From an uncultured Acidimicrobiales bacterium (GTDB lineage: Bacteria; Actinomycetota; Acidimicrobiia; Acidimicrobiales; SZUA-35), in contig CALAJQ010000012.1 of NCBI GenBank assembly GCA_937922785.1, positions 62,001 through 126,000 of the forward strand: a stretch of DNA of 64,000 bases, read 5' to 3'. Of the stretch, positions 1 through 64,000 are shown one piece after another; positions within the stretch are counted from its first letter, which is position 1, and every line of letters starts with the position of its first letter. The notes under the pieces were generated by a model that saw nothing but the letters and a program-made list of their open reading frames with translations, did no database searches and was not told the origin of the DNA. A program made the translations under genes and the position numbers.

Positions 1-969
1 GTGACTCGTGTCGAGAACATGTGCGCCTCGGGCTCGGAAGCCTTGCGCAACGCCGCTTACGCAGTTGCCTCCGGAGCCTTTGACGTTGTGATGGCAATCG
101 GAGTCGAGAAGCTGAAAGACAACGGAATGTCAGGTCTCACTGGCAGTCCTCTACCTGATGACGGAACAAAGACTGAACTTTCTGCACCGGCGTCGTTCTC
201 GTTCCTGGCCCCGGCTTATGCCAAGAAGTACGGGCTTTCCGAAGATCAGATGAAGGATGTGCTCACTCGAATCGCCTGGAAGAACCACTACAACGGCGCC
301 CGCAACCCACGGGCCCAGTTTCAGAAAGAAGTGAGCCAGGACAAGATCCGCAACGCACCCCTTATCGCCGGCCAGCTAGGCGTCTTTGATTGCTCTGGTG
401 TCAGCGATGGATCGGCTGCAGCCATCATGTGCCGGGCTGAAGATGCCCACAAGTACACCGACAACCCGCTGTATGTGAAGGCGCTCTCGTTTACCTCTGG
501 TCCTGGCGCCGGTCCGATTGATTCTGACTATGACTACTCAACTTTCACCGAGGTTGAACGCTGCGCAACTGACGCCTACGCCCAGGCAGGGGTAACCGAT
601 CCTCGCAAAGAGATTGCGATGGCTGAGGTCCATGACTGTTTCACTCCAACCGAGCTGGTCTTGATGGAAGATCTAGGTTTTGCCGAACGCGGCACGGCAT
701 GGCAAGAGGTCATGGATGGCACTTTCGACCTGGACGGCGAACTGCCGGTCAACCCTGACGGCGGCCTAAAGAGCTTCGGGCACCCGATCGGCGCGTCCGG
801 TCTTCGGATGTTGTTTGAGTGCTGGCTCCAGTTGCGAGGCGAAGCGCCCGAAGATCGTCGGATTACTTCCCTCACCAACGAGCGCAAGCTGGCCATGACT
901 CACAACCTTGGAGGCCGACCTGGCGAATGTGTAAGTTTCGCCTCAATAGTCGGAGCCGAACTCGGCTAA
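1..969 (+). CDS. Thiolase / acetyl-CoA acetyltransferase, 5' end cut by window
   Basis: Thiolase-superfamily enzyme that condenses or cleaves acyl-CoA by Claisen chemistry. The visible 322 residues begin just before the nucleophilic cysteine (C8 in VENMCASGSEA). The C-terminal GHPIGASG histidine motif is near residue 261 and the second active-site cysteine is C310 in NLGGRPGECVSF. About 80-90 N-terminal residues of a normal thiolase are missing, so the gene starts outside the window. The sequence looks closer to the SCP-x/lipid-transfer thiolases than to PhaA types. It converges on a crotonase/SDR/LLM operon, which suggests a shared acyl-CoA degradation role; that link is inferred. Confidence 0.9.
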   Translation: MTRVENMCASGSEALRNAAYAVASGAFDVVMAIGVEKLKDNGMSGLTGSPLPDDGTKTELSAPASFSFLAPAYAKKYGLSEDQMKDVLTRIAWKNHYNGARNPRAQFQKEVSQDKIRNAPLIAGQLGVFDCSGVSDGSAAAIMCRAEDAHKYTDNPLYVKALSFTSGPGAGPIDSDYDYSTFTEVERCATDAYAQAGVTDPRKEIAMAEVHDCFTPTELVLMEDLGFAERGTAWQEVMDGTFDLDGELPVNPDGGLKSFGHPIGASGLRMLFECWLQLRGEAPEDRRITSLTNERKLAMTHNLGGRPGECVSFASIVGAELG

Positions 970-990
970 AGACGCTCTGCTCCCACCTTC

Positions 991-1080
991 GAACTGACCT
1001 GGCTACCAGTCAAAAAATCCGAACCGACCTGGCTACCAGCCGGGTTTGACTGGGTACACCGCCAGTACGGAAATCGTGAC
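991..1080 (+). repeat. Intergenic 30-bp-period repeat with hairpins, locus 1
   Basis: Two copies of GAACYGACCTGGCTACCAG begin at 991 and 1021 (period 30). They are followed by a tail CCGGGTTTGACTGGGTACAC that runs into CGCCAG. The same units and tail recur at 13860-14003. CTGGCTACCAG is itself a short inverted repeat (CTGG/CCAG), and in the other locus the tail contains CTGGC/GCCAG, so the RNA would form small hairpins. It lies between two convergent genes. The family is not one I recognise. Confidence 0.75.
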
Positions 1081-1117
1081 TGTTTCCCAGGTCAGAACGG
1101 TGGATTCGATCGCACGG

Positions 1118-1954
1118 TTACTCCGAAGTGGGTCCGTTGCTGAAGTCTGGAGCGCGCTTCTCCTTATGGCTAGCTAGACCTTCGGCAGCATCGGGACCCA
1201 TAAATCCTAGGAACTCATAGGCCACCGAGGCATCAAACGACGGTTCGAACATGCGGTAAGCGTTGTTTAGCGTGCGCTTGGTCCAGCGAATTGCCTGCTG
1301 GGCCCCGTTGGACAACTCAACAGCAACCGCAAGCGCTTCTTCCAGCACTGGTTCGGGGCCGTCGGTGTCATCGATGCACAAAGAAACCAGACCGATTCGT
1401 TCGGCCTCTGCCCCGGACAAGTCCCGACACGTAAGCAAGTAGTACTTGGCCTTGGCCATGCCGCACAACATTGGCCAGCAGATTGCTGCGTGATCACCGG
1501 CAGCAACACCCAGTCGGGTGTGTCCATCTATTATCCGAGCGTTCGAACCAACCACCGACACATCGGCCAGCAGGCCAGCAACAAGGCCAGCGCCCACCGC
1601 GGGCCCCCACATTGCCGAAACAACAGGCTTGGAACAGTTGATGACGTTAAGCACCAAGTCTCGGGCCTCGCGAAGAACTTCAAGACTGCGGCCGTAGTCA
1701 CTCATCATCGAGTCGATCAGCTCGAAGCTGCCGCCAGAGCTGAATCCTCGGCCCGAACCTGTCAGCAACGCAACTCGAACGTCGGGGTCTCGATCGATCT
1801 TTAGCCACACATCGGCCAAGTGGCGGTGCTTGTCTGGCCCAACCGAGTTGAGGCCCGGTCCTTCAAGCGTGATCTGCAACACGCCGTCCGCAGGACTGGA
1901 AAAAGTGAGACTGTCGAATTCTGATTCGTATTTCTCGATGATGTTTTCGGGCAT
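1118..1954 (-). CDS. Enoyl-CoA hydratase/isomerase family (crotonase) protein
   Basis: Crotonase-fold protein of about 278 residues acting on acyl-CoA thioesters. The first oxyanion-hole segment is [16 protein letters not shown] and the second is [19 protein letters not shown]. At the place where hydratases carry their first catalytic Glu the sequence reads [15 protein letters not shown], so the usual acid/base pair is not obvious and the exact reaction is open. ATG at 1954 was chosen over an upstream in-frame TTG at 1960. It begins 2 nt after the stop of the upstream SDR gene, so the two are co-transcribed. A BadI-like hydrolase role was considered but the motifs do not match. Confidence 0.85.
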
Positions 1955-1956
1955 GA

Positions 1957-2724
1957 TCAACCTGCCATTGTTAGGCCGCCGGAAACCGACAGCGTTTGTC
2001 CAGTAGTGAAGCCTGCGCCCTCGGACGCGAAGTAAACGACGGCCGGAGCCACCTCTGATGCTTGGCCGAGTCGCTTCATGGGCACGGCGTTGGTCATACC
2101 AGCGATGACTCGGTCGCTGTCGGCATTGGCGTTGATGATCTCAGCCAGGAGCGCGGTCTCGGTTGGACCAGGGCAGACCACGTTGACGGTGATGCCTTTG
2201 CGAGCAACCTCTCGGGCGAGAGTTTTGGAGAACGCGATGGTTCCACCCTTGGCACCGGAGTAGACAGCCTCGAGCGAAGATCCCACCCGGCCGGCGTCAG
2301 ACGCAATGTTGATGACCCGACCCCAGCCCCGTTCGATCATTCCCGGCACGCAGGCGTGAGTGGTTCGAAGAGTGCCCTTGTAGTTGATTTCAATGATCAG
2401 ATCCCAGAAATCTTCGTCAGTGTCTACGAATTTCATGAACTTGTCCCATCCTGCGACGTTCACGAGGATGTCGATTGGGCCTAGCTCGTCTTCCACTTGA
2501 CCGCAGCACTGAATTACAGAGTCACTGTTGGTGATGTCCATTTCGATGGCCAACGCCGTCCCACCGGCGTCGGCGATCAGACCGACAGTTTCGGCGGCCC
2601 CAACCGTGTTGATGTCTGCCACGGCAACGTGGCGGCCAGCAGCCGCCAAGGCCAGACAAACCTCGCGGCCAATACCGCTTGCCCCGCCGGTTACAAGCGC
2701 TGTCCGCACAACCGAGTCAGCCAT
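1957..2724 (-). CDS. SDR dehydrogenase, BadH-like (2-hydroxycyclohexanecarboxyl-CoA dehydrogenase type)
   Basis: NAD(P)-dependent short-chain dehydrogenase of about 255 residues. It shows the cofactor motif [12 protein letters not shown] in place of NNAG, the catalytic YSGAK (YxxxK), and a PGPTETALL segment. Several stretches ([28 protein letters not shown], the end LSVSGGLT) resemble from memory the alicyclic-acid dehydrogenase BadH more than FabG. The likely job is oxidising a 2-hydroxyacyl-CoA before thiolytic or hydrolytic ring opening; this is inference. ATG 2724 was chosen; it overlaps the upstream gene by 8 nt. The downstream crotonase follows almost immediately. Confidence 0.85.
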
Positions 2725-3745
2725 TTCGAACCGCCCTGGCAATCTCAGACCAGCGCCCTAAATGCTCAGGCTCTTGTTGCATACGCTGGCGGCCCAGGTA
2801 CATGACTACTCTGCTGGCGGTCGAACCGTAACGAGCCAACAAGTTGTCGGCCATGTCATCCCAAGTTGCTACCAGCCCGTAACTCTCAAGCATCTCGTCG
2901 GTGATGACCTCACCCAAGGTGTCCAGCTCACCCGCTTTCATCTTCTGGCGAATCTTGGCGGTTGTCCCTTCAAACCCCAGATCGTCAAACTGGAAGGCGT
3001 AGTTTGGTGTGCTGCCATAGAACGCAATTTGGCGTTTGGCCTGTGCGATGTAGTCCGCCCGCTCTTCGGGCGTGTCGCCAGGGCAAGCAAACACCGGCAC
3101 GATCAGGTCGATGTCGTTGATGCTTCGGTCAACACTAGAAGCCGCAGCTTCAAGGTCTGGAATCAGGCGACTCTCGATGTATGACATCGAGTGGAACGGA
3201 TGCACATGAACGCCGTCAGCAACTTCGCCGGCGACCTTGGTCATTAGAGGGCCGACGGCGGAAATGTCTACCTTCATTGGGTGGTCGTGTTTGCGAGGTG
3301 CCCAATCGGCTGGAAGTAGGCTGAGCTGGTAAAACTCGCCCTCATAAGACAGTCGCTCTTCACGGCCGAACGCCCGCCAACAAGCCTGTACCGCTTTCAC
3401 ATAGTCGGCTAGTCGAGCTGCTGGCCGGCTGAATTCGGAGCCATAACGTCGTTCAACGTGAGCCTTTACTTGGCTTCCCAGGCCTAGGCGGAATCGTCCG
3501 TTTGTGTTGTCCACCAGCTCATATGCGGTGGCCGCAGACACCATCGGACTGCGTGGGAACGCCACGGCGATGCCAGTTGTGAAGTACAAATCGGGGGCGG
3601 CCAATGATGCGGCGGCGATCTGCATCCAAGGCACCTGACTGGTTTCTGTATAAAGCATCCCAGAGAAACCAGCAGACTGAAGCTTGGTGGCCAGGTCGGC
3701 CGATTCGGCCCAAGTTGACCCACCGGTCATGAGGTCTATTTCCAT
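2717..3745 (-). CDS. Luciferase-like (LLM) F420-type oxidoreductase
   Basis: Luciferase-like monooxygenase-fold protein of 342 residues, of the subgroup that in actinobacteria normally uses coenzyme F420. The N-terminus MEIDLMTGGSTWAESADLA is the first beta-strand of the TIM barrel. TTGIAVAFPRSPMVSAATAY and GRFRLGLGSQVKAHVERRYG are typical LLM core segments. A reading frame continues about 100 residues upstream, but that part overlaps the divergent acyl-CoA synthetase gene and has no domain, so ATG 3745 is the start. It is the first gene of the LLM-SDR-crotonase operon. The substrate is unknown. Confidence 0.85.
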   Translation of the reverse strand: MEIDLMTGGSTWAESADLATKLQSAGFSGMLYTETSQVPWMQIAAASLAAPDLYFTTGIAVAFPRSPMVSAATAYELVDNTNGRFRLGLGSQVKAHVERRYGSEFSRPAARLADYVKAVQACWRAFGREERLSYEGEFYQLSLLPADWAPRKHDHPMKVDISAVGPLMTKVAGEVADGVHVHPFHSMSYIESRLIPDLEAAASSVDRSINDIDLIVPVFACPGDTPEERADYIAQAKRQIAFYGSTPNYAFQFDDLGFEGTTAKIRQKMKAGELDTLGEVITDEMLESYGLVATWDDMADNLLARYGSTASRVVMYLGRQRMQQEPEHLGRWSEIARAVRNG

Positions 3746-3751
3746 GCGCTG

Positions 3752-3762
3752 GAACTTAGTTC
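3752..3762. promoter_or_regulatory. Short palindrome in divergent LLM/acyl-CoA synthetase promoter
   Basis: GAACT-T-AGTTC is an 11-bp perfect dyad centred in the 73-bp gap between the divergent starts at 3745 and 3819. Such sites can bind dimeric repressors. No known consensus was matched and the arms are short, so this is only a candidate. Confidence 0.25.
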
Positions 3763-3818
3763 GCCATAAGCAGATCAACCATTTGCGAAGTGCCTGTGAC
3801 CCTCGGCACACTAGAGGT

Positions 3819-5639
3819 ATGACTACAAACGCTGAGCTCGCAGAACGAATCCAGGGCCAGAACATTCCCCAGCGCTTCCTGGCCAACCTGGCCGAACGGC
3901 CAGAAACATCGGTATTGAAATGGAAGACCTCCGACGGTTCTTGGGACGGGAAGACACTGGCCGAACTGGCTGACGACACTGCCCGCTTAACCACGGCGCT
4001 TAAGGGCTTGGGTGTCAAGCGTGGCGACCGGGTAGTGCTGATGCTCACCAACCGTCAAGAGTTCCACGCTCTTGATCTGGCCGTATTGTTCTGCGGCGCA
4101 ACTGCGGTTTCTATCTATAACTCTTCTGCCCCGAACCAGATCGAGTACCTAGTGAATAACTGTGGCGCATCGGTCGCAATCCTTGAGGGCCCCGACTTCC
4201 TGGAGCGATTCCTCAAGGTGAAGGCGCAAATCCCAACCATCGAACACATCGCGGTTATCGACGCCGACGACTCCGTTGGTGATGACGTCCTTCGTTACGC
4301 GGACCTCCTGGCCCATGAGCCAGCGGACCTTGCCGTCGAGGCCCAAACCGCCCAACCCGAAGACCTTGCCACGATCATCTACACCTCAGGCACCACCGGT
4401 GACCCGAAGGGTGTCATGCTCTCTCACCGCAATATTGCATGGACATTGGAGTCGGTGGGCGAGAGTATGCGCACCCAAACCGACATCGACGACTTTGCCG
4501 GCAAGCGCCACATCTCGTACTTGCCGATGGCTCACATCATGGAGCGATTGTTAGGCCACTACTACCTGGTTGATTTCGCCACCGAAGTCACTTGCTGTCC
4601 CAACACCGCCGAAGTTGCGGCCTACGCCGCTGAAGTTCATCCGCACGTCTTTATCGGTGTGCCGCGTGTCTGGGAGAAGATCTACGCCGGCGTGAACGCC
4701 GTGTTAAGTGCAGATCCGGAAAAGGCTGGCCCGTTCAACGAAGCGGTGGAAGCGGCTTTGCCCATCATGGAAAAGATGACTCGAGGCACCGCAACCGAGG
4801 AAGAAATCGAGACCTGGAAGTTCCTGGATGCTGTGGCCTTCAGTCAGGTGCGGCCATTGGTCGGTCTTGACGAAGCGCAGATCTGCATTAGCGGCGCAGC
4901 GCCGATCCCGGCGGAGATACTTGCCTGGTTCCGAGCTATCGGTGTGCCGCTAAGTGAGGGCTACGGAATGTCGGAGACAACCGCTGTGCTGAGCTGGTCC
5001 AACGCAGCGAAGCCTGGAACTGTTGGTCAGGCAGCGTCGGGTGTTGAGATGAAACTTGCCGAAGACGGCGAAGTCTTGGCTCGAGGCGGCAACATGTTCG
5101 AGGGCTACCTCGGGTTGCCCGACAAGACTGCTGAAACCATTGATGAAGAGGGCTGGGTCCACACCGGAGACATCGGCGAGATCGACGAAGACGGTTACCT
5201 CAAGATTGTTGATCGCAAGAAGGAACTAATCATCACCGCTGGCGGCAAGAACATCAGCCCCGCCAACCTCGAAGCTGCGTTGAAGATGATTCCCCTTGTG
5301 GGTCAAGCCTGTGCCATAGGCGAGAAGCGGCCATTCGTTTCGGCCCTTGTTGTCCTTGACCCCGATGCCGGAGCTGCGTGGGCAGCATCAAAGGGGCTTA
5401 GCGGCGAAGATGCGACCTTGCCGGCGTTGGCAACAAACCCAGAGGTTGTGGCCGAGATCGAGGGAGCGTTAGTTGAAGCCATGAGTGGCTTCAACGGTGC
5501 AGAGTCGGTCAAGAAGGTCAAAATTCTTGGTGACGAATGGATGCCAGACTCCGAGCTGCTCACCCCAACTGCGAAGCTAAAGCGGCGGGGAATCAACAGC
5601 GTGTTCGAATCAGAAATCGAAGAGCTCTATACCCGCTAG
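3819..5639 (+). CDS. Long-chain acyl-CoA synthetase (AMP-forming, FadD-like)
   Basis: Activates a fatty acid with ATP and CoA via an acyl-adenylate. About 606 residues, the usual size for bacterial long-chain FadD (FadD15-type). Motifs in order: the phosphate-binding loop IIYTSGTTGDPKGVMLSH, the A5 motif YGMSETT, the hinge region HTGDIGEIDEDGYLKIVDRK, and KKELIITAGGKNISP with the C-terminal catalytic lysine region near residues 590-600. ATG 3819 was chosen because it follows AGAGG and begins the first homologous segment (MTTNAELAERI). The gene is divergent from the LLM-SDR-crotonase operon, fitting a common acyl-CoA pathway. Confidence 0.93.
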   Translation: MTTNAELAERIQGQNIPQRFLANLAERPETSVLKWKTSDGSWDGKTLAELADDTARLTTALKGLGVKRGDRVVLMLTNRQEFHALDLAVLFCGATAVSIYNSSAPNQIEYLVNNCGASVAILEGPDFLERFLKVKAQIPTIEHIAVIDADDSVGDDVLRYADLLAHEPADLAVEAQTAQPEDLATIIYTSGTTGDPKGVMLSHRNIAWTLESVGESMRTQTDIDDFAGKRHISYLPMAHIMERLLGHYYLVDFATEVTCCPNTAEVAAYAAEVHPHVFIGVPRVWEKIYAGVNAVLSADPEKAGPFNEAVEAALPIMEKMTRGTATEEEIETWKFLDAVAFSQVRPLVGLDEAQICISGAAPIPAEILAWFRAIGVPLSEGYGMSETTAVLSWSNAAKPGTVGQAASGVEMKLAEDGEVLARGGNMFEGYLGLPDKTAETIDEEGWVHTGDIGEIDEDGYLKIVDRKKELIITAGGKNISPANLEAALKMIPLVGQACAIGEKRPFVSALVVLDPDAGAAWAASKGLSGEDATLPALATNPEVVAEIEGALVEAMSGFNGAESVKKVKILGDEWMPDSELLTPTAKLKRRGINSVFESEIEELYTR

Positions 5640-5669
5640 AGACCGAACCCGTTAGGCGCGTGGGGTGAG

Positions 5670-6254
5670 CTAATAGTCTTCCGGGTTTTGAGAGGCTCTA
5701 TAGAGCTTTGACTTTGGGTCGAGGTGCATCTGGCCAAACCAGGGTTCTTCGCGCATCTCGGCCTCAAGCTCGGCCCGGACTTCTTCGGTTGCGTGGTCTA
5801 TGTAAAGTCGCCCGTTCAGGTGATCAACTTCGTGTTGGAAACAACGCGCCCGTAGACCCTCTCCCTCGTAACTGATGTTGTTTCCGTGGATGTCTTGCCC
5901 GTGAACGTTGCACTTGGCCAAGCGCATCGTTTCGAGGTCGAACCCGGGCAAAGACAAGCAACCCTCGCCGCCCGTTTGAGGTTCGACGCCAATGGGTTCG
6001 AGCGTCGGGTTGATGACGTAGCCAACCACATCGTCTTGGCAGTCGAACACAAATACTCGCTCGGTGCGACCTATCTGGTTCGCAGCAAGGCCGACGCCGG
6101 TCTCGGTGTCATACATTGTCTCGAACAGCTGGTCGACCAGCCGCTTGATCTTCTTGTCGAAGACGGTCACCGGCGCACACACTTCGCGCAACACCGGGTT
6201 GCCCCACAAGGTCATTGGTTCACAGCCCATTCCGGGCAGGCGAAAGTTTGGCAC
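5670..6254 (-). CDS. def: Peptide deformylase
   Basis: Removes the formyl group from the initiator methionine of nascent proteins. The 194-residue chain carries all three family motifs: GVGLAANQIG (residues 53-62), EGCLSLP with metal ligand C99, and QHEVDHLNG with metal ligands H141 and H145 and catalytic E142. The N-terminal 13 residues are slightly longer than usual, so a start at residue 14 is possible. It lies 18 bp downstream of the HTH regulator on the same strand and is likely co-transcribed with it. Confidence 0.97.
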   Translation of the reverse strand: MPNFRLPGMGCEPMTLWGNPVLREVCAPVTVFDKKIKRLVDQLFETMYDTETGVGLAANQIGRTERVFVFDCQDDVVGYVINPTLEPIGVEPQTGGEGCLSLPGFDLETMRLAKCNVHGQDIHGNNISYEGEGLRARCFQHEVDHLNGRLYIDHATEEVRAELEAEMREEPWFGQMHLDPKSKLYRASQNPEDY

Positions 6255-6272
6255 GGCAGTGACGGTAGCGCC

Positions 6273-6794
6273 CTAGTGGCTGTAGAGCCGGTTTGTCTTC
6301 AGTAGAAGCTCCTTCACTAGCGTCCGCAGCTCAGGCGGCGAGACCACCTCAACCTCGGGTCCTAACGAGAGGATGTCCAGCGCTGCTCGCTCGATCGAAC
6401 CCATCCGGAAGCTCGCATTTCGCCAGCCTTGCTGGTCGGCTTCTTCGACTGGCCGAAAGCGAAGGCCAGTGAGACGCCCCAGGACAATGGCCAGCTGGCG
6501 GCCTTCGGGTGAGATCCGCACCTTGGCGCGTCGAAGATTTTGACTGGTTCCGCGAGGGTTCTTTGGACCCCACGTGTCTGGTGGTGCCAGACCAGATTTG
6601 TAGTCGCCAAGCAGTTCGTATCCGCCTCTGGATCCTCGAGTTGCATAGATCGGAACCCCGGCGCCAGAAAGCTCCTCGATGTCGCGCAGAATTGTTCGCA
6701 CCGAAACCTCAAGCTCTTGAGAAAGCTGGGTTGCGGTCATCCGACCGCGGCGCTCCAACATCAGCAGCAGACTTACTAATCGACCGGCTCTCAT
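6273..6794 (-). CDS. Compact HTH regulator (HTH_11 plus WCX-like end)
   Basis: DNA-binding regulator of 173 residues. Residues 1-60 form a DeoR/YafY-type winged helix (LLLMLERRGRMTATQLSQEL, then VSVRTILRDIEELSGAGVPI, ending in GGYEL). The C-terminal segment LSLGPEVEVVSPPELRTLVK looks like the WCX domain that normally follows a WYL domain. The WYL domain itself (about 120 residues in full-length proteins) is not visible, so this is a short version. It is transcribed away from the gene at 6877, with a perfect 31-bp palindrome between the two, a likely own operator. The ligand is unknown. Confidence 0.8.
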   Translation of the reverse strand: MRAGRLVSLLLMLERRGRMTATQLSQELEVSVRTILRDIEELSGAGVPIYATRGSRGGYELLGDYKSGLAPPDTWGPKNPRGTSQNLRRAKVRISPEGRQLAIVLGRLTGLRFRPVEEADQQGWRNASFRMGSIERAALDILSLGPEVEVVSPPELRTLVKELLLKTNRLYSH

Positions 6795-6829
6795 ACGATC
6801 AGTTTGACACCTATGTTTCTGTCGGTTCC

Positions 6830-6860
6830 GGCATATACGACAAGAGATGTCGTATATGCC
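6830..6860. promoter_or_regulatory. 31-bp perfect palindrome, candidate operator
   Basis: Arms GGCATATACGACA (6830-6842) and TGTCGTATATGCC (6848-6860) are perfect 13-bp inverted repeats around a 5-bp centre AGAGA. The site lies 35 bp from the start of the HTH regulator and 16 bp from the start of the divergent gene at 6877, so a bound dimer could control both promoters. There is no U tract on either side that would make it a terminator. Confidence 0.75.
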
Positions 6861-6876
6861 TGGTTAGGTTCCCAGT

Positions 6877-7308
6877 ATGAATGTTCACAGTATGGATACT
6901 GACGTAGAAGGCACTGGCACCCCCGAGGACCCGTGGTTGTTGACAACTCCTCCCGGCAAGTCTGAGTTTGAGGCCTATCGAGACCCAGATGCGGATCCGC
7001 CCTCGTTGGTGGTTCAGGTGGGTAAGACGCAGCTTCGATATCACCTCAGCTGCATTGATGACCTACACGCCATGTTGAAAGAACAGGGCGATTGGGTGCC
7101 ATTAGGCAACGCTGACGAGCAAAAAGAGGCAAAGCCGGGGACGGTCGAGGCGTGGGGTCGCTCGCTCGATAACCCGGTGGGTCGCTGGTATGGAATCAAG
7201 AAGGGTCTGCGCGGCCGTTTCGGGAACTACGTTCCACCGGTCATGGAGGTCCTGGGGCTGGCCGAAGTTGAACACAACGCCCGCAACAACTCGATGAGAG
7301 CCATCTAG
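6877..7308 (+). CDS. Small conserved protein (DUF6855-like), function unknown
   Basis: Soluble 143-residue protein without signal peptide. It begins with TPEDPWLLTTPPGKSEFEAY and ends with RGRFGNYVPPVMEVLGLAEV, a pattern I associate with small actinobacterial proteins annotated DUF6855; the family name is from memory and uncertain. It has no recognisable catalytic motif. A nearby in-frame ATG at 6892 is an alternative start. Divergent pairing with a YafY-type regulator across a perfect palindrome suggests it is the regulated target. Related proteins are, as far as I recall, often next to HTH/WYL regulators. Confidence 0.7.
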   Translation: MNVHSMDTDVEGTGTPEDPWLLTTPPGKSEFEAYRDPDADPPSLVVQVGKTQLRYHLSCIDDLHAMLKEQGDWVPLGNADEQKEAKPGTVEAWGRSLDNPVGRWYGIKKGLRGRFGNYVPPVMEVLGLAEVEHNARNNSMRAI

Positions 7309-7374
7309 CTCTGTTATAGGCCGGGCCGTCATAGGCCGCTTGATGTCATAGGCACTGAATAGAGTGGTGGCCAC

Positions 7375-10290
7375 ATGGCTGAGATTCGATGCGGAAATTG
7401 TGGTGAGCTTCACGGGAGTATTGCCGAGGTAAAGACTTGCCACATTGAACGGCCGGTCGCGCAAGCACCAGGATCGGTATCGCTGGCCAACTCAGAACCC
7501 GTAACGGGGGCGGCGCCTCAACCAAAGAAGTCTGTGGACGCGTCTCCAGCAAGACAACCCAGCCGCACCAGCGTCGAACCAGGCTTGAACGTGATCCCGT
7601 CAACTGTTGCGGAGGGGAGCGTTCTGCTTAACCCGGGACCTGACTCTTTGGGTCGAACGTTGGTCATCGCTCCTGGTGACAAGATCCCTGAAGCCTGGAG
7701 GAAGTGTGACATCTTCGAAGTTGATGCCGAGATTCTCGAAGACCCCGAAATCACAGCGGATGAACTTTCCGAGCTCTGGTTCAAACGAGAGCGCTACATC
7801 ATTGAGCTGTCGGTAGAACTGCCACTTGGTGAGACTGACCAATCCGAAGTGTGGGAGCTTGAGCCAGGCTTCACGTTTCACAAAGACCGCCTCTTGCATT
7901 TCGTTTTCTCCAACGCTGTTCGACTTGTGTCATCGGCCGGAGCAGTTGGGTTGGCTTCTGCGTTGGGTGATCGAGCCGTAGCTTTGGGAGCAACGGTTGG
8001 CGGCTCGGCCGATGTGGTGTTGCCTAATGGCACCGAAGCTTGGCTTGACGGCGGCCCGATTGATCCGTTGGTCACTTCGGAGCCTGTCGTCCACGCGGTG
8101 TCGCTTGACGCTGGCGTGCTTCGCTCTCTCGGCAAGGCCGATCCCGATGCCGACCTGGCGCCAGATCAACTGGCCGCTGTTTCCCACCGCTCGGGAGCCG
8201 CCAGAATTATTGCGCCAGCTGGATCGGGCAAGACTCGGGTCCTGACCGAACGCGCACGGCACCTGGTCAAGAACTGGGGAATTCCCACCAACGCTTTGAC
8301 CCTTGTTGCCTTTAACAAGCGGGCTCAAGTGGAAATGTCAGAGCGCACGCAGGATCTTCGTGGGTTACGTGTGCGCACGCTCAACTCGCTTGCTTTGCAG
8401 ATCGTTAATGATCACCACCAAGTCTCAACGGTTTCCGAGCGTGACATTCGGCGACTGATCTCAAACCTGGTTCAGTTCCCACGCAAGGCCAACGCAGATC
8501 CTGTTGCGTCTTGGTTCGAAGCGCTCACAGCAGTCCGGCTTGGCTTGCGAGATCCCGAGGAAGTTGAAGGCTCTTTCCACGGAGACGTAGACACCTTTTC
8601 AGACGTGTTCGATCAGTTTCGAAGCAAGCTCGAACGCTCAAACTCAGTGGATTTTGACGAACAGATATATCTAGCAATCGAGATCCTTCTCCGAGATCCC
8701 CGGGCAAGGAGCAAAGCTCAATTGGGGTGTTCGATGTTGCTAGTGGACGAGTTCCAAGACCTCACTCCGGCTCATCTACTGCTAATTCGTCTGTTGGCCG
8801 GGCCTCGAGCCGACGTGTTCGGTGTCGGTGATGATGACCAGACCATCTATGGCTTTACTGGTGCGAATCCTCGCTGGCTGATTGACTATGAACAGTTCTT
8901 CCCGGGTTCAAAACCACATGCGTTGGAAGTGAACTATCGCTGCGCACCGGGTGTTGTGACCGCTGCAGCCAACCTGCTGGAATACAACACCGAACGTGTC
9001 CACAAGACCATCCGGCCCGCACCCGGTCGTCGGGCCGACAAGGGTGACCTGGTCTTAGTGAAGACTCCTGACGGCCCGGCTGAGCTGGTCAAACAGGTGC
9101 GGGAACTCATCGCCAACGGTGCGAAACCGGCCGACATCGTCGTGCTTTCGCGGGTGAACGTGACCCTGGCAGTGCCCCAAATAGCACTAGCCCATGCGGG
9201 ACTTCCGGTAACGGGTGCGGTCGGACCCTCGTTGTTAGATCGCACTGGGGTTAGAGCGGCGTTGGCTTGGATGCGAGTGGCGACCAGTGGGAAGCGATTG
9301 ACCGCTCACGACATCTCAGAATCTGGTCGCAGACCCTCACGAGGCTTAAGTCCACGGGTATTGGAGTGGATGGGAGAAAACAATGACCTCGCAGGAATCA
9401 CCCAGTTGGCGGGTCGCCTGAAAGACAAAGACGCCGCCAAAATCAAGGACTGGATCTCCGATGTTCGCCGGCTTCGACAAATGGTCGATGACGGGCTTAG
9501 TAGCGCAGACCTGCTCGTCGAGATTCAAGATTCGGTTGGCTTGGCCACCGCCATGGGGACACTTGATGCCAGTCGTGGAAACGCCGATCGGTCTACTCAT
9601 ATCGATGATCTAACGGCGCTGGTCTCCCTGGCCGCTCTCGAGCCTGACGCAAAGTCGTTTGTGCCGTGGTTGCGAGACGCGCTTGATCAGCCTCGTCCGA
9701 ACGAAGGCGAAGGCGTGTTTTTGTCGACCGTGCATCGGGTGAAGGGCCAAGAGTGGCCGCACGTTTTTGTCTACGGGGTAGACCAGGGCACGTTCCCTCA
9801 TCGACTGGCGGAAAGGTCTGAGGAGCGACGGGTCTTTCACGTGGCAATAACCAGATCATCTACTCGGACCACCGTCCTTGCTGACCCTGGCCGACCATCG
9901 CAGTTCCTAGGCGAGCTAACCGGAGAGAGATCTAAGGCTGCAACTGAGCGGTTCACTGAGCAGCCAAAGGACCGTTCAAAGAAGCCAGCCCGCAAACCAG
10001 CTAAGAGCGAGAACCGAAGCAGAGCTGGCGGCCGAGGCGGCTCACGCAAAGTTGAAATCAACCTCACAGCTGAAGAGCATCTCCGCTTCGATGCACTCAA
10101 AAAGTGGCGACTCGAAGTCTCCAAGTATTCAAAAATTCCCGCCTACAGGGTCTTCGGCGACAGCGTCCTTGCCACCTTGGCTAAGGACAATCCGATCAAC
10201 CTCACCCAGCTGTCGCTGGTCAAAGGTGTCGGCCCGGCCAAACTTGAGAACTACGGCGACGAAGTTTTGTCGGTCTTAACTGGCGGCTGA
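7375..10290 (+). CDS. UvrD/Rep-type ATP-dependent DNA helicase with HRDC end and unique N-terminal part
   Basis: Superfamily 1A helicase of 971 residues. Residues 5-23 hold a possible zinc site (C6, C9, C22, H23). Residues 30-260 match nothing I recognise. The motor follows: Walker A APAGSGKT (280-287), Walker B LLVDEFQD (about 453-461), GDDDQTIYGF (about 483-492), the NYRC motif, STVHRVKGQEWPHV, and RRVFHVAITRS. After a Lys/Arg-rich linker, residues about 895-971 form an HRDC domain (LVKGVGPAKLENYGDEVL). Mycobacterial UvrD2 also combines a Cys motif and HRDC, but there the Cys motif sits after the motor. A repair role is likely; the N-terminal function is unknown. Confidence 0.9.
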   Translation: MAEIRCGNCGELHGSIAEVKTCHIERPVAQAPGSVSLANSEPVTGAAPQPKKSVDASPARQPSRTSVEPGLNVIPSTVAEGSVLLNPGPDSLGRTLVIAPGDKIPEAWRKCDIFEVDAEILEDPEITADELSELWFKRERYIIELSVELPLGETDQSEVWELEPGFTFHKDRLLHFVFSNAVRLVSSAGAVGLASALGDRAVALGATVGGSADVVLPNGTEAWLDGGPIDPLVTSEPVVHAVSLDAGVLRSLGKADPDADLAPDQLAAVSHRSGAARIIAPAGSGKTRVLTERARHLVKNWGIPTNALTLVAFNKRAQVEMSERTQDLRGLRVRTLNSLALQIVNDHHQVSTVSERDIRRLISNLVQFPRKANADPVASWFEALTAVRLGLRDPEEVEGSFHGDVDTFSDVFDQFRSKLERSNSVDFDEQIYLAIEILLRDPRARSKAQLGCSMLLVDEFQDLTPAHLLLIRLLAGPRADVFGVGDDDQTIYGFTGANPRWLIDYEQFFPGSKPHALEVNYRCAPGVVTAAANLLEYNTERVHKTIRPAPGRRADKGDLVLVKTPDGPAELVKQVRELIANGAKPADIVVLSRVNVTLAVPQIALAHAGLPVTGAVGPSLLDRTGVRAALAWMRVATSGKRLTAHDISESGRRPSRGLSPRVLEWMGENNDLAGITQLAGRLKDKDAAKIKDWISDVRRLRQMVDDGLSSADLLVEIQDSVGLATAMGTLDASRGNADRSTHIDDLTALVSLAALEPDAKSFVPWLRDALDQPRPNEGEGVFLSTVHRVKGQEWPHVFVYGVDQGTFPHRLAERSEERRVFHVAITRSSTRTTVLADPGRPSQFLGELTGERSKAATERFTEQPKDRSKKPARKPAKSENRSRAGGRGGSRKVEINLTAEEHLRFDALKKWRLEVSKYSKIPAYRVFGDSVLATLAKDNPINLTQLSLVKGVGPAKLENYGDEVLSVLTGG

Positions 10291-10320
10291 ACCAGACGGT
10301 CTGACCTGTAGCTTGGGCCG

Positions 10321-11247
10321 ATGGTTAAGAGCACGCACGCATCGGTGGCCGACGAGCGAAACGCTTCGGTCGAGATTTACATAAACGGCGAATTCTTCCC
10401 CCGTGATGAGGCCAAGGTCTCGGTCTTTGACGCAGGGTTCTTGGTTGGCGACGGCATCTGGGAAGGGATCCGCCTTCACCACGGCGAGTTTCCCTTTCTA
10501 GAACGTCATATGCAACGATTATTCGCTAGCGCTACAGCGGTATCGATCGATATTGGCATGAATGCTGCAGAGATTGAGCAAGCGTTGCGGGCCACGGTTG
10601 ACCGGAACGCGATGGACGATCATGTGCATTTGCGTCTGATGGTTACCCGTGGTCCGAAGAAGACCCCAAGCCAGCACCCCTCCAATTCGATAGGTGGGCC
10701 GACGATGGTGATAATTGCCGAGCACAAGAAGGCTGATCCAGCGGTACTACACGAAGGCATCTCGCTCTTTACCGCCACGGTTCGCCGACCGGCTCCTGAC
10801 ACGCTTGACCAGAAGCTCAACTGCCACTCGAAGTTGCACGAAGTGATCGCACTGATTCAGGCCACCAATGCTGGAGCGGACGAAGCTCTCATGCTTGATC
10901 CGACTGGAGCAGTTGCAACCTGTAACGCAACCAACTTCTTTGTTATCAACAACGGTGAGTTGTGGACTTCTACCGGTCAGTACAACTTGATGGGAATAAC
11001 CCGGGCCGTCGTTTTGGAAGAGGCCGAAGCGGCTGGCATCAAAACTCACGAGAAACCGTTCTCTCTCACCGATGTGTACGCCGCCGACGAGGCCTTTGTT
11101 ACCGGCACGTTCGGAGCGCTTACTCCGGTGCACACAATCGACGGCCGCACGATCGGCACTGCAATTCCGGGTTCGGGAACGTCGCAATTGTCCGAGCTTT
11201 ACCGTGCGGCGATCGAAAGGGATGTGGCCGCCAAGAAGGCGTCGTGA
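10321..11247 (+). CDS. Class IV aminotransferase (branched-chain / D-amino-acid transaminase fold)
   Basis: PLP enzyme of 308 residues with the class IV fold: VEIYINGEFFPRDEAKVSVF at the N-terminus, DGIWEGIRL, the candidate PLP lysine K165 in DQKLNCHSK, GADEALMLD, and EAFVTGTFGALTPV near the end. It could be a branched-chain aminotransferase, D-amino-acid transaminase or aminodeoxychorismate lyase; the sequence alone does not decide. Its TGA overlaps the GTG start of the sulfotransferase-like gene (GTGA), so translation is coupled. The start was kept at ATG 10321, though a later start close to VEIYINGE would also keep the fold. Confidence 0.88.
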   Translation: MVKSTHASVADERNASVEIYINGEFFPRDEAKVSVFDAGFLVGDGIWEGIRLHHGEFPFLERHMQRLFASATAVSIDIGMNAAEIEQALRATVDRNAMDDHVHLRLMVTRGPKKTPSQHPSNSIGGPTMVIIAEHKKADPAVLHEGISLFTATVRRPAPDTLDQKLNCHSKLHEVIALIQATNAGADEALMLDPTGAVATCNATNFFVINNGELWTSTGQYNLMGITRAVVLEEAEAAGIKTHEKPFSLTDVYAADEAFVTGTFGALTPVHTIDGRTIGTAIPGSGTSQLSELYRAAIERDVAAKKAS

Positions 11248-11981
11248 ACGCCTCGGTGGCTGGAACTAAGCGAATTCAGATGTGGAGCGGTCCTCGCAAC
11301 ATCTCGACCACGTTGATGTACTCATTCAGACAGCGACCTGACACGACTGTTCAAGACGAGCCGCTTTATGGGTACTACCTGCGCCATACCGGCCGACGGC
11401 ACCCCGGAGACGACGAAGTGATGGCATCGCAGAACACCGACGGAACCGCGGTCATCGCTGAGATGTTGGCCTTTGATGAGACCCCAGTTGTGTTCTTCAA
11501 ACAGATGGCAAAACATCTGGTTGGCCTGGACTGGACGTTCTTGGACTACTGCGACAACGTCATCTTGTGTCGGCATCCCCATGACATGTTGACCTCGTTA
11601 CAAAACCAGTTGCCTGATGCCACGGTGGCTGACACCGGCCTGGTTGAACAAGTCGAACTAGTGGATGCGGTTGTTGCCAAGGGGCAGACCCCCATCGTGC
11701 TGGAGGCCGCCACGGTTCTAGAGAACCCCGAAGGAGTGCTTCGCGAACTTTGTGATCGACTAGGTCTTGAGTTCATCGACGCCATGTTGAGCTGGCCCGC
11801 AGGCTCCAAGCCAGAAGACGGAATATGGGCAAAACACTGGTACTCAAGCGTTCAGACCTCCACTGGATTCCGGCCATACGTGGCCAAGACCGCCCAGCTG
11901 ATTCCACAAGTGAAGCCGCAGCTAGAGCCGTCAATGGCGTTGTTTGACCAGCTAAAGCCGTACGTAGTTACCGGGCGTTAG
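11244..11981 (+). CDS. Sulfotransferase-family protein
   Basis: P-loop sulfotransferase-like protein of 245 residues. The N-terminal segment MWSGPRNISTTLMYSFRQRP corresponds to the 5'-phosphosulfate-binding loop of PAPS-dependent sulfotransferases. DNVILCRHPHDMLTSLQNQL matches the 3'-phosphate binding region (R and S). GTG 11244 was chosen because it overlaps the aminotransferase stop by 4 nt and begins just before the P-loop. The last 4 bases overlap the stop of the convergent patatin gene. The coupled aminotransferase suggests that both act on one amino-acid-derived metabolite; the substrate is not known. Confidence 0.82.
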   Translation: MNASVAGTKRIQMWSGPRNISTTLMYSFRQRPDTTVQDEPLYGYYLRHTGRRHPGDDEVMASQNTDGTAVIAEMLAFDETPVVFFKQMAKHLVGLDWTFLDYCDNVILCRHPHDMLTSLQNQLPDATVADTGLVEQVELVDAVVAKGQTPIVLEAATVLENPEGVLRELCDRLGLEFIDAMLSWPAGSKPEDGIWAKHWYSSVQTSTGFRPYVAKTAQLIPQVKPQLEPSMALFDQLKPYVVTGR

Positions 11982-12946
11982 CTCTCGGAGAGCAAAGCCA
12001 GGTACGGCCATGAGTCGGCGGATTCAAACATTGCCTTGGAGGAACGATGCGTGGCGTTCAGAATGCGTGAGGTGCGATCGACGTCCATCATGGTCGGACC
12101 CATCGCCCGGGCAACAGAGTTCGACGGTTCAAACAGCAAGACTTGATGCCCAGCCGCTTCTAGCTGTTTGACTTCGGCCGCCACTTTGCGTTTCCAGAAC
12201 ACTCGAAGGGGGCCGTTGATGCGCCGCACGCCTGAACCGTATGAGTGAAGCGACATCGGGGCAATCATGATCACTAGATCGAGTTCTCTGTCCAACAGCA
12301 GGTCGCCGTTGGTAGGGGAGTGAACTCCGCCGTCGATGTAGACGACGCCGTTGATCTCCACTGGTGTGAAGAAGCCGGGAATCGCCGAGCTGGCTTCAAC
12401 TGCGTCTATTAGGTCTGAGCCTTGAGAACCGTCGAAGGCGGTCCGGGCACCGTCGTCCATCCGGATTGCAGTGATGATTAGCTCTTTGTCAGGCCATTCA
12501 GTTATGTAGGGGCGTACTTCGTCGCCAACACGGTCGGTTGAGACTGGGCCAGCTGGAGCTACTGCGGAGATCAAGCGTCCGGGCCTGGCGCGTCGACCGC
12601 GGCCCAGTTCGGATCTAACTAGCGATCTTGCGGTGGTGGAATCGGGCAAGGCGGCAAAGGCGCCACGGTCACCCGTTATGTCTTTTAGTCTTTGCCGGGT
12701 GTCGGGATTGTTCTTCAGCGAGGACAACTCGGCGTACGAGTCCTCAATGCTGCGGCCGCCGCGCAAGAAAGCACCGGCGTTTGCGCCAGCTGAGGTTCCG
12801 ACGATGACCTCAGCTGTTCGTGGGTCCCAACCGGTTGTGTCTTCCAACGCCTTAAGGGTTGCGATCGTGTATGCAAAACCCGCCAGGCCCCCGCCACCTA
12901 AAACAAGCCCGACCTTTGGTGCCATCTGGCCCGCCGCCTTGGTCAC
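11978..12946 (-). CDS. Patatin-like phospholipase
   Basis: Lipid acyl hydrolase of 322 residues with a Ser-Asp dyad. The oxyanion loop is GLVLGGGGLAGFAY, the nucleophile serine lies in VGTSAGAN (GxSxG), and the aspartate lies in YIDGGVHSP (DGG). GTG 12946 overlaps the XRE gene stop (GTGA); ATG 12925 (MAPKVGL) is a credible shorter start. It has no clear signal peptide, so it probably acts in the cytoplasm or at the inner membrane face. It is the last gene of an operon with an HBHA-like protein and an XRE regulator, which suggests work on stored or membrane lipid. Confidence 0.9.
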   Translation of the reverse strand: MTKAAGQMAPKVGLVLGGGGLAGFAYTIATLKALEDTTGWDPRTAEVIVGTSAGANAGAFLRGGRSIEDSYAELSSLKNNPDTRQRLKDITGDRGAFAALPDSTTARSLVRSELGRGRRARPGRLISAVAPAGPVSTDRVGDEVRPYITEWPDKELIITAIRMDDGARTAFDGSQGSDLIDAVEASSAIPGFFTPVEINGVVYIDGGVHSPTNGDLLLDRELDLVIMIAPMSLHSYGSGVRRINGPLRVFWKRKVAAEVKQLEAAGHQVLLFEPSNSVARAMGPTMMDVDRTSRILNATHRSSKAMFESADSWPYLALLSES

Positions 12947-13299
12947 TTAGTCTCGTTGCTGGAAACGAATCCCTTGTAGATCTCAAGCATTGCTGACTTC
13001 TGGGAGTTGGTGAGATTCGAATCGTTTCTGATGGCTGCTTCGGTCTCGGGTTCTTCTTCGATCTCTAGGCCCAACCATCCGGCCTGTTTCATTAGAACTT
13101 CAGCCGGCAGGTTTAGTGCTGCGCTAAGCGCCTTTACGACTCGAACCGACGGTTCGTGCAAGCCTCGTTCCAACTGGCTTACATAGGGGTCTGAAAGCTT
13201 CGCCAGCTTGGCGAGCTCTCGCTGGGAGAGCTCAGCCAAGCGGCGTTGCGAGCGAATGAATGCACCAAGTCCTTTTAGGTCTTCAGCGTTTTCGCTCAT
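12943..13299 (-). CDS. XRE-family HTH regulator (Rv0474-like)
   Basis: Small cytoplasmic DNA-binding protein of 118 residues. Residues 12-66 form a Cro/C1-type HTH (LGAFIRSQRRLAELSQRELA, SDPYVSQLERGLHEPSVRVV, ALNLPAEVLMKQAG). The closest match I can recall is the XRE protein encoded beside hbhA in mycobacteria (Rv0474). The tail after residue 80 is acidic and unassigned. It lies 45 bp downstream of the HBHA-like gene, with an 8-bp inverted repeat in that gap, and overlaps the patatin gene by 4 nt. It probably controls its own operon. Confidence 0.9.
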   Translation of the reverse strand: MSENAEDLKGLGAFIRSQRRLAELSQRELAKLAKLSDPYVSQLERGLHEPSVRVVKALSAALNLPAEVLMKQAGWLGLEIEEEPETEAAIRNDSNLTNSQKSAMLEIYKGFVSSNETK

Positions 13300-13316
13300 T
13301 TGGGGATACCGGGTTT

Positions 13317-13340
13317 TCTACTTGCGAATGTACAAGTAGA
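13317..13340. promoter_or_regulatory. Inverted repeat between HBHA-like and XRE genes
   Basis: Arms TCTACTTG (13317-13324) and CAAGTAGA (13333-13340) are perfect 8-bp inverted repeats with an 8-bp spacer. The site begins 4 bp after the HBHA-like stop and lies 18 bp before the XRE start. The sequence after it on the coding strand is not T-rich, so it is more likely an operator for the XRE protein or an mRNA processing hairpin than a terminator. Confidence 0.5.
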
Positions 13341-13344
13341 GACT

Positions 13345-13665
13345 TTACTTCTTGGCTGCTGGCTTGCGCTTGGCGGCGGCCTTGCGAGCTGGAGCCTTCT
13401 TGGCTGCTGGCTTAGTAGCTGGCTTGCGAGCAGGAGTCTTCTTTGCTGGCGCTACTGGAGCTACTTCCTCAGCAGGCATGAAGCGGCCTAGAACCTTGTC
13501 AGCAACTGCACGGTTGGCAGAGATGCCAGCGGTCAGAAGGTTGAAGGTGGCGTCCATTGCGGTGCGGCTGTATGCGTGCACTCGGTCGGTGTTCTTCTCA
13601 GCAGCATCGAACATGTTGTCGAGCATCTGGTCAGAGGTCTTGGCGATTTTTTCGATGACTGGCAT
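13345..13665 (-). CDS. HBHA/phasin-like protein with Lys-Ala-Pro tail
   Basis: Protein of 106 residues. The first 65 residues are predicted amphipathic helix (MPVIEKIAKTSDQMLDNMF, then AMDATFNLLTAGISANRAVA). Residues about 75-106 are a basic AAKK/PARK repeat tail like that of mycobacterial heparin-binding haemagglutinin and the lipid-droplet protein MLDS. ATG 13665 was chosen: AAAGGA lies 7 nt upstream and an upstream extension has no homologous look. Such proteins bind lipid surfaces, DNA or sulfated glycans through the tail. The neighbouring XRE regulator matches the mycobacterial hbhA context, and the downstream patatin points to lipid. Histone-like function is the alternative. Confidence 0.75.
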   Translation of the reverse strand: MPVIEKIAKTSDQMLDNMFDAAEKNTDRVHAYSRTAMDATFNLLTAGISANRAVADKVLGRFMPAEEVAPVAPAKKTPARKPATKPAAKKAPARKAAAKRKPAAKK

Positions 13666-13769
13666 TTGATTGTCCTTTTTAGACACAACGTGTGTGAGCA
13701 CTTCGTGGGTGGGGAATGAACACTGGGTTTCGTTCACCGGGTGTTCACTAGCGAGGAGTTCTTCGCTAC

Positions 13770-13820
13770 TGCGTACTTTAGTGCGCACACCTAAGGATGT
13801 CTATCAATTTGCGTACTTTA
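13770..13820. promoter_or_regulatory. Paired 11-bp direct repeats upstream of HBHA-like gene
   Basis: TGCGTACTTTA occurs at 13770-13780 and again at 13810-13820, exactly 40 bp apart, upstream of the HBHA-like gene. The first copy is followed by GTGCGCA, giving an imperfect dyad. Two copies spaced near four helical turns are typical of activator or repressor sites. The regulator may be the XRE protein of the same operon; this is inference. Confidence 0.4.
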
Positions 13821-13859
13821 CTTAGCGACTTCCGTCACAGTAGCCCGGCCATCGTCACC

Positions 13860-14003
13860 GAACCGACCTGGCTACCAGTCACCAATTCCGAACCGACCTG
13901 GCTACCAGCCACCAATTCCGAACCGACCTGGGAACCAGCCGGGTTTGACTGGCTACACCGCCAGAACGGGAGAGAGTGACTGGCTACACCGCCAGAACGG
14001 GAG
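13860..14003 (+). repeat. Intergenic 30-bp-period repeat with hairpins, locus 2
   Basis: Three units of GAACCGACCTGGCTACCAG (13860, 13890, 13920; the last reads CTGGGAACCAG) are separated by 11-bp spacers YCACCAATTCC. They are followed by the tail CCGGGTTTGACTGGCTACAC and CGCCAGAACGGGA, whose second half is duplicated with a 31-bp period (13948 and 13979). CTGGCTACCAG and CTGGC-TACACC-GCCAG each fold into small hairpins. It is the second copy of the element at 991-1080. It lies between the 3' end of rpiB and the HBHA promoter region. Confidence 0.8.
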
Positions 14004-14006
14004 GTT

Positions 14007-14450
14007 TTAGTTGTCTTGTTCGAGGGCCATTACCTGATCGACGCGACGCTGGTGGCGGCCACCTTCGAACTCGGTATTGAGGAACAGGTCAACTATCTCG
14101 AGCGCTACGCCCATGCCGACAACGCGGGCCCCCATCGACAAGACGTTTGCGTCGTTGTGTTCGCGAGCCATCCGGGCGGTGTACAAACAGTTGCACAACG
14201 CGGCGCGAGCTCCCTTGACCTTGTTGGCAGCTAGCTGCTCACCTTGGCCCGATCCGCCGAGCACAATGCCTCGGTCCGCTTCGCCATTTACCACCGCACG
14301 CGCCGCAGCTGCGCAAAAGGCCGGGTAGTCGACTGATTCTGTTGAATCGGTTCCCTTGTCGATTACCTGATGACCTTGCTCGGTCAGGACAGAAATGAGT
14401 TCTTGTTTGAGTTCATAGCCGGCATGATCGGCTCCGATGGCGACGCGCAT
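14007..14450 (-). CDS. rpiB: Ribose-5-phosphate isomerase B
   Basis: Interconverts ribose 5-phosphate and ribulose 5-phosphate in the pentose phosphate pathway. The 147-residue RpiB/LacAB-type chain shows IGADHAGYELKQEL at the N-terminus, GGSGQGEQLAANKVKGARAA for the phosphate and anion-hole loops, the conserved MAREHNDANVLSMGARV, and the C-terminal FEGGRHQRRVDQV. It is a normal full-length member. The lipoprotein gene at 14466 ends 15 bp upstream on the same strand, so the two may share a transcript. Confidence 0.96.
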   Translation of the reverse strand: MRVAIGADHAGYELKQELISVLTEQGHQVIDKGTDSTESVDYPAFCAAAARAVVNGEADRGIVLGGSGQGEQLAANKVKGARAALCNCLYTARMAREHNDANVLSMGARVVGMGVALEIVDLFLNTEFEGGRHQRRVDQVMALEQDN

Positions 14451-14465
14451 GGAGCGACCCTACCG

Positions 14466-15488
14466 TTAACAGGCCCAGTAGGTGCCGTCGGGATCTACCG
14501 GTGTCGGGCTGGCGGTGCTGGCCGCGTGGTATGTGTTGTCGAACCGCACACCCAGGAGCTCTTCCCCGCCCACGTCAGTCCCATACCGGTGCATGTATAG
14601 ATGTGTTCCGTCGCCCTCAATGGTGCAAACAAGCCGTTGACTGAGTTCGGGCGTGTCGAGTTGCACAAAACTGAACGGTCCGTCGGTGTCGAGCCCACCA
14701 ATCAGAGGTAGCTCGCAAAGCCGGTAGGAGAACATGTAGACCTGCTCGTTGCTGGAGTCAGCAAGAATCACATCCCCGCCCTGTCCCGCTGGTTTGACCG
14801 CACGGATCTTGGTTAGGTCGGTCGGGTAGCCGAAGAAGAAGTCCGTATCGGCCTCCACATAGGCGGTTTCGATATAGCCCCCGTCGCCCAGCTCGGCTGC
14901 AACTGTGAGTTCACCGTCTCGGATGAATGTGTAGACGGTATCGAGCCGACCGTCTCCGTCGATTTCGGCCTCGATGACGTTCAGGTCAGAGACCGATTGG
15001 CTATTGAATCCGCCGCCTGGGCAGATCGAATTGCCTTGAGGTTTGACATAGGACGAGGCCACCCAACCCTCGCCCGATGTCAGTTTCCACCAGGCTGTTT
15101 TGCCGACTAGGGCACAATCGCTGGTGAAGAATATGTCTCGCGCCCCGGCCAAAAATTCGCCGACAATCTCGTTCTCCGTACCAGGGCCTGACCTGATGTT
15201 GAGCTGATCTGGTGTTCCGTAAACGGTGTAGGCGTTAGCCGTTGCTGCCGCCTTGCAAACAACCGTCGTGGAAGTTGAGGCTGGCTCGGAGGTGTCGGTA
15301 GTAGTTGAATTTTCGTAGCCCTGAAGGTCGGCGGTGCCGTCCACAAGAGTGGTGGTGGGAGCGTCGGTAAAGGGTATTGAGGTGGGAATCGTGCCTTCAG
15401 CCTGGGGCTGGGCTGAACAAGCAGCGGCTAAGAATGCAACGCTTAAGGTCACGCCCACGGCGGTGCTGAGCCTCTTCGATAAATTCAT
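14466..15488 (-). CDS. Lipoprotein with bacterial SH3-like domain
   Basis: Exported lipoprotein of about 340 residues. It has a signal peptide with lipobox LAAAC near residue 24, a Thr/Ser-rich linker to about residue 80, then an SH3b-like module (LNIRSGPGTENEIVGEFLAG to GEGWVASSYV). A C-terminal domain of unknown type (about 160-340) contains Asp-rich DGDGRLDTVY, reminiscent of integrin/VCBS-type repeats. The ATG at 15488 (MNLSKRL) was chosen over an ATG six codons upstream because it directly begins the positively charged signal region. SH3b domains often bind cell-wall peptides. No specific function can be assigned. Confidence 0.75.
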   Translation of the reverse strand: MNLSKRLSTAVGVTLSVAFLAAACSAQPQAEGTIPTSIPFTDAPTTTLVDGTADLQGYENSTTTDTSEPASTSTTVVCKAAATANAYTVYGTPDQLNIRSGPGTENEIVGEFLAGARDIFFTSDCALVGKTAWWKLTSGEGWVASSYVKPQGNSICPGGGFNSQSVSDLNVIEAEIDGDGRLDTVYTFIRDGELTVAAELGDGGYIETAYVEADTDFFFGYPTDLTKIRAVKPAGQGGDVILADSSNEQVYMFSYRLCELPLIGGLDTDGPFSFVQLDTPELSQRLVCTIEGDGTHLYMHRYGTDVGGEELLGVRFDNTYHAASTASPTPVDPDGTYWAC

Positions 15489-15593
15489 GTAGCGGGATGC
15501 ACCCATTTGGCACTATCGGCCCATCCGGGCCTTTCATTAGATCTACCTGGAACATTGGCTTAGGTCTGAGCTGTTCAGGGTCGATGCACTTGT

Positions 15594-15956
15594 ATGGAAA
15601 AGCGGCGACTCATCAAGGTAGTAAAGATCAGGCTTGCTGACGCAAAGGTTGGTGACGTCGTTAACCGAGACGCATCCTCTGATGAAGGCTGGTTCGAAGT
15701 GGCCTCGTTAGACACGCTGTTTAACGGGAGTCTTCAGGTGGCGGACGAAACCACCTACATCACCATTACTGGCGGTCACTTCGACACAATTGCTTTGCAG
15801 GTTGCGACCGAAGTCGACTTGCCAACTCAACGGCGCGCTCCGGAAGAGCCCGAGCATGCCCCTGAAGCCCAACCCCCGGTCGAGACCGAAGTTCCCGAGC
15901 CAGTCGCTCAGCCAGCTCAAGCGCCGCAACAGGCGCCACCGACACCTGTGTCCTAG
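15594..15956 (+). CDS. Small hypothetical protein with Pro/Glu-rich tail
   Basis: 120-residue soluble protein. Residues 1-77 look like a compact beta-rich domain ([17 protein letters not shown] and [14 protein letters not shown]). Residues 78-120 are a low-complexity Pro/Glu/Gln/Ala tail. I recognise no family. ATG 15594 is the only good start. Its last 4 bases overlap the stop of the convergent ppgK gene (CTAG). The compositional tail and lack of membrane segments leave function open. Confidence 0.6.
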
Positions 15957-16693
15957 GCAGAGGCAGCGTTTATCGCGGCACCAACAATTCCAGCCTTGTT
16001 CTTCATGTTGGCCGGCACTATCGGTGTGCGAATGTCGAGAAACTCCGAGAAGTGGTCCCACTCCTTTGAGACTCCGCCGCCAACCACTATCAGTTCCGGC
16101 CAGAAGAGGTCTTCCATCTCCCGTAGGTAGCGCTTCACTCGGGCTCCCCAAACCGGCCAGCTGAGCTCTTCTTCTTCGAGCGCCCGACTCGACGCAACCG
16201 ATTCTGCGGGAACTCCATCAATAATGAGGTGTCCGAATTCTGCGTTTGGTAACAGAACTCCGTCGGTAAAAAGGGCAGACCCGATACCGGTCCCGAGGGT
16301 GATCATTATCACCACCCCCTTTTGGTTGCGACCTGCGCCGTGCCGCATTTCGGCGATTCCAGCAGCATCAGCATCGTTGCAAACCTTGACCTCGCAGTCG
16401 AGAGCTTCAGAGAAGATGGTTTGGGCGTCTGCCCCGACCCAGCTTTTGTCCAGGTTCGCGGCCATTCCGACTACTCCCGAGCGAACGACTCCGGGGAAAG
16501 TGAAACCGACTGGCCCGTCCCACTTGAAGTGGTCTCGAATCTGCGCGCCCACGTCGGCGATTGCGTCTGGTGTGGAGGGGGACGGCGTTTTGATGCGGAA
16601 CTTCTTCTCCACCAACTTGCCGGCTTCCACATCGACAGGAGCGCCTTTGATTCCTGACCCGCCAATATCGATTCCGAGCACTATTTCAGACAT
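15953..16693 (-). CDS. ppgK: Polyphosphate glucokinase (ROK family)
   Basis: Phosphorylates glucose using inorganic polyphosphate and usually also ATP, feeding glycolysis. 246 residues, the usual PPGK length. Motifs: the phosphate loop [29 protein letters not shown], the catalytic Asp segment [34 protein letters not shown], and the C-terminal [12 protein letters not shown] 16693 begins at the first motif ([12 protein letters not shown]) and overlaps the lnt gene by 8 nt, so it is the last gene of the hemE-hemG-lnt-ppgK operon. Confidence 0.93.
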
Positions 16694-18155
16694 TTGAAAC
16701 CTCCGGGGTTTGTCGCCGTTGGGCAAAGGCTCCGTAGAACAACGAAACCAGACCAGCCAACAGCACAGGCCAGTATCCCACTCGAGACGACAACGTGCGA
16801 CCTTCAAGCAGCTGCACCGTTTCTTCCAGTACTACTCGCTCGCCGATGCCGCTCCGTTGTAGGAGATTTCCATCGTTGTCGATAATCGCTGACATGCCAG
16901 TTGGCCCAACCATGAGCATCCATCGGTCGTTTTCGATGGCTCTCAACTGGTTGGAGGCAACCTGTTGGGTGTGGACCTGGGTGAGCCAGAAGGAGGAGCC
17001 GTTCGTGGGATTTGTCAGCAACTGCGCCCCATTTCGCACCGAATCACGAGCCCTGCGCTCGAAAAACGCTTCCCAGGAGATGGAAACGCCGACCCGGCCC
17101 AAGGGCGTGTCTACTATTGCCGGACCCGTTCCGGGGATAACGTCGCGGGCCGGGAGTTCGCCGGAGAACCGTTCGATCAAGCCTCTCAGCGGCACGTACT
17201 CGCCAAAGGGGACGATGCGGACCTTGTCGTATCGGTCCAGCTCAACACCTTCTTTGTTTACCGCTGTGTGATAGTTCACCGTTGCGGTTCCGTTGTTGAC
17301 CGCATAGAACCATCCGGGCAGTAGCACGGCGTTATTGTCCACCGCTACCTGGGAGACAACTTGGGCCGCAGTCTCGAATGGCAGAAAGCCGCCAGGGTTA
17401 ACAACGTTCTCGGGCCAAAGAATTAGCTCCGGACTGGTTGTGAGTAGTTTTGTGGCCTCGACGTGGCGGGCTAACACAACTGGTTGTTGGTCAGCCGAAG
17501 CCCTGGTTCGAGTCGGCCCTCCGCCTTGTACTACCCCAGCACGAACCTCATCCACGAAGTCAGCTCTCGGGTGCAGCGCTGCCGCACCGACCGTTGCCAC
17601 GACGAGTGCCGCCGCTACCCCAAGGGCTCGCCAGTTGCGGTCAAGTGCCGATGACAGCGCCTGGCCAACTACCACAACGGCCACGATCACCAGCAGTGGC
17701 CCGGCAAGCCGAGCGGTCTGGCCTAGGGGAGTGTTCACCTGCGTAAGTGCCAAATTGGCTAACGGCACGCCACCGAAGGGAAAGCTCCAACGCGCTAGCT
17801 CACCCAGCGCTATCGCCCCTGGTAGCACCAGTCTTCTGTGCTTGGCGTCCGCGGGTACAAAAAGGGCCACGATGGCGAAGTACAAGGCGTAGAGAATGGC
17901 AGCGATGAAGTAGCCGGGAACCGTTAGGTCAAACATCCACAGCATGGCGATGTGGAGCCAAGTTGTGGTTATCAGAAACGTCCATCCGAATCGGGCCTTG
18001 GCCGAACTGGTTGCTAACAATCGGTCCCAAAGGAATATCCCTACAAACACCAACGGCCACATGATCGATGGTGGGATCGAAGCTGCGAGCAGCACGCCGG
18101 CGGTGATGGCCACAACAAATCTGACCCAACGCGGTGCGCCATAGGCGTCGGTCAT
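16686..18155 (-). CDS. lnt: Apolipoprotein N-acyltransferase-like, nucleophile Cys replaced by Ser
   Basis: Membrane enzyme that N-acylates the terminal cysteine of lipoproteins. 489 residues: about seven N-terminal hydrophobic segments (14-200), a nitrilase-type periplasmic domain (about 205-455), and a final membrane segment. The nitrilase triad normally is Glu-Lys-Cys. Glu249 (LILWPEN) and Lys311 ([15 protein letters not shown]) are present, but the expected Cys in the CYE/CWE motif reads S360 in [11 protein letters not shown]. Activity may therefore be changed or lost. Its start overlaps hemG by 4 nt. Exported lipoproteins at 15.5, 24.7 and 39.2 kb are possible substrates. Confidence 0.85.
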
Positions 18156-19522
18156 CCGAACATCCGAATAATCCGGGCTGCGGCGTCACGGCCAGAGTTG
18201 ATGCAGGCCGGAATGCCAATCCCTGAGTAAGCGGCACCTGCAAGCTGAACCCTTGGCTGGTCAACGGCGACAGCGCCGATGGCGCGGTCAACACGTTCGG
18301 CGTGTCCGGGCACATATTGGGGTAGAGCCTGGTGCCACCGATGCACTCTTGTCGCAATGGGCTTAGCGCTGATTTTGAACACTGTTTTGAGTTCGCTGAG
18401 GAGGCGATCTACAAGTGAATAGTCGTCAAGCTCGAAAGCTCGGCCATCGTTGAATCGGCCCGAGCTTAGGCGGATGAGTACCGATTCTTCGCGTTGATAG
18501 TGAGTCCATTTGGTTGAGAACCATGTGCATGCGGTCAACACAGTTCCGTCGACCCTCGGAAACAGCACGCCCGAAGCGTCCAGTACCGGTTCAATCCCGG
18601 TGCGAGGGATTTCAAGCGTGACTTGAGCGACCGAGGCGTACTCGACCAGCGACAGTGCTTCAGCTGCATTCGGGCTGGTGGGAGCCAACAGTTTTGCAGT
18701 GGCGGGTGCCGGAGTCGCCAGAACTATATGGTCAAAATCAGCCAGGTCGGTCAGGTTCGTAATGGGGGTTCCGAGTAGAAGATCGGCATCGCCCGGACCC
18801 GAGCCGCCCAGTTCTGACACAAGAGCGCCGATCAGGCGGGCTATGCCGCCAGGCAGTCCGTAAAAGACCGGGGCCGCACTGGCGGACCCAAGCGTCGCCC
18901 CAATGCGAGCCTGCATTTTGGAAAGCTCTTGAACCAGTGATGGACCCGCTTTGGCAGCGGCCGCCAGCTGTGGTGCGCCTGAGGCCAAGCTGAGCTGATC
19001 GATCTGAGAGGCGTTGATTCCGCCGATTAGAGGATCGATCAACCGGTCGGTTACCTCGTCACCCAACCGAGCCCGACAGTAGGCCCCGACGGAAATGTCG
19101 CCACTTGTGTCGGTTGGTGGGAGGGTCAGGTCTTGTTGTGCTCGCTTGATGCCAGCTGGGCTGATAAGCGTGGTTTGACTGAACAAATCGAAGTTGGTGG
19201 GTACGCCCAGGAAGGTTCCTTGAGGGAGGCGGTGAAGCTGGCCGTCTCTTTGAATGTAGGCAGGTACCGGGGAGACGGGCGTGGTCAGCTCTTCGGCAAG
19301 GCCCAGGTCTTGGGCCAGCTGATAGCCCGGTTCAACTCTGGCCAGGAAGGTGTCGGCGCCAGCATCGACGAGGCGATCGCCTACTGGGGAGGAGTAGATC
19401 TTTCCTCCCCAACGGTCTGCTGCTTCAAAGACGGTCACGTTGTGTCCGGCGCGTTGGAGGTCGAAGGCCGCGCTTAGCCCTGCGATTCCGCCTCCAACTA
19501 CAGCAACCGACAACTTAGGCAC
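18152..19522 (-). CDS. hemG: Protoporphyrinogen / coproporphyrinogen III oxidase (HemG/HemY type)
   Basis: FAD-dependent oxidase of late haem synthesis, 456 residues. The dinucleotide-binding motif is VAVVGGGIAGLSAAFDLQRA, followed by VFEAADRWGGKI. It also shows LIDPLIGGINASQIDQLSLA and the C-terminal FAD segment VQLAGAAYSGIGIPACINSG. In Gram-positive bacteria this family usually oxidises coproporphyrinogen III in the coproporphyrin-dependent branch, so a CgoX role is as likely as classical HemG. The start is GTG, overlapping hemE by 8 nt. It is translationally coupled between hemE and lnt. Confidence 0.92.
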   Translation of the reverse strand: MPKLSVAVVGGGIAGLSAAFDLQRAGHNVTVFEAADRWGGKIYSSPVGDRLVDAGADTFLARVEPGYQLAQDLGLAEELTTPVSPVPAYIQRDGQLHRLPQGTFLGVPTNFDLFSQTTLISPAGIKRAQQDLTLPPTDTSGDISVGAYCRARLGDEVTDRLIDPLIGGINASQIDQLSLASGAPQLAAAAKAGPSLVQELSKMQARIGATLGSASAAPVFYGLPGGIARLIGALVSELGGSGPGDADLLLGTPITNLTDLADFDHIVLATPAPATAKLLAPTSPNAAEALSLVEYASVAQVTLEIPRTGIEPVLDASGVLFPRVDGTVLTACTWFSTKWTHYQREESVLIRLSSGRFNDGRAFELDDYSLVDRLLSELKTVFKISAKPIATRVHRWHQALPQYVPGHAERVDRAIGAVAVDQPRVQLAGAAYSGIGIPACINSGRDAAARIIRMFG

Positions 19523-20561
19523 TGGCTGTGGCGCGCCCTTCGCTGTGGACTAGTTCGACCACTCGTTCGAGGGTTTCAGGATTGACTTCTGGAAAGACGC
19601 CGTGGCCGAGGTTAAAGATGTGACCGGGGTGCGAAGCGTTGTCGGCCAGTACTCGGCGGACCTCCTTCTCAACGACTTCCCAAGGGGCCAGCAAGATGGC
19701 TGGATCCAAGTTGCCCTGAAGAGCAACCTTGCCTCCGGTTCGTTCCCTTGCTGAAGAAAGCGGGGTTCGCCAGTCGACCCCGAGAACCTCAACGCCCGCT
19801 GTTGCCATGAGTGGCAGCAGCTCGCTGGTGGCAACTCCAAAATGGATGCGAGGTACGCCGTAGCTTTCTAGCGCTGCCATCACTTTGGTTGAGTGGGGGA
19901 GCACGAACTCTTTGTAGTGCTCGGGTCGAAGGGCACCGGCCCATGAGTCAAACAGTTGAACAGCGCTAGCGCCAGCTTCAACCTGTGCGGTCAAGGTTGC
20001 AATTGCCATGTCTGCCAGACGATCGCAAAGCTTGTGCCAAAGGTCGGGATCGCCAGCCATCAGAGACTTGACCTTTGCGTAGTTCTTAGAAGGCCGACCT
20101 TCGATTAGGTAGGACGCAAGTGTGAAAGGCGCTCCTGCGAATCCGATGAGCGGGACCTCTCCAAGCTCATGAACCAAGTTGGTGACCGTCTCAGTCTGGA
20201 ACCAGAGATCGGTTGCCGGGTCGATTGGTCGAAGCCGGTTAAGGTCGGATGCGTTGGCGAAAGGTACTTCACAAACTGGCCCGATTCCGGGCGTGATATC
20301 GATGCCAAACCCACTGGCCCAAACCGGTGTCACGATGTCGGAAAACAATATGGCGGCGTCAACCCCGTAGCGACGGACTGGTTGCATCGTGATTTCGGTT
20401 GCGCGGTCGGGTTCAGAGATTGCTTTCAGGATTGTGCCTTCGCCTCGAACTTCGCGATACTCCGGCAGGGATCGGCCAGCTTGGCGCATAAACCAAACTG
20501 GAACCGTTGGTCCGGGCTCTGAGCGGGCTGCACGCAGCAGGGGGCACGAGGGGTCAACCAT
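19515..20561 (-). CDS. hemE: Uroporphyrinogen decarboxylase
   Basis: Decarboxylates uroporphyrinogen III to coproporphyrinogen III, one step before the downstream oxidase. 348 residues with the family signature PVWFMRQAGRSLPEYREVR near residues 20-38, ILFSDIVTPVWASGFGIDIT, the second signature VPLIGFAGAPFTLASYLIEG, and GHGVFPEVNPETLERVV at the end. It is the first gene of the hemE-hemG-lnt-ppgK operon and is divergent from the HelD gene with an 80-bp shared promoter gap. Confidence 0.96.
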   Translation of the reverse strand: MVDPSCPLLRAARSEPGPTVPVWFMRQAGRSLPEYREVRGEGTILKAISEPDRATEITMQPVRRYGVDAAILFSDIVTPVWASGFGIDITPGIGPVCEVPFANASDLNRLRPIDPATDLWFQTETVTNLVHELGEVPLIGFAGAPFTLASYLIEGRPSKNYAKVKSLMAGDPDLWHKLCDRLADMAIATLTAQVEAGASAVQLFDSWAGALRPEHYKEFVLPHSTKVMAALESYGVPRIHFGVATSELLPLMATAGVEVLGVDWRTPLSSARERTGGKVALQGNLDPAILLAPWEVVEKEVRRVLADNASHPGHIFNLGHGVFPEVNPETLERVVELVHSEGRATASA

Positions 20562-20641
20562 CCGGCCGACGATATCTGGAGTGAAGTGGGTCTGTTGCTA
20601 TTACCATTATCCACCCCATTTGCCGCTGCTGTTGGAGCACA

Positions 20642-22729
20642 TTGAGCGATTCCCATCCCGAACTCGAACTTGAGCAGGCCCATCTAGATCACGCCATTCG
20701 CAGGCTTGGGGAGGCGCGGTCTGAAGCAGTGCGACTGCAGACAATGGTTGAGGTTGGTAAGGGCGGCACCAATCAGGCCCGGTACGAGCGAGAGATCATA
20801 AACACCAAGATCGCAGAGCGTCTTGCCGATCTTGATGTCGGTGATCGTTCGTTGGCGTTTGGTCGTATTGACCAGACAGCAGACGATGGCGGCGGCTCAT
20901 ATGTGATCGGCCGAATTGCAGTCAGCGCGGAAAACTTGGACCCGCTAATTGTCGATTGGCGAGCCCCAATTTCGGGTGCGTTTTACCGAGCTACGGGCGC
21001 TGACCCTCAAGGGTTGGTCCGTCGCCGCCACTTCATCAGCCGGGGAAGAGAGATTCTGGGCCTTGAGGATGAGTTCTTCGGTGACGCCGCAGGGTCGCAA
21101 TCGGTTGTCATTAATGGTCGTGAGCTCAGGGGCCAAGGCGCTCTTGTGGCCGCACTCGAAACCTCGCGGACCGGGCGACTGAGCGACATCGTTGGCACTA
21201 TCCAGGGCGAGCAAGATGAGATCATCCGGGCCTCCATGGATGGGGTCATGGTTGTGCAAGGTGGCCCTGGAACAGGCAAGACGGTCGTAGCGCTGCACCG
21301 GGCTGCGTATTTGCTTTACACCCACCGATTTCCGTTGGCTGGCCAGGGTGTACTCGTAGTGGGGCCGAATCGTTTGTTCCTTGGTTACATCGAACAGGTC
21401 CTTCCCAGCTTGGGTGAGGCAGGCGTGCAAATGGCTGTTCTGGCCGACCTTGTTGCCGGCGTTCGTGTTCAAGGCCGGGACAACCAGGCTGCTGCCCGGA
21501 TTAAGGGCGATCTTCGGATAGTGAACGTACTGCGCCGAGCCCTGGTTGATCGTCAGCAGCCACTGCGAACCGACCTAATAGTCGGCTACGGATCTCGGCG
21601 TCTGAAATTGGATGTGAAGAAGTCGGCCAAGATTATCCAAGAGGCCCGCAGGCGGTTCCGCACTCACAACGCCGCTCGCAACTATGTGATGTCTGAAGTG
21701 GTTTACACCCTCGCGAAAAGCCATCCTGACAGGCCGGACCCCGACACCATCGTGGATGGTCTGCGCAGCATGAGTGAAGTGCGCGAAGCGTTGCATTGGA
21801 TGTGGCCAACTCTTACTCCAGCTCAGTTCCTTCACGATCTGTACGGTGGCCCAAGTCTGTTGAAATCAGCTACGAAGAAGCTTGGCCCCAGCGAGGGCAA
21901 GGCTTTGGCTCGGCCGTGGCATCGGACTCGTCTTGGCGCAAACGTTCTTTGGACAGTCGATGATGTTCCGGTGCTGGACGAGGCTTGGGAGATGTTGGGT
22001 CCCTTGCCCAAAAACCGAAGAGCTGAAGATGCTGAGGTCAGAACCTACGGGCACATCGTGGTTGACGAGGCGCAGGATCTTTCGCCAATGCAATTGCGGA
22101 TGCTCACGAGGCGTTCGCTGAACGGGTCAATGACTGTCGTCGGCGACATTGCTCAAAGTACTGGGGCCTGGGCTCATTCGAACTGGAACGAAATTCTCGA
22201 TCATCTTCCAGATCGCAGACCATCATCACGCCGAGAGCTGACGGTCGGCTACCGGATTCCTGGTCCATCTATTGAGCTGGCCGCGAAGGTGCTGCCTTAT
22301 GCCGCTCCAGATCTCAAACCCCCAGTTGCGGTTAGAAACGATGGCAGGGAGCCCCGCTTCGTTCAGGTCGAAGCCGGCCAGCTGGTGGATCAGGTCATCG
22401 ATACGGCTCTTGAGGAGTCCGCCGAGTTGGGGTCGGGCAACGTTGCGGTCATTACCCCCGACGACATGGCTCAGGCCGTTGTCGCTGCCTTTGGCCAACG
22501 CATGATCAAAGTGGGTTCGGCCACCAAGGACGGTCTGGATGAACCAATCACTGTTGTGCCAGTGGGTCTAGTGAAAGGTCTCGAGGTGGACGTGTCAGTA
22601 GTGGTCGAGCCGGCTCAGATTGTTAGCTCGATGCCTCAGGGTGACCGGTCGCTTTATGTGGCGCTGACTCGCTCCACCAAGCACCTGGTGCTGGTTCACG
22701 CCAAGCCATTGCCGCACTACCTGCAATGA
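20642..22729 (+). CDS. HelD-like RNA polymerase recycling motor (UvrD/Rep superfamily)
   Basis: 695-residue SF1 ATPase of the HelD family, which pulls stalled RNA polymerase off nucleic acid. In mycobacteria and streptomycetes some members also protect against rifampicin. The N-terminal coiled-coil (LEQAHLDHAIRRLGEARSEA) fits the polymerase secondary-channel arm. It is followed by the HelD-typical YVIGRIAVSAENLDPLIVDW, Walker A GGPGTGKT (207-214), Walker B HIVVDEAQDLSPMQLRML, GDIAQSTG and VGYRIP. The end VALTRSTKHLVLVH is motif VI. The start is TTG with GGAG eight bases before it; it places the coiled-coil at the right position. Confidence 0.88.
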   Translation: MSDSHPELELEQAHLDHAIRRLGEARSEAVRLQTMVEVGKGGTNQARYEREIINTKIAERLADLDVGDRSLAFGRIDQTADDGGGSYVIGRIAVSAENLDPLIVDWRAPISGAFYRATGADPQGLVRRRHFISRGREILGLEDEFFGDAAGSQSVVINGRELRGQGALVAALETSRTGRLSDIVGTIQGEQDEIIRASMDGVMVVQGGPGTGKTVVALHRAAYLLYTHRFPLAGQGVLVVGPNRLFLGYIEQVLPSLGEAGVQMAVLADLVAGVRVQGRDNQAAARIKGDLRIVNVLRRALVDRQQPLRTDLIVGYGSRRLKLDVKKSAKIIQEARRRFRTHNAARNYVMSEVVYTLAKSHPDRPDPDTIVDGLRSMSEVREALHWMWPTLTPAQFLHDLYGGPSLLKSATKKLGPSEGKALARPWHRTRLGANVLWTVDDVPVLDEAWEMLGPLPKNRRAEDAEVRTYGHIVVDEAQDLSPMQLRMLTRRSLNGSMTVVGDIAQSTGAWAHSNWNEILDHLPDRRPSSRRELTVGYRIPGPSIELAAKVLPYAAPDLKPPVAVRNDGREPRFVQVEAGQLVDQVIDTALEESAELGSGNVAVITPDDMAQAVVAAFGQRMIKVGSATKDGLDEPITVVPVGLVKGLEVDVSVVVEPAQIVSSMPQGDRSLYVALTRSTKHLVLVHAKPLPHYLQ

Positions 22730-22761
22730 ACGCTTCTGACCGCAGCACTTGATGGGCCGAC

Positions 22762-23694
22762 TTAGGTGCCCGCTAGTTCCGCAACTACCGGTGCGAACTG
22801 CTCGATTTCATCGGCGCCGATGGTGACATAGGTGAAGCCGAAGGTCTCGCGTCGTTCTCTGATCACGTCGATCATTCGGTTGGTGTCGCCGATAAGCGCT
22901 AATGGTGAAGCTAGGGCTTGGTCGGGTTCCATGCCCAAACCGGGCGCCATGGCTTCAGCAGATTCTTGTGCGTTGTCTGTGAACACAACAAAGAAGGTTC
23001 TGATGTTCAGTTCGACGTCGTCGAAGCGGTCTCCGGCACCCTCCTTTACCCACCCGATTTTCTCTACGAATCGTTCGGCGACCGCATCACTGATCGTTGT
23101 TGCGTCGATGGCGCCAGACCGTAGGTTCGCGTTCACTCCAACGATGTCGGAAATTCGGCCCGCGATTTTCAAGAAACGTGGTCCGCCGCCGCCGATTAGG
23201 AACGGAGGGTGGGGCTTCTGGAATGGCTTTGGTTGTAGATCTAAGCCATTGATTTGATAGTGCTCGCCCTCGAAAGAGTATGGGCCCTCGGCAAACAGCC
23301 CTTTCAGGACCTCCACCGATTCCACCATTCGTTCGATTCGAAGGCCTGGCCGGTCATATGGCATGCCGGCTTGTTCGTAGTCGGTTTTCATCCAGCCAGC
23401 ACCGATGCCCAGCTCTAGGCGGCCGTCGCTAAGTAAATCAAGCGAAGCCATTTCGGACGCAAACGTGACCGGGTGGCGATAGTCGTTGCACCAAACCAGG
23501 GCGCCAACCCGAAGCGTTGTGGTTACAGAAGCTGCCGCTGTCAAACCCACCGTGGGCGCGATCTGTCCGTCGAAGTGGTCAGGCAGGCCCAGCACGGAGT
23601 ACCCGAGGTCTTCAACTTTGCGGGCTAGCTCGGTCCACTCGGCCCCCGAAGCGGCATTTTTGGCTTGTACTCCGAAGCGAAACTTATGGCTCAT
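22762..23694 (-). CDS. Luciferase-like F420-dependent oxidoreductase (TIGR03621-type)
   Basis: 310-residue TIM-barrel LLM-class protein. Key segments are LGYSVLGLPDHFDGQIAPTV, TTLRVGALVWCNDYRHP, SDGRLELGIGAGWMKTDYEQ, PKPFQKPHPPFLIGGGGPRF and the C-terminal GDTNRMIDVIRERRETFGFT. These match the actinobacterial F420 subgroup rather than flavin-dependent alkanal monooxygenases. The substrate cannot be told. It follows the lipoprotein gene with a 9-bp gap on the same strand, and its 3' end converges on the HelD gene with 32 bp between. Confidence 0.88.
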   Translation of the reverse strand: MSHKFRFGVQAKNAASGAEWTELARKVEDLGYSVLGLPDHFDGQIAPTVGLTAAASVTTTLRVGALVWCNDYRHPVTFASEMASLDLLSDGRLELGIGAGWMKTDYEQAGMPYDRPGLRIERMVESVEVLKGLFAEGPYSFEGEHYQINGLDLQPKPFQKPHPPFLIGGGGPRFLKIAGRISDIVGVNANLRSGAIDATTISDAVAERFVEKIGWVKEGAGDRFDDVELNIRTFFVVFTDNAQESAEAMAPGLGMEPDQALASPLALIGDTNRMIDVIRERRETFGFTYVTIGADEIEQFAPVVAELAGT

Positions 23695-23703
23695 GGAGCG
23701 AAT

Positions 23704-24735
23704 CTAGTCGTTATAGACAGTGCCGCTGCAATCTGAATCTCTTAGGTCAAGTGGTGCCATATCCATCTCTAGGCAGTCCAAGATGGCGCCCTCGCCGTTT
23801 ATGGTCCACTGCACGATTAGCCCGGTGGCTTCGTCAGTAACGCTGGTAACGGTGTCGCCATTGGCAAGAGCCTCTAGCAACAAAGTGGGAACCGCCAACG
23901 GATCGGTGAACCAAACGTCATCGGTGATTGGCTGTTCGACGTCATCAATCCAGGCCATCGATGGCACTCTCGACTCATTGTCGAAAGCGAAATACACATC
24001 GACCTTTTCTGTTAGACAATCGGCGCAGACCGGAACGATTGTTGCGTATCCATATGGTGCCCGGTAGGTCCTTGCGGCTTCCTGGGCAACTTGCAGCTCT
24101 GCCTGCTCAGGTGGCAAAGCGTCCACTGTGACCTCGCCACAGAGTGCGGTTTTAGATGCACGGCCTTGGCTGGTGGAATCGACCGCCACTACTTCATAGG
24201 TCAAGGGCAGGTCGGTTGGGGCAGCGGTGTCTATGAACGGACTAGACAAGGTTCCCCTATCGGGAAGGATGCGTTCGCCGTTGCGGTAGATCTCGGCTCG
24301 ACCATCGGAGAGGTCCCAAGTTACAACGGCAAAGGTGTCCAGCGAAACCGAACAACTCGGCTGTCCCACCTCGGCGACTATCTCGGCTTGGCCGCAGTCA
24401 ACATCTAACTGCCCACCGTTCACCGACAACGTGTAGTCGTATTGAACATCAACCACCACACCGAGGTCTTCGTGGCCGCCTGAGCCTTTGGTTGTTACAA
24501 CTGGAGTGCCGTCTCGAGACATGACGGCTTCAACGTCATTTGGAACCTCCCAAGCAACACTTATTGAGTCGAACCCGCCGAGGGCTGTGCACGCAACGTC
24601 GCCGACTTCGATAACCGCAGCCGTTGTCTCGATTCCTTCGTCGCCAGTGTTTTCGGTGGACTCCTGGCCGCTGGTACAACCCGCAGCAATCACGGTTAGG
24701 GCTATAAGCAGTATTCGTTTCCGCCGAATAGTCAT
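23704..24735 (-). CDS. Lipoprotein with two Cys-bracketed Ig/FN3-like modules
   Basis: Exported 343-residue lipoprotein. The signal peptide ends in lipobox VIAAGC at C20. Two beta-rich modules, about 48-115 and 130-200, each start and end with a cysteine (ACTALGGFDSISVAWEVP to VDCGQ, and SCSVSLDTFAVVTWDLSDGR to ALCG), which resembles an Ig or fibronectin-type fold closed by a disulfide. The C-terminal third (PVCADC, LLLEALANGDTVTSVTDEA) resembles DUF6174-like regions; this assignment is weak. The surface role is unknown. Confidence 0.7.
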   Translation of the reverse strand: MTIRRKRILLIALTVIAAGCTSGQESTENTGDEGIETTAAVIEVGDVACTALGGFDSISVAWEVPNDVEAVMSRDGTPVVTTKGSGGHEDLGVVVDVQYDYTLSVNGGQLDVDCGQAEIVAEVGQPSCSVSLDTFAVVTWDLSDGRAEIYRNGERILPDRGTLSSPFIDTAAPTDLPLTYEVVAVDSTSQGRASKTALCGEVTVDALPPEQAELQVAQEAARTYRAPYGYATIVPVCADCLTEKVDVYFAFDNESRVPSMAWIDDVEQPITDDVWFTDPLAVPTLLLEALANGDTVTSVTDEATGLIVQWTINGEGAILDCLEMDMAPLDLRDSDCSGTVYND

Positions 24736-24807
24736 CCAGACGAAGGTACCGGAGAAGGGCCCGTCACGTCATTAGGGCAGGACTATGTGCCCAATTGGGC
24801 TGGCTTG

Positions 24808-24867
24808 ACTAAAGAAGCCGGACCTTACCCGCCGCACTAGAGAAGACGGCGGCACTAAAGAAGACCG
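24808..24867 (+). repeat. Three degenerate 14-bp direct repeats upstream of SGNH gene
   Basis: ACTAAAGAAGCCGG (24808), ACTAGAGAAGACGG (24836) and ACTAAAGAAGACCG (24854) lie in the 155-bp gap between two divergent genes, with spacings of 28 and 18 bp. They could be regulator sites or chance purine-rich repeats. Confidence 0.35.
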
Positions 24868-24890
24868 AAAAACGAGACGAAGTACACCAT

Positions 24891-25610
24891 GTGCTCCAAG
24901 ACCCCCGCCGTGCCAGCTTCTTGATCCTGCCTCTTGTAATCGCAGCATCGGCAGTAGCGGCAGCACTTTTGGCCACCGGCAGCATCAACTTGGCCAATAC
25001 CGACATGCTCGCCTTTAGCGATTCCAACTTTCGAAGTGTCCTGTTGGAGGGCGAGTCAACGAGTGATCCGGCCGACGGATGGAACAGCTACACCAACTCA
25101 GTCACAACCGCTTTGGATGGCTCCACCGTTATCGCTGATGGCCAAGGTGGAGCGCGAATCGATGACCTAAACGGAGAAGGTTCTAAGGCCGACTTGGTGA
25201 CCGAGGGTGACGATGTTGCGGTTCTGTGGATCGGCATTAACGACATTGCCCAGGCCAACAACCCAGCGGTTGTTTATGACCAGATCTCCACCTGGACAGC
25301 GGCTAGGAGAGCCGAAGGATGGGAACATATTCTGATTCTCACGGTTCCAAAGTTCGAGTCCCAATCATCACTTGAGTCCAGTTCCTGGGGTTCTCACGAG
25401 CTGGCTGACAACGCCCGCATCCAGCTGAACGAACTCATCGTTCTCAACCAAGCAGGCGCAGACGCCGTGGTCGATCTGCGAGCGGTCGAGGGCATCGGCG
25501 ACGAATACAGCGTTGAAGACCCAGCGTGGCGGTCCGACAAGATTCACTTCACCGAAGCGGGTTACGAGCGGGTTGCAAGCCAGGTTCTTGGAGCAATCAC
25601 TGGCCTGTAA
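24891..25610 (+). CDS. Membrane-anchored SGNH/GDSL-like hydrolase
   Basis: 239-residue exported esterase-like protein. Residues 10-30 form a hydrophobic N-terminal anchor or signal. Block I is GESTSDPADGW with nucleophile S56 (GES in place of GDS). Block II glycines lie in GQGGARI (84-90), block III is WIGINDI with N117, and block V is SDKIHFTEAGY with D216 and H219. The quartet for SGNH chemistry is therefore complete. The start is GTG 24891; the adjacent ATG at 24889 is out of frame. The substrate is unknown; cell-envelope ester or glycan deacylation is possible. Confidence 0.75.
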   Translation: MLQDPRRASFLILPLVIAASAVAAALLATGSINLANTDMLAFSDSNFRSVLLEGESTSDPADGWNSYTNSVTTALDGSTVIADGQGGARIDDLNGEGSKADLVTEGDDVAVLWIGINDIAQANNPAVVYDQISTWTAARRAEGWEHILILTVPKFESQSSLESSSWGSHELADNARIQLNELIVLNQAGADAVVDLRAVEGIGDEYSVEDPAWRSDKIHFTEAGYERVASQVLGAITGL

Positions 25611-25682
25611 GTAGTCGGGCCGGTGGAAGCCGCTAACCCAAGCAGAATATTGAGTGTCATAGCGCGCCGGTATCGTAGTTAG

Positions 25683-28600
25683 ATGGGAAAACGGGCGCCC
25701 TCCGAAGACAGTGGCTATGACGGGAACGAGGTCCTAGCCGCGTTTTCTGAGCCAGCAGCCGCCTGGTTCAGCACCACGTTTCCTAAGCCGACGCCACCCC
25801 AAGTCAAGGGCTGGCCTGTTATTGCCAACGGTGACCACACGCTGATTCTCGCCCCGACTGGTTCGGGCAAGACCTTGACCGCCTTCTTCTGGGGTCTCGA
25901 TCAGCTGACCAAGCAGCCACCGCCAGAAGACAAAATGGCTCGAACTCGGATTCTCTACATTTCCCCGTTGCGAGCCCTGGCTGTGGATGTTGAGAAGAAC
26001 CTAAGAGCCCCGCTTCAAGGTGTTCGTCTGGCTGCGGAGCGCCTAGGCAAGCCGTTTTATGAGCCCAAGGTTGCGCTGCGCACCGGCGACACTCCGGCTG
26101 ACGAGCGAGCGAAGATGGCCCGCAACCCCGCTGACCTGCTCATTACCACCCCGGAGAGCCTATATTTGATGCTCACCTCGAAGGTTCGCGAGACGCTTGC
26201 CTCGGTCGAGACCGTCATCATTGATGAGATCCATGCCTTGGCCGCAACTAAGCGTGGGGCTCACATGGCAGTCAGTTTGGAGCGACTAGACAAGCTCACC
26301 CACAAGCCTGCCCAGCGCATTGGCTTGTCGGCGACTCAGAGGCCCCTCGAAGAAATTGCTCGCTTTCTCGGTGGATATGACGTCACAGCCAAGACGACGA
26401 AGCCTCGGCCGGTAAAGATAGTTGACGCCGGAATCTCCAAGACCTTGGACGTTGAGGTGATCGTTCCCGTCCCCGACATGGGCCGTTTGGGTGAGCTGTT
26501 GCCGAATGATCCGGCCGCCAATCCCGATTCGGGAGGACCTGAGCGCGCCAGCATATGGCCATCCATGCACCCCCGTTTGTTGGATCTGGTCCAAGAGCAC
26601 CGGTCAACAATCATCTTTGTCAACGCTCGCCGACTATCAGAACGACTGGCAACCAGACTTAATGAGCTGGCGGTAGAGGGCGAGAACCGGTCGGCTGAGG
26701 CCGAAGGGCGCCCGCCGGCACCTGGCGAAGAGCTGGTGAAGGCCCACCACGGATCTCTAAGCCGCGAGCAGCGCCTAATCATTGAAGACCAGCTGAAGCG
26801 GGGAACGCTTAAGGGCCTGGTCGCTACAAGCTCGCTTGAGCTTGGAATCGATATGGGCGCAGTTGACCTAGTTGTTCAGGTTGAAAGTCCGGGCGCAGTA
26901 AGTCGTGGTCTGCAACGTATTGGTCGTGCGGGTCACCAAGTTGGCGCGCCAAGCGTTGGCAAGTTCTTCCCCAAGCATCGCTCGGATCTTGTTGAGGCGG
27001 CAGTTGTTGTCGACCGGATGATGACCGGGCTCATCGAGGAGACTCGTTACCCTCGTAACCCTTTGGATGTGCTGGCTCAGCAGATCGTTGCTGCATGCGC
27101 TCTTGATGACTGGGATGTTGAGGAGTTGCTCAACATGATGAGGGGCTCAGCCAACTTCACCGAGCTGTCTGACGACGGATTCAATGCCGTCCTTGATCTG
27201 TTGTCGGGTCGATACCCGTCCGATGAGTTTGCCGAGCTTCGGCCCCGGATCATCTGGGACCGAGTGGAAGGCAAGGTTCGTGGCCGTCCCGGTGCCCAAC
27301 GGCTAGCCGTTACTTCAGGTGGGACCATTCCTGACCGTGGCCTGTACGGGGTGTTCTTGCCTGACGGAGCGCGCGTCGGCGAGCTTGATGAAGAGATGGT
27401 GTATGAGTCACGAGCAGGCGAGACCTTCCTGCTTGGAGCCAGCACCTGGCGTATCCAAGAGATCACCCACGAACGCGTCATCGTTACGCCCGCCCCCGGT
27501 CAGCGTGGGAAGATGCCTTTCTGGCACGGCGACGGGCCCGGACGTCCGCTTGAGCTTGGTCGGGCAATTGGCCAATTCGTCCGTGAAATCTCCGGCATGG
27601 ACCACAACAAGGCCGACAAACGTTTGCGGGAGCGACATGGCCTCGACGAGATGGCCTCGTCAAACTTGTTGCAATACTTGGCCGAACAAAAAGAGGTAAC
27701 AATCGCTCTTCCGACCGATCGCAACATCGTGGTCGAGCGCTTTCGCGACGAGATTGGTGACTGGCGGATCTGTGTTCTAAGCCCATTCGGGGCCCAAGTT
27801 CACGCCCCTTGGGGAATGGCTCTCCAGCATCGACTGACCGAGCAATGGGGTTGGGAGGTAGAGCTGATGTGGAGTGATGACGGCATCGTCATCCGGCTTC
27901 CCGAAGCCGTTGATCGGCTACCGGTGGATGAGTTGCTGATCGATCCCGACGATCTTGATGAACTGCTGATTACACAGTTGCCCAACACTGCAATGTTTGC
28001 CTCTCGGTTCCGGGAGTGTTCGGCCCGTGCTTTGCTTTTGCCCCGTCGTAGACCCGGTCAACGCACCCCTCTTTGGCAACAGCGCCAAAAGGCCGCCGAC
28101 CTGCTGACTGTTGCTGCCAAGTATCCCAGCTTCCCAATGTTGTTGGAAGCAACACGTGAGTGTGTCAATGACGTCTTCGACGTGCCGGCGTTGCGGCAAG
28201 TCTTGACCGACTTGCGAAGTCGCAAGGTGAAAGTCACGTCGGTTGATACCGACAAGGCCTCACCTATGGCTTCGAGTCTGTTGTTCGGCTGGATTGCCCA
28301 ATACATGTACGCCGGCGATGCCCCCTTGGCCGAACGGCGTGCGGCAGCCCTATCGCTTGACCGCGACTTGCTTCGTGACTTGCTGGGTGCGGAAGAGCTT
28401 CGAGAGCTTCTTGATCCCGAAGTTCTTGAAAAGCTGAACTCCGAACTTCAGAGAACGGCCGAAGGTTGGCGGGCCAAAACTGTTGACGCAGTCGAAGACC
28501 TGATGCGATGGCTCGGGCCACTATCAATGCTTGAGATCGAAGCCAGAGTCGACGGTTTGAACGCCGAGATTGCTGTTGCTCAATTGTTGGAAGAACGCCG

Positions 28601-30257
28601 AGTCATCTCGGTAGTGGTAGCGGGCGAGGCTCGTGTTGCTGCGGCCGAGGACGCATCCCGATTGCGAGACGCGCTTGGCGTCGCGCTTCCACCCGGGCTT
28701 CCGATGGCCTTCACTGATTCAGTCATGGACCCGCTTGGTGACTTGTTAAGCAGCTACGCCCGCACGCACGGTCCTTTCACAACCGCTGAAGCGGGGGAGC
28801 GGCTTGGCCTTGATAATGAGCGAGTCATTCAGGGTCTAAGTGAACTTGAACGACAAGGGCGGGTTGTTCGAGGCGAGTTCCGCCCCGACGGCACCGAGCG
28901 AGAGTGGTGTCACGACGACGTCCTGCGGGTTCTTCGGCGCCGCTCGTTGGCGGCCCTTCGTAGTGAAGTAGAACCGGTCGAACAAGACGTGCTGGCCCGT
29001 TTCCTGACCGAGTGGCAGCACATCGACTCGAACTATCGAGGCGTTGATGGGCTGGCCGAGGTACTTACGTCGCTGCAAGGCGCTTCGCTTCCAGCCTCGA
29101 CGCTTGAGTCAGACATCCTTCCGGCTCGGCTTCGCTATTACTCCCCCGCCGATCTCGACACCCTCTTGAGTGCGGGCGAACTCGTTTGGACCGGAGCTGG
29201 TTCTCTGGGAACAACCGACGGCCGCATCCGCTTGGTCTGGCGAGACCAGGCGCCTCTTCTGTTGCCCGAGGTCAACGATCCGCCCGAAGATGAGCTGCAC
29301 GATGTTATCCGAGGGTGTCTTGGGGCTCGGGGCGCAGTTTTTTGGAGCGACATCCTGATTGCGGTGAAAGACGCGGGCCAGGTGGCTACAGAGCAGGCGG
29401 TTTTGATGGCGCTATGGGACTTGGTCTGGGCCGGAGAAGTCACGAACGATTCGCTTACTCCGTTGCGGGCTTTGGTTAGCGGTGCCACTCCTAAGAAGGC
29501 GACCAGCCGAGGCCGAGCCCGTCGTCGGCCGAATCTTCGCTCGATAAGTCGCCTTGGCCCGCCTGCCGCGACCGGTCGATGGTCCTTGGTTGGGCCGTTG
29601 AAGCAGCCAGCAGTCACTCCAACCGAATCTGCCACGTCTCGGGCACTTCAGTTGTTGGAGCGCTACGGCGTGTTAACCCGCGAGATGGCATTGGCTGAAG
29701 GGGCCGAAGGCGGATTCGCTGGTGTCTATCCAGTTTTGAAGGCGCTGGAAGAGCGCGGTCAGGTTCGGCGCGGCTACTTCGTCTCAGGCTTAGGCGCGGC
29801 ACAGTTCGCCTTGCCGGGCGCAGTGGATCGGCTGCGGGACGAACGTAAACGTGACCAAACTCAAGCTGAGACCGGATCTGCGGCTGCGGCTGCTGAAGTC
29901 ACGCCGATTGTATTGGCCGCCACTGACCCGGCCCAGCCCTATGGCGCTGCGTTGGGGTGGCCCGAAAGTGAAGGTCGGCCGTCTCGCTCCGCTGGGGCCT
30001 ATGTGGTGTTGGTCGACGGCAAGCCGCTGGCGTTTTTGGAACGTGGTGGAAAGTCCTTGACTCTGTTTGAGGGAGCCGTCGACGATACGTCGTGGGTGGA
30101 GGCCCTAGCTGGCCTCGTAAAGGTGACGCGCCAGGTCAAGTCAATCGAGATCCAAAAGATCGATGGCAAGCCGCCGGCCGAAGCCCCCGAGTTGAGGGAC
30201 CTTCTGCTGTCGGGTGGCTTCTCCGCCGGCTACAAAGGCCCAACCCTGCGCCGCTAA
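25683..30257 (+). CDS. Lhr-type large ATP-dependent helicase
   Basis: 1,524-residue superfamily 2 helicase of the Lhr family, a 3'-5' DNA translocase linked to repair and mitomycin response in mycobacteria. Walker A APTGSGKT is at 57-64 and the DEIH box at 181-184 (VIIDEIHAL). Motif III SATQRPLEEIARFLGGY, helicase C segment GLVATSSLELGIDMGAVDLV, and motif VI QRIGRAGHQVGAPS follow. The winged-helix and Lhr core region follow, and the last 600 residues are the Lhr C-terminal tail, so this is a full-length Lhr rather than Lhr-core. The ATG follows a 72-bp gap after the SGNH gene. Its 3' end is next to the paired 80-bp elements. Confidence 0.93.
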   Translation: MGKRAPSEDSGYDGNEVLAAFSEPAAAWFSTTFPKPTPPQVKGWPVIANGDHTLILAPTGSGKTLTAFFWGLDQLTKQPPPEDKMARTRILYISPLRALAVDVEKNLRAPLQGVRLAAERLGKPFYEPKVALRTGDTPADERAKMARNPADLLITTPESLYLMLTSKVRETLASVETVIIDEIHALAATKRGAHMAVSLERLDKLTHKPAQRIGLSATQRPLEEIARFLGGYDVTAKTTKPRPVKIVDAGISKTLDVEVIVPVPDMGRLGELLPNDPAANPDSGGPERASIWPSMHPRLLDLVQEHRSTIIFVNARRLSERLATRLNELAVEGENRSAEAEGRPPAPGEELVKAHHGSLSREQRLIIEDQLKRGTLKGLVATSSLELGIDMGAVDLVVQVESPGAVSRGLQRIGRAGHQVGAPSVGKFFPKHRSDLVEAAVVVDRMMTGLIEETRYPRNPLDVLAQQIVAACALDDWDVEELLNMMRGSANFTELSDDGFNAVLDLLSGRYPSDEFAELRPRIIWDRVEGKVRGRPGAQRLAVTSGGTIPDRGLYGVFLPDGARVGELDEEMVYESRAGETFLLGASTWRIQEITHERVIVTPAPGQRGKMPFWHGDGPGRPLELGRAIGQFVREISGMDHNKADKRLRERHGLDEMASSNLLQYLAEQKEVTIALPTDRNIVVERFRDEIGDWRICVLSPFGAQVHAPWGMALQHRLTEQWGWEVELMWSDDGIVIRLPEAVDRLPVDELLIDPDDLDELLITQLPNTAMFASRFRECSARALLLPRRRPGQRTPLWQQRQKAADLLTVAAKYPSFPMLLEATRECVNDVFDVPALRQVLTDLRSRKVKVTSVDTDKASPMASSLLFGWIAQYMYAGDAPLAERRAAALSLDRDLLRDLLGAEELRELLDPEVLEKLNSELQRTAEGWRAKTVDAVEDLMRWLGPLSMLEIEARVDGLNAEIAVAQLLEERRVISVVVAGEARVAAAEDASRLRDALGVALPPGLPMAFTDSVMDPLGDLLSSYARTHGPFTTAEAGERLGLDNERVIQGLSELERQGRVVRGEFRPDGTEREWCHDDVLRVLRRRSLAALRSEVEPVEQDVLARFLTEWQHIDSNYRGVDGLAEVLTSLQGASLPASTLESDILPARLRYYSPADLDTLLSAGELVWTGAGSLGTTDGRIRLVWRDQAPLLLPEVNDPPEDELHDVIRGCLGARGAVFWSDILIAVKDAGQVATEQAVLMALWDLVWAGEVTNDSLTPLRALVSGATPKKATSRGRARRRPNLRSISRLGPPAATGRWSLVGPLKQPAVTPTESATSRALQLLERYGVLTREMALAEGAEGGFAGVYPVLKALEERGQVRRGYFVSGLGAAQFALPGAVDRLRDERKRDQTQAETGSAAAAAEVTPIVLAATDPAQPYGAALGWPESEGRPSRSAGAYVVLVDGKPLAFLERGGKSLTLFEGAVDDTSWVEALAGLVKVTRQVKSIEIQKIDGKPPAEAPELRDLLLSGGFSAGYKGPTLRR

Positions 30258-30334
30258 CCCTTCCCTAACCCAACGGCGGCCCTCAACCTCAGAACCTGCC
30301 CCGACCCACATCCCCCTTCCCCCGACAACCTTCC

Positions 30335-30414
30335 CCAAATTTCTGCTGGGGGTGACAATTGGTGTCACCCCCAGCTGACATATGGCCCAATTGTCACCTA
30401 CAGCTGACATTTGG
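30335..30414 (-). repeat. 80-bp palindromic element, copy 1 (inverted relative to copies 2 and 3)
   Basis: Exactly 80 bp beginning CCAAATTTCTGCTGGGGGTG and ending CAGCTGACATTTGG. Its reverse complement aligns without gaps to copies 2 and 3. The termini form a near-perfect inverted repeat of about 23 bp, and an internal TGTCAGCTGGGGGTGACA-type unit (on the minus strand) repeats the left terminus. It lies in the 400-bp gap between the convergent Lhr and FtsX-like genes. No coding capacity is seen. Confidence 0.8.
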
Positions 30415-30516
30415 TTCGGTAACAAGCGCAAGTGTTCGATCTGGCCCTAGGTGGCTAGTTGCACGAATAGGACGCCAGCCCACGCAGCAGCGATTGCCAT
30501 CACTGCGGCCCTGCAG

Positions 30517-30596
30517 CCAAATGTCTGCTGGAGGTGACAATTTTGCGTTCTGTCAGCTGGTCGTGACACTAATTGTCACCTGGGGCAGAAATTTGG
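30517..30596 (+). repeat. 80-bp palindromic element, copy 2
   Basis: Same 80-bp length as the other copies: CCAAATGTCTGCTGGAGGTG at the left, central TGTCAGCTGGTCGTGACA, and TTGTCACCTGGGGCAGAA followed by ATTTGG at the right. It stands in opposite orientation to copy 1, with 102 bp of unrelated sequence between them (30415-30516), so the pair forms a 262-bp inverted structure. The remaining bases to 30657 are G-rich direct repeats (GGGGCTAGAAGTGGGG type) without features. Confidence 0.8.
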
Positions 30597-30657
30597 GGAG
30601 GGGCTAGAAGTGGGGGACGGGCTAGGAGTGGGGGAAGGGGCTGGCACCCGAGCGGGG

Positions 30658-33201
30658 TTAGTCGGAGGCGATTGCGTCCAGAACGTTCATCTTCGCGGCC
30701 CTGGCCGCTGGGAAGAACGCAGCAATCACACCAAGTACGCCGCCGCCAATCAAGAAGACGGCTAGCTGAACCCAGGGGATGCCGATCTTAGAAATCACGT
30801 TGTCCGGTATCGCTATGACGCCGGCCCATCCAAGTAGCAGACCCAGGGCAACTCCAAGGAACGATCCGAACAGGCTGACAATGATTGCTTCCCAACGAAT
30901 GGTGCGTTTCAGCTGATCTCGAGTCATGCCAACCGCTCGCATCAGGCCAATCTCTCTAGTGCGTTCGAGAACCGACAGTGCCATGGTGTTGACGATGCCG
31001 AAGAACGCAATGATCAAACAAAGCGCCAACAGGCCGTTCACCAATAACTGCAATGAGTTGATCTGGCTTGTAAACGTCTCCTTGAAATCACTGTTGTCTT
31101 GGCTGGACAGCTGCGGGAACGCTCTTAGCAGACCGTCTACTGCAGCCCGGCCAGCTTCGGGGCTGACACCTTCGGCATAGGTCATGCCCGCGTAGTCGAT
31201 GCCCGCAATATTGGCGTGCGGCTCGGCGAAGTCGATGCTCATGATCCAGTCGGAATCGATCACACCGTTCTCTTCAAAGATGCCTTCTACGGTGAGGTCG
31301 GTCTGAAATCCATCTTCCATTTCGATAGCGACCGAGTCGCCAATTGACAGGCCTCGCAGCTCGGCTTCGGGTTCTGAAACCGCGACTGCGTCCTCACCGA
31401 TGGCAGCGATTCCTTCGACCACGTTGAATGAAACCACCTGGTCGCCGACCTCGGTATTGAAGGCGGTGAAGGTTTCTTGCTCGCCAGCGACCAAGGCTCG
31501 AACCGTCGTGTAGCCAGCAACCAGGTCTGTTTCAGGAAGCGCGTCCAATTGCTCGATCAAAACGGGAGAGAAAGGCAAGCCCTGGTTCTCTTCGAAGATG
31601 AACAGATCGGCCGTGATCGAATCCTCAAGCAGCGCATCGAAACTGCGCAGCAGCGAAGCAGCTAGAACCGACACGCCTGTAATTAGCGCCAAGCCGATCA
31701 TCAAAGCAGAGGCTGTGGCCGCAGTTCGCTCCGGGTTGCGGGCAGCGTTCTCACGACCTAACCGGCCTGTAATCCCAGAAACTTGCTCGGCCGGCGCGCC
31801 GATCTTGTATGAGACGATGCCGGCAAACAGGCCGCTTAACATCGCCACTCCGATGAAGGTCAGCGCAGCACCAAGGCCAAGACAAGTGAGCCTTAGCGAA
31901 AGCGAGTCCACCGATCCGAACATGCCTGTAAACAACAGTGCCAGTCCTGGAAGCAGAACAGCTGCGCCTGCGATCAGCCTGAACTTGTTGGTTCGGCCGG
32001 TCTTCCCACCGTCTCGAATTGCTTCAAGAGGTGAAACCTTTGCCGCTCTCATTGCTGGAAGTAGCGCCGATCCAACAGTTACGCCAAGTCCAACTAGGAG
32101 AACAACGACGATTGTGCGAATCCTGATTTCGGTTGGACCCTCTGGGAAGCCTCCGCCACCTTGGCTGAACAGCAGCTTAAGCAGCGACGCAATTCCGAGG
32201 CCACCTACGAGGCCCAGAGCAGACGCCAGAAGACCAATGACCACCGCTTCTGACAAAACCATTCGTCGGATCTGGCCTGCACTTGCCCCGATCGAACGAA
32301 GCAAACCAAGTTGCTTGGTTCTTTGACCAACCAGAATCGCAAAAGTGTTGCGGATGATGAATGTCGAGACAAAGAGGATGACACCGGCAAAGCCCAGCAA
32401 GATGTTGCCGAAAACGCTGATGAATGATCCAAAATCTTCTTGTGATTCATCGATTACGGCCTCGCCAGAAACTACTTCTAAGCCCTCTGGTAACAGCGTA
32501 GCGATGCTGTCTAGAAGGGCTTCGCTGGCAAGCCCGCCATCAGCGTTGACCACGATGGAATCGACCTCCCCCTCGGCCCCCAAGATGCTTTGAACCGTCG
32601 GAAGGTCAAAGAGAATGAAGTAAGCGCCGCCGGTTCCACCTTCTCCGAAGTCGATGATTCCAGACAGCTCGAATTGCCCGGGTTCGCCACTTGGCAGCGA
32701 CAGAGTCACCATTTGACCTAGCTCGAATCCGCCGGAGTCAGTCTGAGCTTTGTCGAGGGCAACCTGTTGACCGGTAGGCGCGGATCCTTCAAGGAGGGTA
32801 AAGCTGGAAACTGGGCTGTCGCCGCCCCAGGATGCGGTGAACACGGGTGGACCTTGTGGCCGCACGATCTCGCCGTCGCTGTCGATCGAATACACCTGCT
32901 CGAACGCGAAGAGTCCGCCTTCGGCGTAGTTCACGCCGTCAAGCTCGGAGATCTCATCGATCAGGTCATCGTCGAAGCGCAGAACGGTCAGGTCCGATGA
33001 ACTGAGCTCGGGCTCGAGTGCTCGAACCTGCGCGTCGACGCCGGCAAAAGCGTCTTCGCTGATGCCGTTGAAGACCGCCCGAAGGCTGTCGGCCAATATG
33101 AATGAACCTGACACCGCCGAGACTCCCAGAACAACTGAGATCAGCGTCATGAACAGTCGGCCAAGGTTGGCCCGAATACCTCTAAGGACCAGTTTGAGCA
33201 T
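30658..33201 (-). CDS. ABC transporter permease, FtsX/MacB type (double)
   Basis: Membrane subunit of 847 residues. TM1 (about 12-35, SAVSGSFILADS) is followed by a MacB-like extracytoplasmic domain to about 260. The first FtsX core contains NTFAILVGQRTKQLGLLRSI, and a central membrane block lies at 370-460. A second extracytoplasmic domain and second FtsX core (NTMALSVLERTREIGLMRAV) complete the usual two-copy architecture. Such exporters move lipids, lipoproteins or antimicrobial peptides, or regulate cell-wall hydrolases. The ATPase gene ends 3 bp upstream. The substrate is unknown. Confidence 0.92.
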   Translation of the reverse strand: MLKLVLRGIRANLGRLFMTLISVVLGVSAVSGSFILADSLRAVFNGISEDAFAGVDAQVRALEPELSSSDLTVLRFDDDLIDEISELDGVNYAEGGLFAFEQVYSIDSDGEIVRPQGPPVFTASWGGDSPVSSFTLLEGSAPTGQQVALDKAQTDSGGFELGQMVTLSLPSGEPGQFELSGIIDFGEGGTGGAYFILFDLPTVQSILGAEGEVDSIVVNADGGLASEALLDSIATLLPEGLEVVSGEAVIDESQEDFGSFISVFGNILLGFAGVILFVSTFIIRNTFAILVGQRTKQLGLLRSIGASAGQIRRMVLSEAVVIGLLASALGLVGGLGIASLLKLLFSQGGGGFPEGPTEIRIRTIVVVLLVGLGVTVGSALLPAMRAAKVSPLEAIRDGGKTGRTNKFRLIAGAAVLLPGLALLFTGMFGSVDSLSLRLTCLGLGAALTFIGVAMLSGLFAGIVSYKIGAPAEQVSGITGRLGRENAARNPERTAATASALMIGLALITGVSVLAASLLRSFDALLEDSITADLFIFEENQGLPFSPVLIEQLDALPETDLVAGYTTVRALVAGEQETFTAFNTEVGDQVVSFNVVEGIAAIGEDAVAVSEPEAELRGLSIGDSVAIEMEDGFQTDLTVEGIFEENGVIDSDWIMSIDFAEPHANIAGIDYAGMTYAEGVSPEAGRAAVDGLLRAFPQLSSQDNSDFKETFTSQINSLQLLVNGLLALCLIIAFFGIVNTMALSVLERTREIGLMRAVGMTRDQLKRTIRWEAIIVSLFGSFLGVALGLLLGWAGVIAIPDNVISKIGIPWVQLAVFLIGGGVLGVIAAFFPAARAAKMNVLDAIASD

Positions 33202-33204
33202 TGC

Positions 33205-33972
33205 TCAGTCTCCTAGGCTCTTGATGGTGTCATAAACCAGTTCTGTGGTTGGATTCTGCATTTCATGCACAATCTCCCCATCGGCGAGGAACAAGACTCG
33301 GTCTGAATATGAAGCCGACCTTGGATCGTGGGTAACCATCACGATGGTCTGGCCTAGTTCACGTACCGCTCGCTGCATGAAGCTGAGAATGTCCGACGAA
33401 GTCTTGGAATCAAGGTTTCCCGTAGGTTCGTCGCCAAAGACAATGTCGGGTCGGCTTGCAAGCGCTCGAGCAACAGCGACACGTTGCTGCTGGCCGCCGG
33501 AAAGTTCGTTCGGTCGATGAGCGACGCGGTCGGCCAGTCCTACCGTCCGAATGACTTCATCAATCCACGCGTCGTCAAGGCCACCCTTGCCAAGATCCAT
33601 TGGCAAGGTGACGTTCTCTCTCACGTTAAGCGTCGGGACAAGGTTGAAAGACTGGAAGATGAACCCGACCTGCTCGCGGCGCATCATCGTGAGCTGTTTG
33701 TCGTTCAGGCTCGACAGTGGGGTTGTGCCAACAAAGGCTTCGCCGCTACTGAGGCGGTCGAGGCCGGCCATGCAATGCATAAGTGTTGACTTGCCCGAAC
33801 CAGAGGGGCCCATGATTGCGGTGAACTTGCCCGCCTCGAAGTCAACCGACACGTTACGAAGGGCAGTTACTTCTGTGTCGCCACTGCCATAGATTTTTAC
33901 AGCATTTTGCGCTCTAGCTGCGGCTATTCGCTGACTGTTGGCGCTTGGTGGTGCGGGTGGAGTCATTGTCAT
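33205..33972 (-). CDS. ABC transporter ATP-binding protein (MacB/LolD type)
   Basis: Cytoplasmic ATPase of about 255 residues that drives the adjacent FtsX-like permease. Walker A GPSGSGKSTLMHCMAGLDRL, Q-loop FIFQSFNLVPTLNVRENVTL, signature LSGGQQQRVAVARALA, Walker B IVFGDEPTGNLDSKTS and H-loop VTHDPRSASYSDRV are all intact. ATG 33972 was chosen; ATG 33966 or GTG 33981 are alternatives. It is divergent from the cyclase-ATPase gene across a 137-bp gap. Confidence 0.95.
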   Translation of the reverse strand: MTMTPPAPPSANSQRIAAARAQNAVKIYGSGDTEVTALRNVSVDFEAGKFTAIMGPSGSGKSTLMHCMAGLDRLSSGEAFVGTTPLSSLNDKQLTMMRREQVGFIFQSFNLVPTLNVRENVTLPMDLGKGGLDDAWIDEVIRTVGLADRVAHRPNELSGGQQQRVAVARALASRPDIVFGDEPTGNLDSKTSSDILSFMQRAVRELGQTIVMVTHDPRSASYSDRVLFLADGEIVHEMQNPTTELVYDTIKSLGD

Positions 33973-34109
33973 AAAGACCACGCTAGTACCGATAAGGGGA
34001 GAGGGGGAAAACTACCTACGAGGGCATTTGTCACTATGGGAGCCAACCACGCAACTAACTCCATAACCTGCCCACACCCCCTCGCCGCGGGTTCTAAGGT
34101 AGTGATTTG

Positions 34110-37100
34110 ATGTTCTGTTCCTCTTGTGGCGCCGCGGTGCCCGCTCACGCTCGGTTTTGCCCAAATTGTGGCACCCCGCAGTCTGATACTGATGAGGAGC
34201 GACGCGTAGTCACAGTGTTGTTTGCCGACGTTGTGGGCTTTACCGGCCTTGCCCAAGAGATGGACCCTGAAAAGGTCAAGCATCTGATGGATGACACGTT
34301 CCAAACCCTTGCGTCAGATATTACTAACCACGGCGGCGTCGTTGACAAGATTCTTGGCGATGAGATCATTGCTTTGTTTGGTGCTCCGGTTGCCCACGAA
34401 GATGACGCTGAACGCGCAGTCAGAGCCGGCCTTCAGATGCAACAATCGATGGAGTCGGTGGCAACGAGCGCTGGTATCCCGATTCAGATCCGTATTGGAA
34501 TCAACACCGGTGAGGTGTTGGTCGGCACTTCGACTGCCGGCGGTGACTACACCGCGATGGGCGATGTCATGAACCTCGGTTCGCGGATTCAGTCAATCGC
34601 ATCTCCAGGTCAAGTCTGGGTCGGACCGGACACAGTTGCCGCCACGGGCGACGTAATCAGCTATCTGGCGGCAGGCGAAATTTCCACCAAGGGCCGAGTC
34701 GGCACAATCGAAGCATTCGTTGCGCTTAGTGCCAACCGATCCCCAGGCGAGCGTCGCATTCGGGTTGGTGAGTTTGTTGGCCGTGAGCATGAACTGGAAC
34801 TCCTTACCGCCCAGGCCCGGATGGCCTTTGACCAATCTCGTGCCCAGCTCGCAGTTGTTGTTGGTGCCGCTGGAATGGGTAAAACTAGAGTGGTCGAAGA
34901 GGCCTCTAGAACCATTACCCAAATCTATGATGCGACGGTTCTCGAAGGCCGCTGTGTTCCCTATGGCGAGGCCAATGTCTGGTCACCAGTTGCTGACCTC
35001 GTGCGTCATGGCCTTCAGCTAGAGATCGACGTTCCGCCCGATGTCGCCCGTGACGTCATGACCTTCCGAGTCGGGGAGCTTGATCCGAAGTTAGACAAGG
35101 CTGGCCGGGAGCGCCGGGTTGAGACCTTGCTTCACGTCCTGGGATATGAGACTTCGCTTCGAGGCCAAGATCGGCTTCGAAATCGGTCAGAAATTCTGCT
35201 TGCGGTAACTGCGATTCTTGAGTCGTTACTGGAAGAGTCGGCCGTCGTAATCTCGGTTTCAGATAGCCACTGGGCTGCTGAACCGGTTTGGGCACTGCTT
35301 GATCATGTAATGGCGGAGCTGGCCCGACGTCCGCTGTTCGTGATGCTTACCGCACGCGACACTTTGAATCTGCCCAGCGGAGGAACTCACGGTTCGCTAG
35401 TAATCCAACTGGGTCCACTTGACAGCGAGGCCGGCCGGGCGATGCTGGGCCATCTCGGGGTTGATCTCGACGATGAGTCATCGGCTGAACTGGTCCGCCG
35501 CAGCGGTGGAAACCCGTTCTATCTGGAGGAGTTGGCAGCGCTAGTTGGCTCCGGGGCTGAGGGGCTTTCACCAGTTCAGAAGGCCTCAAAGGGCCAACTC
35601 TCAAGCTTGCCCACGACGCTTCGAGGCACGGTCGCCGCCCGCCTGGACGCCTTGGCGCCGGCAGAACGTTCCGTTCTTGAAGATGCCGCTGTGCGGGGCC
35701 GGACCGGACCGGTAATCGGGCTCAAGTTCATGGCTGACGCCCGCCAGGAGAAGAACTTTCAGGGCGTACTTGCAAGGTTGGTCGCGGCGGATCTCATTGA
35801 GATCAGCGGATCTCGATATCAGTTCCGGTCTGACTTGGTTCGCGACGTTGCATACGGGACCCTCACCAAAACGGTCAGAGCCCAACGCCACAATCAGATT
35901 GCGAAGTATCTCGAAGAGAACTACGCCCAGGACGAGCGGCCGCGGAACACGATCTTGGTTGCTATTGCCGATCATTATCGGTGGGCAGCGGTTCTGGCTG
36001 CCGAGCTTGCAGGAGTGCCGGGGATCGATCTTGCCACGGTTACGGCCAAGGCCCTCGACTGGCTAGAACAAGCTGGAGAACGGGCGCTTCAATCCGAGCC
36101 CGCAACTGCTGAATCGTGGTTCGATGCGGGGGCAAACCTCGCTGCTGATGAACCCACCAAAGCGAAGTTCATCTTTGGCCGGGCCCGGGCGCGAACCGAA
36201 GTGCATGACGTGGCTGGCGCCCGTTCAGACCTGGCTCGGCTTGAAACCATGCTTGATCACGATCCAGTCCTGGCGGCCAGGGCCCTACTGGTAGAAGGTG
36301 ATGTAGATCGCAAGGCCGGAGATCTAGCCAACGCTGCTGCAAACCTGCGTCAGGCTTCGGCGAAGCTTGAACTATTGGATCGTCCTGCCGATCGGTCGCT
36401 CGCCCTAAGACTTCTCGGCATAACTGAAATGTTCCGGGCCGATGAAGAATTGGCTCGGCAGGCGTTCGAGGCCTCCCGCGCAGTCGCTGTTGAGGCCCAA
36501 GACCGTCGAGGCGAGGCGTGGGCAATCCAAGCATTGGCGTGGCAGGCGTTCCGGTTGGGTCAGGTAACAAAAGCGACTGAGCTGTTGGAGCCGGCGTTGG
36601 CGGTCTTCACCGAATTGGACGACAACGGCGGCCTGACGTGGACGCGAGGTCTTCAGGCCTGGGTGTTGTTCCATGATGGGTTCTACGAAGAAGCTCGCGA
36701 GATGGTGGATGAGCTAATCCCCGAGGCGCGGCGCCGTGGTGACCCCTGGGCCGAAGGCGTCACCCTGAACTTAAAGTGCTCGATCGAACTCTGGACTGGT
36801 CAGGCCACGCGGGCTTGGGAGTATGCGCGTCTCGCCCAAGAGGCAGCTCATGAAGCCGAAGACTTCAGTCTTGCGGTTCAGGCCCGGGCCCTCGAGGGTC
36901 GTGCTCTTGTTTCTCGAGGCCGTATAGCTGAAGGAACTGGAGCGCTGGAGCAGGCCTTCGGCTTGGCCGACAAAGCTGGAGATGAACAGGGCCGCCGGTA
37001 TGCGGTGGTCTCCAATTGCGCATCAGCGGCTCGCGCCGGCGAGGCCGAGCGTGCGATCCGCTGGGCGGCCAGGTACAAGGCAAGTCAGGGCGATACCAGC

Positions 37101-37601
37101 TCAATCGGTAGTACCGAGCTGTTTACCTCTTTGGCGCTGGCGTTTCTGCAACGTGGCTCGGTTGATGAAGCGGCTGCGCAGTTGTCGCTTGCCGATACCG
37201 GGCGTGACGACTCCACCCGAATGTATGAGCTGTCGGTAGCGGCTTTGGTGGCCGCCGCGCAGGGTGACACCCAATTGGCGTTCGAACGCTCGGACGCCGT
37301 TCTAGCCGGCCGGTCGACTTATCTCGACCAGGCGAAAGCACTGATCGCCCGCGCTGGGGCCCAGCACCAGCTGGGCCAACGGAGTGAACGAGATCAGACC
37401 ATTTCCCAACAGTGGGAACTGCTTAAGGGCACTGACGATCGTCTAAGCCCACTGTTGTTTGGATTGGCGGCGGCTCTGATGGGCCATGGATCGGTCGAAG
37501 AAGCCGAGCAGCGGCTTAGAAACCTCGGGGTTGATCCGTCGGGGTGGAAGACGGCGTTTGGGGCCGTGGTCAACGCCAGCGGCTTAGGACTTATGCGCTA
37601 A
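34110..37601 (+). CDS. Zinc-ribbon / class III nucleotide cyclase / ATPase / TPR regulator
   Basis: Large 1,163-residue signalling protein. A zinc ribbon (C3, C6, C17, C20) is followed by a class III adenylate/guanylate cyclase domain with both metal aspartates, D40 (LFADVVGFTGLA) and D84 (DKILGDEIIALFG). A P-loop ATPase module follows (GAAGMGKTRVVEEASR near residue 255). The C-terminal half is TPR-like helical repeats (from about 640), and the architecture resembles actinobacterial AAA/TPR cyclases. ATG 34110 was chosen over the adjoining TTG. The 3' end overlaps the convergent lhgO by 18 bp. Product (cAMP or cGMP) and trigger are unknown. Confidence 0.9.
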   Translation: MFCSSCGAAVPAHARFCPNCGTPQSDTDEERRVVTVLFADVVGFTGLAQEMDPEKVKHLMDDTFQTLASDITNHGGVVDKILGDEIIALFGAPVAHEDDAERAVRAGLQMQQSMESVATSAGIPIQIRIGINTGEVLVGTSTAGGDYTAMGDVMNLGSRIQSIASPGQVWVGPDTVAATGDVISYLAAGEISTKGRVGTIEAFVALSANRSPGERRIRVGEFVGREHELELLTAQARMAFDQSRAQLAVVVGAAGMGKTRVVEEASRTITQIYDATVLEGRCVPYGEANVWSPVADLVRHGLQLEIDVPPDVARDVMTFRVGELDPKLDKAGRERRVETLLHVLGYETSLRGQDRLRNRSEILLAVTAILESLLEESAVVISVSDSHWAAEPVWALLDHVMAELARRPLFVMLTARDTLNLPSGGTHGSLVIQLGPLDSEAGRAMLGHLGVDLDDESSAELVRRSGGNPFYLEELAALVGSGAEGLSPVQKASKGQLSSLPTTLRGTVAARLDALAPAERSVLEDAAVRGRTGPVIGLKFMADARQEKNFQGVLARLVAADLIEISGSRYQFRSDLVRDVAYGTLTKTVRAQRHNQIAKYLEENYAQDERPRNTILVAIADHYRWAAVLAAELAGVPGIDLATVTAKALDWLEQAGERALQSEPATAESWFDAGANLAADEPTKAKFIFGRARARTEVHDVAGARSDLARLETMLDHDPVLAARALLVEGDVDRKAGDLANAAANLRQASAKLELLDRPADRSLALRLLGITEMFRADEELARQAFEASRAVAVEAQDRRGEAWAIQALAWQAFRLGQVTKATELLEPALAVFTELDDNGGLTWTRGLQAWVLFHDGFYEEAREMVDELIPEARRRGDPWAEGVTLNLKCSIELWTGQATRAWEYARLAQEAAHEAEDFSLAVQARALEGRALVSRGRIAEGTGALEQAFGLADKAGDEQGRRYAVVSNCASAARAGEAERAIRWAARYKASQGDTSSIGSTELFTSLALAFLQRGSVDEAAAQLSLADTGRDDSTRMYELSVAALVAAAQGDTQLAFERSDAVLAGRSTYLDQAKALIARAGAQHQLGQRSERDQTISQQWELLKGTDDRLSPLLFGLAAALMGHGSVEEAEQRLRNLGVDPSGWKTAFGAVVNASGLGLMR

Positions 37602-38768
37602 AAGACGGTCCACAATTTGTGTGCCGATGGCGAGGGAAGCTGTAGCCGCCGGTGATGGAGCATTCAGCACGTTCAGGACCCGATCAGTTTCGGACCAAAC
37701 AAAATCATCCAATAGTTTTCCCTCTCGGCTAACTGCTTGAGCGCGAACCCCAGCGGGGGAGGGAACTAGATCTTCAACCTGAACTTCAGGCACCAAGACT
37801 TGAAGCGCCTTGACAAAGGCTTTCTTGGAAAGCGATCGGTGGTACTCACCAAGGCCGGTCTTCCAGTAGTTCTTGGCCAGTCTCCACCAACCAGGGTTTC
37901 GTAGAACCTCACTGAGGTCTTTGAGGTCTACGTCTCCCCACGTATAGCCCTCTCTTGCTAGTGCCAAGACAGCGTTGGGTCCGGCATGAATTGATCCGTC
38001 GATCATCCTGGTCAGGTGTACTCCCAAGAACGGGAAGTCGGGGTCAGGAACCGGGTAGATGAGGTTCTTCACGAGGTACCGGCGTTGTTCAGCCAGTTCG
38101 AAGTACTCGCCTCGGAATGGAATGATGCGTTCCTGAGTGTCAGGAGCGGTCTGTAAGGCAAGTCGATCGCTTTGCAGTCCACCACAAGTGACAACTAGCC
38201 CAGCTTCGAAGTCGCCCGCGCGGGAGGAGACCCGAACCGAGTTAGAGCCCTCACGGATGCTTGCCACCAGCGCGTTGGTCAGAATTTGAGCGCCACAACC
38301 CGTCAACGTTTGTGCCATCTTCATGCAGACCTGGGTGTAGTCGGTGATGCCGGCGGCCGGAACGTGCAGACCGGCGATACCGGCCGCGTGTGGCTCTAGC
38401 TCACCAAGTTCCTCCTTGGTGATGCGTCGGGCCTCAACACCGTTGGCCTCGGCTCGCTGGGCCAAGACGTCTAGCCGGGGCAGGTCGATATCCGCGTTGG
38501 CGACGATGACTTTGCCGCACACGTCATAGGCAATCTCGTTCGCCTCGCAAAAATCGACCATTTGTTGACGACCCTGAGTGCTGGTTTGGGCCTTCAAGCT
38601 TCCGGGCTTGTAGTAGATGCCCGAATGGAGCACACCGGAGTTATGGCCAGTTTGGTGTCCGGCTAGGACCGGGTCCTTCTCGAGCACTGCGATCGAGGTT
38701 TCGGGTTGGCGTTCGCTAAGGCGATAGGCCGCTGCAAGGCCGACGATGCCACCGCCGACGACAAGCAC
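37584..38768 (-). CDS. lhgO: L-2-hydroxyglutarate oxidase
   Basis: FAD enzyme (DAO family) that oxidises L-2-hydroxyglutarate to 2-oxoglutarate and feeds electrons to the quinone pool or O2. 394 residues with the dinucleotide fold VVGGGIVGLAAAYRLSER and the hallmark GHNSGVLHSGIYYKPGSLKA. It also has VPAAGITDYTQVC, PDPDFPFLGVHLTRMIDGS, and the C-terminal PSPAATASLAIG. The start is GTG 38768; no better in-frame start exists, and it lies 17 nt after the LysM lipoprotein stop. Confidence 0.93.
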   Translation of the reverse strand: MLVVGGGIVGLAAAYRLSERQPETSIAVLEKDPVLAGHQTGHNSGVLHSGIYYKPGSLKAQTSTQGRQQMVDFCEANEIAYDVCGKVIVANADIDLPRLDVLAQRAEANGVEARRITKEELGELEPHAAGIAGLHVPAAGITDYTQVCMKMAQTLTGCGAQILTNALVASIREGSNSVRVSSRAGDFEAGLVVTCGGLQSDRLALQTAPDTQERIIPFRGEYFELAEQRRYLVKNLIYPVPDPDFPFLGVHLTRMIDGSIHAGPNAVLALAREGYTWGDVDLKDLSEVLRNPGWWRLAKNYWKTGLGEYHRSLSKKAFVKALQVLVPEVQVEDLVPSPAGVRAQAVSREGKLLDDFVWSETDRVLNVLNAPSPAATASLAIGTQIVDRLLAHKS

Positions 38769-38785
38769 GTCAACTTTGGAGACTG

Positions 38786-39220
38786 TTATGAGTCTTCCGC
38801 CGGCGCTGTTGCGAATGTTGCTTCGGTCTCGGGCGGAACGGTGGCCTCAGTCGTTTCTGGAACTGGCGGCACGGTTGTAACCACGACAGAGTCTGAGCCG
38901 GGCGGCAGGTAGATGGTTTGGCCAACCCGGATGAGGTTTGGATCAGCGATGTCATTGAACTCGGCAAGCTTCTCAGCGCTTACGTCGAACTTGCTAGCGA
39001 TCAAGGAGAAAGCGTCACCCTCGGCGACGATGTATGTTTCCTCGCTGCCCGTGAAGCGTTCAACTGTTGTGGTCGGCTGAGTGGTGACTGTTGCGATCGT
39101 GGTAGTGGAGGAAGCTGCGCTAGTAGTCGGGTTCTCAGCTTCGGCACTGGGAGCCGACCGACCACACGCCGACAGCACAATGGCAGCAGCGCCAACGGCA
39201 AATATGGCTTTACGAATCAT
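38786..39220 (-). CDS. LysM-domain lipoprotein
   Basis: Exported 144-residue lipoprotein. The signal peptide has lipobox VLSAC near residue 19, then a Thr/Ser-rich linker (about 25-60). One LysM domain (about 62-107, TYIVAEGDAFSLIASKFDVS to NLIRVGQTIYLPPG) binds peptidoglycan GlcNAc, and a Thr/Pro/Glu tail ends the chain. ATG 39220 has GGGAGA about 8 nt upstream, a good ribosome site, and beats the adjacent TTG. It probably tethers at the membrane-wall interface. It has no catalytic domain. Confidence 0.85.
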   Translation of the reverse strand: MIRKAIFAVGAAAIVLSACGRSAPSAEAENPTTSAASSTTTIATVTTQPTTTVERFTGSEETYIVAEGDAFSLIASKFDVSAEKLAEFNDIADPNLIRVGQTIYLPPGSDSVVVTTVPPVPETTEATVPPETEATFATAPAEDS

Positions 39221-39281
39221 CAAAAAGTCTCCCGCAAGTCTGCAAGAAATTATGCCCTATGTGGGCTCGCCAGACGGGGAC

Positions 39282-40406
39282 TCATGAGCGGCGGCGTTTG
39301 GCGCTGGAGCTCCGTTTTGAGTTCGTCATTGACTTCGATCGACGTTCGTTGGATTCCTTCTTGTTGAGCTCGGCTTTAGTTCGGCTCTCAGACCGCCGGT
39401 CATATTCTTCGAGTTGGGTTTCTTGAAGTTCAAGCTCGGCGTGAAGTTCGTTCCAATGAATCAGCCTGCGTTCGGCGATGGTGCCTTCGGACAGCCCAGC
39501 CTTTACCGCGCATCCTGGTTCTTGCTGATGACCACAATCGGCAAATCGGCACAGCCTGACTGCTTCAGCAAGTTCAGGGAAAGACTTGTCAAGCCCGTCA
39601 TAGGCTTGCCACAAACCGATTTCTCGGATTCCGGGAGTGTCTACAACCACTCCTCCGTTAGGCAGCGGCACCAAGTCTCGGGTCACGGTGGTGTGACGCC
39701 CTCGGCGGTCAACTGCTCGCACTTCGGCAGTGCGTTGGACTAAACCATCAGACAATTCGTTTACCAATGTCGATTTACCAATGCCGCTCAGGCCGATCAA
39801 GGCGACTGCTCGTGTGCCGGTAAACCGCTCAGCCACTCGATCGAGGTTCTTTCCCGACACAGTTGAGATCGCAATCACGTCAACGCCAGGGGAAATACGG
39901 GCAATCGAATCGACCGCTTCTTCGGGGTTGCGAACCTCATCGGCCTTGGTGAGTAGGACAAACGGTGTTGCCCCGCTTTCCCAGGCAATTACTAACTGGC
40001 GCTCCAACCGTCGCAAGTTAATGGGTCGGTCTAGACCGTGCATCACAAACACATCGTCGACGTTGGCGGCTAATACTTGGGGCCCCGGTACGCGTCCCGG
40101 AGCGCGGCGCGACAGCGAGGTTCTGCGCTCGGCGATTGCGGTGATTGCCGGGCCCGACCCGTCCTCGGTATCACCGTAGGTCACATAGTCACCTGTGGCC
40201 GGAGCTAATCCGGTGTCGGTCCTGACCGAGCTGGACGCAACAAGCACTGCCTCGGCTCCGGTGAAGACAAGACAATAGCCTCGGCTAGTTCTGGCAATTC
40301 GGCCAAAACCGTCTGAATCGGGGACTGTCTTGGCCCAACTATCCAGGTCGTCGTTCCATCCAAGTTGATCGAGCGATGGAGTTAGCTGTGCGAGCGGGTC
40401 GTTCAT
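39282..40406 (-). CDS. rsgA: Ribosome small-subunit GTPase RsgA (YjeQ)
   Basis: Circularly permuted GTPase that checks 30S subunit maturation. 374 residues: an OB-fold region (about 40-110), then the permuted G motifs in the order TKAD (G4), GLSGIGKSTLVNEL (G1), DTPGIREIGL (G3). The C-terminal zinc site is CRFADCGHQQEPGC (C-x4-C-x-H-x5-C). The last 35 residues are a basic, Ser/Lys-rich tail beyond the usual domain. It overlaps the upstream S9 peptidase gene by 4 nt. Confidence 0.95.
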   Translation of the reverse strand: MNDPLAQLTPSLDQLGWNDDLDSWAKTVPDSDGFGRIARTSRGYCLVFTGAEAVLVASSSVRTDTGLAPATGDYVTYGDTEDGSGPAITAIAERRTSLSRRAPGRVPGPQVLAANVDDVFVMHGLDRPINLRRLERQLVIAWESGATPFVLLTKADEVRNPEEAVDSIARISPGVDVIAISTVSGKNLDRVAERFTGTRAVALIGLSGIGKSTLVNELSDGLVQRTAEVRAVDRRGRHTTVTRDLVPLPNGGVVVDTPGIREIGLWQAYDGLDKSFPELAEAVRLCRFADCGHQQEPGCAVKAGLSEGTIAERRLIHWNELHAELELQETQLEEYDRRSESRTKAELNKKESNERRSKSMTNSKRSSSAKRRRS

Positions 40407-42529
40407 CCCAGAAGCTCTCTGAGGAACGTCAGTTGAAGCTCAAGCAGATTTTCCGCAACTGCAACTTGTGGTGTCATGTGAGTCACTCCCGATAGTGGCA
40501 ACACCTGGTGGGCCCGTCCTGCAACCAGCAACGCCGTAGACAACTGGAGCGTATGAGCCGCTACCACGTTGTCATCTGCGAGCCCGTGTATCAAAAGCAA
40601 CGGGCGATTGAGTTTGTCCGCTTCGGCAATCAGATCTGTTTGCTCATAGTGATTGGGGTATGTGTCGGGGTGACCTAAGTAGCGTTCGGTGTAGTGGGTG
40701 TCATACAGCCGCCAGGTGGTCACGGGAGCGCCCGCTATCGCTGCGTGAATCCGTTCGGGGGCCCGAAGCGCGGCGAGAGCCGCCAAGTAGCCACCGAAGG
40801 ACCAGCCGCGAATCCCTACGCGTTGAAGATCCAAGAACCCAAAGTGATCCTCCGCAGCGTCGAGCGCATCAAGCTGGTCTTCAAGCACCGGCGCAGCTAG
40901 GTCTCCCCAGACCTCGCGTTCGAACAGCGGCCCACGACCGGGAGTTCCTCGGCCATCGGTGACCAACACAGCGAAGCCTTGCTCGGCGAACCAACGCGAA
41001 ACCAGATGCGGATTGTGGCTCTTGAGCACCCGTTGTGCGTGCGGCCCTCCATAAGGATCAAGCAACACCGGCAGGAGTGTTGTGCCGTCGTGGTCAGATG
41101 GCAGAAATACCGCCGTAGCCAGCTTCCTTGGCCCAAACTCGAAGAACTCCGGGTTGGCGGCCATAGGCGGTTTGGTAGCCAGGCTGACTATTGTCTGTTC
41201 GTCAACTCGAGTAACGGTGCCTGGCGTTGTTGGAGTTGCAGAGCTGATGACCAACTTCGAGCCTGACATAGAGCCGTTGTGAACCCCAGGCTCGCTAGTG
41301 AGTTGCTCTTGATGTTTGGTCTCGAGATCTAGTGAATAGATGTGGACTTCGGTCGGTTCAGGTGATGCAGTAAAGGTGACCACGTTTGCGCTGATTCCCA
41401 CAATGGCGCGGACTTGAAGTGAGCTATCGGTTAATGCGGCGCCGTCTAGGCACAGTGCTCGCTGATCAGTTTCGTTTAGGTCTTCGACGGTTAGGAGGCC
41501 CAGCCCGTGCACGGTCGGGGAGCCTGGGATCAACTCGACCCAGACATCATTTGTGATTGTGTGTCGATCGGTCACCAGGCCAGATGCGAGGTCTATGGTC
41601 GCTATTGAAGTGGTGCGTTGATCTCTGGTTTGCCGGACGACAAGAGGCGCTGTTTCTTCGCCGTCACTCCAGACCACGTCGGCCAGGTACTCGTATTTGC
41701 CGCCCTGGTCCCAGTCAATCTTTATTGGAGCTCGTGGAGCCACTGATTCGCGGCTGCGGTTCGGGCCGTCAATATGCCACAGCTGAACTAGAGCGTTGTT
41801 TGTTCCTGCCGCTGGATAGCGAACCTCGTTGGCTCCCTTGTGAGGATGGGCAGGATCCGATATCCACCAAGAATCTACGGTGGAGACGTCCACCATGGCC
41901 ACAAGAAGTGAGTTTGAGTCAGGAGCCCACCAGTAACCGCGACTGCGACCCATCTCTTCGGCAGCTACAAATTCAGCAGAGCCCCAGCTCTGGTGGTTCG
42001 GATCGCCTGAGCCAACAACGTCAGCTTCGGGCCCTGCAAGTAGGCAATCACCGTCGCCTCCCAAAATGAAAGCCCTGAGGCTTTGGCCACTGACATAGGC
42101 AATCGATGAACCATCGGGAGAAAAGCGGGGATCAAACACGGCGTCCCCGGTGTCAGCCATGACCGTGACGCCGGTGTCAACGTCGGCAATTACTAGTGAG
42201 CCGCCAAGGGCAAAGCAGACCTGGTTGCCGTCGGTGGACATGCTGTAGCTGACGATCCCGTTAGCGGATTCGCGCGCTCTCTCTCGCCGGGCTAACTCCG
42301 CAGCGGGGATCTCTTCTGTGCCCGTTGCCAGCGCTGAAGGGTCAACGACTAGACGCTCGCTTCCAGTAGCGGTATCGGTAGCCCACAAACAAAGAACGGG
42401 GTCTAATTCTCCTTGGCTTCGGAGGAACAAAACTTCTGAACCGTCAGCGCGGACCTTGAAAGTTCTAGGGGCTCCGGTAGTGAAGCGTCGAGACTGGGCG
42501 TATAGAGCTGGAAAACTGGAGACTGTCAC
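40403..42529 (-). CDS. S9 family peptidase (DPP IV / prolyl oligopeptidase-like)
   Basis: Serine peptidase of 708 residues. An N-terminal beta-propeller (about 40-440) lies before the C-terminal alpha/beta-hydrolase. The hydrolase shows LLDPYGGPHAQRVLKSHNPH, the nucleophile S577 in GWSFGGYLAAL, the aspartate in HGLADDNVV (D652 or D653) and H684 in LSGVTHMTPQ, so the triad is intact. No signal peptide is visible, so it is probably cytoplasmic. Its stop overlaps the rsgA start (ATGA). Confidence 0.92.
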   Translation of the reverse strand: MTVSSFPALYAQSRRFTTGAPRTFKVRADGSEVLFLRSQGELDPVLCLWATDTATGSERLVVDPSALATGTEEIPAAELARRERARESANGIVSYSMSTDGNQVCFALGGSLVIADVDTGVTVMADTGDAVFDPRFSPDGSSIAYVSGQSLRAFILGGDGDCLLAGPEADVVGSGDPNHQSWGSAEFVAAEEMGRSRGYWWAPDSNSLLVAMVDVSTVDSWWISDPAHPHKGANEVRYPAAGTNNALVQLWHIDGPNRSRESVAPRAPIKIDWDQGGKYEYLADVVWSDGEETAPLVVRQTRDQRTTSIATIDLASGLVTDRHTITNDVWVELIPGSPTVHGLGLLTVEDLNETDQRALCLDGAALTDSSLQVRAIVGISANVVTFTASPEPTEVHIYSLDLETKHQEQLTSEPGVHNGSMSGSKLVISSATPTTPGTVTRVDEQTIVSLATKPPMAANPEFFEFGPRKLATAVFLPSDHDGTTLLPVLLDPYGGPHAQRVLKSHNPHLVSRWFAEQGFAVLVTDGRGTPGRGPLFEREVWGDLAAPVLEDQLDALDAAEDHFGFLDLQRVGIRGWSFGGYLAALAALRAPERIHAAIAGAPVTTWRLYDTHYTERYLGHPDTYPNHYEQTDLIAEADKLNRPLLLIHGLADDNVVAAHTLQLSTALLVAGRAHQVLPLSGVTHMTPQVAVAENLLELQLTFLRELLG

Positions 42530-42627
42530 TAATTGTTGACGCTAGCGGGATCAACTAGGTGAACGAACCAGCCAGGCATCAGAATCGCTCTCAACAGGGC
42601 GAAACCGGTATACTGAGCACGCAATAG

Positions 42628-42640
42628 GAGACTTAGTCTC
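42628..42640. promoter_or_regulatory. 13-bp palindrome upstream of ferredoxin gene
   Basis: GAGACT-T-AGTCTC is a perfect 6-bp dyad around one T. It lies 61 bp upstream of the ferredoxin start and about 13 bp after a TATACT hexamer (42609-42614) that could be a -10 box; no -35 box is convincing. It may be an operator for the ferredoxin. Confidence 0.35.
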
Positions 42641-42701
42641 ATATTTGTCTGCGTAGTTCCGAAGGGGAACCACTCAGATCAAAAGGAAGGTAATTGCCAA
42701 A

Positions 42702-42968
42702 ATGGTCAAGGTTTGGATAGACCAAGATCTCTGCACTGGAGACGGCCTGTGTGCCGAAATCGCACCGGATGTGTTCTTCGGTATGGACGATGGTCTGTAT
42801 TACGTCAAGGAAGACACCGCTAACTTCGGGGAAGAAAAACTCTTCGATGGAACGGCTCATCCAGCAGGCGCCGAAGGTATGGCCCGCGTCCCTGACGGCG
42901 GCCTTGATCGGGTAATCGAATCCGCTGAAGAGTGCCCGGGTGAGTGCATCTTCATTGATGTCGAATAG
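42702..42968 (+). CDS. Ferredoxin (3Fe-4S/4Fe-4S, P450-type)
   Basis: Small acidic electron carrier of 88 residues. Cysteines lie in CTGDGLC (11 and 17) and in ECPGECIFI (78 and 82), the reduced-cysteine pattern of 3Fe-4S ferredoxins that serve cytochromes P450 or other oxygenases in actinobacteria. AAGGAAGG 11 nt upstream is a strong, slightly distant ribosome site. No P450 or reductase is in the window, so the partner is elsewhere. A tetraloop hairpin 43 bp downstream ends the transcript. Confidence 0.88.
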   Translation: MVKVWIDQDLCTGDGLCAEIAPDVFFGMDDGLYYVKEDTANFGEEKLFDGTAHPAGAEGMARVPDGGLDRVIESAEECPGECIFIDVE

Positions 42969-43010
42969 GGCAAATCCCTAGCTCTCGCCGAGCTAAATAA
43001 GTCTTAATGG

Positions 43011-43034
43011 AAGCTGGGCCGAAAGGCTCAGCTT
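43011..43034 (+). terminator. Hairpin terminator after ferredoxin
   Basis: AAGCTGGGCC (43011-43020), loop GAAA, GGCTCAGCTT (43025-43034): a 10-bp stem with one G-U-type mismatch and a GAAA tetraloop, followed by TCGTGCTTTT. It sits between the ferredoxin stop and the next promoter. Confidence 0.7.
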
Positions 43035-43061
43035 TCGTGCTTTTGGGCCGACCGGAGTGTC

Positions 43062-43973
43062 GTGCGTGTTCTGAAAGCTTCTTTGGCCGTGTTGACGGTC
43101 GTCACTGGTATGACCATGTGGGCGAATCGATCGTTTTGGGTTGACGCGTACTCCGGCGACCGTGAACCCGCAGATCTAACAATCGGGGCGCTTGATTTAA
43201 GCTTCAGAGCTGACAGTTCAGGGCCGTCGCCGTTTCAGCTGGAAGAGGTCCCAGACACTAGACATAAGACACTTCCAGCCGTGGGGCTTGAGTCTGCGCC
43301 TGCCGCCAAAGTGACGGTTCAAGGTGGTGAAGCTGAGCTCAAGGGCCTGATCACCGGACCGGCTGGCCCACTGCCTGGTGCCGAAGTTGTGATTCAGCGA
43401 TTTACCAATGCCGGTGCGGCTGTAGTCCGAACCCAGACTAACGCCGAAGGCCGCTGGCGGGTCAAAGATGTTCAGGGTGGCCGCTTTCGAGTGCGAGCGT
43501 TCGTGCCAGGTCAGTTTGGATCCTCCGGATCAGAGGTCTTTTTCTTACAAGATGGCGAGTCCCGATCACACAATGTGAACCTAGCTGGACCAAGCGACGT
43601 GCCAATTGTGAAGGGTGTTCCCTTCGGTGAGGCCTTTGTTGGCGGCCAGGGAACTGCCATTGTCTTTGTGGCAAACCGGATAATCGATGCCGAAGGGCGA
43701 ACCCAACAAGTTCCTGCGGCGGGCCTGGACGTGACCTTGCTAGTTGATGGCGTCTCGGTCGTTCTTACTTCTTCACCGACCGCTGTCACTGACGTTCGCG
43801 GCTACGCCACGTTCAGCTTCAGCTGTACAGGCCCAACCACCGGACAGGCGATCGCCCAAATCAACGAGACAGGCCATGCCGTGTCGGTCACGCCATGTAT
43901 CGCCCCTCCTGAGCCAGAAACCGACCCAGATTCAGAAACCGACCCAGATTCAGAAAGCGAGCCCAACGAATGA
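43062..43973 (+). CDS. Exported protein with carboxypeptidase-regulatory-like domain
   Basis: 303-residue protein. Residues 5-22 are a hydrophobic signal or anchor. Residues about 90-170 form a carboxypeptidase-regulatory (beta-sandwich) module (GLITGPAGPLPGAEVVIQRF and TNAEGRWRVKDVQGGRFRVR). A second beta-rich domain follows (about 178-275, with a Cys pair). The end is an acidic tail with the repeat ETDPDS encoded by an 18-bp DNA repeat near 43917-43958. The start is GTG 43062 with GGAG just before it. Its stop overlaps the PBP1a start by 4 nt, so it is translated together with the penicillin-binding protein and likely works at the cell wall. Confidence 0.75.
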   Translation: MRVLKASLAVLTVVTGMTMWANRSFWVDAYSGDREPADLTIGALDLSFRADSSGPSPFQLEEVPDTRHKTLPAVGLESAPAAKVTVQGGEAELKGLITGPAGPLPGAEVVIQRFTNAGAAVVRTQTNAEGRWRVKDVQGGRFRVRAFVPGQFGSSGSEVFFLQDGESRSHNVNLAGPSDVPIVKGVPFGEAFVGGQGTAIVFVANRIIDAEGRTQQVPAAGLDVTLLVDGVSVVLTSSPTAVTDVRGYATFSFSCTGPTTGQAIAQINETGHAVSVTPCIAPPEPETDPDSETDPDSESEPNE

Positions 43974-46309
43974 ACCATCGCTTCGCTTCTCTAATTGAAA
44001 ACACGCTGCGCGTCGTTATGGCGTTTGTTCTTGCCGCGGTTGTTGTGCCTCCCGTTGCCGCCGTTGTTGGCGTTGCAACGCTGATGAAAGCCCCCCTGCC
44101 CGGTGACCTACCAGAAGAACGTCCACCGCTGACAGCCGTTCCATCGGTCGTGCTCGACGCTAACGGCGACGAGATCGGTGTCTTTCGAGGCTTCGACGTT
44201 TCCATTGAAACCACCGAGGACCAGATCCCTCAGGTGATGAAAGACGCAGTTGTTGCAATCGAGGACCGTCGTTTCTGGGAACACGACGGTGTCGACCTAG
44301 AAGGCATCGCTCGCGCCGCTCGAATTAACCTCGAGCTTGGTGAGGTTGAACAGGGCGGGTCGACCATTACTCAGCAATACATCAAGAACGTCTACCTCGA
44401 CGGTGAGCGGACAATAGAACGCAAGGCCCGTGAGGCCCTCCTGGCGACTGAGCTTGAAAACCGAATCACAAAAGAGGAAATTCTCTTCCGCTACCTCCAG
44501 ACCGTCTACTTCGGAGCTGGCGCGTATGGAGTTGGAGCGGCTTCGCAGAACTATTTCGGGAAGTCGGTTGAAGACCTGGACATCTCCGAAGCAGCGACCC
44601 TGGCGGGGCTTATTCAGGCCCCAACTCGGCTTTCGCCTCGCACCGACCCCGAGGCCGCTGAGGCTCGCCGCCGACTTGTCCTTCAGTCAATGTTGGACGA
44701 GGAATACATCACCGAGGTCGAGTACGAAACTCATGCTGCCCGGATCATTCGCCAGTACAACGAAGCCGGCCTGATAGCTAGTCCTAAGACTGTTATTGCA
44801 AAGCGGCCAGCAAAGGGTGGCTCAGAATTCCCATTCTTCGTTGACTGGATCGAGTCTGAGATGCTTGAGGCCTTTGGCGAGGATCTGCTTTACCGAGGTG
44901 GTCTGACTATCGAGACCACGATCGAACCATCGCTTCAACGCGAAGCAGAAGCTGCGGTAGCGGAGCGTTTAGGCGAAACCGAATATCCAATCGAAATGGC
45001 GGCCACGACCATTAACCCCAGCAATGGCCATGTTCTTGCCATGGTCGGCGGTCGAGACTACAAGTTCTCACAGGTCAATCTCGCCCTTGGTGGCTCCACC
45101 GGATTCCAGCCTGGCTCTTCGTTTAAGCCGATCGTGTTGGCGACTGCCTTTAGTCAAGGCATCGGGCCTGATGCGGTGTACCGAGCACCGGCTCAGTGGC
45201 GGGCACCCGGTTGCGGCGGAAGCTGCGTCATTGGCAACTACGACGGTCGTGGTCGAGGCAGCCTGACGCTTCGAGATGGACTTCGCCTTTCGGTTAACAC
45301 TCTTTTTGCGAACCTCATCAACGACGTCACTGTGCCAGCCACCGTCGAAATGGCCCGCAGCCTGGGTCTCTCCCGAGTAGACCCCGACTTCAAGTACGGC
45401 ATCAGTTTTTCTCTTGGCGTTGCAGAGACCTCGCCTCTAGAGATGGCGTCGGCCTATGGCACCTTTGCAAACCGTGGCGTCCAAGTGAAGCCAACTGGAA
45501 TAGCTCTGGTGACAGCACCCGATGGGAATGTCCTTCTTGATAACCGGGCACCTGCTGGTCAGCGAGTGCTGGACGAAGCAGTGGCCGACACCCTGGCCGA
45601 TGTGATGCAGGTCGTTGTCACCGATGGAACCGGCAAGCGTGCCGCAGTAGAAGATCATGTTGTAGCAGGCAAGACTGGCACCGCCCAGGCCTACCGAGCG
45701 GCGTGGTTCGTGGGCTTCACGCCTAACCTCGCAACAGCGGTCTGGATGGGACATGCCGACCGCAGCGCATCGCTCTATAACGTGAACGGCGTCGGCAAAG
45801 TAACCGGCGGATCGCACCCAGCAATGGCGTTCTCGCGAATCATGACTAAGGCGCTGCAAGGCGTCACACCAGCGGAGTTTCCTGAGCCGGGGCCGCTACC
45901 CAAACCTGTGATCGATGCTGAGACCGGCAAGATTGTGGGCCGTCGCCAAGATCAAACCCTAATCGGCGACCGCAATCGTCGAGGACAGCTTCCTAGCGAC
46001 TGTGGCGGGCCATGCGAGGTAGAGCTGCTTCCTAGCCCACCGCTTTCGTCCCCACCGATCACTCCACCGCCCTCTGACCCTCCCACCGGCTCTCCTGCTG
46101 TGCCGCCAGCAGTTCCGCCGGTCGATCCAACCGATCCAGATGCTCCGACTACCTCGTCCCCGCCCAAGGACGACCCGGACGACCCGGACACTACTGAGTC
46201 TCCAACATCTGGCCCTGAACCTTCAAAGCCTCCAACTACCGAAACCCCGACAACTGAACCCGCTTCCAGTCCCGACACTCCATCGGGGTCTGAAGGAGAA
46301 GACCAATGA
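43970..46309 (+). CDS. Class A penicillin-binding protein (PBP1a-like)
   Basis: Bifunctional peptidoglycan synthase of 779 residues. One N-terminal membrane anchor (13-38) is followed by a GT51 glycosyltransferase with catalytic E98 (AIEDRRFWEHDGVDLEGIAR) and GGSTITQQYIKN. The transpeptidase motifs follow: SSFK (S383, K386), SVN (441-443) and KTGT (568-571). The tail from about 690 is Pro/Ser/Thr/Asp-rich, as in actinobacterial PonA proteins. It is encoded in an operon with the carboxypeptidase-regulatory-like gene before it and the inactive trypsin-like gene after it, both overlapping by 4 nt. Confidence 0.95.
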   Translation: MNHRFASLIENTLRVVMAFVLAAVVVPPVAAVVGVATLMKAPLPGDLPEERPPLTAVPSVVLDANGDEIGVFRGFDVSIETTEDQIPQVMKDAVVAIEDRRFWEHDGVDLEGIARAARINLELGEVEQGGSTITQQYIKNVYLDGERTIERKAREALLATELENRITKEEILFRYLQTVYFGAGAYGVGAASQNYFGKSVEDLDISEAATLAGLIQAPTRLSPRTDPEAAEARRRLVLQSMLDEEYITEVEYETHAARIIRQYNEAGLIASPKTVIAKRPAKGGSEFPFFVDWIESEMLEAFGEDLLYRGGLTIETTIEPSLQREAEAAVAERLGETEYPIEMAATTINPSNGHVLAMVGGRDYKFSQVNLALGGSTGFQPGSSFKPIVLATAFSQGIGPDAVYRAPAQWRAPGCGGSCVIGNYDGRGRGSLTLRDGLRLSVNTLFANLINDVTVPATVEMARSLGLSRVDPDFKYGISFSLGVAETSPLEMASAYGTFANRGVQVKPTGIALVTAPDGNVLLDNRAPAGQRVLDEAVADTLADVMQVVVTDGTGKRAAVEDHVVAGKTGTAQAYRAAWFVGFTPNLATAVWMGHADRSASLYNVNGVGKVTGGSHPAMAFSRIMTKALQGVTPAEFPEPGPLPKPVIDAETGKIVGRRQDQTLIGDRNRRGQLPSDCGGPCEVELLPSPPLSSPPITPPPSDPPTGSPAVPPAVPPVDPTDPDAPTTSSPPKDDPDDPDTTESPTSGPEPSKPPTTETPTTEPASSPDTPSGSEGEDQ

Positions 46310-47523
46310 CAGCTATTACAAAGCCAGCGCCAAAGCCTTCCCACCGTCGCAACGACGATGATTCTGAAGTGACCGTGGTGTCTTCTGTTGACTCTCCCAA
46401 ACCAAAGCGCGAGCTGTTCGTCGCAAAGCTGGCAAGCAACGTCTCGACGAAGGTGACCGACTATGCAAGGTCACGTCGACTTGAGCGCCAAGGGTTTCTA
46501 CCGTTGGCTCCAGGTCGGCTTAAGGTCCGCCACCGGATTCTTCCTCGAACGGTTATTGGCATCTCGTTGATGTTGTTGTGCATCGGGCTTGGTGCAGCGT
46601 TCTCGGGTGCGGGTTTCTATGCGTACTACGACAACCGCTTGGCCGAGAACGAAGAAGAGGTAGCCCGTTTCGTGGACGGCTTCGACCGCCAGTTCACCGA
46701 GGCTTCAGGTGCTTTGGATGAGTTGCGTTCAGAATCAATCACACAGATTCGCCGCGAGCTGGTTCCGCTAGGGGAGTTCGTTACTGATCAGAACGGTGTG
46801 GTTTCGCTGCCTCAGACCGCTGGCGACTCTGTATATCTGTTGTCATCGTCGAATGAGGCCGGGGAAAAGGTACTGGGTGCTGCGTTCGCAGTGGCCCAAC
46901 TAGATGGCGGAACCGCTTTGCTAACTAGCTACAGCAACGTAGCTGCTTCGGTTACTACGCCAAGCCCCGACATCGTCCTAACCAAGGGTGATACAGAGAT
47001 CACCGCAAACCTTTGGGCCTGGGACGAAGACTACGACATAGCTCTAATAACCGTGTCGGAGGCGATCCCAACGTTGCCTTTGGCTGATCCGTCAACTCAA
47101 CTAGCGACCGTTGGTGGGCGCGTCTTTGCAGTCTCTGGCTACGGAGGCCAGGGCGCAACGGCATCTCCCGGTGTCTTGCTTGATCTTTCAGCACAAGGTC
47201 TGCAGCACACTGCGGCCATGGGATCGATGTTTGTGGGTGGACCACTCTTGAACTCACAAGGGCTAGTGGTCGGCGTTGCCTCGCTCAACTACAACCCGCT
47301 CAACATCGACACCGGCGACGTTCGCCACGCCCCTGATGTTCAGGCTGTGTGTGAACGGATCCTGAGCTGTGCTGACGATCTCACTGAGGAACCGATCGCT
47401 CCAGTTGCTGAAGCTGATGAAACCGAAGGCGAAGACGAGGACGTTCTCCTTGACGAATCCGCGCCTGATGAGGCTGAGTCTGGAGTAACTGAGTCAGGCG
47501 AAGACGGTTCAGACGAGAACTAG
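46306..47523 (+). CDS. Membrane-anchored trypsin-like protein, catalytic residues lost
   Basis: 405 residues with a cytoplasmic basic N-terminus, one membrane segment (about 82-106), a short helical stalk, a chymotrypsin-fold domain (about 160-345) and an acidic Glu/Asp tail. The fold is recognised from DIALITV (D244) and GGPLLNSQGLVVGVAS. The HtrA-type His in TNAHVV is replaced (TSYSNV, S210), and GNSGGP reads MFVGGP (V310 instead of Ser), so two of three triad residues are missing. It is probably a scaffold or sensor rather than a protease. It follows PBP1a with a 4-nt overlap and ends in a 4-bp overlap with the BrkB gene. Confidence 0.75.
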   Translation: MTAITKPAPKPSHRRNDDDSEVTVVSSVDSPKPKRELFVAKLASNVSTKVTDYARSRRLERQGFLPLAPGRLKVRHRILPRTVIGISLMLLCIGLGAAFSGAGFYAYYDNRLAENEEEVARFVDGFDRQFTEASGALDELRSESITQIRRELVPLGEFVTDQNGVVSLPQTAGDSVYLLSSSNEAGEKVLGAAFAVAQLDGGTALLTSYSNVAASVTTPSPDIVLTKGDTEITANLWAWDEDYDIALITVSEAIPTLPLADPSTQLATVGGRVFAVSGYGGQGATASPGVLLDLSAQGLQHTAAMGSMFVGGPLLNSQGLVVGVASLNYNPLNIDTGDVRHAPDVQAVCERILSCADDLTEEPIAPVAEADETEGEDEDVLLDESAPDEAESGVTESGEDGSDEN

Positions 47524-48530
47524 TCGCCTCGGCCCAAGAAGAACAAGGCGGCCACGCCGGCAATCGCCTTTCCGAAAGGAATCGGTTCGGTGGTCTTTGG
47601 CACCGCCGTTGATGCGCCCTTTGCCTGCAGACGTAAGTGCTCGTTCGCAAGAGCGTCAGCTCGTTCTTCGGTACCTTCGATAACGGCGTTGACCTCAGCT
47701 CCCATGATCACCGCAATTGCGGTAAGCATCAGGAAGATCATCAGAACTGCGATTGTCCCGAGCAACCCATAGCTTGGTGGCAGTCCACCCGCTGAGTTCA
47801 CGTAGTAACTCAGGCCGAAAGCAAACAGCCCAAACAAGATCGTGCCGACCAGAGAGCCGACATTCAGCCACGGTGTTCTCGGCTTTGAGTCCGGGGCATA
47901 ACGGTAGAGGACCGTGAGCGCTCCCATAAACAGCAAGACGACTAGCGGGATTCGGCCAATGTTGACGGCCAGCTCGGCTCCACTACCCAAATTCGCTCTG
48001 TCCAGCAAAACCGGAATTACACCAAGAGCTCCAACTAGAACTCCAACCAAGATCACAGCACCCAATGTCAAGAGGTAGCTAAGACCTCGAACCTGCCAGC
48101 CTTTGCGGGTGTCACTTTCTACGGTGTCATAAGCAACGCCGACGGTCAGCATCAACTTTGACAGTGCGCCAGATGATGACCAAAGCGCCAACAAGATGCC
48201 CGTAACTAGCGTCGTAACACCCGAAGCGCCCTTGGAGGCCTCAACGATATCGGTCAGCTGTCCGCCGACGAAGTCCGCAGTTTTCTGGTCGAGGTTGGCC
48301 GAAAGAGACTCTATGTTGGCCGCCAGTTGGGCTTCATCGGCAACGATTCCATACATGGTGATCATCGCAACAAGCAGTGGTACTAATGCCAGTAGTCCAA
48401 AGAACGCAATGCCCGCAGCAGTGACCAGGACGTTGTGAGACTTGAAGCGGGCTAGGGCGGCCTTTGCAATGGGCACGAACCCACCGTTGGGCGCGGTTGT
48501 GACGTTGGGATCGGCAGCTGTAGCGGTCAT
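47520..48530 (-). CDS. YihY/BrkB-family inner-membrane protein
   Basis: 336-residue polytopic protein with about six membrane segments. Family motifs: FKSHNVLVTAAGIAFFGLLALVP, LALWSSSGALSKLMLTVGVAYD and PPSYGLLGTIAVLMIFLML. The family is widespread but its function is poorly defined; RNase BN was an early mistaken name. The first gene of the pair is the 62-residue membrane protein, whose stop overlaps the start here (ATGA). Its 3' end overlaps the convergent trypsin-like gene at CTAG. Confidence 0.88.
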   Translation of the reverse strand: MTATAADPNVTTAPNGGFVPIAKAALARFKSHNVLVTAAGIAFFGLLALVPLLVAMITMYGIVADEAQLAANIESLSANLDQKTADFVGGQLTDIVEASKGASGVTTLVTGILLALWSSSGALSKLMLTVGVAYDTVESDTRKGWQVRGLSYLLTLGAVILVGVLVGALGVIPVLLDRANLGSGAELAVNIGRIPLVVLLFMGALTVLYRYAPDSKPRTPWLNVGSLVGTILFGLFAFGLSYYVNSAGGLPPSYGLLGTIAVLMIFLMLTAIAVIMGAEVNAVIEGTEERADALANEHLRLQAKGASTAVPKTTEPIPFGKAIAGVAALFFLGRGD

Positions 48531-48715
48531 GACAAGTCGTAGTCAGTGATGTGGGCGCCCGTTCGATCTCGGGTGCTTGACTCACTGTCGATATCTACTT
48601 CAATCTGCTGAGGCTTGAATTTTGGCTGAGAGAAATTGAGCCTGTCGATGACAACAGCAATGAGTCCGAGAACAATTGCGGCTCCTAGCATCAACAAAAG
48701 TGAGGTGGCGTCCAT
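48527..48715 (-). CDS. Small single-pass membrane protein
   Basis: 62 residues: one hydrophobic helix (about 5-24, SLLLMLGAAIVLGLIAVVID) and a polar tail with DIDSESSTRDRTGAHITDYD. I recognise no family. The 4-nt overlap with the BrkB-type gene makes it a real coupled gene and a possible small partner subunit. It is too short for many gene finders. Confidence 0.6.
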   Translation of the reverse strand: MDATSLLLMLGAAIVLGLIAVVIDRLNFSQPKFKPQQIEVDIDSESSTRDRTGAHITDYDLS

Positions 48716-48729
48716 GCCTAGAGGTTATC

Positions 48730-49695
48730 TCAGCTGCGGCGAATGACCAGCGTGGCGCTTGAAGAGGCATAGTCGGCCCAGCGTCGCTTGTATTCCATGT
48801 CCATTCCTAAATCATAGGTATGAACCCCAGCTGCGGTAGTCAGGCGCTGGATCTCGTGGAGTTGAAGAAGGTGGCCCAGTGAGAGGCTTTGCACCTCTTG
48901 TGCATAGCTCAACTGAAGTCCGCGGTATTGACCGTTGCGTATGCCGCCGAATATGAACCCAACATCGGCGCCGTCCATCGTGGCAATGGTGGCCTCAAGC
49001 CGGGAGCGAGTTCCCAAGCGGTCGATCATTTCTCGATAAAAGGCGCTCATAGAGGGGCTGGTTATGCCGTCGTCGTCTTGACCCTTCCAGCTGCGAGCCT
49101 CGATTTTTAGCATCCTGTCGAACAACCCGGCGTGGTCGGTCACTGTCTCATAAACCAGGCCATGGTCATCCGCCAACTCCCGAGCCTTACGCAACTGATT
49201 CCTGAAACGCCGGGTCCGCCGCTCCCACCAAGGCGCGGCGCCTTCACTGAGGTCTGCCAGTTGGCGAGTAATTCCTTCGCCCAACGAGACTGTGCCTAGG
49301 TATTCCAGCCGAGCAGCGAGACTCAGAATCAGTTCCCGGTCGAAAGGGATTGCCGGCAAAACGGCGTGGGACCAGTCTCGATCAAGGGCCAGGATGTCTA
49401 TTGCCGAGACCAAAACGTCAAAGTGGGTTGCTCCTATGGCTGGCGAAGCGAAGCCCCACAATGGCTCAAGGCCGCCGATGACGGTTGCTTCGGGCGTCTC
49501 ATATCGGGCGAGTAGAGCCATACCGTCATTGGGATCGCCTAACAGGATCGCTTCTGCTTCCGGAGCGAATGCCCTGTGCACAGGGAACAGCCAATCGGGC
49601 CCTGAACACCAAGGGTCGGTGTGTGGCGAAGCGTCGGCCAAAGCCTCTAGCTCCATCCAGTAAGGCTCCAGTTCGTCCAAGTTCCAACGGTGCAT
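48730..49695 (-). CDS. FemAB/BioF2-like GNAT acyltransferase
   Basis: 321-residue cytoplasmic protein with the double-GNAT look of FemX/BioF2-domain proteins: WWERRTRRFRNQLRKARELA, IEARSWKGQDDDGI and YDLGMDMEYKRRWADYASSS near the end. Members of this superfamily add amino acids or acyl groups to cell-surface precursors and are often encoded in polysaccharide clusters. The ATG at 49695 sits 2 nt after the stop of the polytopic protein gene. An upstream extension of 17 codons was dropped because it overlaps that gene. Substrate unknown. Confidence 0.75.
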   Translation of the reverse strand: MHRWNLDELEPYWMELEALADASPHTDPWCSGPDWLFPVHRAFAPEAEAILLGDPNDGMALLARYETPEATVIGGLEPLWGFASPAIGATHFDVLVSAIDILALDRDWSHAVLPAIPFDRELILSLAARLEYLGTVSLGEGITRQLADLSEGAAPWWERRTRRFRNQLRKARELADDHGLVYETVTDHAGLFDRMLKIEARSWKGQDDDGITSPSMSAFYREMIDRLGTRSRLEATIATMDGADVGFIFGGIRNGQYRGLQLSYAQEVQSLSLGHLLQLHEIQRLTTAAGVHTYDLGMDMEYKRRWADYASSSATLVIRRS

Positions 49696-49697
49696 TG

Positions 49698-50597
49698 TTA
49701 GGCGTTTGCCCGGGCCGGCTGGGCGCGGGTCCGACTCCACAACCACATCTGACCGAGATACACGATTGCTGCGTAGAACTCGATCGCTGTGATCAGCGGA
49801 TCGGCTTCTGTGGCTCTGATTATCGGATAGGCAACAATCAGACCAGGGACTACCCAGACGGCAACGATGAGCGAGAACCGTGCTTGACCTGCCAGAGCAA
49901 GCGCTCCGACCAAGTTGATTGCGCTGATCGTCGTGGTGGCAGCGATAGCAGAATAGGTAGCTCGTTCAAGTAGCTCTCCGTCGCCAGCTAGGCCCTCGAA
50001 CACCCACGGACTAACAAGTGCCGCAAACCCTGCAGCAAACAATGCGGCAATCAACCCAGCCGGGATAATCCACAAAGCGGGTAGGGAAAACCAGTTGCGG
50101 ACGACAATGGCGCGTGCGATCCGGGGGGCGAAGCTCTGGACCAGCTGATAAGGCAGGCGATAGAGCGCTGTCACAAAGAACACTGCAGCGACCATGTCAT
50201 CGGGTCGGGAGTTGTAGGCCAAAGTTGTAAGAGACAACACCAGTGCGATGCTTCCAAGCACGCCTACGAGGGTGACCACCTTGTGAGTATCTGTTCGTCG
50301 ATCCTCTGTAGCCATGGGCCCGTCATCGACTGTAGCCAGGGCGCCTGCTACCGCACGCCCGCGCTCAGATCCTGTGGCGACGGCTCCGATTGTGAGACAT
50401 ATCGCCAGCATCTGTGCGAGTAGTACGAATTGCGAGTCGCTCAAGAGCCTCTGAGCTACCAGCAAGGTAGTGAACAGCACGACTCCACGTGCGATACCCA
50501 GGCGAGGCTCAGCGCTCAACCAGCCTTCTACCCCACGCTTAAACGGCCAACCAGAAGGCCAACCAGAAATTGGTTTAGCTAGTACCGATCGCGCCAT
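49698..50597 (-). CDS. Polytopic membrane protein, short paralogue of the gene at 51764
   Basis: 299 residues with about eight hydrophobic segments and no catalytic motif. The C-terminal half aligns by eye with the 399-residue protein encoded at 51764-52951 (YRLPYQLVQSFAPRIARAI versus YRAPYQVIQSMVPKLAAEF; LVGDGD/LAGDGE followed by a conserved helix). It lacks about 100 residues of the middle of that protein. Both sit next to GT2 genes, as flippases of the MOP type do; the flippase role is inferred. A Trp-rich amphipathic N-terminus (residues 10-25) precedes the first helix. Confidence 0.7.
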   Translation of the reverse strand: MARSVLAKPISGWPSGWPFKRGVEGWLSAEPRLGIARGVVLFTTLLVAQRLLSDSQFVLLAQMLAICLTIGAVATGSERGRAVAGALATVDDGPMATEDRRTDTHKVVTLVGVLGSIALVLSLTTLAYNSRPDDMVAAVFFVTALYRLPYQLVQSFAPRIARAIVVRNWFSLPALWIIPAGLIAALFAAGFAALVSPWVFEGLAGDGELLERATYSAIAATTTISAINLVGALALAGQARFSLIVAVWVVPGLIVAYPIIRATEADPLITAIEFYAAIVYLGQMWLWSRTRAQPARANA

Positions 50598-50657
50598 GCC
50601 TTTAGGTTATTGGTCGGCGGGGTTATTGGCCGCCCGGGCCGTCTGCTTGCCGAGCCG

Positions 50658-51686
50658 CTATCTGTTGGCGGCCGCAACGTCGGACTGTCGCCGAGCCGGC
50701 GGCGCCAAGTCTGGTTCGCCTTCGTAATGCGACGGAGCAATCTGGGTTTGAAGTTCGAGGCGGCGAACGCGCTCGAAGACCCGTTGGCTGATCATCCTGT
50801 GTGAGGAAATCAGATCGGCAATGATGGCCAAGACCATCACCTGGAACCCGGCGATGGCAAAGATTGCGCCCACAATGATCGACTGGAGGTGGCCAGAGCG
50901 GTCGCCGTTGGCGATCCAGTCCCAGAGAAAGGGAATAAAGGCAACACCGGAAAGCCCGAACAGAACCACGGCTATTGTGCCAAAGAACTTCAGAGGCTCA
51001 TAGGCGGCAAACACACGGCCAATTGTGAACATGTTGCGGCGGATGTACCCCCACATTGACCCAAAGAGTCTGGACTCCCTGGTCTTTGCATTGGTACGAA
51101 TTGGCACCGACACGATGGCGGCGTTCATACGGCCGGCTTGGATAATCGACTCGATGGTGTAGGTGTACTGATTCACTACAGCTAACTGAATGGCGGCCTC
51201 GCGGCTGTAGGCACGGAATCCCGTTGTTGCGTCTGGTACATCGGTGCCTGACGCCTTTCGGACCACCCAGCTGCCTAGTAGTTGAAGTCGAATCTTCAGC
51301 GGCGAGAATTCGTCGTGTCCTTTAACGTCACGACTACCCGTGACAAGGTCGGCCTGACCGTTGAGAATGGGCGTAACAAGGTCTGCCATGCAGCTGGCGT
51401 CGTACTGGTTGTCTGCGTCGGTGTTGACTATTACGTCGGCGCCAAGCTTCAGACAGGCGTCTAGGCCGGACTGAAAAGCAGCGGCGAGGCCTTGGTTTTG
51501 CGGCAGTTTGATGATGTGGTCAACACCGCTAGCGCGGGCAACCTCGAGTGTCGAGTCCGACGATCCGTCATCGATGATCAGCCATTCAACTTCGGAGAAT
51601 CCGGCCATCGCTCGAGGTAAGTCGGCCAGTGTCGGGGCCAGTTGCTCCTCTTCGTTGAAGCACGGGATCTGGATAATCAACTTCAC
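50658..51686 (-). CDS. GT2 glycosyltransferase (dolichol-phosphate-mannose synthase-like)
   Basis: 342 residues: GT-A domain (1-215) with IQIPCFNEEEQLAPTLADLP, the metal-binding NTDADNQY, and DATTGFRAYSREAAIQL, then two membrane helices (about 230-252 and 270-292) and a cytoplasmic tail. This is the layout of polyprenyl-phosphate sugar transferases. Together with the GT2 at 57023 it could supply lipid-linked sugar to the cluster. There are 60 bp between its stop and the short paralogue start. The nucleotide-sugar donor is unknown. Confidence 0.9.
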   Translation of the reverse strand: MKLIIQIPCFNEEEQLAPTLADLPRAMAGFSEVEWLIIDDGSSDSTLEVARASGVDHIIKLPQNQGLAAAFQSGLDACLKLGADVIVNTDADNQYDASCMADLVTPILNGQADLVTGSRDVKGHDEFSPLKIRLQLLGSWVVRKASGTDVPDATTGFRAYSREAAIQLAVVNQYTYTIESIIQAGRMNAAIVSVPIRTNAKTRESRLFGSMWGYIRRNMFTIGRVFAAYEPLKFFGTIAVVLFGLSGVAFIPFLWDWIANGDRSGHLQSIIVGAIFAIAGFQVMVLAIIADLISSHRMISQRVFERVRRLELQTQIAPSHYEGEPDLAPPARRQSDVAAANR

Positions 51687-51763
51687 TGAAAGAGGCTAGC
51701 CCGACTCACAATCCCAAACGGGTAAAGTCTCCGACAGTCGGCTGTGGCCGGCAGAGCCGAACC

Positions 51764-52951
51764 TTAAGTTGGGTCTAGCTGCGGCAAACGGCTCCAGGCC
51801 CAAAGCTGACCCGCAAATACAAGTGCGACGTAGATTCCCAACCCGGTCAACAGCGGTCCTGGCCGGTTTGCATTAAGAACTGGGTAAACGGTTAAAAGGC
51901 CCGGCAAGAGCCAGATGGCAGTTGTTGACCTGAACTGACCTCGGGCCACGAGAGCCACTGCGCCGATGACGTTGAGCGTCGCCACAGTTGTTGCCGCCGC
52001 CGCCATGGCATGGGTGGACCGTTGGAGAATGTCGCCGTCACCAACTAGGAGATCTAGGAACCATTGACCAAAAAGTGCTGCTCCACCTGCTGCAAAAAGC
52101 GCCAGAACGGGCCCGGCGGCTACTAGATAGGGAACCGGGGTAGACATCCAACGGCCAAGTGAGAACTCAGCTGCCAGTTTGGGGACCATCGACTGAATGA
52201 CCTGGTAAGGGGCCCGATAAGCCGCCATGGCAAACAGCAACGCAGCAACAACTTCATCAGACAACGAATCGAGCGCCAAGGATCCAGGGGCGAGGAAGAG
52301 AGCTGTGTAGCCCATGCCGCCAACAGCGGTCATTGCGATGATCTGCTCGACGACCGATCCGGGCAGAGGCGCTGGACTCTCAGCTCGCTGGCCCGGGCCG
52401 AAGGCGAGGCCGTTCACCAAGAAACCGACCAATAGCGCTATGCCAAACATCAGCGGTCCGGCGTCGGCAATCCACAACAAGAACCCCAATCCCAGCCGGA
52501 TGAGGTTCTCACCCGCAACCAAGGTAGCCAGAAGCCCGTCTCGACCCTGGGCTGCGGCTGTTCCCCTGCCCCAAGCCGTGGCGAGGGCACCAATCGGAAG
52601 AACCATTGCAATTATGTGGATTCCTCGGTCGGCCGAGCGGGTGAATTCTTCGCCAAAGAACCAGAACACCGGAACCAAGATTGCCACCGCCGCGATAGAC
52701 AGAGCGATTCCCACAGTCCGGGCGGATGGGTCCGAACGGGCCCGAAGTTGCTGCACAGGAAAGGCCACTATTGCGTGAGAAATTGGCCAGACGATCAGCA
52801 ACTGACCTAGCGGAACAAACTGCTCTGACCCTAAAGATCTGCGCGCCACAAACAGAAAGGCGAACAGCGACAAGCCTGCAGCTAGGCCGGCGAAGGCGTT
52901 GGAAAAGGCGCCCCGTTTCGAGGCCGGGGTCGGCAAGGTGCCAGCGGTCAT
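51764..52951 (-). CDS. Polytopic flippase-like membrane protein (MOP/Wzx-like)
   Basis: 395 residues with about 12 hydrophobic segments, as in polysaccharide flippases of the MOP superfamily. Segments include LSLFAFLFVARRSLGSEQFV, GQLLIVWPISHAIVAFPVQQ and IGAVALVARGQF. ATG 52951 was chosen; the reading frame could be extended 13 codons, but that would invade the promoter of the divergent methyltransferase gene 23 bp away. It is paralogous to the gene at 49698. No sequence motif fixes the substrate. Confidence 0.7.
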   Translation of the reverse strand: MTAGTLPTPASKRGAFSNAFAGLAAGLSLFAFLFVARRSLGSEQFVPLGQLLIVWPISHAIVAFPVQQLRARSDPSARTVGIALSIAAVAILVPVFWFFGEEFTRSADRGIHIIAMVLPIGALATAWGRGTAAAQGRDGLLATLVAGENLIRLGLGFLLWIADAGPLMFGIALLVGFLVNGLAFGPGQRAESPAPLPGSVVEQIIAMTAVGGMGYTALFLAPGSLALDSLSDEVVAALLFAMAAYRAPYQVIQSMVPKLAAEFSLGRWMSTPVPYLVAAGPVLALFAAGGAALFGQWFLDLLVGDGDILQRSTHAMAAAATTVATLNVIGAVALVARGQFRSTTAIWLLPGLLTVYPVLNANRPGPLLTGLGIYVALVFAGQLWAWSRLPQLDPT

Positions 52952-52973
52952 CGTGCTAGCCTCGCACCGACAT

Positions 52974-53576
52974 ATGGCTGTAACCGACATACCAACCGGG
53001 AATACTTACGATAAGTACCATTCCCGCAATCCTGTGGCGCGCAAGCTCATGGAACGATTCCATCAGAACCTGGATCAGTGCCTAGCCCAATGCGACCCTA
53101 CGCGGCTTCTGGATGTGGGAACTGGCGAAGGCGAATTGGTACCAACCTATGTGGAAGCCTTTGGCAAAATCCCGATGGTCGCAGTCGATCTGCCCGACCA
53201 CGAACTTGCATCGAATTGGGCAGACCGGGACTCAGAGAACATCTTTGCCGATGCTGAGAAGCTCCCGTTTCCAGACTCCACCTTTGATTTGGTGACCTGT
53301 ATTGAGGTTCTCGAACATGTTCCGCGCCCTGAAGTTGTGATGGCCGAAATGGCACGAGTTGCGTCAGGTCGGGTACTGCTTAGTGTTCCAAACGAGCCGA
53401 TTTGGCGGATTTCGAACATGGCCCGCGGCGCGTACCTGAAGGACCTCGGGAACACTCCCGGTCACATTCAGCACTGGAGCCGCAAAAGCTTCATTGCTCA
53501 GGTCTCGGAACACTTTGAGGTTCTGGAGGACCGGTCGCCGTTTCCTTGGACCATGCTCCTTTGCGAGGTTCGTTAG
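52974..53576 (+). CDS. SAM-dependent methyltransferase (type 11)
   Basis: 200-residue class I methyltransferase: SAM loop LLDVGTGEGELVPTYVE (motif I), VDLP (motif II acidic residue), FADAEKLPFPDSTFDLVTCI (motif III/IV), and EVLEHVPRPEVVMAEMARV. It is the only gene of the cluster on the + strand in this stretch and is divergent from the flippase-like gene. It probably methylates a sugar or lipid intermediate of the cluster; the target is inferred. It overlaps the pyruvyl transferase stop by 4 bp. Confidence 0.88.
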   Translation: MAVTDIPTGNTYDKYHSRNPVARKLMERFHQNLDQCLAQCDPTRLLDVGTGEGELVPTYVEAFGKIPMVAVDLPDHELASNWADRDSENIFADAEKLPFPDSTFDLVTCIEVLEHVPRPEVVMAEMARVASGRVLLSVPNEPIWRISNMARGAYLKDLGNTPGHIQHWSRKSFIAQVSEHFEVLEDRSPFPWTMLLCEVR

Positions 53577-54796
53577 CGCGCAGCTTCGAAGTGACCTTGA
53601 TGGTCCTTGGCCGCGGCGATAACCAGCGGCAGCTTCGCAGCAATCTTCGCTTGTCTTTCGTCTCGACTCTCAAGCACTCGATCTACAGCATTTCGTACAG
53701 TCGCCTCGTCAACCATCTGGGCTGCGTCAAGACCAGCGTCATCTAACTCGAACATCGCCAACACTTCGCGATACTTGTGACCCCAACCAAAAACCAGGGG
53801 CGGGACTCCTGCGGCCAGCGCCGAGACCATCCCGTGGAAACGGGAGGTGATCAGTACCTGGGTCTGCGCAATCGCAATCCGAAGCTCGGTGGCTGACAAC
53901 TCGCTGTCCAGCAAGAGCACCCGGTTGTTCTCGTTCGCAAAATGTTGGGCTACCGCGGCACATAGGGGGAGGTCGTTGTTGTGTGTCTTGGCGTCGTCTG
54001 ACATATACGAATGCGGAATGAGGGCAACGCGAAAACCGTTAGCCAGGAGGTGATCGACCACTGAGATCAGAACGCGGCCGTAGGTTTCAGGATCAGTCCC
54101 GGGAACCGCCTCAAGCTGACGTCGCGCCACCTGGCTGGGGCATAGTCCTACCCAGTCGTCACCGGCAAAAAGAGAAGGATAGGAAGACTTAACCTTGTGG
54201 ACCGAACTCTCCGACGGTTCGATCGCAAACGCTAGATCAACCCCAGCTACCACGTTGCCAAGCCCTAACTCGTCGAGCATCTGATGGGTTCGTTCGCCTC
54301 TGGCGACGATTGTGTCTATCCGTGGAAGTACGAGGCGAGCCAGAATTCGGTTTAGCCGATTCGCAAACGGGCCAATGGCCTGGGCGCACTTGACGACGGG
54401 AACACCCAGAATCAAACCGGGCAGCACCGAAGCAACGTTGTAGGGCAGGAACTTCTCTCGACCGTCACTGAAGGTTATTCCGCCCTGATCAAGCAGGACT
54501 TGAGAATCGGCGAGGAAGCCTACAGCAGGCTCGATCTTTCGGATCGAGGATCGCAGTGGCGGGAGTAGTCGGTATAGGGCACTAAGTGGAATGATCGAAC
54601 CGACCAAACGAAGCGGCGTGGCATCGAATATCTGTAGGTTTGTGCCGTCGGCCAGCCTCGCATCGTGTTCTGGGTAGAGACTCAGAAGACCGACAGCTGC
54701 GCCGGGTTCCATCATCTGAAGGGAGGCCTCAAGCATCGACGCGGCACCCTTGTTGCCATATAGCGCTGAGGCAATAATTGAAGTTTGAGAGGTCAC
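53573..54796 (-). CDS. Polysaccharide pyruvyl transferase family protein (CsaB-like)
   Basis: 407 residues of the family that adds pyruvate ketals to glycan sugars using phosphoenolpyruvate. Segments: SALYGNKGAASMLEASLQMM, VLLDQGGITFSDGREKF, and the C-terminal donor-site motif TSRFHGMVSALAAGVPPLVF followed by GWGHKYREVL. The pyruvylated sugar gives negative charge and in many Gram-positives anchors SLH proteins, but no SLH protein is in the window. The start is GTG, overlapping the UPF0104-type gene by 4 nt. Confidence 0.88.
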   Translation of the reverse strand: MTSQTSIIASALYGNKGAASMLEASLQMMEPGAAVGLLSLYPEHDARLADGTNLQIFDATPLRLVGSIIPLSALYRLLPPLRSSIRKIEPAVGFLADSQVLLDQGGITFSDGREKFLPYNVASVLPGLILGVPVVKCAQAIGPFANRLNRILARLVLPRIDTIVARGERTHQMLDELGLGNVVAGVDLAFAIEPSESSVHKVKSSYPSLFAGDDWVGLCPSQVARRQLEAVPGTDPETYGRVLISVVDHLLANGFRVALIPHSYMSDDAKTHNNDLPLCAAVAQHFANENNRVLLLDSELSATELRIAIAQTQVLITSRFHGMVSALAAGVPPLVFGWGHKYREVLAMFELDDAGLDAAQMVDEATVRNAVDRVLESRDERQAKIAAKLPLVIAAAKDHQGHFEAAR

Positions 54797-55728
54797 GATT
54801 CTCCGACGGGAGCGACGGCATCGAGCCGTTTGCGCTGGGTGAGTAGTACGAGAGCTAGGACGATATCGGCCAGTGTGGCTACCACTCGTGCGATGGCCGC
54901 AAGCCCGAGAGCTTCTGCAGAGCCAAGCGATCCAGCCAGCAGAGCAGCTATGACGGCCTCGCGCACGCCGATACCGCTGGGCACCATAAATGCAAGAATT
55001 CCGATAATCCCAGCCAGAACGTACACAGCTCCAAACGTGACGACGTCAGACACTGAATTGACCCCGTCGAACCGACCGGCGAGCAGAACAAATCCAACAG
55101 CGTTCAGCAGTCTTGGCGCGATGTAGGCCGTCTGCAGCTTTCCAGCGTCGATAGTCCCGATCGAATACTGGCCTAGTCGTTGCAGGACCGGAACCGGAAC
55201 TACCTTCAGGATGTAGGGGCTTATCGCGATGCCTAGTTGCAGAACCACAAGAAGGATCACCAACGGCACGTAGTCTGATCGACTTCCTGGCACCAGAATC
55301 AGCGCGGCAGGCAAGCCAACAATTAGCGAAGCAGAGGTGTGAAAGATGGTTTCGTATGCAAACGACGCCGAGACTTTGCCGGCCGGATATCCGTTGTTTG
55401 TGCCCCACAGAACCTTGCCCCCCAACGAGCCCAGCTGGCCCGGTACGTACTTGAGGAGCCATGACTGAATGTGAGCTAAAACCCCGCTGGTGACAGGCAC
55501 CTTTCGCTCAACTATTAACCCAAGCAGCCAGACCCACAGAACTCCCGAAAGTGGAACAGCCACTACAAACAGCACAAGGGCGAGTAGGTCAACAAGCGAA
55601 GGGCTCCACTCGAGCGAGGTGAGGGTGTCCCAGTTGGAGCGGATTGACACAACCAGATAAGCCACTGCTATTGCAGTGACCACAGCTGAAAGGCCGGCCT
55701 GCCATGAGCGGGGCAGCGAGCGGGTCAC
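54793..55728 (-). CDS. UPF0104 / lysylphosphatidylglycerol-synthase-TM-type membrane protein
   Basis: 311-residue polytopic protein with about eight helices. It resembles the AglD/LPG-synthase membrane half: LLKYVPGQLGSLGGKVLWGT, AYETIFHTSASLIVGLPAAL and LAFMVPSGIGVREAVIAALL. Such proteins accompany glycosyltransferases and may flip or shield lipid-linked sugars. The start is GTG 55728, 5 bp after the nitroreductase stop, and the stop overlaps the pyruvyl transferase start. Confidence 0.85.
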   Translation of the reverse strand: MTRSLPRSWQAGLSAVVTAIAVAYLVVSIRSNWDTLTSLEWSPSLVDLLALVLFVVAVPLSGVLWVWLLGLIVERKVPVTSGVLAHIQSWLLKYVPGQLGSLGGKVLWGTNNGYPAGKVSASFAYETIFHTSASLIVGLPAALILVPGSRSDYVPLVILLVVLQLGIAISPYILKVVPVPVLQRLGQYSIGTIDAGKLQTAYIAPRLLNAVGFVLLAGRFDGVNSVSDVVTFGAVYVLAGIIGILAFMVPSGIGVREAVIAALLAGSLGSAEALGLAAIARVVATLADIVLALVLLTQRKRLDAVAPVGES

Positions 55729-55733
55729 TGCAT

Positions 55734-56870
55734 CTAGTCCGAAGTTCGGATGCGGTTGTAGTGCCTGAAGGTGTCAAGCTCTTTCTTCTGCGAGAAGGCA
55801 ACCTCTCCAACGGGGTCGGCGTGACCCACCGCAATAAGCATGATCGGTCGTTCGCTTCGATCAAGCCCGAGGGTGTTTGCCATCTTGCGCTCTAGAGGCT
55901 CAAAATCTGGCCAGTTGATTGCGCATGATGCCAGGCCCACAGTTTCTAGTGCGAACATGAATGACATCGAAGCCAGCGAACTGTCGACGTAGATGGCATG
56001 CCGGTCTCGGGGGCTGAAATAGTTGCTTAGCTGGCCAACCACAACGACGATCACCGGAATGTTGTCCGAGTAGCCACCGGTGCCGAACGGGATTCCGGCA
56101 ATTAGAGGTACGAGCTCAGGATCGTCATAGACCAGGAACTCATATGGCATTCGGTTGCAAGCAGTCGGGGCTTGTCGGGCCACTGCCAATGCTTGGTCAA
56201 TTAGTTTTCGGTCAACCTCTTGATCGGTGAACCACCGGACGGACCTGCGCCGCATGCTGAGAGCGAGCATCTGGTCATAGGTAACTGGTGATGGTTGGGA
56301 TCCGCGCTTGTAGGGGACCTTGGGTTCTGAAGCTTCTGACGGAGATAGGGAAGACGGAGACAGGGAAGACGGAGATAGGGAAAGAGCGATTTTCTTGTAT
56401 CGGTTGTGATGCTCTGCAACCTCTTTCTGTCCTTCGGTTCTGGCGAAATATGCAGCCAAGACGTCGGCGGCCCAACGAAGTTCTGCAACATCTATCTCCG
56501 ATTCCTCTAGGAGGAATCCGCCGACGGCTGCGTCAAAGAAGTCCAGTGTCTCTCCTATGTACTCAAGAGCAAATACTGGACGGGGTGGCCGCATCAAGAG
56601 GCCTTTTTCGAGGCGATGAGTGTTGCGCCGCAGGGCCGGAGCCGAACGACGAGCCTGGTCAAGCTGTGCGTAGTAGGCGCGTTGGCCCGAAAGTACTGCA
56701 TGCTGTTCTCGGCTGAATCGCAAGGGGGCAACTGTGTGGAAGGCGTGGCTGGCTAATCGGGAAGACGAAGTTGTTGCGACCATGGCTTCCTGAGCCATTT
56801 CATAGGACTTCCTGACTCTCGGACGAGCGAGTGCTCGGTAAATGAGGGTCTTCACACGTTTCAAGTCCAC
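55734..56870 (-). CDS. Nitroreductase-family protein with SLSPS repeat linker
   Basis: 378 residues. The N-terminal 170 residues are helical with no clear family (RRNTHRLEKGLLM is conserved in similar polysaccharide-cluster proteins as far as I recall). Residues about 165-178 are a SLSPS-type low-complexity linker coded by a 15-bp tandem repeat. The C-terminal nitroreductase fold shows RRRSVRWFTDQEVDRKLIDQ, ARQAPTACNRMPYEFLVYDD and ALETVGLASCAINWPD, with an FMN-binding Arg-Ser-X-Arg. The start is GTG. Its redox partner and substrate are unknown. Location suggests a role in glycan or lipid modification. Confidence 0.85.
   Translation of the reverse strand: MDLKRVKTLIYRALARPRVRKSYEMAQEAMVATTSSSRLASHAFHTVAPLRFSREQHAVLSGQRAYYAQLDQARRSAPALRRNTHRLEKGLLMRPPRPVFALEYIGETLDFFDAAVGGFLLEESEIDVAELRWAADVLAAYFARTEGQKEVAEHHNRYKKIALSLSPSSLSPSSLSPSEASEPKVPYKRGSQPSPVTYDQMLALSMRRRSVRWFTDQEVDRKLIDQALAVARQAPTACNRMPYEFLVYDDPELVPLIAGIPFGTGGYSDNIPVIVVVVGQLSNYFSPRDRHAIYVDSSLASMSFMFALETVGLASCAINWPDFEPLERKMANTLGLDRSERPIMLIAVGHADPVGEVAFSQKKELDTFRHYNRIRTSD
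56341..56382 (-). repeat. 15-bp tandem repeat inside nitroreductase gene
   Basis: Three units of GGAGAYAGGGAAGAC (56341, 56356, 56371, the last 12 bp) encode the SLSPS linker of the nitroreductase-like protein. The reading frame is kept in all copies. Tandem repeats of this type readily change copy number by slippage. Confidence 0.7.
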
Positions 56871-57022
56871 TGCACACTGCCTTCCTCGCCACTGACCCGC
56901 GTTTCACAACACTGGTGCGCCGACCAACGCCCGATGGTATCGGTCAGATGTTCCTGATCGAGGGACACTTGGCGCCGCTTGGCTCCGCGAAGTGGGGAGC
57001 GGAGGCGAGTACGTTCGAAGCC

Positions 57023-58033
57023 ATGAAGTTGGTTGTCATCTCTATCTGCAAGGACGAAGAGGAGACGATTGGCGCAGTCCTCGACGGTATTCCTGACAAC
57101 ATTCCCGGCATCTCAGAGATTCAGAAAATCGTGGTGAGTGACGGTTCGACTGACAACACTGTTGCGTTAGCACGAGCCCACGGCGCACTTGTTATCGATG
57201 GCCAGACTCAGCGAAGGCTGGCCGCGAGATTTCAGCAGGCAGCTAACTTGGCGCTCGAATTAGGTGCCGACATAGCGGTGAACATTGATGGCGACCTTCA
57301 GTTCGATCCGGCCGACATTCCCGACCTTGTTGAGCCCATACTTGCTGGCCGTGCAGAGTTTGTGGCCGCAGACAGGTTCACCGACCCCGACACCGGCGAG
57401 AAGCGAAAACCAGAGAACATGCCAACCGGGAAGTACTGGGGAAACCGACTCGGAGCACGAGTAGTTGGTGCTCTGTCGGGGCAGGACTTCGATGACGTCA
57501 CGTGCGGATTTCGGGCCTACACACGTGACGCACTGCTCTCTCTCAACCTCAACTCAAAATACACTTACACCCAGGAGTCATTCCAAGTTCTGGCCGAGAG
57601 CGGCACGATCATTGAGACGCTGCCCACAAAGGTCACTTACTATCCGGGCCGCCGAAGCCGAGTAGTCACAAACATCTGGAGCTTCGTTGCCACTAGCGGC
57701 TTGAACATCCTTCGGTCGTTTCGGGACTTCGCCCCGCTCAAGTTCTTTCTTGCCATTGCGTTTGTGCCGACCATGTTTGGATTTGTGTCGGCCGGATTCG
57801 TCGGGATCCACTGGCTCTCGACCGGCCGCACTTCTCCCTATACCGCCCTAGGCATTGTTGGTGTCTACCTGTTCTCGATGGGATTTCTTGTTTTGATTTC
57901 GGGGCTCTTGGCTGACATGCAGGTGAGATCAACACGCAATCAAGAGAAGATTCTTCGAATGCTAAAGGAACAGCGCTACGGGCTTAAAGATTCTGTGTTG
58001 ACCGACAAGAGCGAATCCGGAGTAGGCGACTAG
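57023..58033 (+). CDS. GT2 glycosyltransferase (DPM1-like) with two membrane helices
   Basis: 336 residues with the same architecture as the GT2 at 50658: MKLVVISICKDEEETIGAVL, AVNIDGDLQFDPADIPDLVE (metal-binding DxD-like), DVTCGFRAYTRDALLSL, and two helices near 235-258 and 275-298. ATG 57023 was chosen because the homology begins there; an upstream extension has no domain. The two GT2 proteins are paralogous, so the cluster may use two lipid-linked sugars. The stop overlaps the convergent GT-C-like gene at CTAG. Confidence 0.9.
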   Translation: MKLVVISICKDEEETIGAVLDGIPDNIPGISEIQKIVVSDGSTDNTVALARAHGALVIDGQTQRRLAARFQQAANLALELGADIAVNIDGDLQFDPADIPDLVEPILAGRAEFVAADRFTDPDTGEKRKPENMPTGKYWGNRLGARVVGALSGQDFDDVTCGFRAYTRDALLSLNLNSKYTYTQESFQVLAESGTIIETLPTKVTYYPGRRSRVVTNIWSFVATSGLNILRSFRDFAPLKFFLAIAFVPTMFGFVSAGFVGIHWLSTGRTSPYTALGIVGVYLFSMGFLVLISGLLADMQVRSTRNQEKILRMLKEQRYGLKDSVLTDKSESGVGD

Positions 58034-59343
58034 ACCAATGGCAGCAGTGCTGCCACTCCAAGGGTTCCGAGCAGCCCGGCGGTAAGCAAGCGGCCAGAAA
58101 CTGTGTTCGCTGGTTGTGTTGCCAAGAGCGCTACAAAGAATGGCATCACTCCCAAGGCGTAGCGATTGTTCGCCGACGGAAAGTATCTACCTTCCAGGCC
58201 AAGCAAGACTTGGACTACCACCACTGATGCAATCGCGCCGCCGAGAGCCGCAATAGCCAGAGACCGCCGTCGACAAACCCCTTGCCCCAGGGCGGCCCCG
58301 GTCGCCAAGAGCATCGCAATTGCGATGAGTTGACCTGCGGGCACTTGGTACGCAGTGCGAATTACCTCAGGGACAAAACCGGGCTTTGCCGGAGGGGTCA
58401 GCTGAAGTGCGCCGTAGAAGATTTCGTCAAGAGGGTTACCTACGACCTCTTTGGAGTTGCCGAAGCCAATCGGACTCTCGAAGTCCTTTGGCGTCCTCGT
58501 GGCGATCGCAACACTCCAGAGACCGAGTCCTACGAGGGCAGCAGCTCCAGCGGAGGTGGCCAGCTTGAGACGGACGCTCAGCTTGGGGTTGAGTTCGGTG
58601 TCAGCAAGCAGATAGAGGGCAAGGGCACCGACTGGCAGAATGGCTGTCTGTTTTACAAAACCGGCTAAGAGTCCCAGAACTATCGCCATCACCAGGTTTG
58701 ACTTGGAGCTGAAGTTTCGCGCCGATGACGCAAGCAATAGACACGCCGCACCAAAGACCATGAGCCCAGCGTCGCTGTTGACTGTGGAGGTGACATGCAA
58801 GACCACCGGCATGGTCATCGGTACAAGAGCCAAAACTCGAGAGTTCCAGGCCGACGCCCCGAAATTCCTGGCCGCCCGCTCGAGTAGAAGAACAGTGGCA
58901 GCCAAATAAACGAAGCCAACGATTCGAACTGCTGTTAGTGGGCGATCTGGAAACACCGCCATGATGGGCGCACTTAGAAGCGCTGACGTTGCGTAGTAGA
59001 CGGGCCCAGTCGGGTTTCGCTGGACGCCAGCGTTGGGATATTGGCTATGCGGATAAACATTGCCGTCACACGGGGGCAATACGATTGCGTCTGTGTAGCC
59101 ACCTCGACACGACCACTCGGTCCGCACCCGGTCGTCGTAAGGTTCGCCGAGTAACGGCGCTTCAAAGCTCTGCAACGATAAGACATAGTCAAAGTGGGTT
59201 GCCTCGTCGAACGGCGAAACCTGGGTGAAGGCTCGCATGTGTAGTCCGACCATCACAAAACTTAGAACTACCACTAGCGCCCCATAGCTCAAGACATCCC
59301 ATGAGGCGGTCCCTATGAAGTTCGTCGGTTTGATTCTCGCCAT
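58030..59343 (-). CDS. GT-C-like polytopic membrane protein (DUF2142/Pmt-like)
   Basis: 437-residue protein with about 10-11 hydrophobic segments. After the first helix, residues about 40-60 read FDEATHFDYVLSLQSFEAPL, the acidic loop typical of lipid-linked sugar transferases of the GT-C fold. Later come a Cys-rich extracytoplasmic loop (RTEWSCRGGYTD and LPPCDGN) and RNPTGPVYYATSALLSAPIM. ATG 59343 was chosen over an upstream TTG at 59367. It is the last gene of the cluster and probably moves a sugar from polyprenyl phosphate onto the surface glycan; donor and acceptor are unknown. Confidence 0.75.
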   Translation of the reverse strand: MARIKPTNFIGTASWDVLSYGALVVVLSFVMVGLHMRAFTQVSPFDEATHFDYVLSLQSFEAPLLGEPYDDRVRTEWSCRGGYTDAIVLPPCDGNVYPHSQYPNAGVQRNPTGPVYYATSALLSAPIMAVFPDRPLTAVRIVGFVYLAATVLLLERAARNFGASAWNSRVLALVPMTMPVVLHVTSTVNSDAGLMVFGAACLLLASSARNFSSKSNLVMAIVLGLLAGFVKQTAILPVGALALYLLADTELNPKLSVRLKLATSAGAAALVGLGLWSVAIATRTPKDFESPIGFGNSKEVVGNPLDEIFYGALQLTPPAKPGFVPEVIRTAYQVPAGQLIAIAMLLATGAALGQGVCRRRSLAIAALGGAIASVVVVQVLLGLEGRYFPSANNRYALGVMPFFVALLATQPANTVSGRLLTAGLLGTLGVAALLPLV

Positions 59344-59408
59344 GGCACTAGCGAGTATTCCACCCAACCGCCTAACTGACGGTCACCCTCTACCAACCCA
59401 CAAACAGC

Positions 59409-59446
59409 CAAATGGGGTAGGCCGACGGATCGACCTACCCCATTTG
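59409..59446. terminator. Strong hairpin between DUF4397 gene and GT-C-like gene
   Basis: Perfect 13-bp inverted repeat CAAATGGGGTAGG (59409-59421) and CCTACCCCATTTG (59434-59446) with a 12-nt loop. It lies 54 bp after the stop of the secreted DUF4397/DUF4214 protein. No clear U tract follows on the minus strand, so it ends or stabilises the transcript. Confidence 0.65.
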
Positions 59447-59499
59447 AAGGTGTTTGAATTGTCGCCCCAGCCCAGGTCGGGCTGAGCTAGGGCAAGCTC

Positions 59500-61254
59500 T
59501 TACTTTGCGTCGTAAGGGAACAGGTTGATGAACTCGGTGTTCAAGGCAATGAACTGAACAACGGTTCCACGGTTGAGGCTTCCGTCGTCCATGAGACCGA
59601 CCCAGTAGGCAAGGCCTGTTGCGTCGGGATCACGGTCAAGGATGTGCTGGTAGACCTTGGTCACGTAGCCGGTGTTGTCATCAGCGTCGATGTCGGCGTA
59701 CTTTTCAACAAATTCTGGCTGGTTGTTGTGAGCGAAGAACGTGGTGATCGTGCCTAGGTCAAGTGCACCCGATTCCAACTGCCCGATCCAGTACTTGGCG
59801 CCCTCGACGTCGGCCTGACGGTCAAAGAACGCTTGGTAAAGACGCAAGATCTGGCCGTGCTCGACTGGCTTGTAGTCGCTCGCTGACAAGATGTCATCGA
59901 AGCTTTCAGCGTCGGCGACGGTGTCACCACCGCTTGCCGCCTCGCCTATTTCGAAGGTCTGTGCGACTAGTCCGAAGGTGTCGGGGAAGCTGCCTACTGC
60001 ATAGACCACTGTGTACTGGCCGGCAACCGAAGTTACGGGAGCATCGAATAACACTGCGGTTGTACCGGTTGCTGCGATGCCCGTTGGGTATTCGCCAGCG
60101 GGCAACTCTGCAGCCACGGCGTCGCCGTTGCTTAGTTCAACAAATGGTGCCACTGCGGCGCCGCCAGCGACGATGTCAACGGTTGGGGCTTGGGCAGTGT
60201 GACGAATTTCAATTCGCCCGTTGCCTGCAGCTGCAGCTGTTACGTCGTTAACGAATGGAGTAAGAACTGGGGTGCCCCCGCCGTCTAGGTGAGCAACCAA
60301 AGTTGCGTTCGCTCCAGCAGGAACTACAGCGTCAACAACGCTAATTGCCGGTGCGTCCTCGCGCTGAGAGGCCAAGGGTGATGGACTGTCAGCTGCGGCA
60401 AAGATAGTGATGTCATAGGCCCCTGATGGAAGGCTCAAGACGTCTGTAACTGTGTTTGGCGCAAAGGCCGGAAGCAGGATGGCGCCGTTGGCGTAGACAT
60501 CAACAGTGAGGCCTGGGATGCCGTGCACTACCGACACCGAAGCTGGTGCGCCTGAGGGCGCAGCTTCAGGAACAGCAATGTCCTGAACGAGGAGATCGAA
60601 AGTGGAACCAGCTGTGCCGATTGCGTAGACGATTCGGTTGTTAGCTGACTGCACGGTTAGAGGCGTAGTTAGAACCTCGGCGTCGTTGGAGTCAACGTTG
60701 ATTGCAACGGTGAGTTCACCGGCTGGCAAAGCGACGTTGCCGCCAACGCCGTTAGGGACAGCATCGAACACGACCGCACCGTTGGCCAGAATGTCAACGG
60801 GAGGAGCTTCGGCGGTGTGTCGAACTGTTACCCGACCCTCACCGTTCCCAACTTCGGACATGTTGTTCACGAAAGCGCCAAGAGTTGGGACTCCGGCGTT
60901 AGTGAGGTGAGCGATAAGGCTGACGTTTGATGACTCAGGAATGGCGGCGCCATCAACGTCGATTACCACAGCGTCGGTGCGCTCATCGGCGGTCTCAGTT
61001 GGCGAGGCATCGGCAGCGAAGATGTCTATGTCGTAGTCGCCAGCGGGGAGGCTTAGCGGCCCTGCAATGTCCTTGGGCTCAAAGCCTTCCAGTGTCAGTT
61101 GACCATTGACGTAGATGTCAACATCAACGCCGGGAATGCCATGCAAGACAAACACATCGCTTGAGGTTTGAGCACCTGCGGGGCTTGATACCCCCATGGT
61201 TGCTGCCAACATTGCGATAAACGCAACGATGGCTAAGAACGACTTTCTCATCAT
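59500..61254 (-). CDS. Secreted protein with four DUF4397-type modules and a DUF4214 end
   Basis: 584 residues. The signal peptide (1-28, cut near SPAGAQT) has GGAAGGAAGAG just before ATG 61254. Two tandem repeats of about 205 residues (33-228 and 238-436) each hold two beta-rich DUF4397-like modules: VFVLHGIPGVDVDIYVNG and VSVVHGIPGLTVDVYANG start them, and VTVRHTAEAPPVDILANG and IEIRHTAQAPTVDIVAGG start the second modules. A DUF4214 domain (about 465-580) contains YQAFFDRQADVEGAKYWIGQ and YQHILDRDPDATGLAYWV. DUF4214 is common in secreted and S-layer-associated proteins. It lies beside the glycan cluster, and may be a surface protein of the same envelope layer; this is inference. Confidence 0.85.
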   Translation of the reverse strand: MMRKSFLAIVAFIAMLAATMGVSSPAGAQTSSDVFVLHGIPGVDVDIYVNGQLTLEGFEPKDIAGPLSLPAGDYDIDIFAADASPTETADERTDAVVIDVDGAAIPESSNVSLIAHLTNAGVPTLGAFVNNMSEVGNGEGRVTVRHTAEAPPVDILANGAVVFDAVPNGVGGNVALPAGELTVAINVDSNDAEVLTTPLTVQSANNRIVYAIGTAGSTFDLLVQDIAVPEAAPSGAPASVSVVHGIPGLTVDVYANGAILLPAFAPNTVTDVLSLPSGAYDITIFAAADSPSPLASQREDAPAISVVDAVVPAGANATLVAHLDGGGTPVLTPFVNDVTAAAAGNGRIEIRHTAQAPTVDIVAGGAAVAPFVELSNGDAVAAELPAGEYPTGIAATGTTAVLFDAPVTSVAGQYTVVYAVGSFPDTFGLVAQTFEIGEAASGGDTVADAESFDDILSASDYKPVEHGQILRLYQAFFDRQADVEGAKYWIGQLESGALDLGTITTFFAHNNQPEFVEKYADIDADDNTGYVTKVYQHILDRDPDATGLAYWVGLMDDGSLNRGTVVQFIALNTEFINLFPYDAK

Positions 61255-61361
61255 CTCTTCCTTCCGCTTTTCTTCTATTTCCAATTGGGTCCGGAAGTCT
61301 CCGAACGTTGGTAGTGGAAGGGCTACGCATTGGTGGCGCAGGATGGATGCGAATTTCAACC

Positions 61362-61438
61362 GTGCTATTTGGCAGGGCTAGTGGGCAGTGCTATTTGGCA
61401 GGGCTATTTGGCAGGGCAGCTGTCGGCCCTAAATAGCG
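61362..61438. repeat. Short direct repeats and hairpin between DUF4397 and mug genes
   Basis: GTGCTATTTGGCAGGGCTA occurs at 61362 and 61388 (26 bp apart) and again in part as CTATTTGGCAGGGC at 61404. GGCCCTAAATAGC (61426-61438) pairs with it to form a bulged hairpin of 7 plus 5 bp. It follows the mug gene stop by 6 bp, so it may be its terminator. Confidence 0.55.
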
Positions 61439-61444
61439 CCAGAC

Positions 61445-62008
61445 CTAGGCAATGCCGGCCGCCCTGGCGGGTTCGGAATAGGCAATGGCGAGGCTGCCTG
61501 TAGTTTCGTGCGCGTTTAGGCCCGAAGGATTGGGAACTACCCACAATTGTGCTCCTTCGAGATCCCCAGCCTGTCTGCCCATCTTTGCTTTCGGCTCTTT
61601 GAAGGCGCTGCGATAAGCGGTTATGCCAGCGATCGCGACAACCTTGGGTTTGTATCTGCTGACGGTCTCAAGAAGTTCTTCCCCACCTGAAAGCAGCTCT
61701 GCTTTGGTTAGTTCACTGGCCCGTGCCGTGGCTCGCCGGACCACGTTGGTGATGCCAATTCCACGCGCAATTAGATAGTCCCGGTCGTCATCGGTCATGC
61801 CCAATCCGCGGTCAATCTCGCGTTCGATTACTCCGCCTTTCAGCAAGGCTGGATAGAAACGATTGCCAGGGTGAGCGAAGTGAGTCTGGGTAGCTGCGGT
61901 CCATAAGCCCGGGTTGATTCCAACAAACAAAAGCTTCAGATTCGGGCCGATCAAATCAGGCACCGTTGCGTTTTGAAACTGGAGCAACTCTTCTCGCGAG
62001 AAGCCCAC
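61445..62008 (-). CDS. mug: Mug-type G/T(U) mismatch-specific DNA glycosylase
   Basis: DNA repair enzyme of 187 residues in the uracil-DNA glycosylase superfamily. The catalytic motif is FVGINPGLWTAATQTHFAHP (GINPG), with NRFYPALLKGGVI, and the substrate-binding motif is VPNPSGLNAHET. It removes U or T opposite G, or ethenocytosine, as Mug does. The start is GTG, sharing bases with the TAG of the dienelactone hydrolase gene, so they are translationally coupled. Confidence 0.92.
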   Translation of the reverse strand: MGFSREELLQFQNATVPDLIGPNLKLLFVGINPGLWTAATQTHFAHPGNRFYPALLKGGVIEREIDRGLGMTDDDRDYLIARGIGITNVVRRATARASELTKAELLSGGEELLETVSRYKPKVVAIAGITAYRSAFKEPKAKMGRQAGDLEGAQLWVVPNPSGLNAHETTGSLAIAYSEPARAAGIA

Positions 62009-62730
62009 TAGTGAAGATTGCGACGGAACAGGTCGTGCAGTCGTTCCCAGTGTCGCTCTGAAGATTGCTTGTCATACAGAGGGCGTTCTGCAAAGGCGAA
62101 ACCATGTTCGGTTCCCGGATACCACTCGACCTGACCCTTCGAGCCGGACTCGTTCATTGCTGCGGCAAAGGCGTCGATCATTTCTTGTGGCGCATAACTG
62201 TCTGTCTCGGCGGCACCGACGTAGATCTCAGCGTTGGCTTCGGAAAGGCGCAAGTGAGGTGAGTCGTCGGCGTCGGTCACTAAGGCAACGCCGTGAATAG
62301 ATGCGGCAGCGGTCACCTGGCTTGGATAGTCCGCAGCCAGTGCGATAGTAAACGGACCACTCATGCAGTAGCCGACCGTTCCAACCTTGGAGGCATTTGC
62401 GGCTGGGTCGCTTTGTGCGAAGTTCATGCAGACCTTGGCATCGGCGGATGCTTGAGCGTTGGAAACGTTGTTCATCAGCTCGAACATGCGGTCGCGGTCG
62501 CCGGTCTCAAACACGTTGTATTGGCGCACGTCGCGGTAGTAGAGCATGGGAGCTAGTACGTAGTACCCCGAGGTGGCAAGGCGCCGGCACATGTCGTGAA
62601 GTTCCTCGCGCATGCCGGGCGCGTCCATCAGGAAGACAACTAGGGGGTGCGGGCCTCCAGAATCAGGGTGAACGATGAACGTTGGCATCTCGCCGTCAGG
62701 AGTGGTGAGGTCAAGGTGATGTTCGATCAT
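62008..62730 (-). CDS. Dienelactone hydrolase family protein
   Basis: Alpha/beta hydrolase of 240 residues with the Cys-Asp-His triad: nucleophile C122 in GTVGYCMSG, D177 in AAETDSYAP and H209 in GTEHGFAF. The family hydrolyses dienelactones in aromatic degradation but has many other members. No aromatic pathway genes are nearby, so the physiological substrate is open. ATG 62730 begins the chain (MIEHHLDLTTPDGEM). The divergent gap to the PPOX-type gene holds the 80-bp element and the 11-bp array. Confidence 0.88.
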   Translation of the reverse strand: MIEHHLDLTTPDGEMPTFIVHPDSGGPHPLVVFLMDAPGMREELHDMCRRLATSGYYVLAPMLYYRDVRQYNVFETGDRDRMFELMNNVSNAQASADAKVCMNFAQSDPAANASKVGTVGYCMSGPFTIALAADYPSQVTAAASIHGVALVTDADDSPHLRLSEANAEIYVGAAETDSYAPQEMIDAFAAAMNESGSKGQVEWYPGTEHGFAFAERPLYDKQSSERHWERLHDLFRRNLH

Positions 62731-62787
62731 GGCCCGAACCTAACCCGCTGTAGCTGGTCGCTCAAAACACAGCAGGCGAGCTCCGGC

Positions 62788-62867
62788 CCAAATTTCTGCT
62801 GGAGGTGACAAAACCCCGAAAAGTCAGCTGTGGGTGACATCTATTGTCACCTGGGGCAGAAATTTGC
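62788..62867 (+). repeat. 80-bp palindromic element, copy 3
   Basis: CCAAATTTCTGCTGGAGGTG at the left, AGTCAGCTGTGGGTGACA in the centre, and TTGTCACCTGGGGCAGAA followed by ATTTGC at the right. It has the same length and orientation as copy 2 at 30517, 32 kb away. The right terminus is partly duplicated 29 bp further on (ATTGTCACCTGGGGCAGA at 62872-62889). It lies in the divergent gap between the dienelactone hydrolase and PPOX-type genes. Confidence 0.8.
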
Positions 62868-62912
62868 GGGAATTGTCACCTGGGGCAGACAGAACGAAAC
62901 GACAGAACGAGA

Positions 62913-62983
62913 GCGGTACGTAAGCGGTAAGTAGGCGGTAAGTAGGCGGTACGTAGGCAGTATGTAGGCGGTAAGTAGGCAGT
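62913..62983 (+). repeat. 11-bp tandem array upstream of PPOX-type gene
   Basis: About 6.5 copies of GCGGTAMGTAG: GCGGTACGTAA, GCGGTAAGTAG (twice), GCGGTACGTAG, GCAGTATGTAG, GCGGTAAGTAG, GCAGT. It ends 42 bp before the PPOX-type start. An 11-bp period is one helical turn, so each copy would face the same side of the DNA. It also follows a 13-bp pair ACAGAACG at 62890-62910. Confidence 0.7.
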
Positions 62984-63025
62984 CCTGATCGGCGTGGCGA
63001 GCCTTCCAGCCTCTAGCTTTGTTGC

Positions 63026-63424
63026 ATGGCCTTTGACCCGAACAACTTGTCTGACGAAGTGCTGAAATTCTTGTCCGAGCGTCATTTAGCCACGCTCACT
63101 TTGCTTCGCCCAGACGGCACACCTCACGTGACGCCAGTGGGCTTTACCTGGGACGACGAGGCCAAGTTGGCCCGAGTTATCACTTGGGATGGGTCCAACA
63201 AGGCTCGATTACTGTCGGCTTCGGGCGGCGGTCAAGCCGCAGTGTGTCAAGTCGACGGAGGCCGCTGGTTAACTCTTGAGGGCTTGGCTGTTGTGTCTGG
63301 CGACCCTGACCGGGCCGCTGAGGGGGTTAAGCGGTACGCCCAGCGCTATCGCCAACCGAAAGAACGCGGAGCCGAACGAAGAGTGATCGAGATTTCGGTA
63401 GACCGAATGATGGGACGGGCCTAA
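63026..63424 (+). CDS. PPOX-class F420-dependent (split-barrel) oxidoreductase
   Basis: 132-residue pyridoxamine-5'-phosphate-oxidase-fold protein of the small actinobacterial group (TIGR03618-type). FLSERHLATLTLLRPDGTPH, VTPVGFTWDDEAKLARVITW and KARLLSASGGGQAAVCQVDG are the split-barrel strands with cofactor-binding residues. The group uses F420 or FMN; the cofactor is not fixed by the sequence. The ATG follows the 11-bp tandem array by 42 bp, so the array may sit in its promoter. Confidence 0.88.
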   Translation: MAFDPNNLSDEVLKFLSERHLATLTLLRPDGTPHVTPVGFTWDDEAKLARVITWDGSNKARLLSASGGGQAAVCQVDGGRWLTLEGLAVVSGDPDRAAEGVKRYAQRYRQPKERGAERRVIEISVDRMMGRA

Positions 63425-63456
63425 CCGTCACCGAATTCACCAACCGCGAACGAGCA

Positions 63457-64000
63457 TTACCGAGGGAGGAAGAGGACTAGCTGCCATCCGGGGCTGTCGG
63501 GAAGTCCGAGGCGGTGTTGTTCAAACCGGCGCGGGCCCTCTGGGTGGTTGATTTGGCGCACATGGGGCTTAAGGGGTGCGACATCATGGCGATTCCATGC
63601 TTCGGCGAACTCGGGATAGTCGTTACGCAACTCAGCGGCCAGATTCTCCAGCGTCTCACTGGGGTACTTGGAAGCGTGGGATCGAAACTGCCGCGTAAGT
63701 CTTTCGATCTCCAACGGCCAATCATCGATGTAGGTGCGAAGTGAAGCCTCGGCCAGAAAGAGTCTGAGCAGATTTGGGTGACTACCCACAGAAGGTTCGG
63801 CGAGAATCGGGAACAGGTCTTGTTCGGACTGATTCCAGACGGCGAGGTTCCAATGGTGGTCCAACAGGTATGCGGGGTTCGGATTGAGGCCGTCAACCAG
63901 ACGCCGATGGGTTTCGTTCAAGGTCGAGCTGCCAGTGTCGGTTGCTAGATGCACATCAGCCAGACTGAACAGATGGGCCCGTTCGGTGGCACTTAGGCGC
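63457..64000 (-). CDS. XRE-family regulator, MmyB-type C-terminal part, N-terminus cut by window
   Basis: The visible part ends at 63457 and runs open through the window edge. Reading through to 64000 gives RLSATERAHLFSLADVHLAT before the apparent GTG at 63954, so that GTG is not the start. The rest (GLNPNPAYLLDHHWNLAVWN, PEFAEAWNRHDVAPLKPHVR, the C-terminal PGWQLVLFLP) matches the MmyB-like ligand-binding domain of XRE-HTH regulators. The N-terminal HTH (about 60-80 residues) must lie outside. The ligand is unknown. It converges on the PPOX-type gene with a 32-bp gap. Confidence 0.85.
   Translation of the reverse strand, partial: RLSATERAHLFSLADVHLATDTGSSTLNETHRRLVDGLNPNPAYLLDHHWNLAVWNQSEQDLFPILAEPSVGSHPNLLRLFLAEASLRTYIDDWPLEIERLTRQFRSHASKYPSETLENLAAELRNDYPEFAEAWNRHDVAPLKPHVRQINHPEGPRRFEQHRLGLPDSPGWQLVLFLPR

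Follow-up and report, generated by a model that had tools for sequence, protein, structure and literature searches.

The closest described counterparts of the operon considered here are known from bacterial storage compounds. In Rhodococcus jostii RHA1, the droplet protein MLDS, with its basic PAKKA-type tail, and the XRE-HTH regulator MLDSR are encoded in one operon preceded by two adjacent palindromes, the first interpreted as promoter or operator and the second as the other of the two, and both activation and repression are reported (PMC5504291, sections cited here). HBHA and TadA of mycobacteria and Rhodococcus opacus, for which a role in lipid inclusions is described, have a helical part and a Lys-rich tail (PMC6176652, cited in part). 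In PhaP/PhaR systems the granule titrates a regulator that otherwise binds the phasin promoter; in Haloferax, phaRP make up a single operon whose promoter contains tandem repeats, and PhaF of Pseudomonas putida combines a granule-binding part with a histone-like disordered tail (PMC9049629, excerpts). How bacteria gauge their stored fat or polyester has been worked out in few models. The Acidimicrobiia, among them the lipid hoarder Candidatus Microthrix, are covered by a survey of wax-ester/triacylglycerol synthases (WS/DGAT; PMC10351704) whose main text, in the portion available, contains none of the words 'patatin', 'XRE' and 'HBHA'; the available portion of PMC10699116 mentions neither patatin nor phasin, and a search of the open-licence PMC literature found no paper on this operon.

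The window analysed here, a stretch of 64,000 nucleotides from an uncultured Acidimicrobiales bacterium, carries genes for a phasin-like protein, an XRE-family regulator and a patatin-like lipase in that order on one strand (Table 1), the last two sharing GTGA at 12943-12946, just as the sequence-only reading had described. The three genes probably constitute an autoregulated lipid-droplet operon, with a phasin-like coat, the XRE acting at paired palindromes and a droplet patatin, a reading that draws on computation: the arrangement of the genes and how often it recurs, the storage synthases linked to it, an operator overlapping the predicted promoter, and catalytic motifs. Against it stand WS/DGAT genes outside the operon in this genome, the internally shortened phasin, phasin loci that lack the operator, operator sites at phasins with no XRE alongside or away from any phasin, pair spacings that are not whole helical turns, and related patatins that mostly lie away from WS/DGAT. 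The suggested resemblance to the mycobacterial hbhA neighbourhood does not extend to gene order, which is there the opposite of phasin-first. By analogy, the operon is best likened to MLDS/MLDSR and PhaP/PhaR, from which it differs in gene order, operator and phasin family and in the addition of a candidate lipase. The likeness to PhaP/PhaR lies in a phasin gene under a promoter-binding regulator that we propose to be granule-titrated; PhaR proteins are not known to be XRE proteins, and the phasin-XRE core of the window type, unlike PhaP/PhaR, occurs at triacylglycerol/wax-ester loci as well as at PHA loci. The phasin is comparable to PhaF in its architecture, although the models searched reveal no relation and the type of regulator differs. 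With MLDS/MLDSR the window has in common a basic-tailed protein and an XRE regulator in one operon and two upstream palindromes. However, that system seems to start with the regulator gene, to judge from the wording of PMC5504291, whereas the phasin comes first here; the MLDSR box GNT(T/A)GCTNNTGCTANC occurs as two motifs within 43 bp, whereas in the window a TGCGnACTATAGTnCGCA-type palindrome of 18 bp is repeated at a distance of 40 bp; and the cited sections of that paper mention no lipase in the operon, to which the window adds a candidate droplet lipase.

Table 1. Features of the operon and its upstream region (window positions)
Feature	Position	Strand	Basis or remark
Longest frame of phasin-like gene	13345-13788	minus	ORF list
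Phasin-like protein, 106 aa	13345..13665	minus	likely ATG at 13665, AAGGA upstream
XRE-family regulator, 118 aa, phasin-linked clade (type A)	12943..13299	minus	ORF and HTH_3
Patatin-like lipase, 322 aa	11978..12946	minus	ORF and PF01734
8-bp inverted repeat, intercistronic phasin-XRE hairpin	13317..13340	minus	no U-tract in operon direction
Hairpin in predicted 5' leader of operon	13717..13747	minus	z -3.4
Proximal operator palindrome (predicted), over -10 box	13770..13787		TGCGCACTAAAGTACGCA on minus strand
Distal operator palindrome (predicted), 40 bp upstream of proximal	13810..13827		CGCTAAGTAAAGTACGCA on minus strand
Predicted sigma-A promoter TAGACA-17-TAAAGT	13775..13803	minus	-10 hexamer 13780-13775 inside proximal operator

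In the proposed circuit, the phasin-like protein would coat droplets, with the helix lying along their surface and the Lys-rich tail touching DNA, and the XRE would bind both palindromes. At the proximal palindrome it would cover the -10 box and block transcription, while the distal one may be an additional site through which repression becomes cooperative or transcription is activated. The formation of triacylglycerol or wax-ester droplets would pull the XRE off the DNA, probably onto the droplet surface as with MLDSR or PhaR, and its release would lead to production of coat, regulator and patatin; the hairpin after the phasin gene may favour much coat and little regulator. A small recurring circuit of this kind, with a defined 18-bp site, makes store-sensing testable in Acidimicrobiia.

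The order phasin-XRE-patatin recurs on one strand at 12 other loci and is therefore not unique to this strain; at 11 of these 12 a WS/DGAT gene follows the patatin directly on the same strand, overlapping it or at most 40 bp away. The underlying sample comprises the 66 XRE loci that match at E 1.9e-17 or better: 59 with wide flanks (shorter at contig ends, and in L094 without upstream DNA), the window's own locus, read in the window, and six without wide flanks (G029, G012:C246, G060:C37, G049:C117, G046 and G037). The 59 comprise 21 phasin-linked loci, 35 control loci with the paralogous XRE and three set aside, namely L078, at a contig break with its phasin end on another G001 contig, L097, with a convergent phasin, and L132, with a phasin 5 kb off. 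WS/DGAT (7) or PhaC (6) lies within about 8 kb at 13 of the 21 phasin-XRE loci, a count that excludes the weak matches to PhaC at L080 and L096, which may be other hydrolases; near the control XRE genes neither synthase is found (0/35; Fisher 1e-7, uncorrected for kinship). The same phasin-XRE core adjoins a PHA synthase in other loci. The window's own genome (G000, 96% complete) has no PhaC match and two WS/DGAT matches, both outside the operon on another contig, with no operator site above 9.4 in the surrounding 19 kb. Synthase linkage, recurring order and WS/DGAT in a genome without a PhaC match support the earlier suggestion of a storage-lipid-droplet operon.

The phasin-like protein is predicted to form a single 61-residue helix followed by a disordered Lys/Arg-rich tail (14 K+R among the last 40 residues); AlphaFold places the helix at residues 2-62 with modest confidence (pLDDT about 70-80) and gives the tail about 40. 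Its nearest relatives include the phasins of L150, L151, L153, L154 and L155, at 36-42% identity, and it is internally shortened relative to them. The sequence-only reading had called it HBHA-like, and the likeness is loose: a helical N-terminal part with a Lys-rich tail, as in HBHA, MLDS and TadA, is present, but no Pfam or NCBIfam model of the HBHA or MLDS families matches, the comparison being by models rather than by HBHA/MLDS sequences. The exact PAKKA motif is missing from the translated tail, which has PAKKT and PAAKKA variants instead, and is found in relatives such as L154. Unlike HBHA/TadA, moreover, the family of this 106-aa protein includes proteins beside PHA synthase. A PDB profile search returned nothing below E 0.08. 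Pfam yields sub-threshold matches only, to the histone-like HC2 model (E 1.6e-4) and to Phasin_2 (PF09361; E 0.036, 14.7 bits against a cut-off of 24.9), and PhaC-adjacent relatives (L085, L088, L089) are also without a Phasin_2 match. Given that the best Pfam and NCBIfam matches are HC2/H1-like models, covering the tail only and below cut-off, the small Lys-rich protein might instead be a histone H1-like nucleoid protein, with a housekeeping regulator and neighbours present by coincidence. This is improbable: relatives with only 3-5 K+R in the last 40 residues (L080, L082, L085, L087) retain helix, operator and XRE, the linkage to PhaC or WS/DGAT would be left unexplained, and a protein that coats droplets can bind DNA as well. 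The choice between nucleoid and lipid, once offered as decisive, is a false one, as MLDS and PhaF bind both according to the cited portions of PMC5504291 and PMC9049629.

The patatin assignment is firm (PF01734, E 2.2e-24, 87.2 bits against a cut-off of 27.7; predicted structure at pLDDT 91.7). The GGGG oxyanion, GTSAG (Ser52) and DGG (Asp205) motifs are present, and G17, G19, G50, S52, G54, D205 and G206 are invariant across 35 patatin sequences. ATGL/PNPLA2 provides a functional model for patatin-like lipases, and its Ser-Asp dyad and fold, common to PF01734 lipases, are those of the window patatin. The enzyme is a candidate for the acyl hydrolase of the droplets, most probably acting on neutral lipids as an ATGL-like lipase, and as such offers a concrete candidate for a bacterial droplet lipase. 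Among 80 related patatins, 20 lie at most 500 bp from WS/DGAT and 60 do not. Among solved structures, PlpD and the CBASS phospholipases come closest, at 13-22% identity, and since PlpD, CapE and cPLA2 are all phospholipases, there is an appreciable chance, short of even, that the patatin remodels the droplet monolayer as a phospholipase or acts as a polyester depolymerase, a patatin-like PHA depolymerase being known from Haloferax. The lack of a PhaC match in the own genome and the WS/DGAT that follows close patatin orthologues speak against these options. It is very improbable that the XRE as regulator or antitoxin and the patatin as phospholipase effector form a CBASS-like phage-defence module. 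The patatin fold and weak sequence similarity to CapV/CapE, partial PADLOC phospholipase effector matches (1.2e-7) and a match of the XRE to capH (2.7e-10) point that way; but the patatin reaches 25.5 of the 200 bits required by the CBASS lipase equivalog, far short of its cut-off, no nucleotide cyclase occurs among five scanned neighbouring genes, and in relatives the neighbours are storage synthases. The defence reading was rejected.

The 8-bp perfect inverted repeat reported between the first two genes is present (13317-13324/13333-13340) and is best read as an intercistronic mRNA hairpin, which may set the ratio of coat to regulator. Its fold of -11.1 kcal/mol has z -3.0 in one calculation and is moderate in another, against 12 shuffles (-6.6, sd 2.4). 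Where at least 50 bp separate phasin and XRE, 14 of 16 relatives have strong hairpins of other sequence, at -29 to -38 kcal/mol, again with 12 shuffles each (L075, L077, L082, L085, L088, L089, L090, L093, L094, L095, L150, L152, L164, L208; the exceptions are L079 and L080), and at loci with shorter gaps no hairpin clearly exceeds its shuffles. An intrinsic terminator of the operon was rejected, the T-run lying on the opposite strand, and Rfam gave no known RNA or riboswitch at E 0.1 across 10000-16000. The repeat had also been put forward as an operator; in view of the lack of an operator-like score and the hairpins at the same place in relatives, this was rejected as unsupported.

The other candidate operators fared better. 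The 11-bp direct repeats 40 bp apart (TGCGTACTTTA at 13770 and 13810) prove to be parts of two 18-bp palindromes, which had gone unremarked and which are likely operators of the operon XRE (HTH_3, E 3.9e-13, 49.7 bits against a cut-off of 23), to judge from sequence. With a matrix built on sites from other genomes only, though from a seed consensus written by eye after the window had been viewed, they are the two best sites in 64 kb (19.6 and 17.2; next 14.4). Of the 20 phasin-XRE loci whose upstream DNA is available, 17 have a site before the phasin with a leave-one-out score of at least 16 (exceptions L092, L095, L096); these scores, partly unblinded by a seed consensus drawn by eye, compare with shuffle means of 3.0-4.8, yet with single shuffles up to 17.9. 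Across 61 genomes the strict palindrome occurs at 4 sites, all before a phasin (three from pattern-making loci, one new), and the reversed pattern at none; with one mismatch there are 33 sites versus 45 for the reversed pattern, an imperfect control whose dinucleotides differ. Of these 33, 20 precede a phasin (15 belong to the window or to loci used to make the pattern, and 5 are new) and 13 do not, five of the latter having been read and eight judged by a phasin search that placed no phasin nearby. A -35-like hexamer (at least 4/6) lies 16-18 bp upstream of the centre in 16 of 28 proximal operators, compared with 0-4 of 28 in the other six offset classes, and an independent promoter scan also finds the window's -35/-10 pair. 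Tandem operators at 39-40 bp accompany a same-strand patatin in 13 of 13 loci and are absent from the 15 remaining operator-bearing phasin-XRE loci, three of which have a divergent patatin (L080, L164, L167). Other pairs are spaced 29 bp apart in L085, next to PhaC, and 48 bp apart in G001, where the analysis found no patatin. The spacing of 39-40 bp does not correspond to whole helical turns. In the own genome a loose pattern has four exact matches, the window pair and two scoring 12.7 and 6.9; with one mismatch it gives 25 sites versus 46 reversed, and no genome-wide regulon emerged.

Whether the operon XRE is the protein that binds is a separate matter. Of the 12 scored phasin loci in which no XRE follows directly, 7 have a site of at least 17 (L243, L246, L247, L252, L253, L256, L260), the first three having been discovered through the site itself; six of the seven genomes hold only a control-type close XRE relative (that of G046 not placed in the tree), and G039 has no XRE match at all. 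Another protein, perhaps an RsiG-linked XRE, may therefore bind there, and it is conceivable, if unlikely, that the window's operator too belongs to such a paralogue or another protein while the operon XRE answers something else. Against this, the own genome's single XRE of the family lies in the operon together with the site pair, and none of the 35 control XRE genes has the palindrome upstream (best score 8.0 in the upstream kilobase). The XRE tree was made by a quick method and has many unsettled forks; in it L068, a duplicate of L093, carries the label B in error, and L096 is a long branch on the control side. Binding by the operon XRE remains the preferred reading for the window. Further phasin loci found by protein alone have a site of at least 17 in 4 of 9, about 12 in two and none in three, weak matches (E 5e-5 to 7e-4: G008:C192, G027:C13, G036:C276, G048, G055) being left out, and the motif helps to locate phasin genes unmatched by Pfam or NCBIfam.

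More broadly, it may be suggested tentatively that in Acidimicrobiia one phasin-XRE core with a conserved operator serves triacylglycerol/wax ester or PHA, lineages swapping the synthase, and that an RsiG-linked paralogue runs orphan phasins through the same site where the phasin-linked copy is missing. Since one core would serve chemically different stores, the XRE would sense the droplet surface as such rather than its chemistry; the paralogue, in turn, would tie storage to a c-di-GMP-controlled sigma switch. The MLDSR box itself scores at best 8 of 12 in the window's upstream region, a value reached by 45% of shuffles. At least 10 of 12 is attained in 8 of 35 regions examined, seven of them at orphan phasins, through a TGCTAAC-like half-site that these regions share with the MLDSR box and that hints, from sequence resemblance, at common descent.

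The window sequence contains all three genes of the operon, with the GTGA overlap between XRE and patatin, the 8-bp inverted repeat and the paired direct repeats described in the sequence-only reading, and the phasin-like protein most likely starts at the ATG at 13665, giving 106 residues. Searched with this XRE at E 0.001, the window's own genome (G000; 4.9 Mb, 45 contigs, 96% complete) gave one match, the operon's own copy. Of 61 genomes from the family and the order, 56 (own genome counted) have relatives of the XRE, and the neighbourhoods of 59 wide loci fall into two kinds, with three loci set aside in neither. At 21 the XRE comes after a small ORF whose product is helical and in many cases ends in a Lys-rich tail; this phasin-like family matched no Pfam or NCBIfam model over the cut-off. 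The other 35, paralogous loci used here as controls, are without such a neighbour. The two kinds part almost cleanly in the XRE tree, with one long branch, L096, on the other side. The anti-sigma signature E-x3-S-x2-R-x3-Q-x3-D, confirmed as that of RsiG in PMC8325347, occurs in an upstream frame at 27 of the 35 control loci and in none of the 23 loci L075-L097. At these 27 loci of the paralogous XRE clade (L098-L131, L134) the XRE comes after an ORF with this c-di-GMP signature, which may link c-di-GMP signalling to the same regulator family.

The phasin genes are preceded by an 18-bp palindrome (TGCGnACTATAGTnCGCA-type) that has TATAcT/TATAgT at its centre. Under a matrix refined on the 21 phasin-linked loci, window left out, and scored leave-one-out, 17 of the 20 loci having upstream DNA score at least 16; the top score in the kilobase upstream of the 35 control XRE genes is 8.0, and shuffles score 3.0-4.8 on average, individual ones reaching as high as 17.9. 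The window copies, at 13770-13787 (proximal) and 13810-13827 (distal), score 19.6 and 17.2, the top two in 64 kb. Across 61 whole genomes the strict palindrome has four sites, every one before a phasin (three from pattern-giving loci, the fourth, in G001, new), and its reversed control has none. Allowing one mismatch raises this to 33 sites, of which 20 precede a phasin, as against 45 for the reversed pattern; fifteen of the 20 are pattern-giving loci or the window, and five are new (G001 twice, G009, G039, G058). Among nine loci of further phasins found by protein search, four have a site scoring at least 17, two score about 12 and three have none. The operator is also seen at phasins without an adjoining XRE (L243:2677, L246:2538, L247:2448, L252, L253, L256, L260). 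At the phasin-XRE loci the XRE is the putative operator-binding protein. A TTGACA-like hexamer (at least 4 of 6) stands 16-18 bp upstream of the palindrome centre at 16 of 28 loci, compared with 0-4 of 28 in six other offset classes, and an independent promoter scan of the window returned TAGACA-17-TAAAGT, the second hexamer lying within the proximal operator. Judged from this position, a protein on the proximal operator should compete with RNA polymerase.

The three-gene order, whose conservation the sequence-only reading had left to be checked, extends beyond the window to 12 other loci (table); L075, L076, L077 and L079 are from genomes of relatives, and L150-L156 and L208 come from 80 patatin loci examined.

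Loci with a same-strand patatin after the XRE, and spacing of the operator pair
Locus	Order	Gap	Source	Operator spacing
Window	XRE then same-strand patatin			40 bp
L075	XRE then same-strand patatin	1065 bp		39 bp
L076, L077, L079	XRE then same-strand patatin			39 bp
L150-L156	XRE then same-strand patatin		seven Acidimicrobiales MAGs	40 bp (L150-L155), 39 bp (L156)
L208	XRE then same-strand patatin		one Acidimicrobiaceae MAG	39 bp

At 11 of the 12 (all but L075) the patatin is followed by a same-strand WS/DGAT (wax-ester/triacylglycerol synthase) gene that either overlaps it or starts no more than 40 bp away. The 4-bp XRE/patatin overlap is common to seven of the 12; at L076 it is 1 bp, and of the remaining cases three frames are over-long as listed and L075 has a gap. 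The window operon is without this fourth gene, a sulfotransferase-like gene instead running towards the patatin, and its phasin aligns with those of close relatives at both ends and lacks their middle part. The 39-40 bp operator pair is found at all 13 loci with a same-strand patatin and at none of 15 other phasin-XRE loci having the operator (Fisher 2.7e-8, the loci being related and kinship uncorrected); at three of these 15 a patatin is divergent. On the XRE tree the patatin label has to change three times, and starred branches force two of these changes, so a single inheritance does not account for the whole of this association. The operators are spaced differently at L085 (29 bp) and in G001 (48 bp, with no patatin found in 9.5 kb of its XRE contig). 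The patatin itself has a confident structure model (pLDDT 91.7), with PlpD, CBASS phospholipases and potato patatin as nearest solved folds, and Ser52 and Asp205 are invariant across 35 sequences; a neutral lipid is its putative substrate. Related patatins of other genomes have a WS/DGAT within 500 bp in 20 of 80 cases. The own genome holds further patatins, one of which, G000:C9:214392-215339, is very close to the window patatin's family (E 1.4e-105).

Of the 21 phasin-linked loci, 13 have a WS/DGAT (7) or PHA synthase (6) no more than about 8 kb from the XRE; of the 35 control loci, 0 do. Given that the window's genome has no match to PhaC, the PHA synthase, and two WS/DGATs, the organism probably stores triacylglycerol or wax ester. 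One of these enzymes (L133:8681-10303, on G000:C4) has a Lys-rich KKPAKKK-type C-terminal tail like the phasin's, and adjoins the second WS/DGAT and an ORF resembling, by eye, an acyl-CoA synthetase. At L085 (G034:C340) the order is phasin-XRE-PhaC, and its XRE forms a supported group with those of patatin-linked L075, L077 and L208, a candidate synthase swap among patatin/DGAT-linked XREs; its position suggests that the synthase behind the conserved core is exchangeable.

The arrangement works like PhaP/PhaR (PMC9049629) and like the Rhodococcus lipid-droplet protein MLDS and its regulator MLDSR. MLDSR, of XRE type, binds upstream of the MLDS operon at two palindromic motifs; it activates when its level is low and represses when it is high, and droplets sequester it (PMC5504291). 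Likewise, the window phasin may localise to droplets, which would titrate the XRE. The likeness is one of working rather than of demonstrated membership: the window lacks the MLDSR box, its small protein matched no HBHA or MLDS family model, and the gene order seems different. The inverted repeat between the phasin and XRE genes folds in RNA into a stem of 9 bp (-11.1 kcal/mol, z -3.0) with no U-tract after it in operon direction, and a much stronger hairpin of other sequence occupies the same place in 14 of 16 relatives with a longer phasin-XRE gap. The likeliest role for the hairpin would be to shield the phasin transcript that lies upstream of it, or else to lower read-through, and the coat might thereby be made in excess of its regulator. 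The phasin mRNA has a further stable hairpin (13717-13747, z -3.4) in its predicted 5' leader. Finally, tandem 30-bp and 27-bp repeats at 13846-14006, between rpiB and the operon, are members of a dispersed, REP-like family of the own genome, with at least 40 matches in G000 from 64 candidates, of which 40 were scored; 39 of these places lie outside 13846-14006, for example C12:62990-63100 (window 990-1100).
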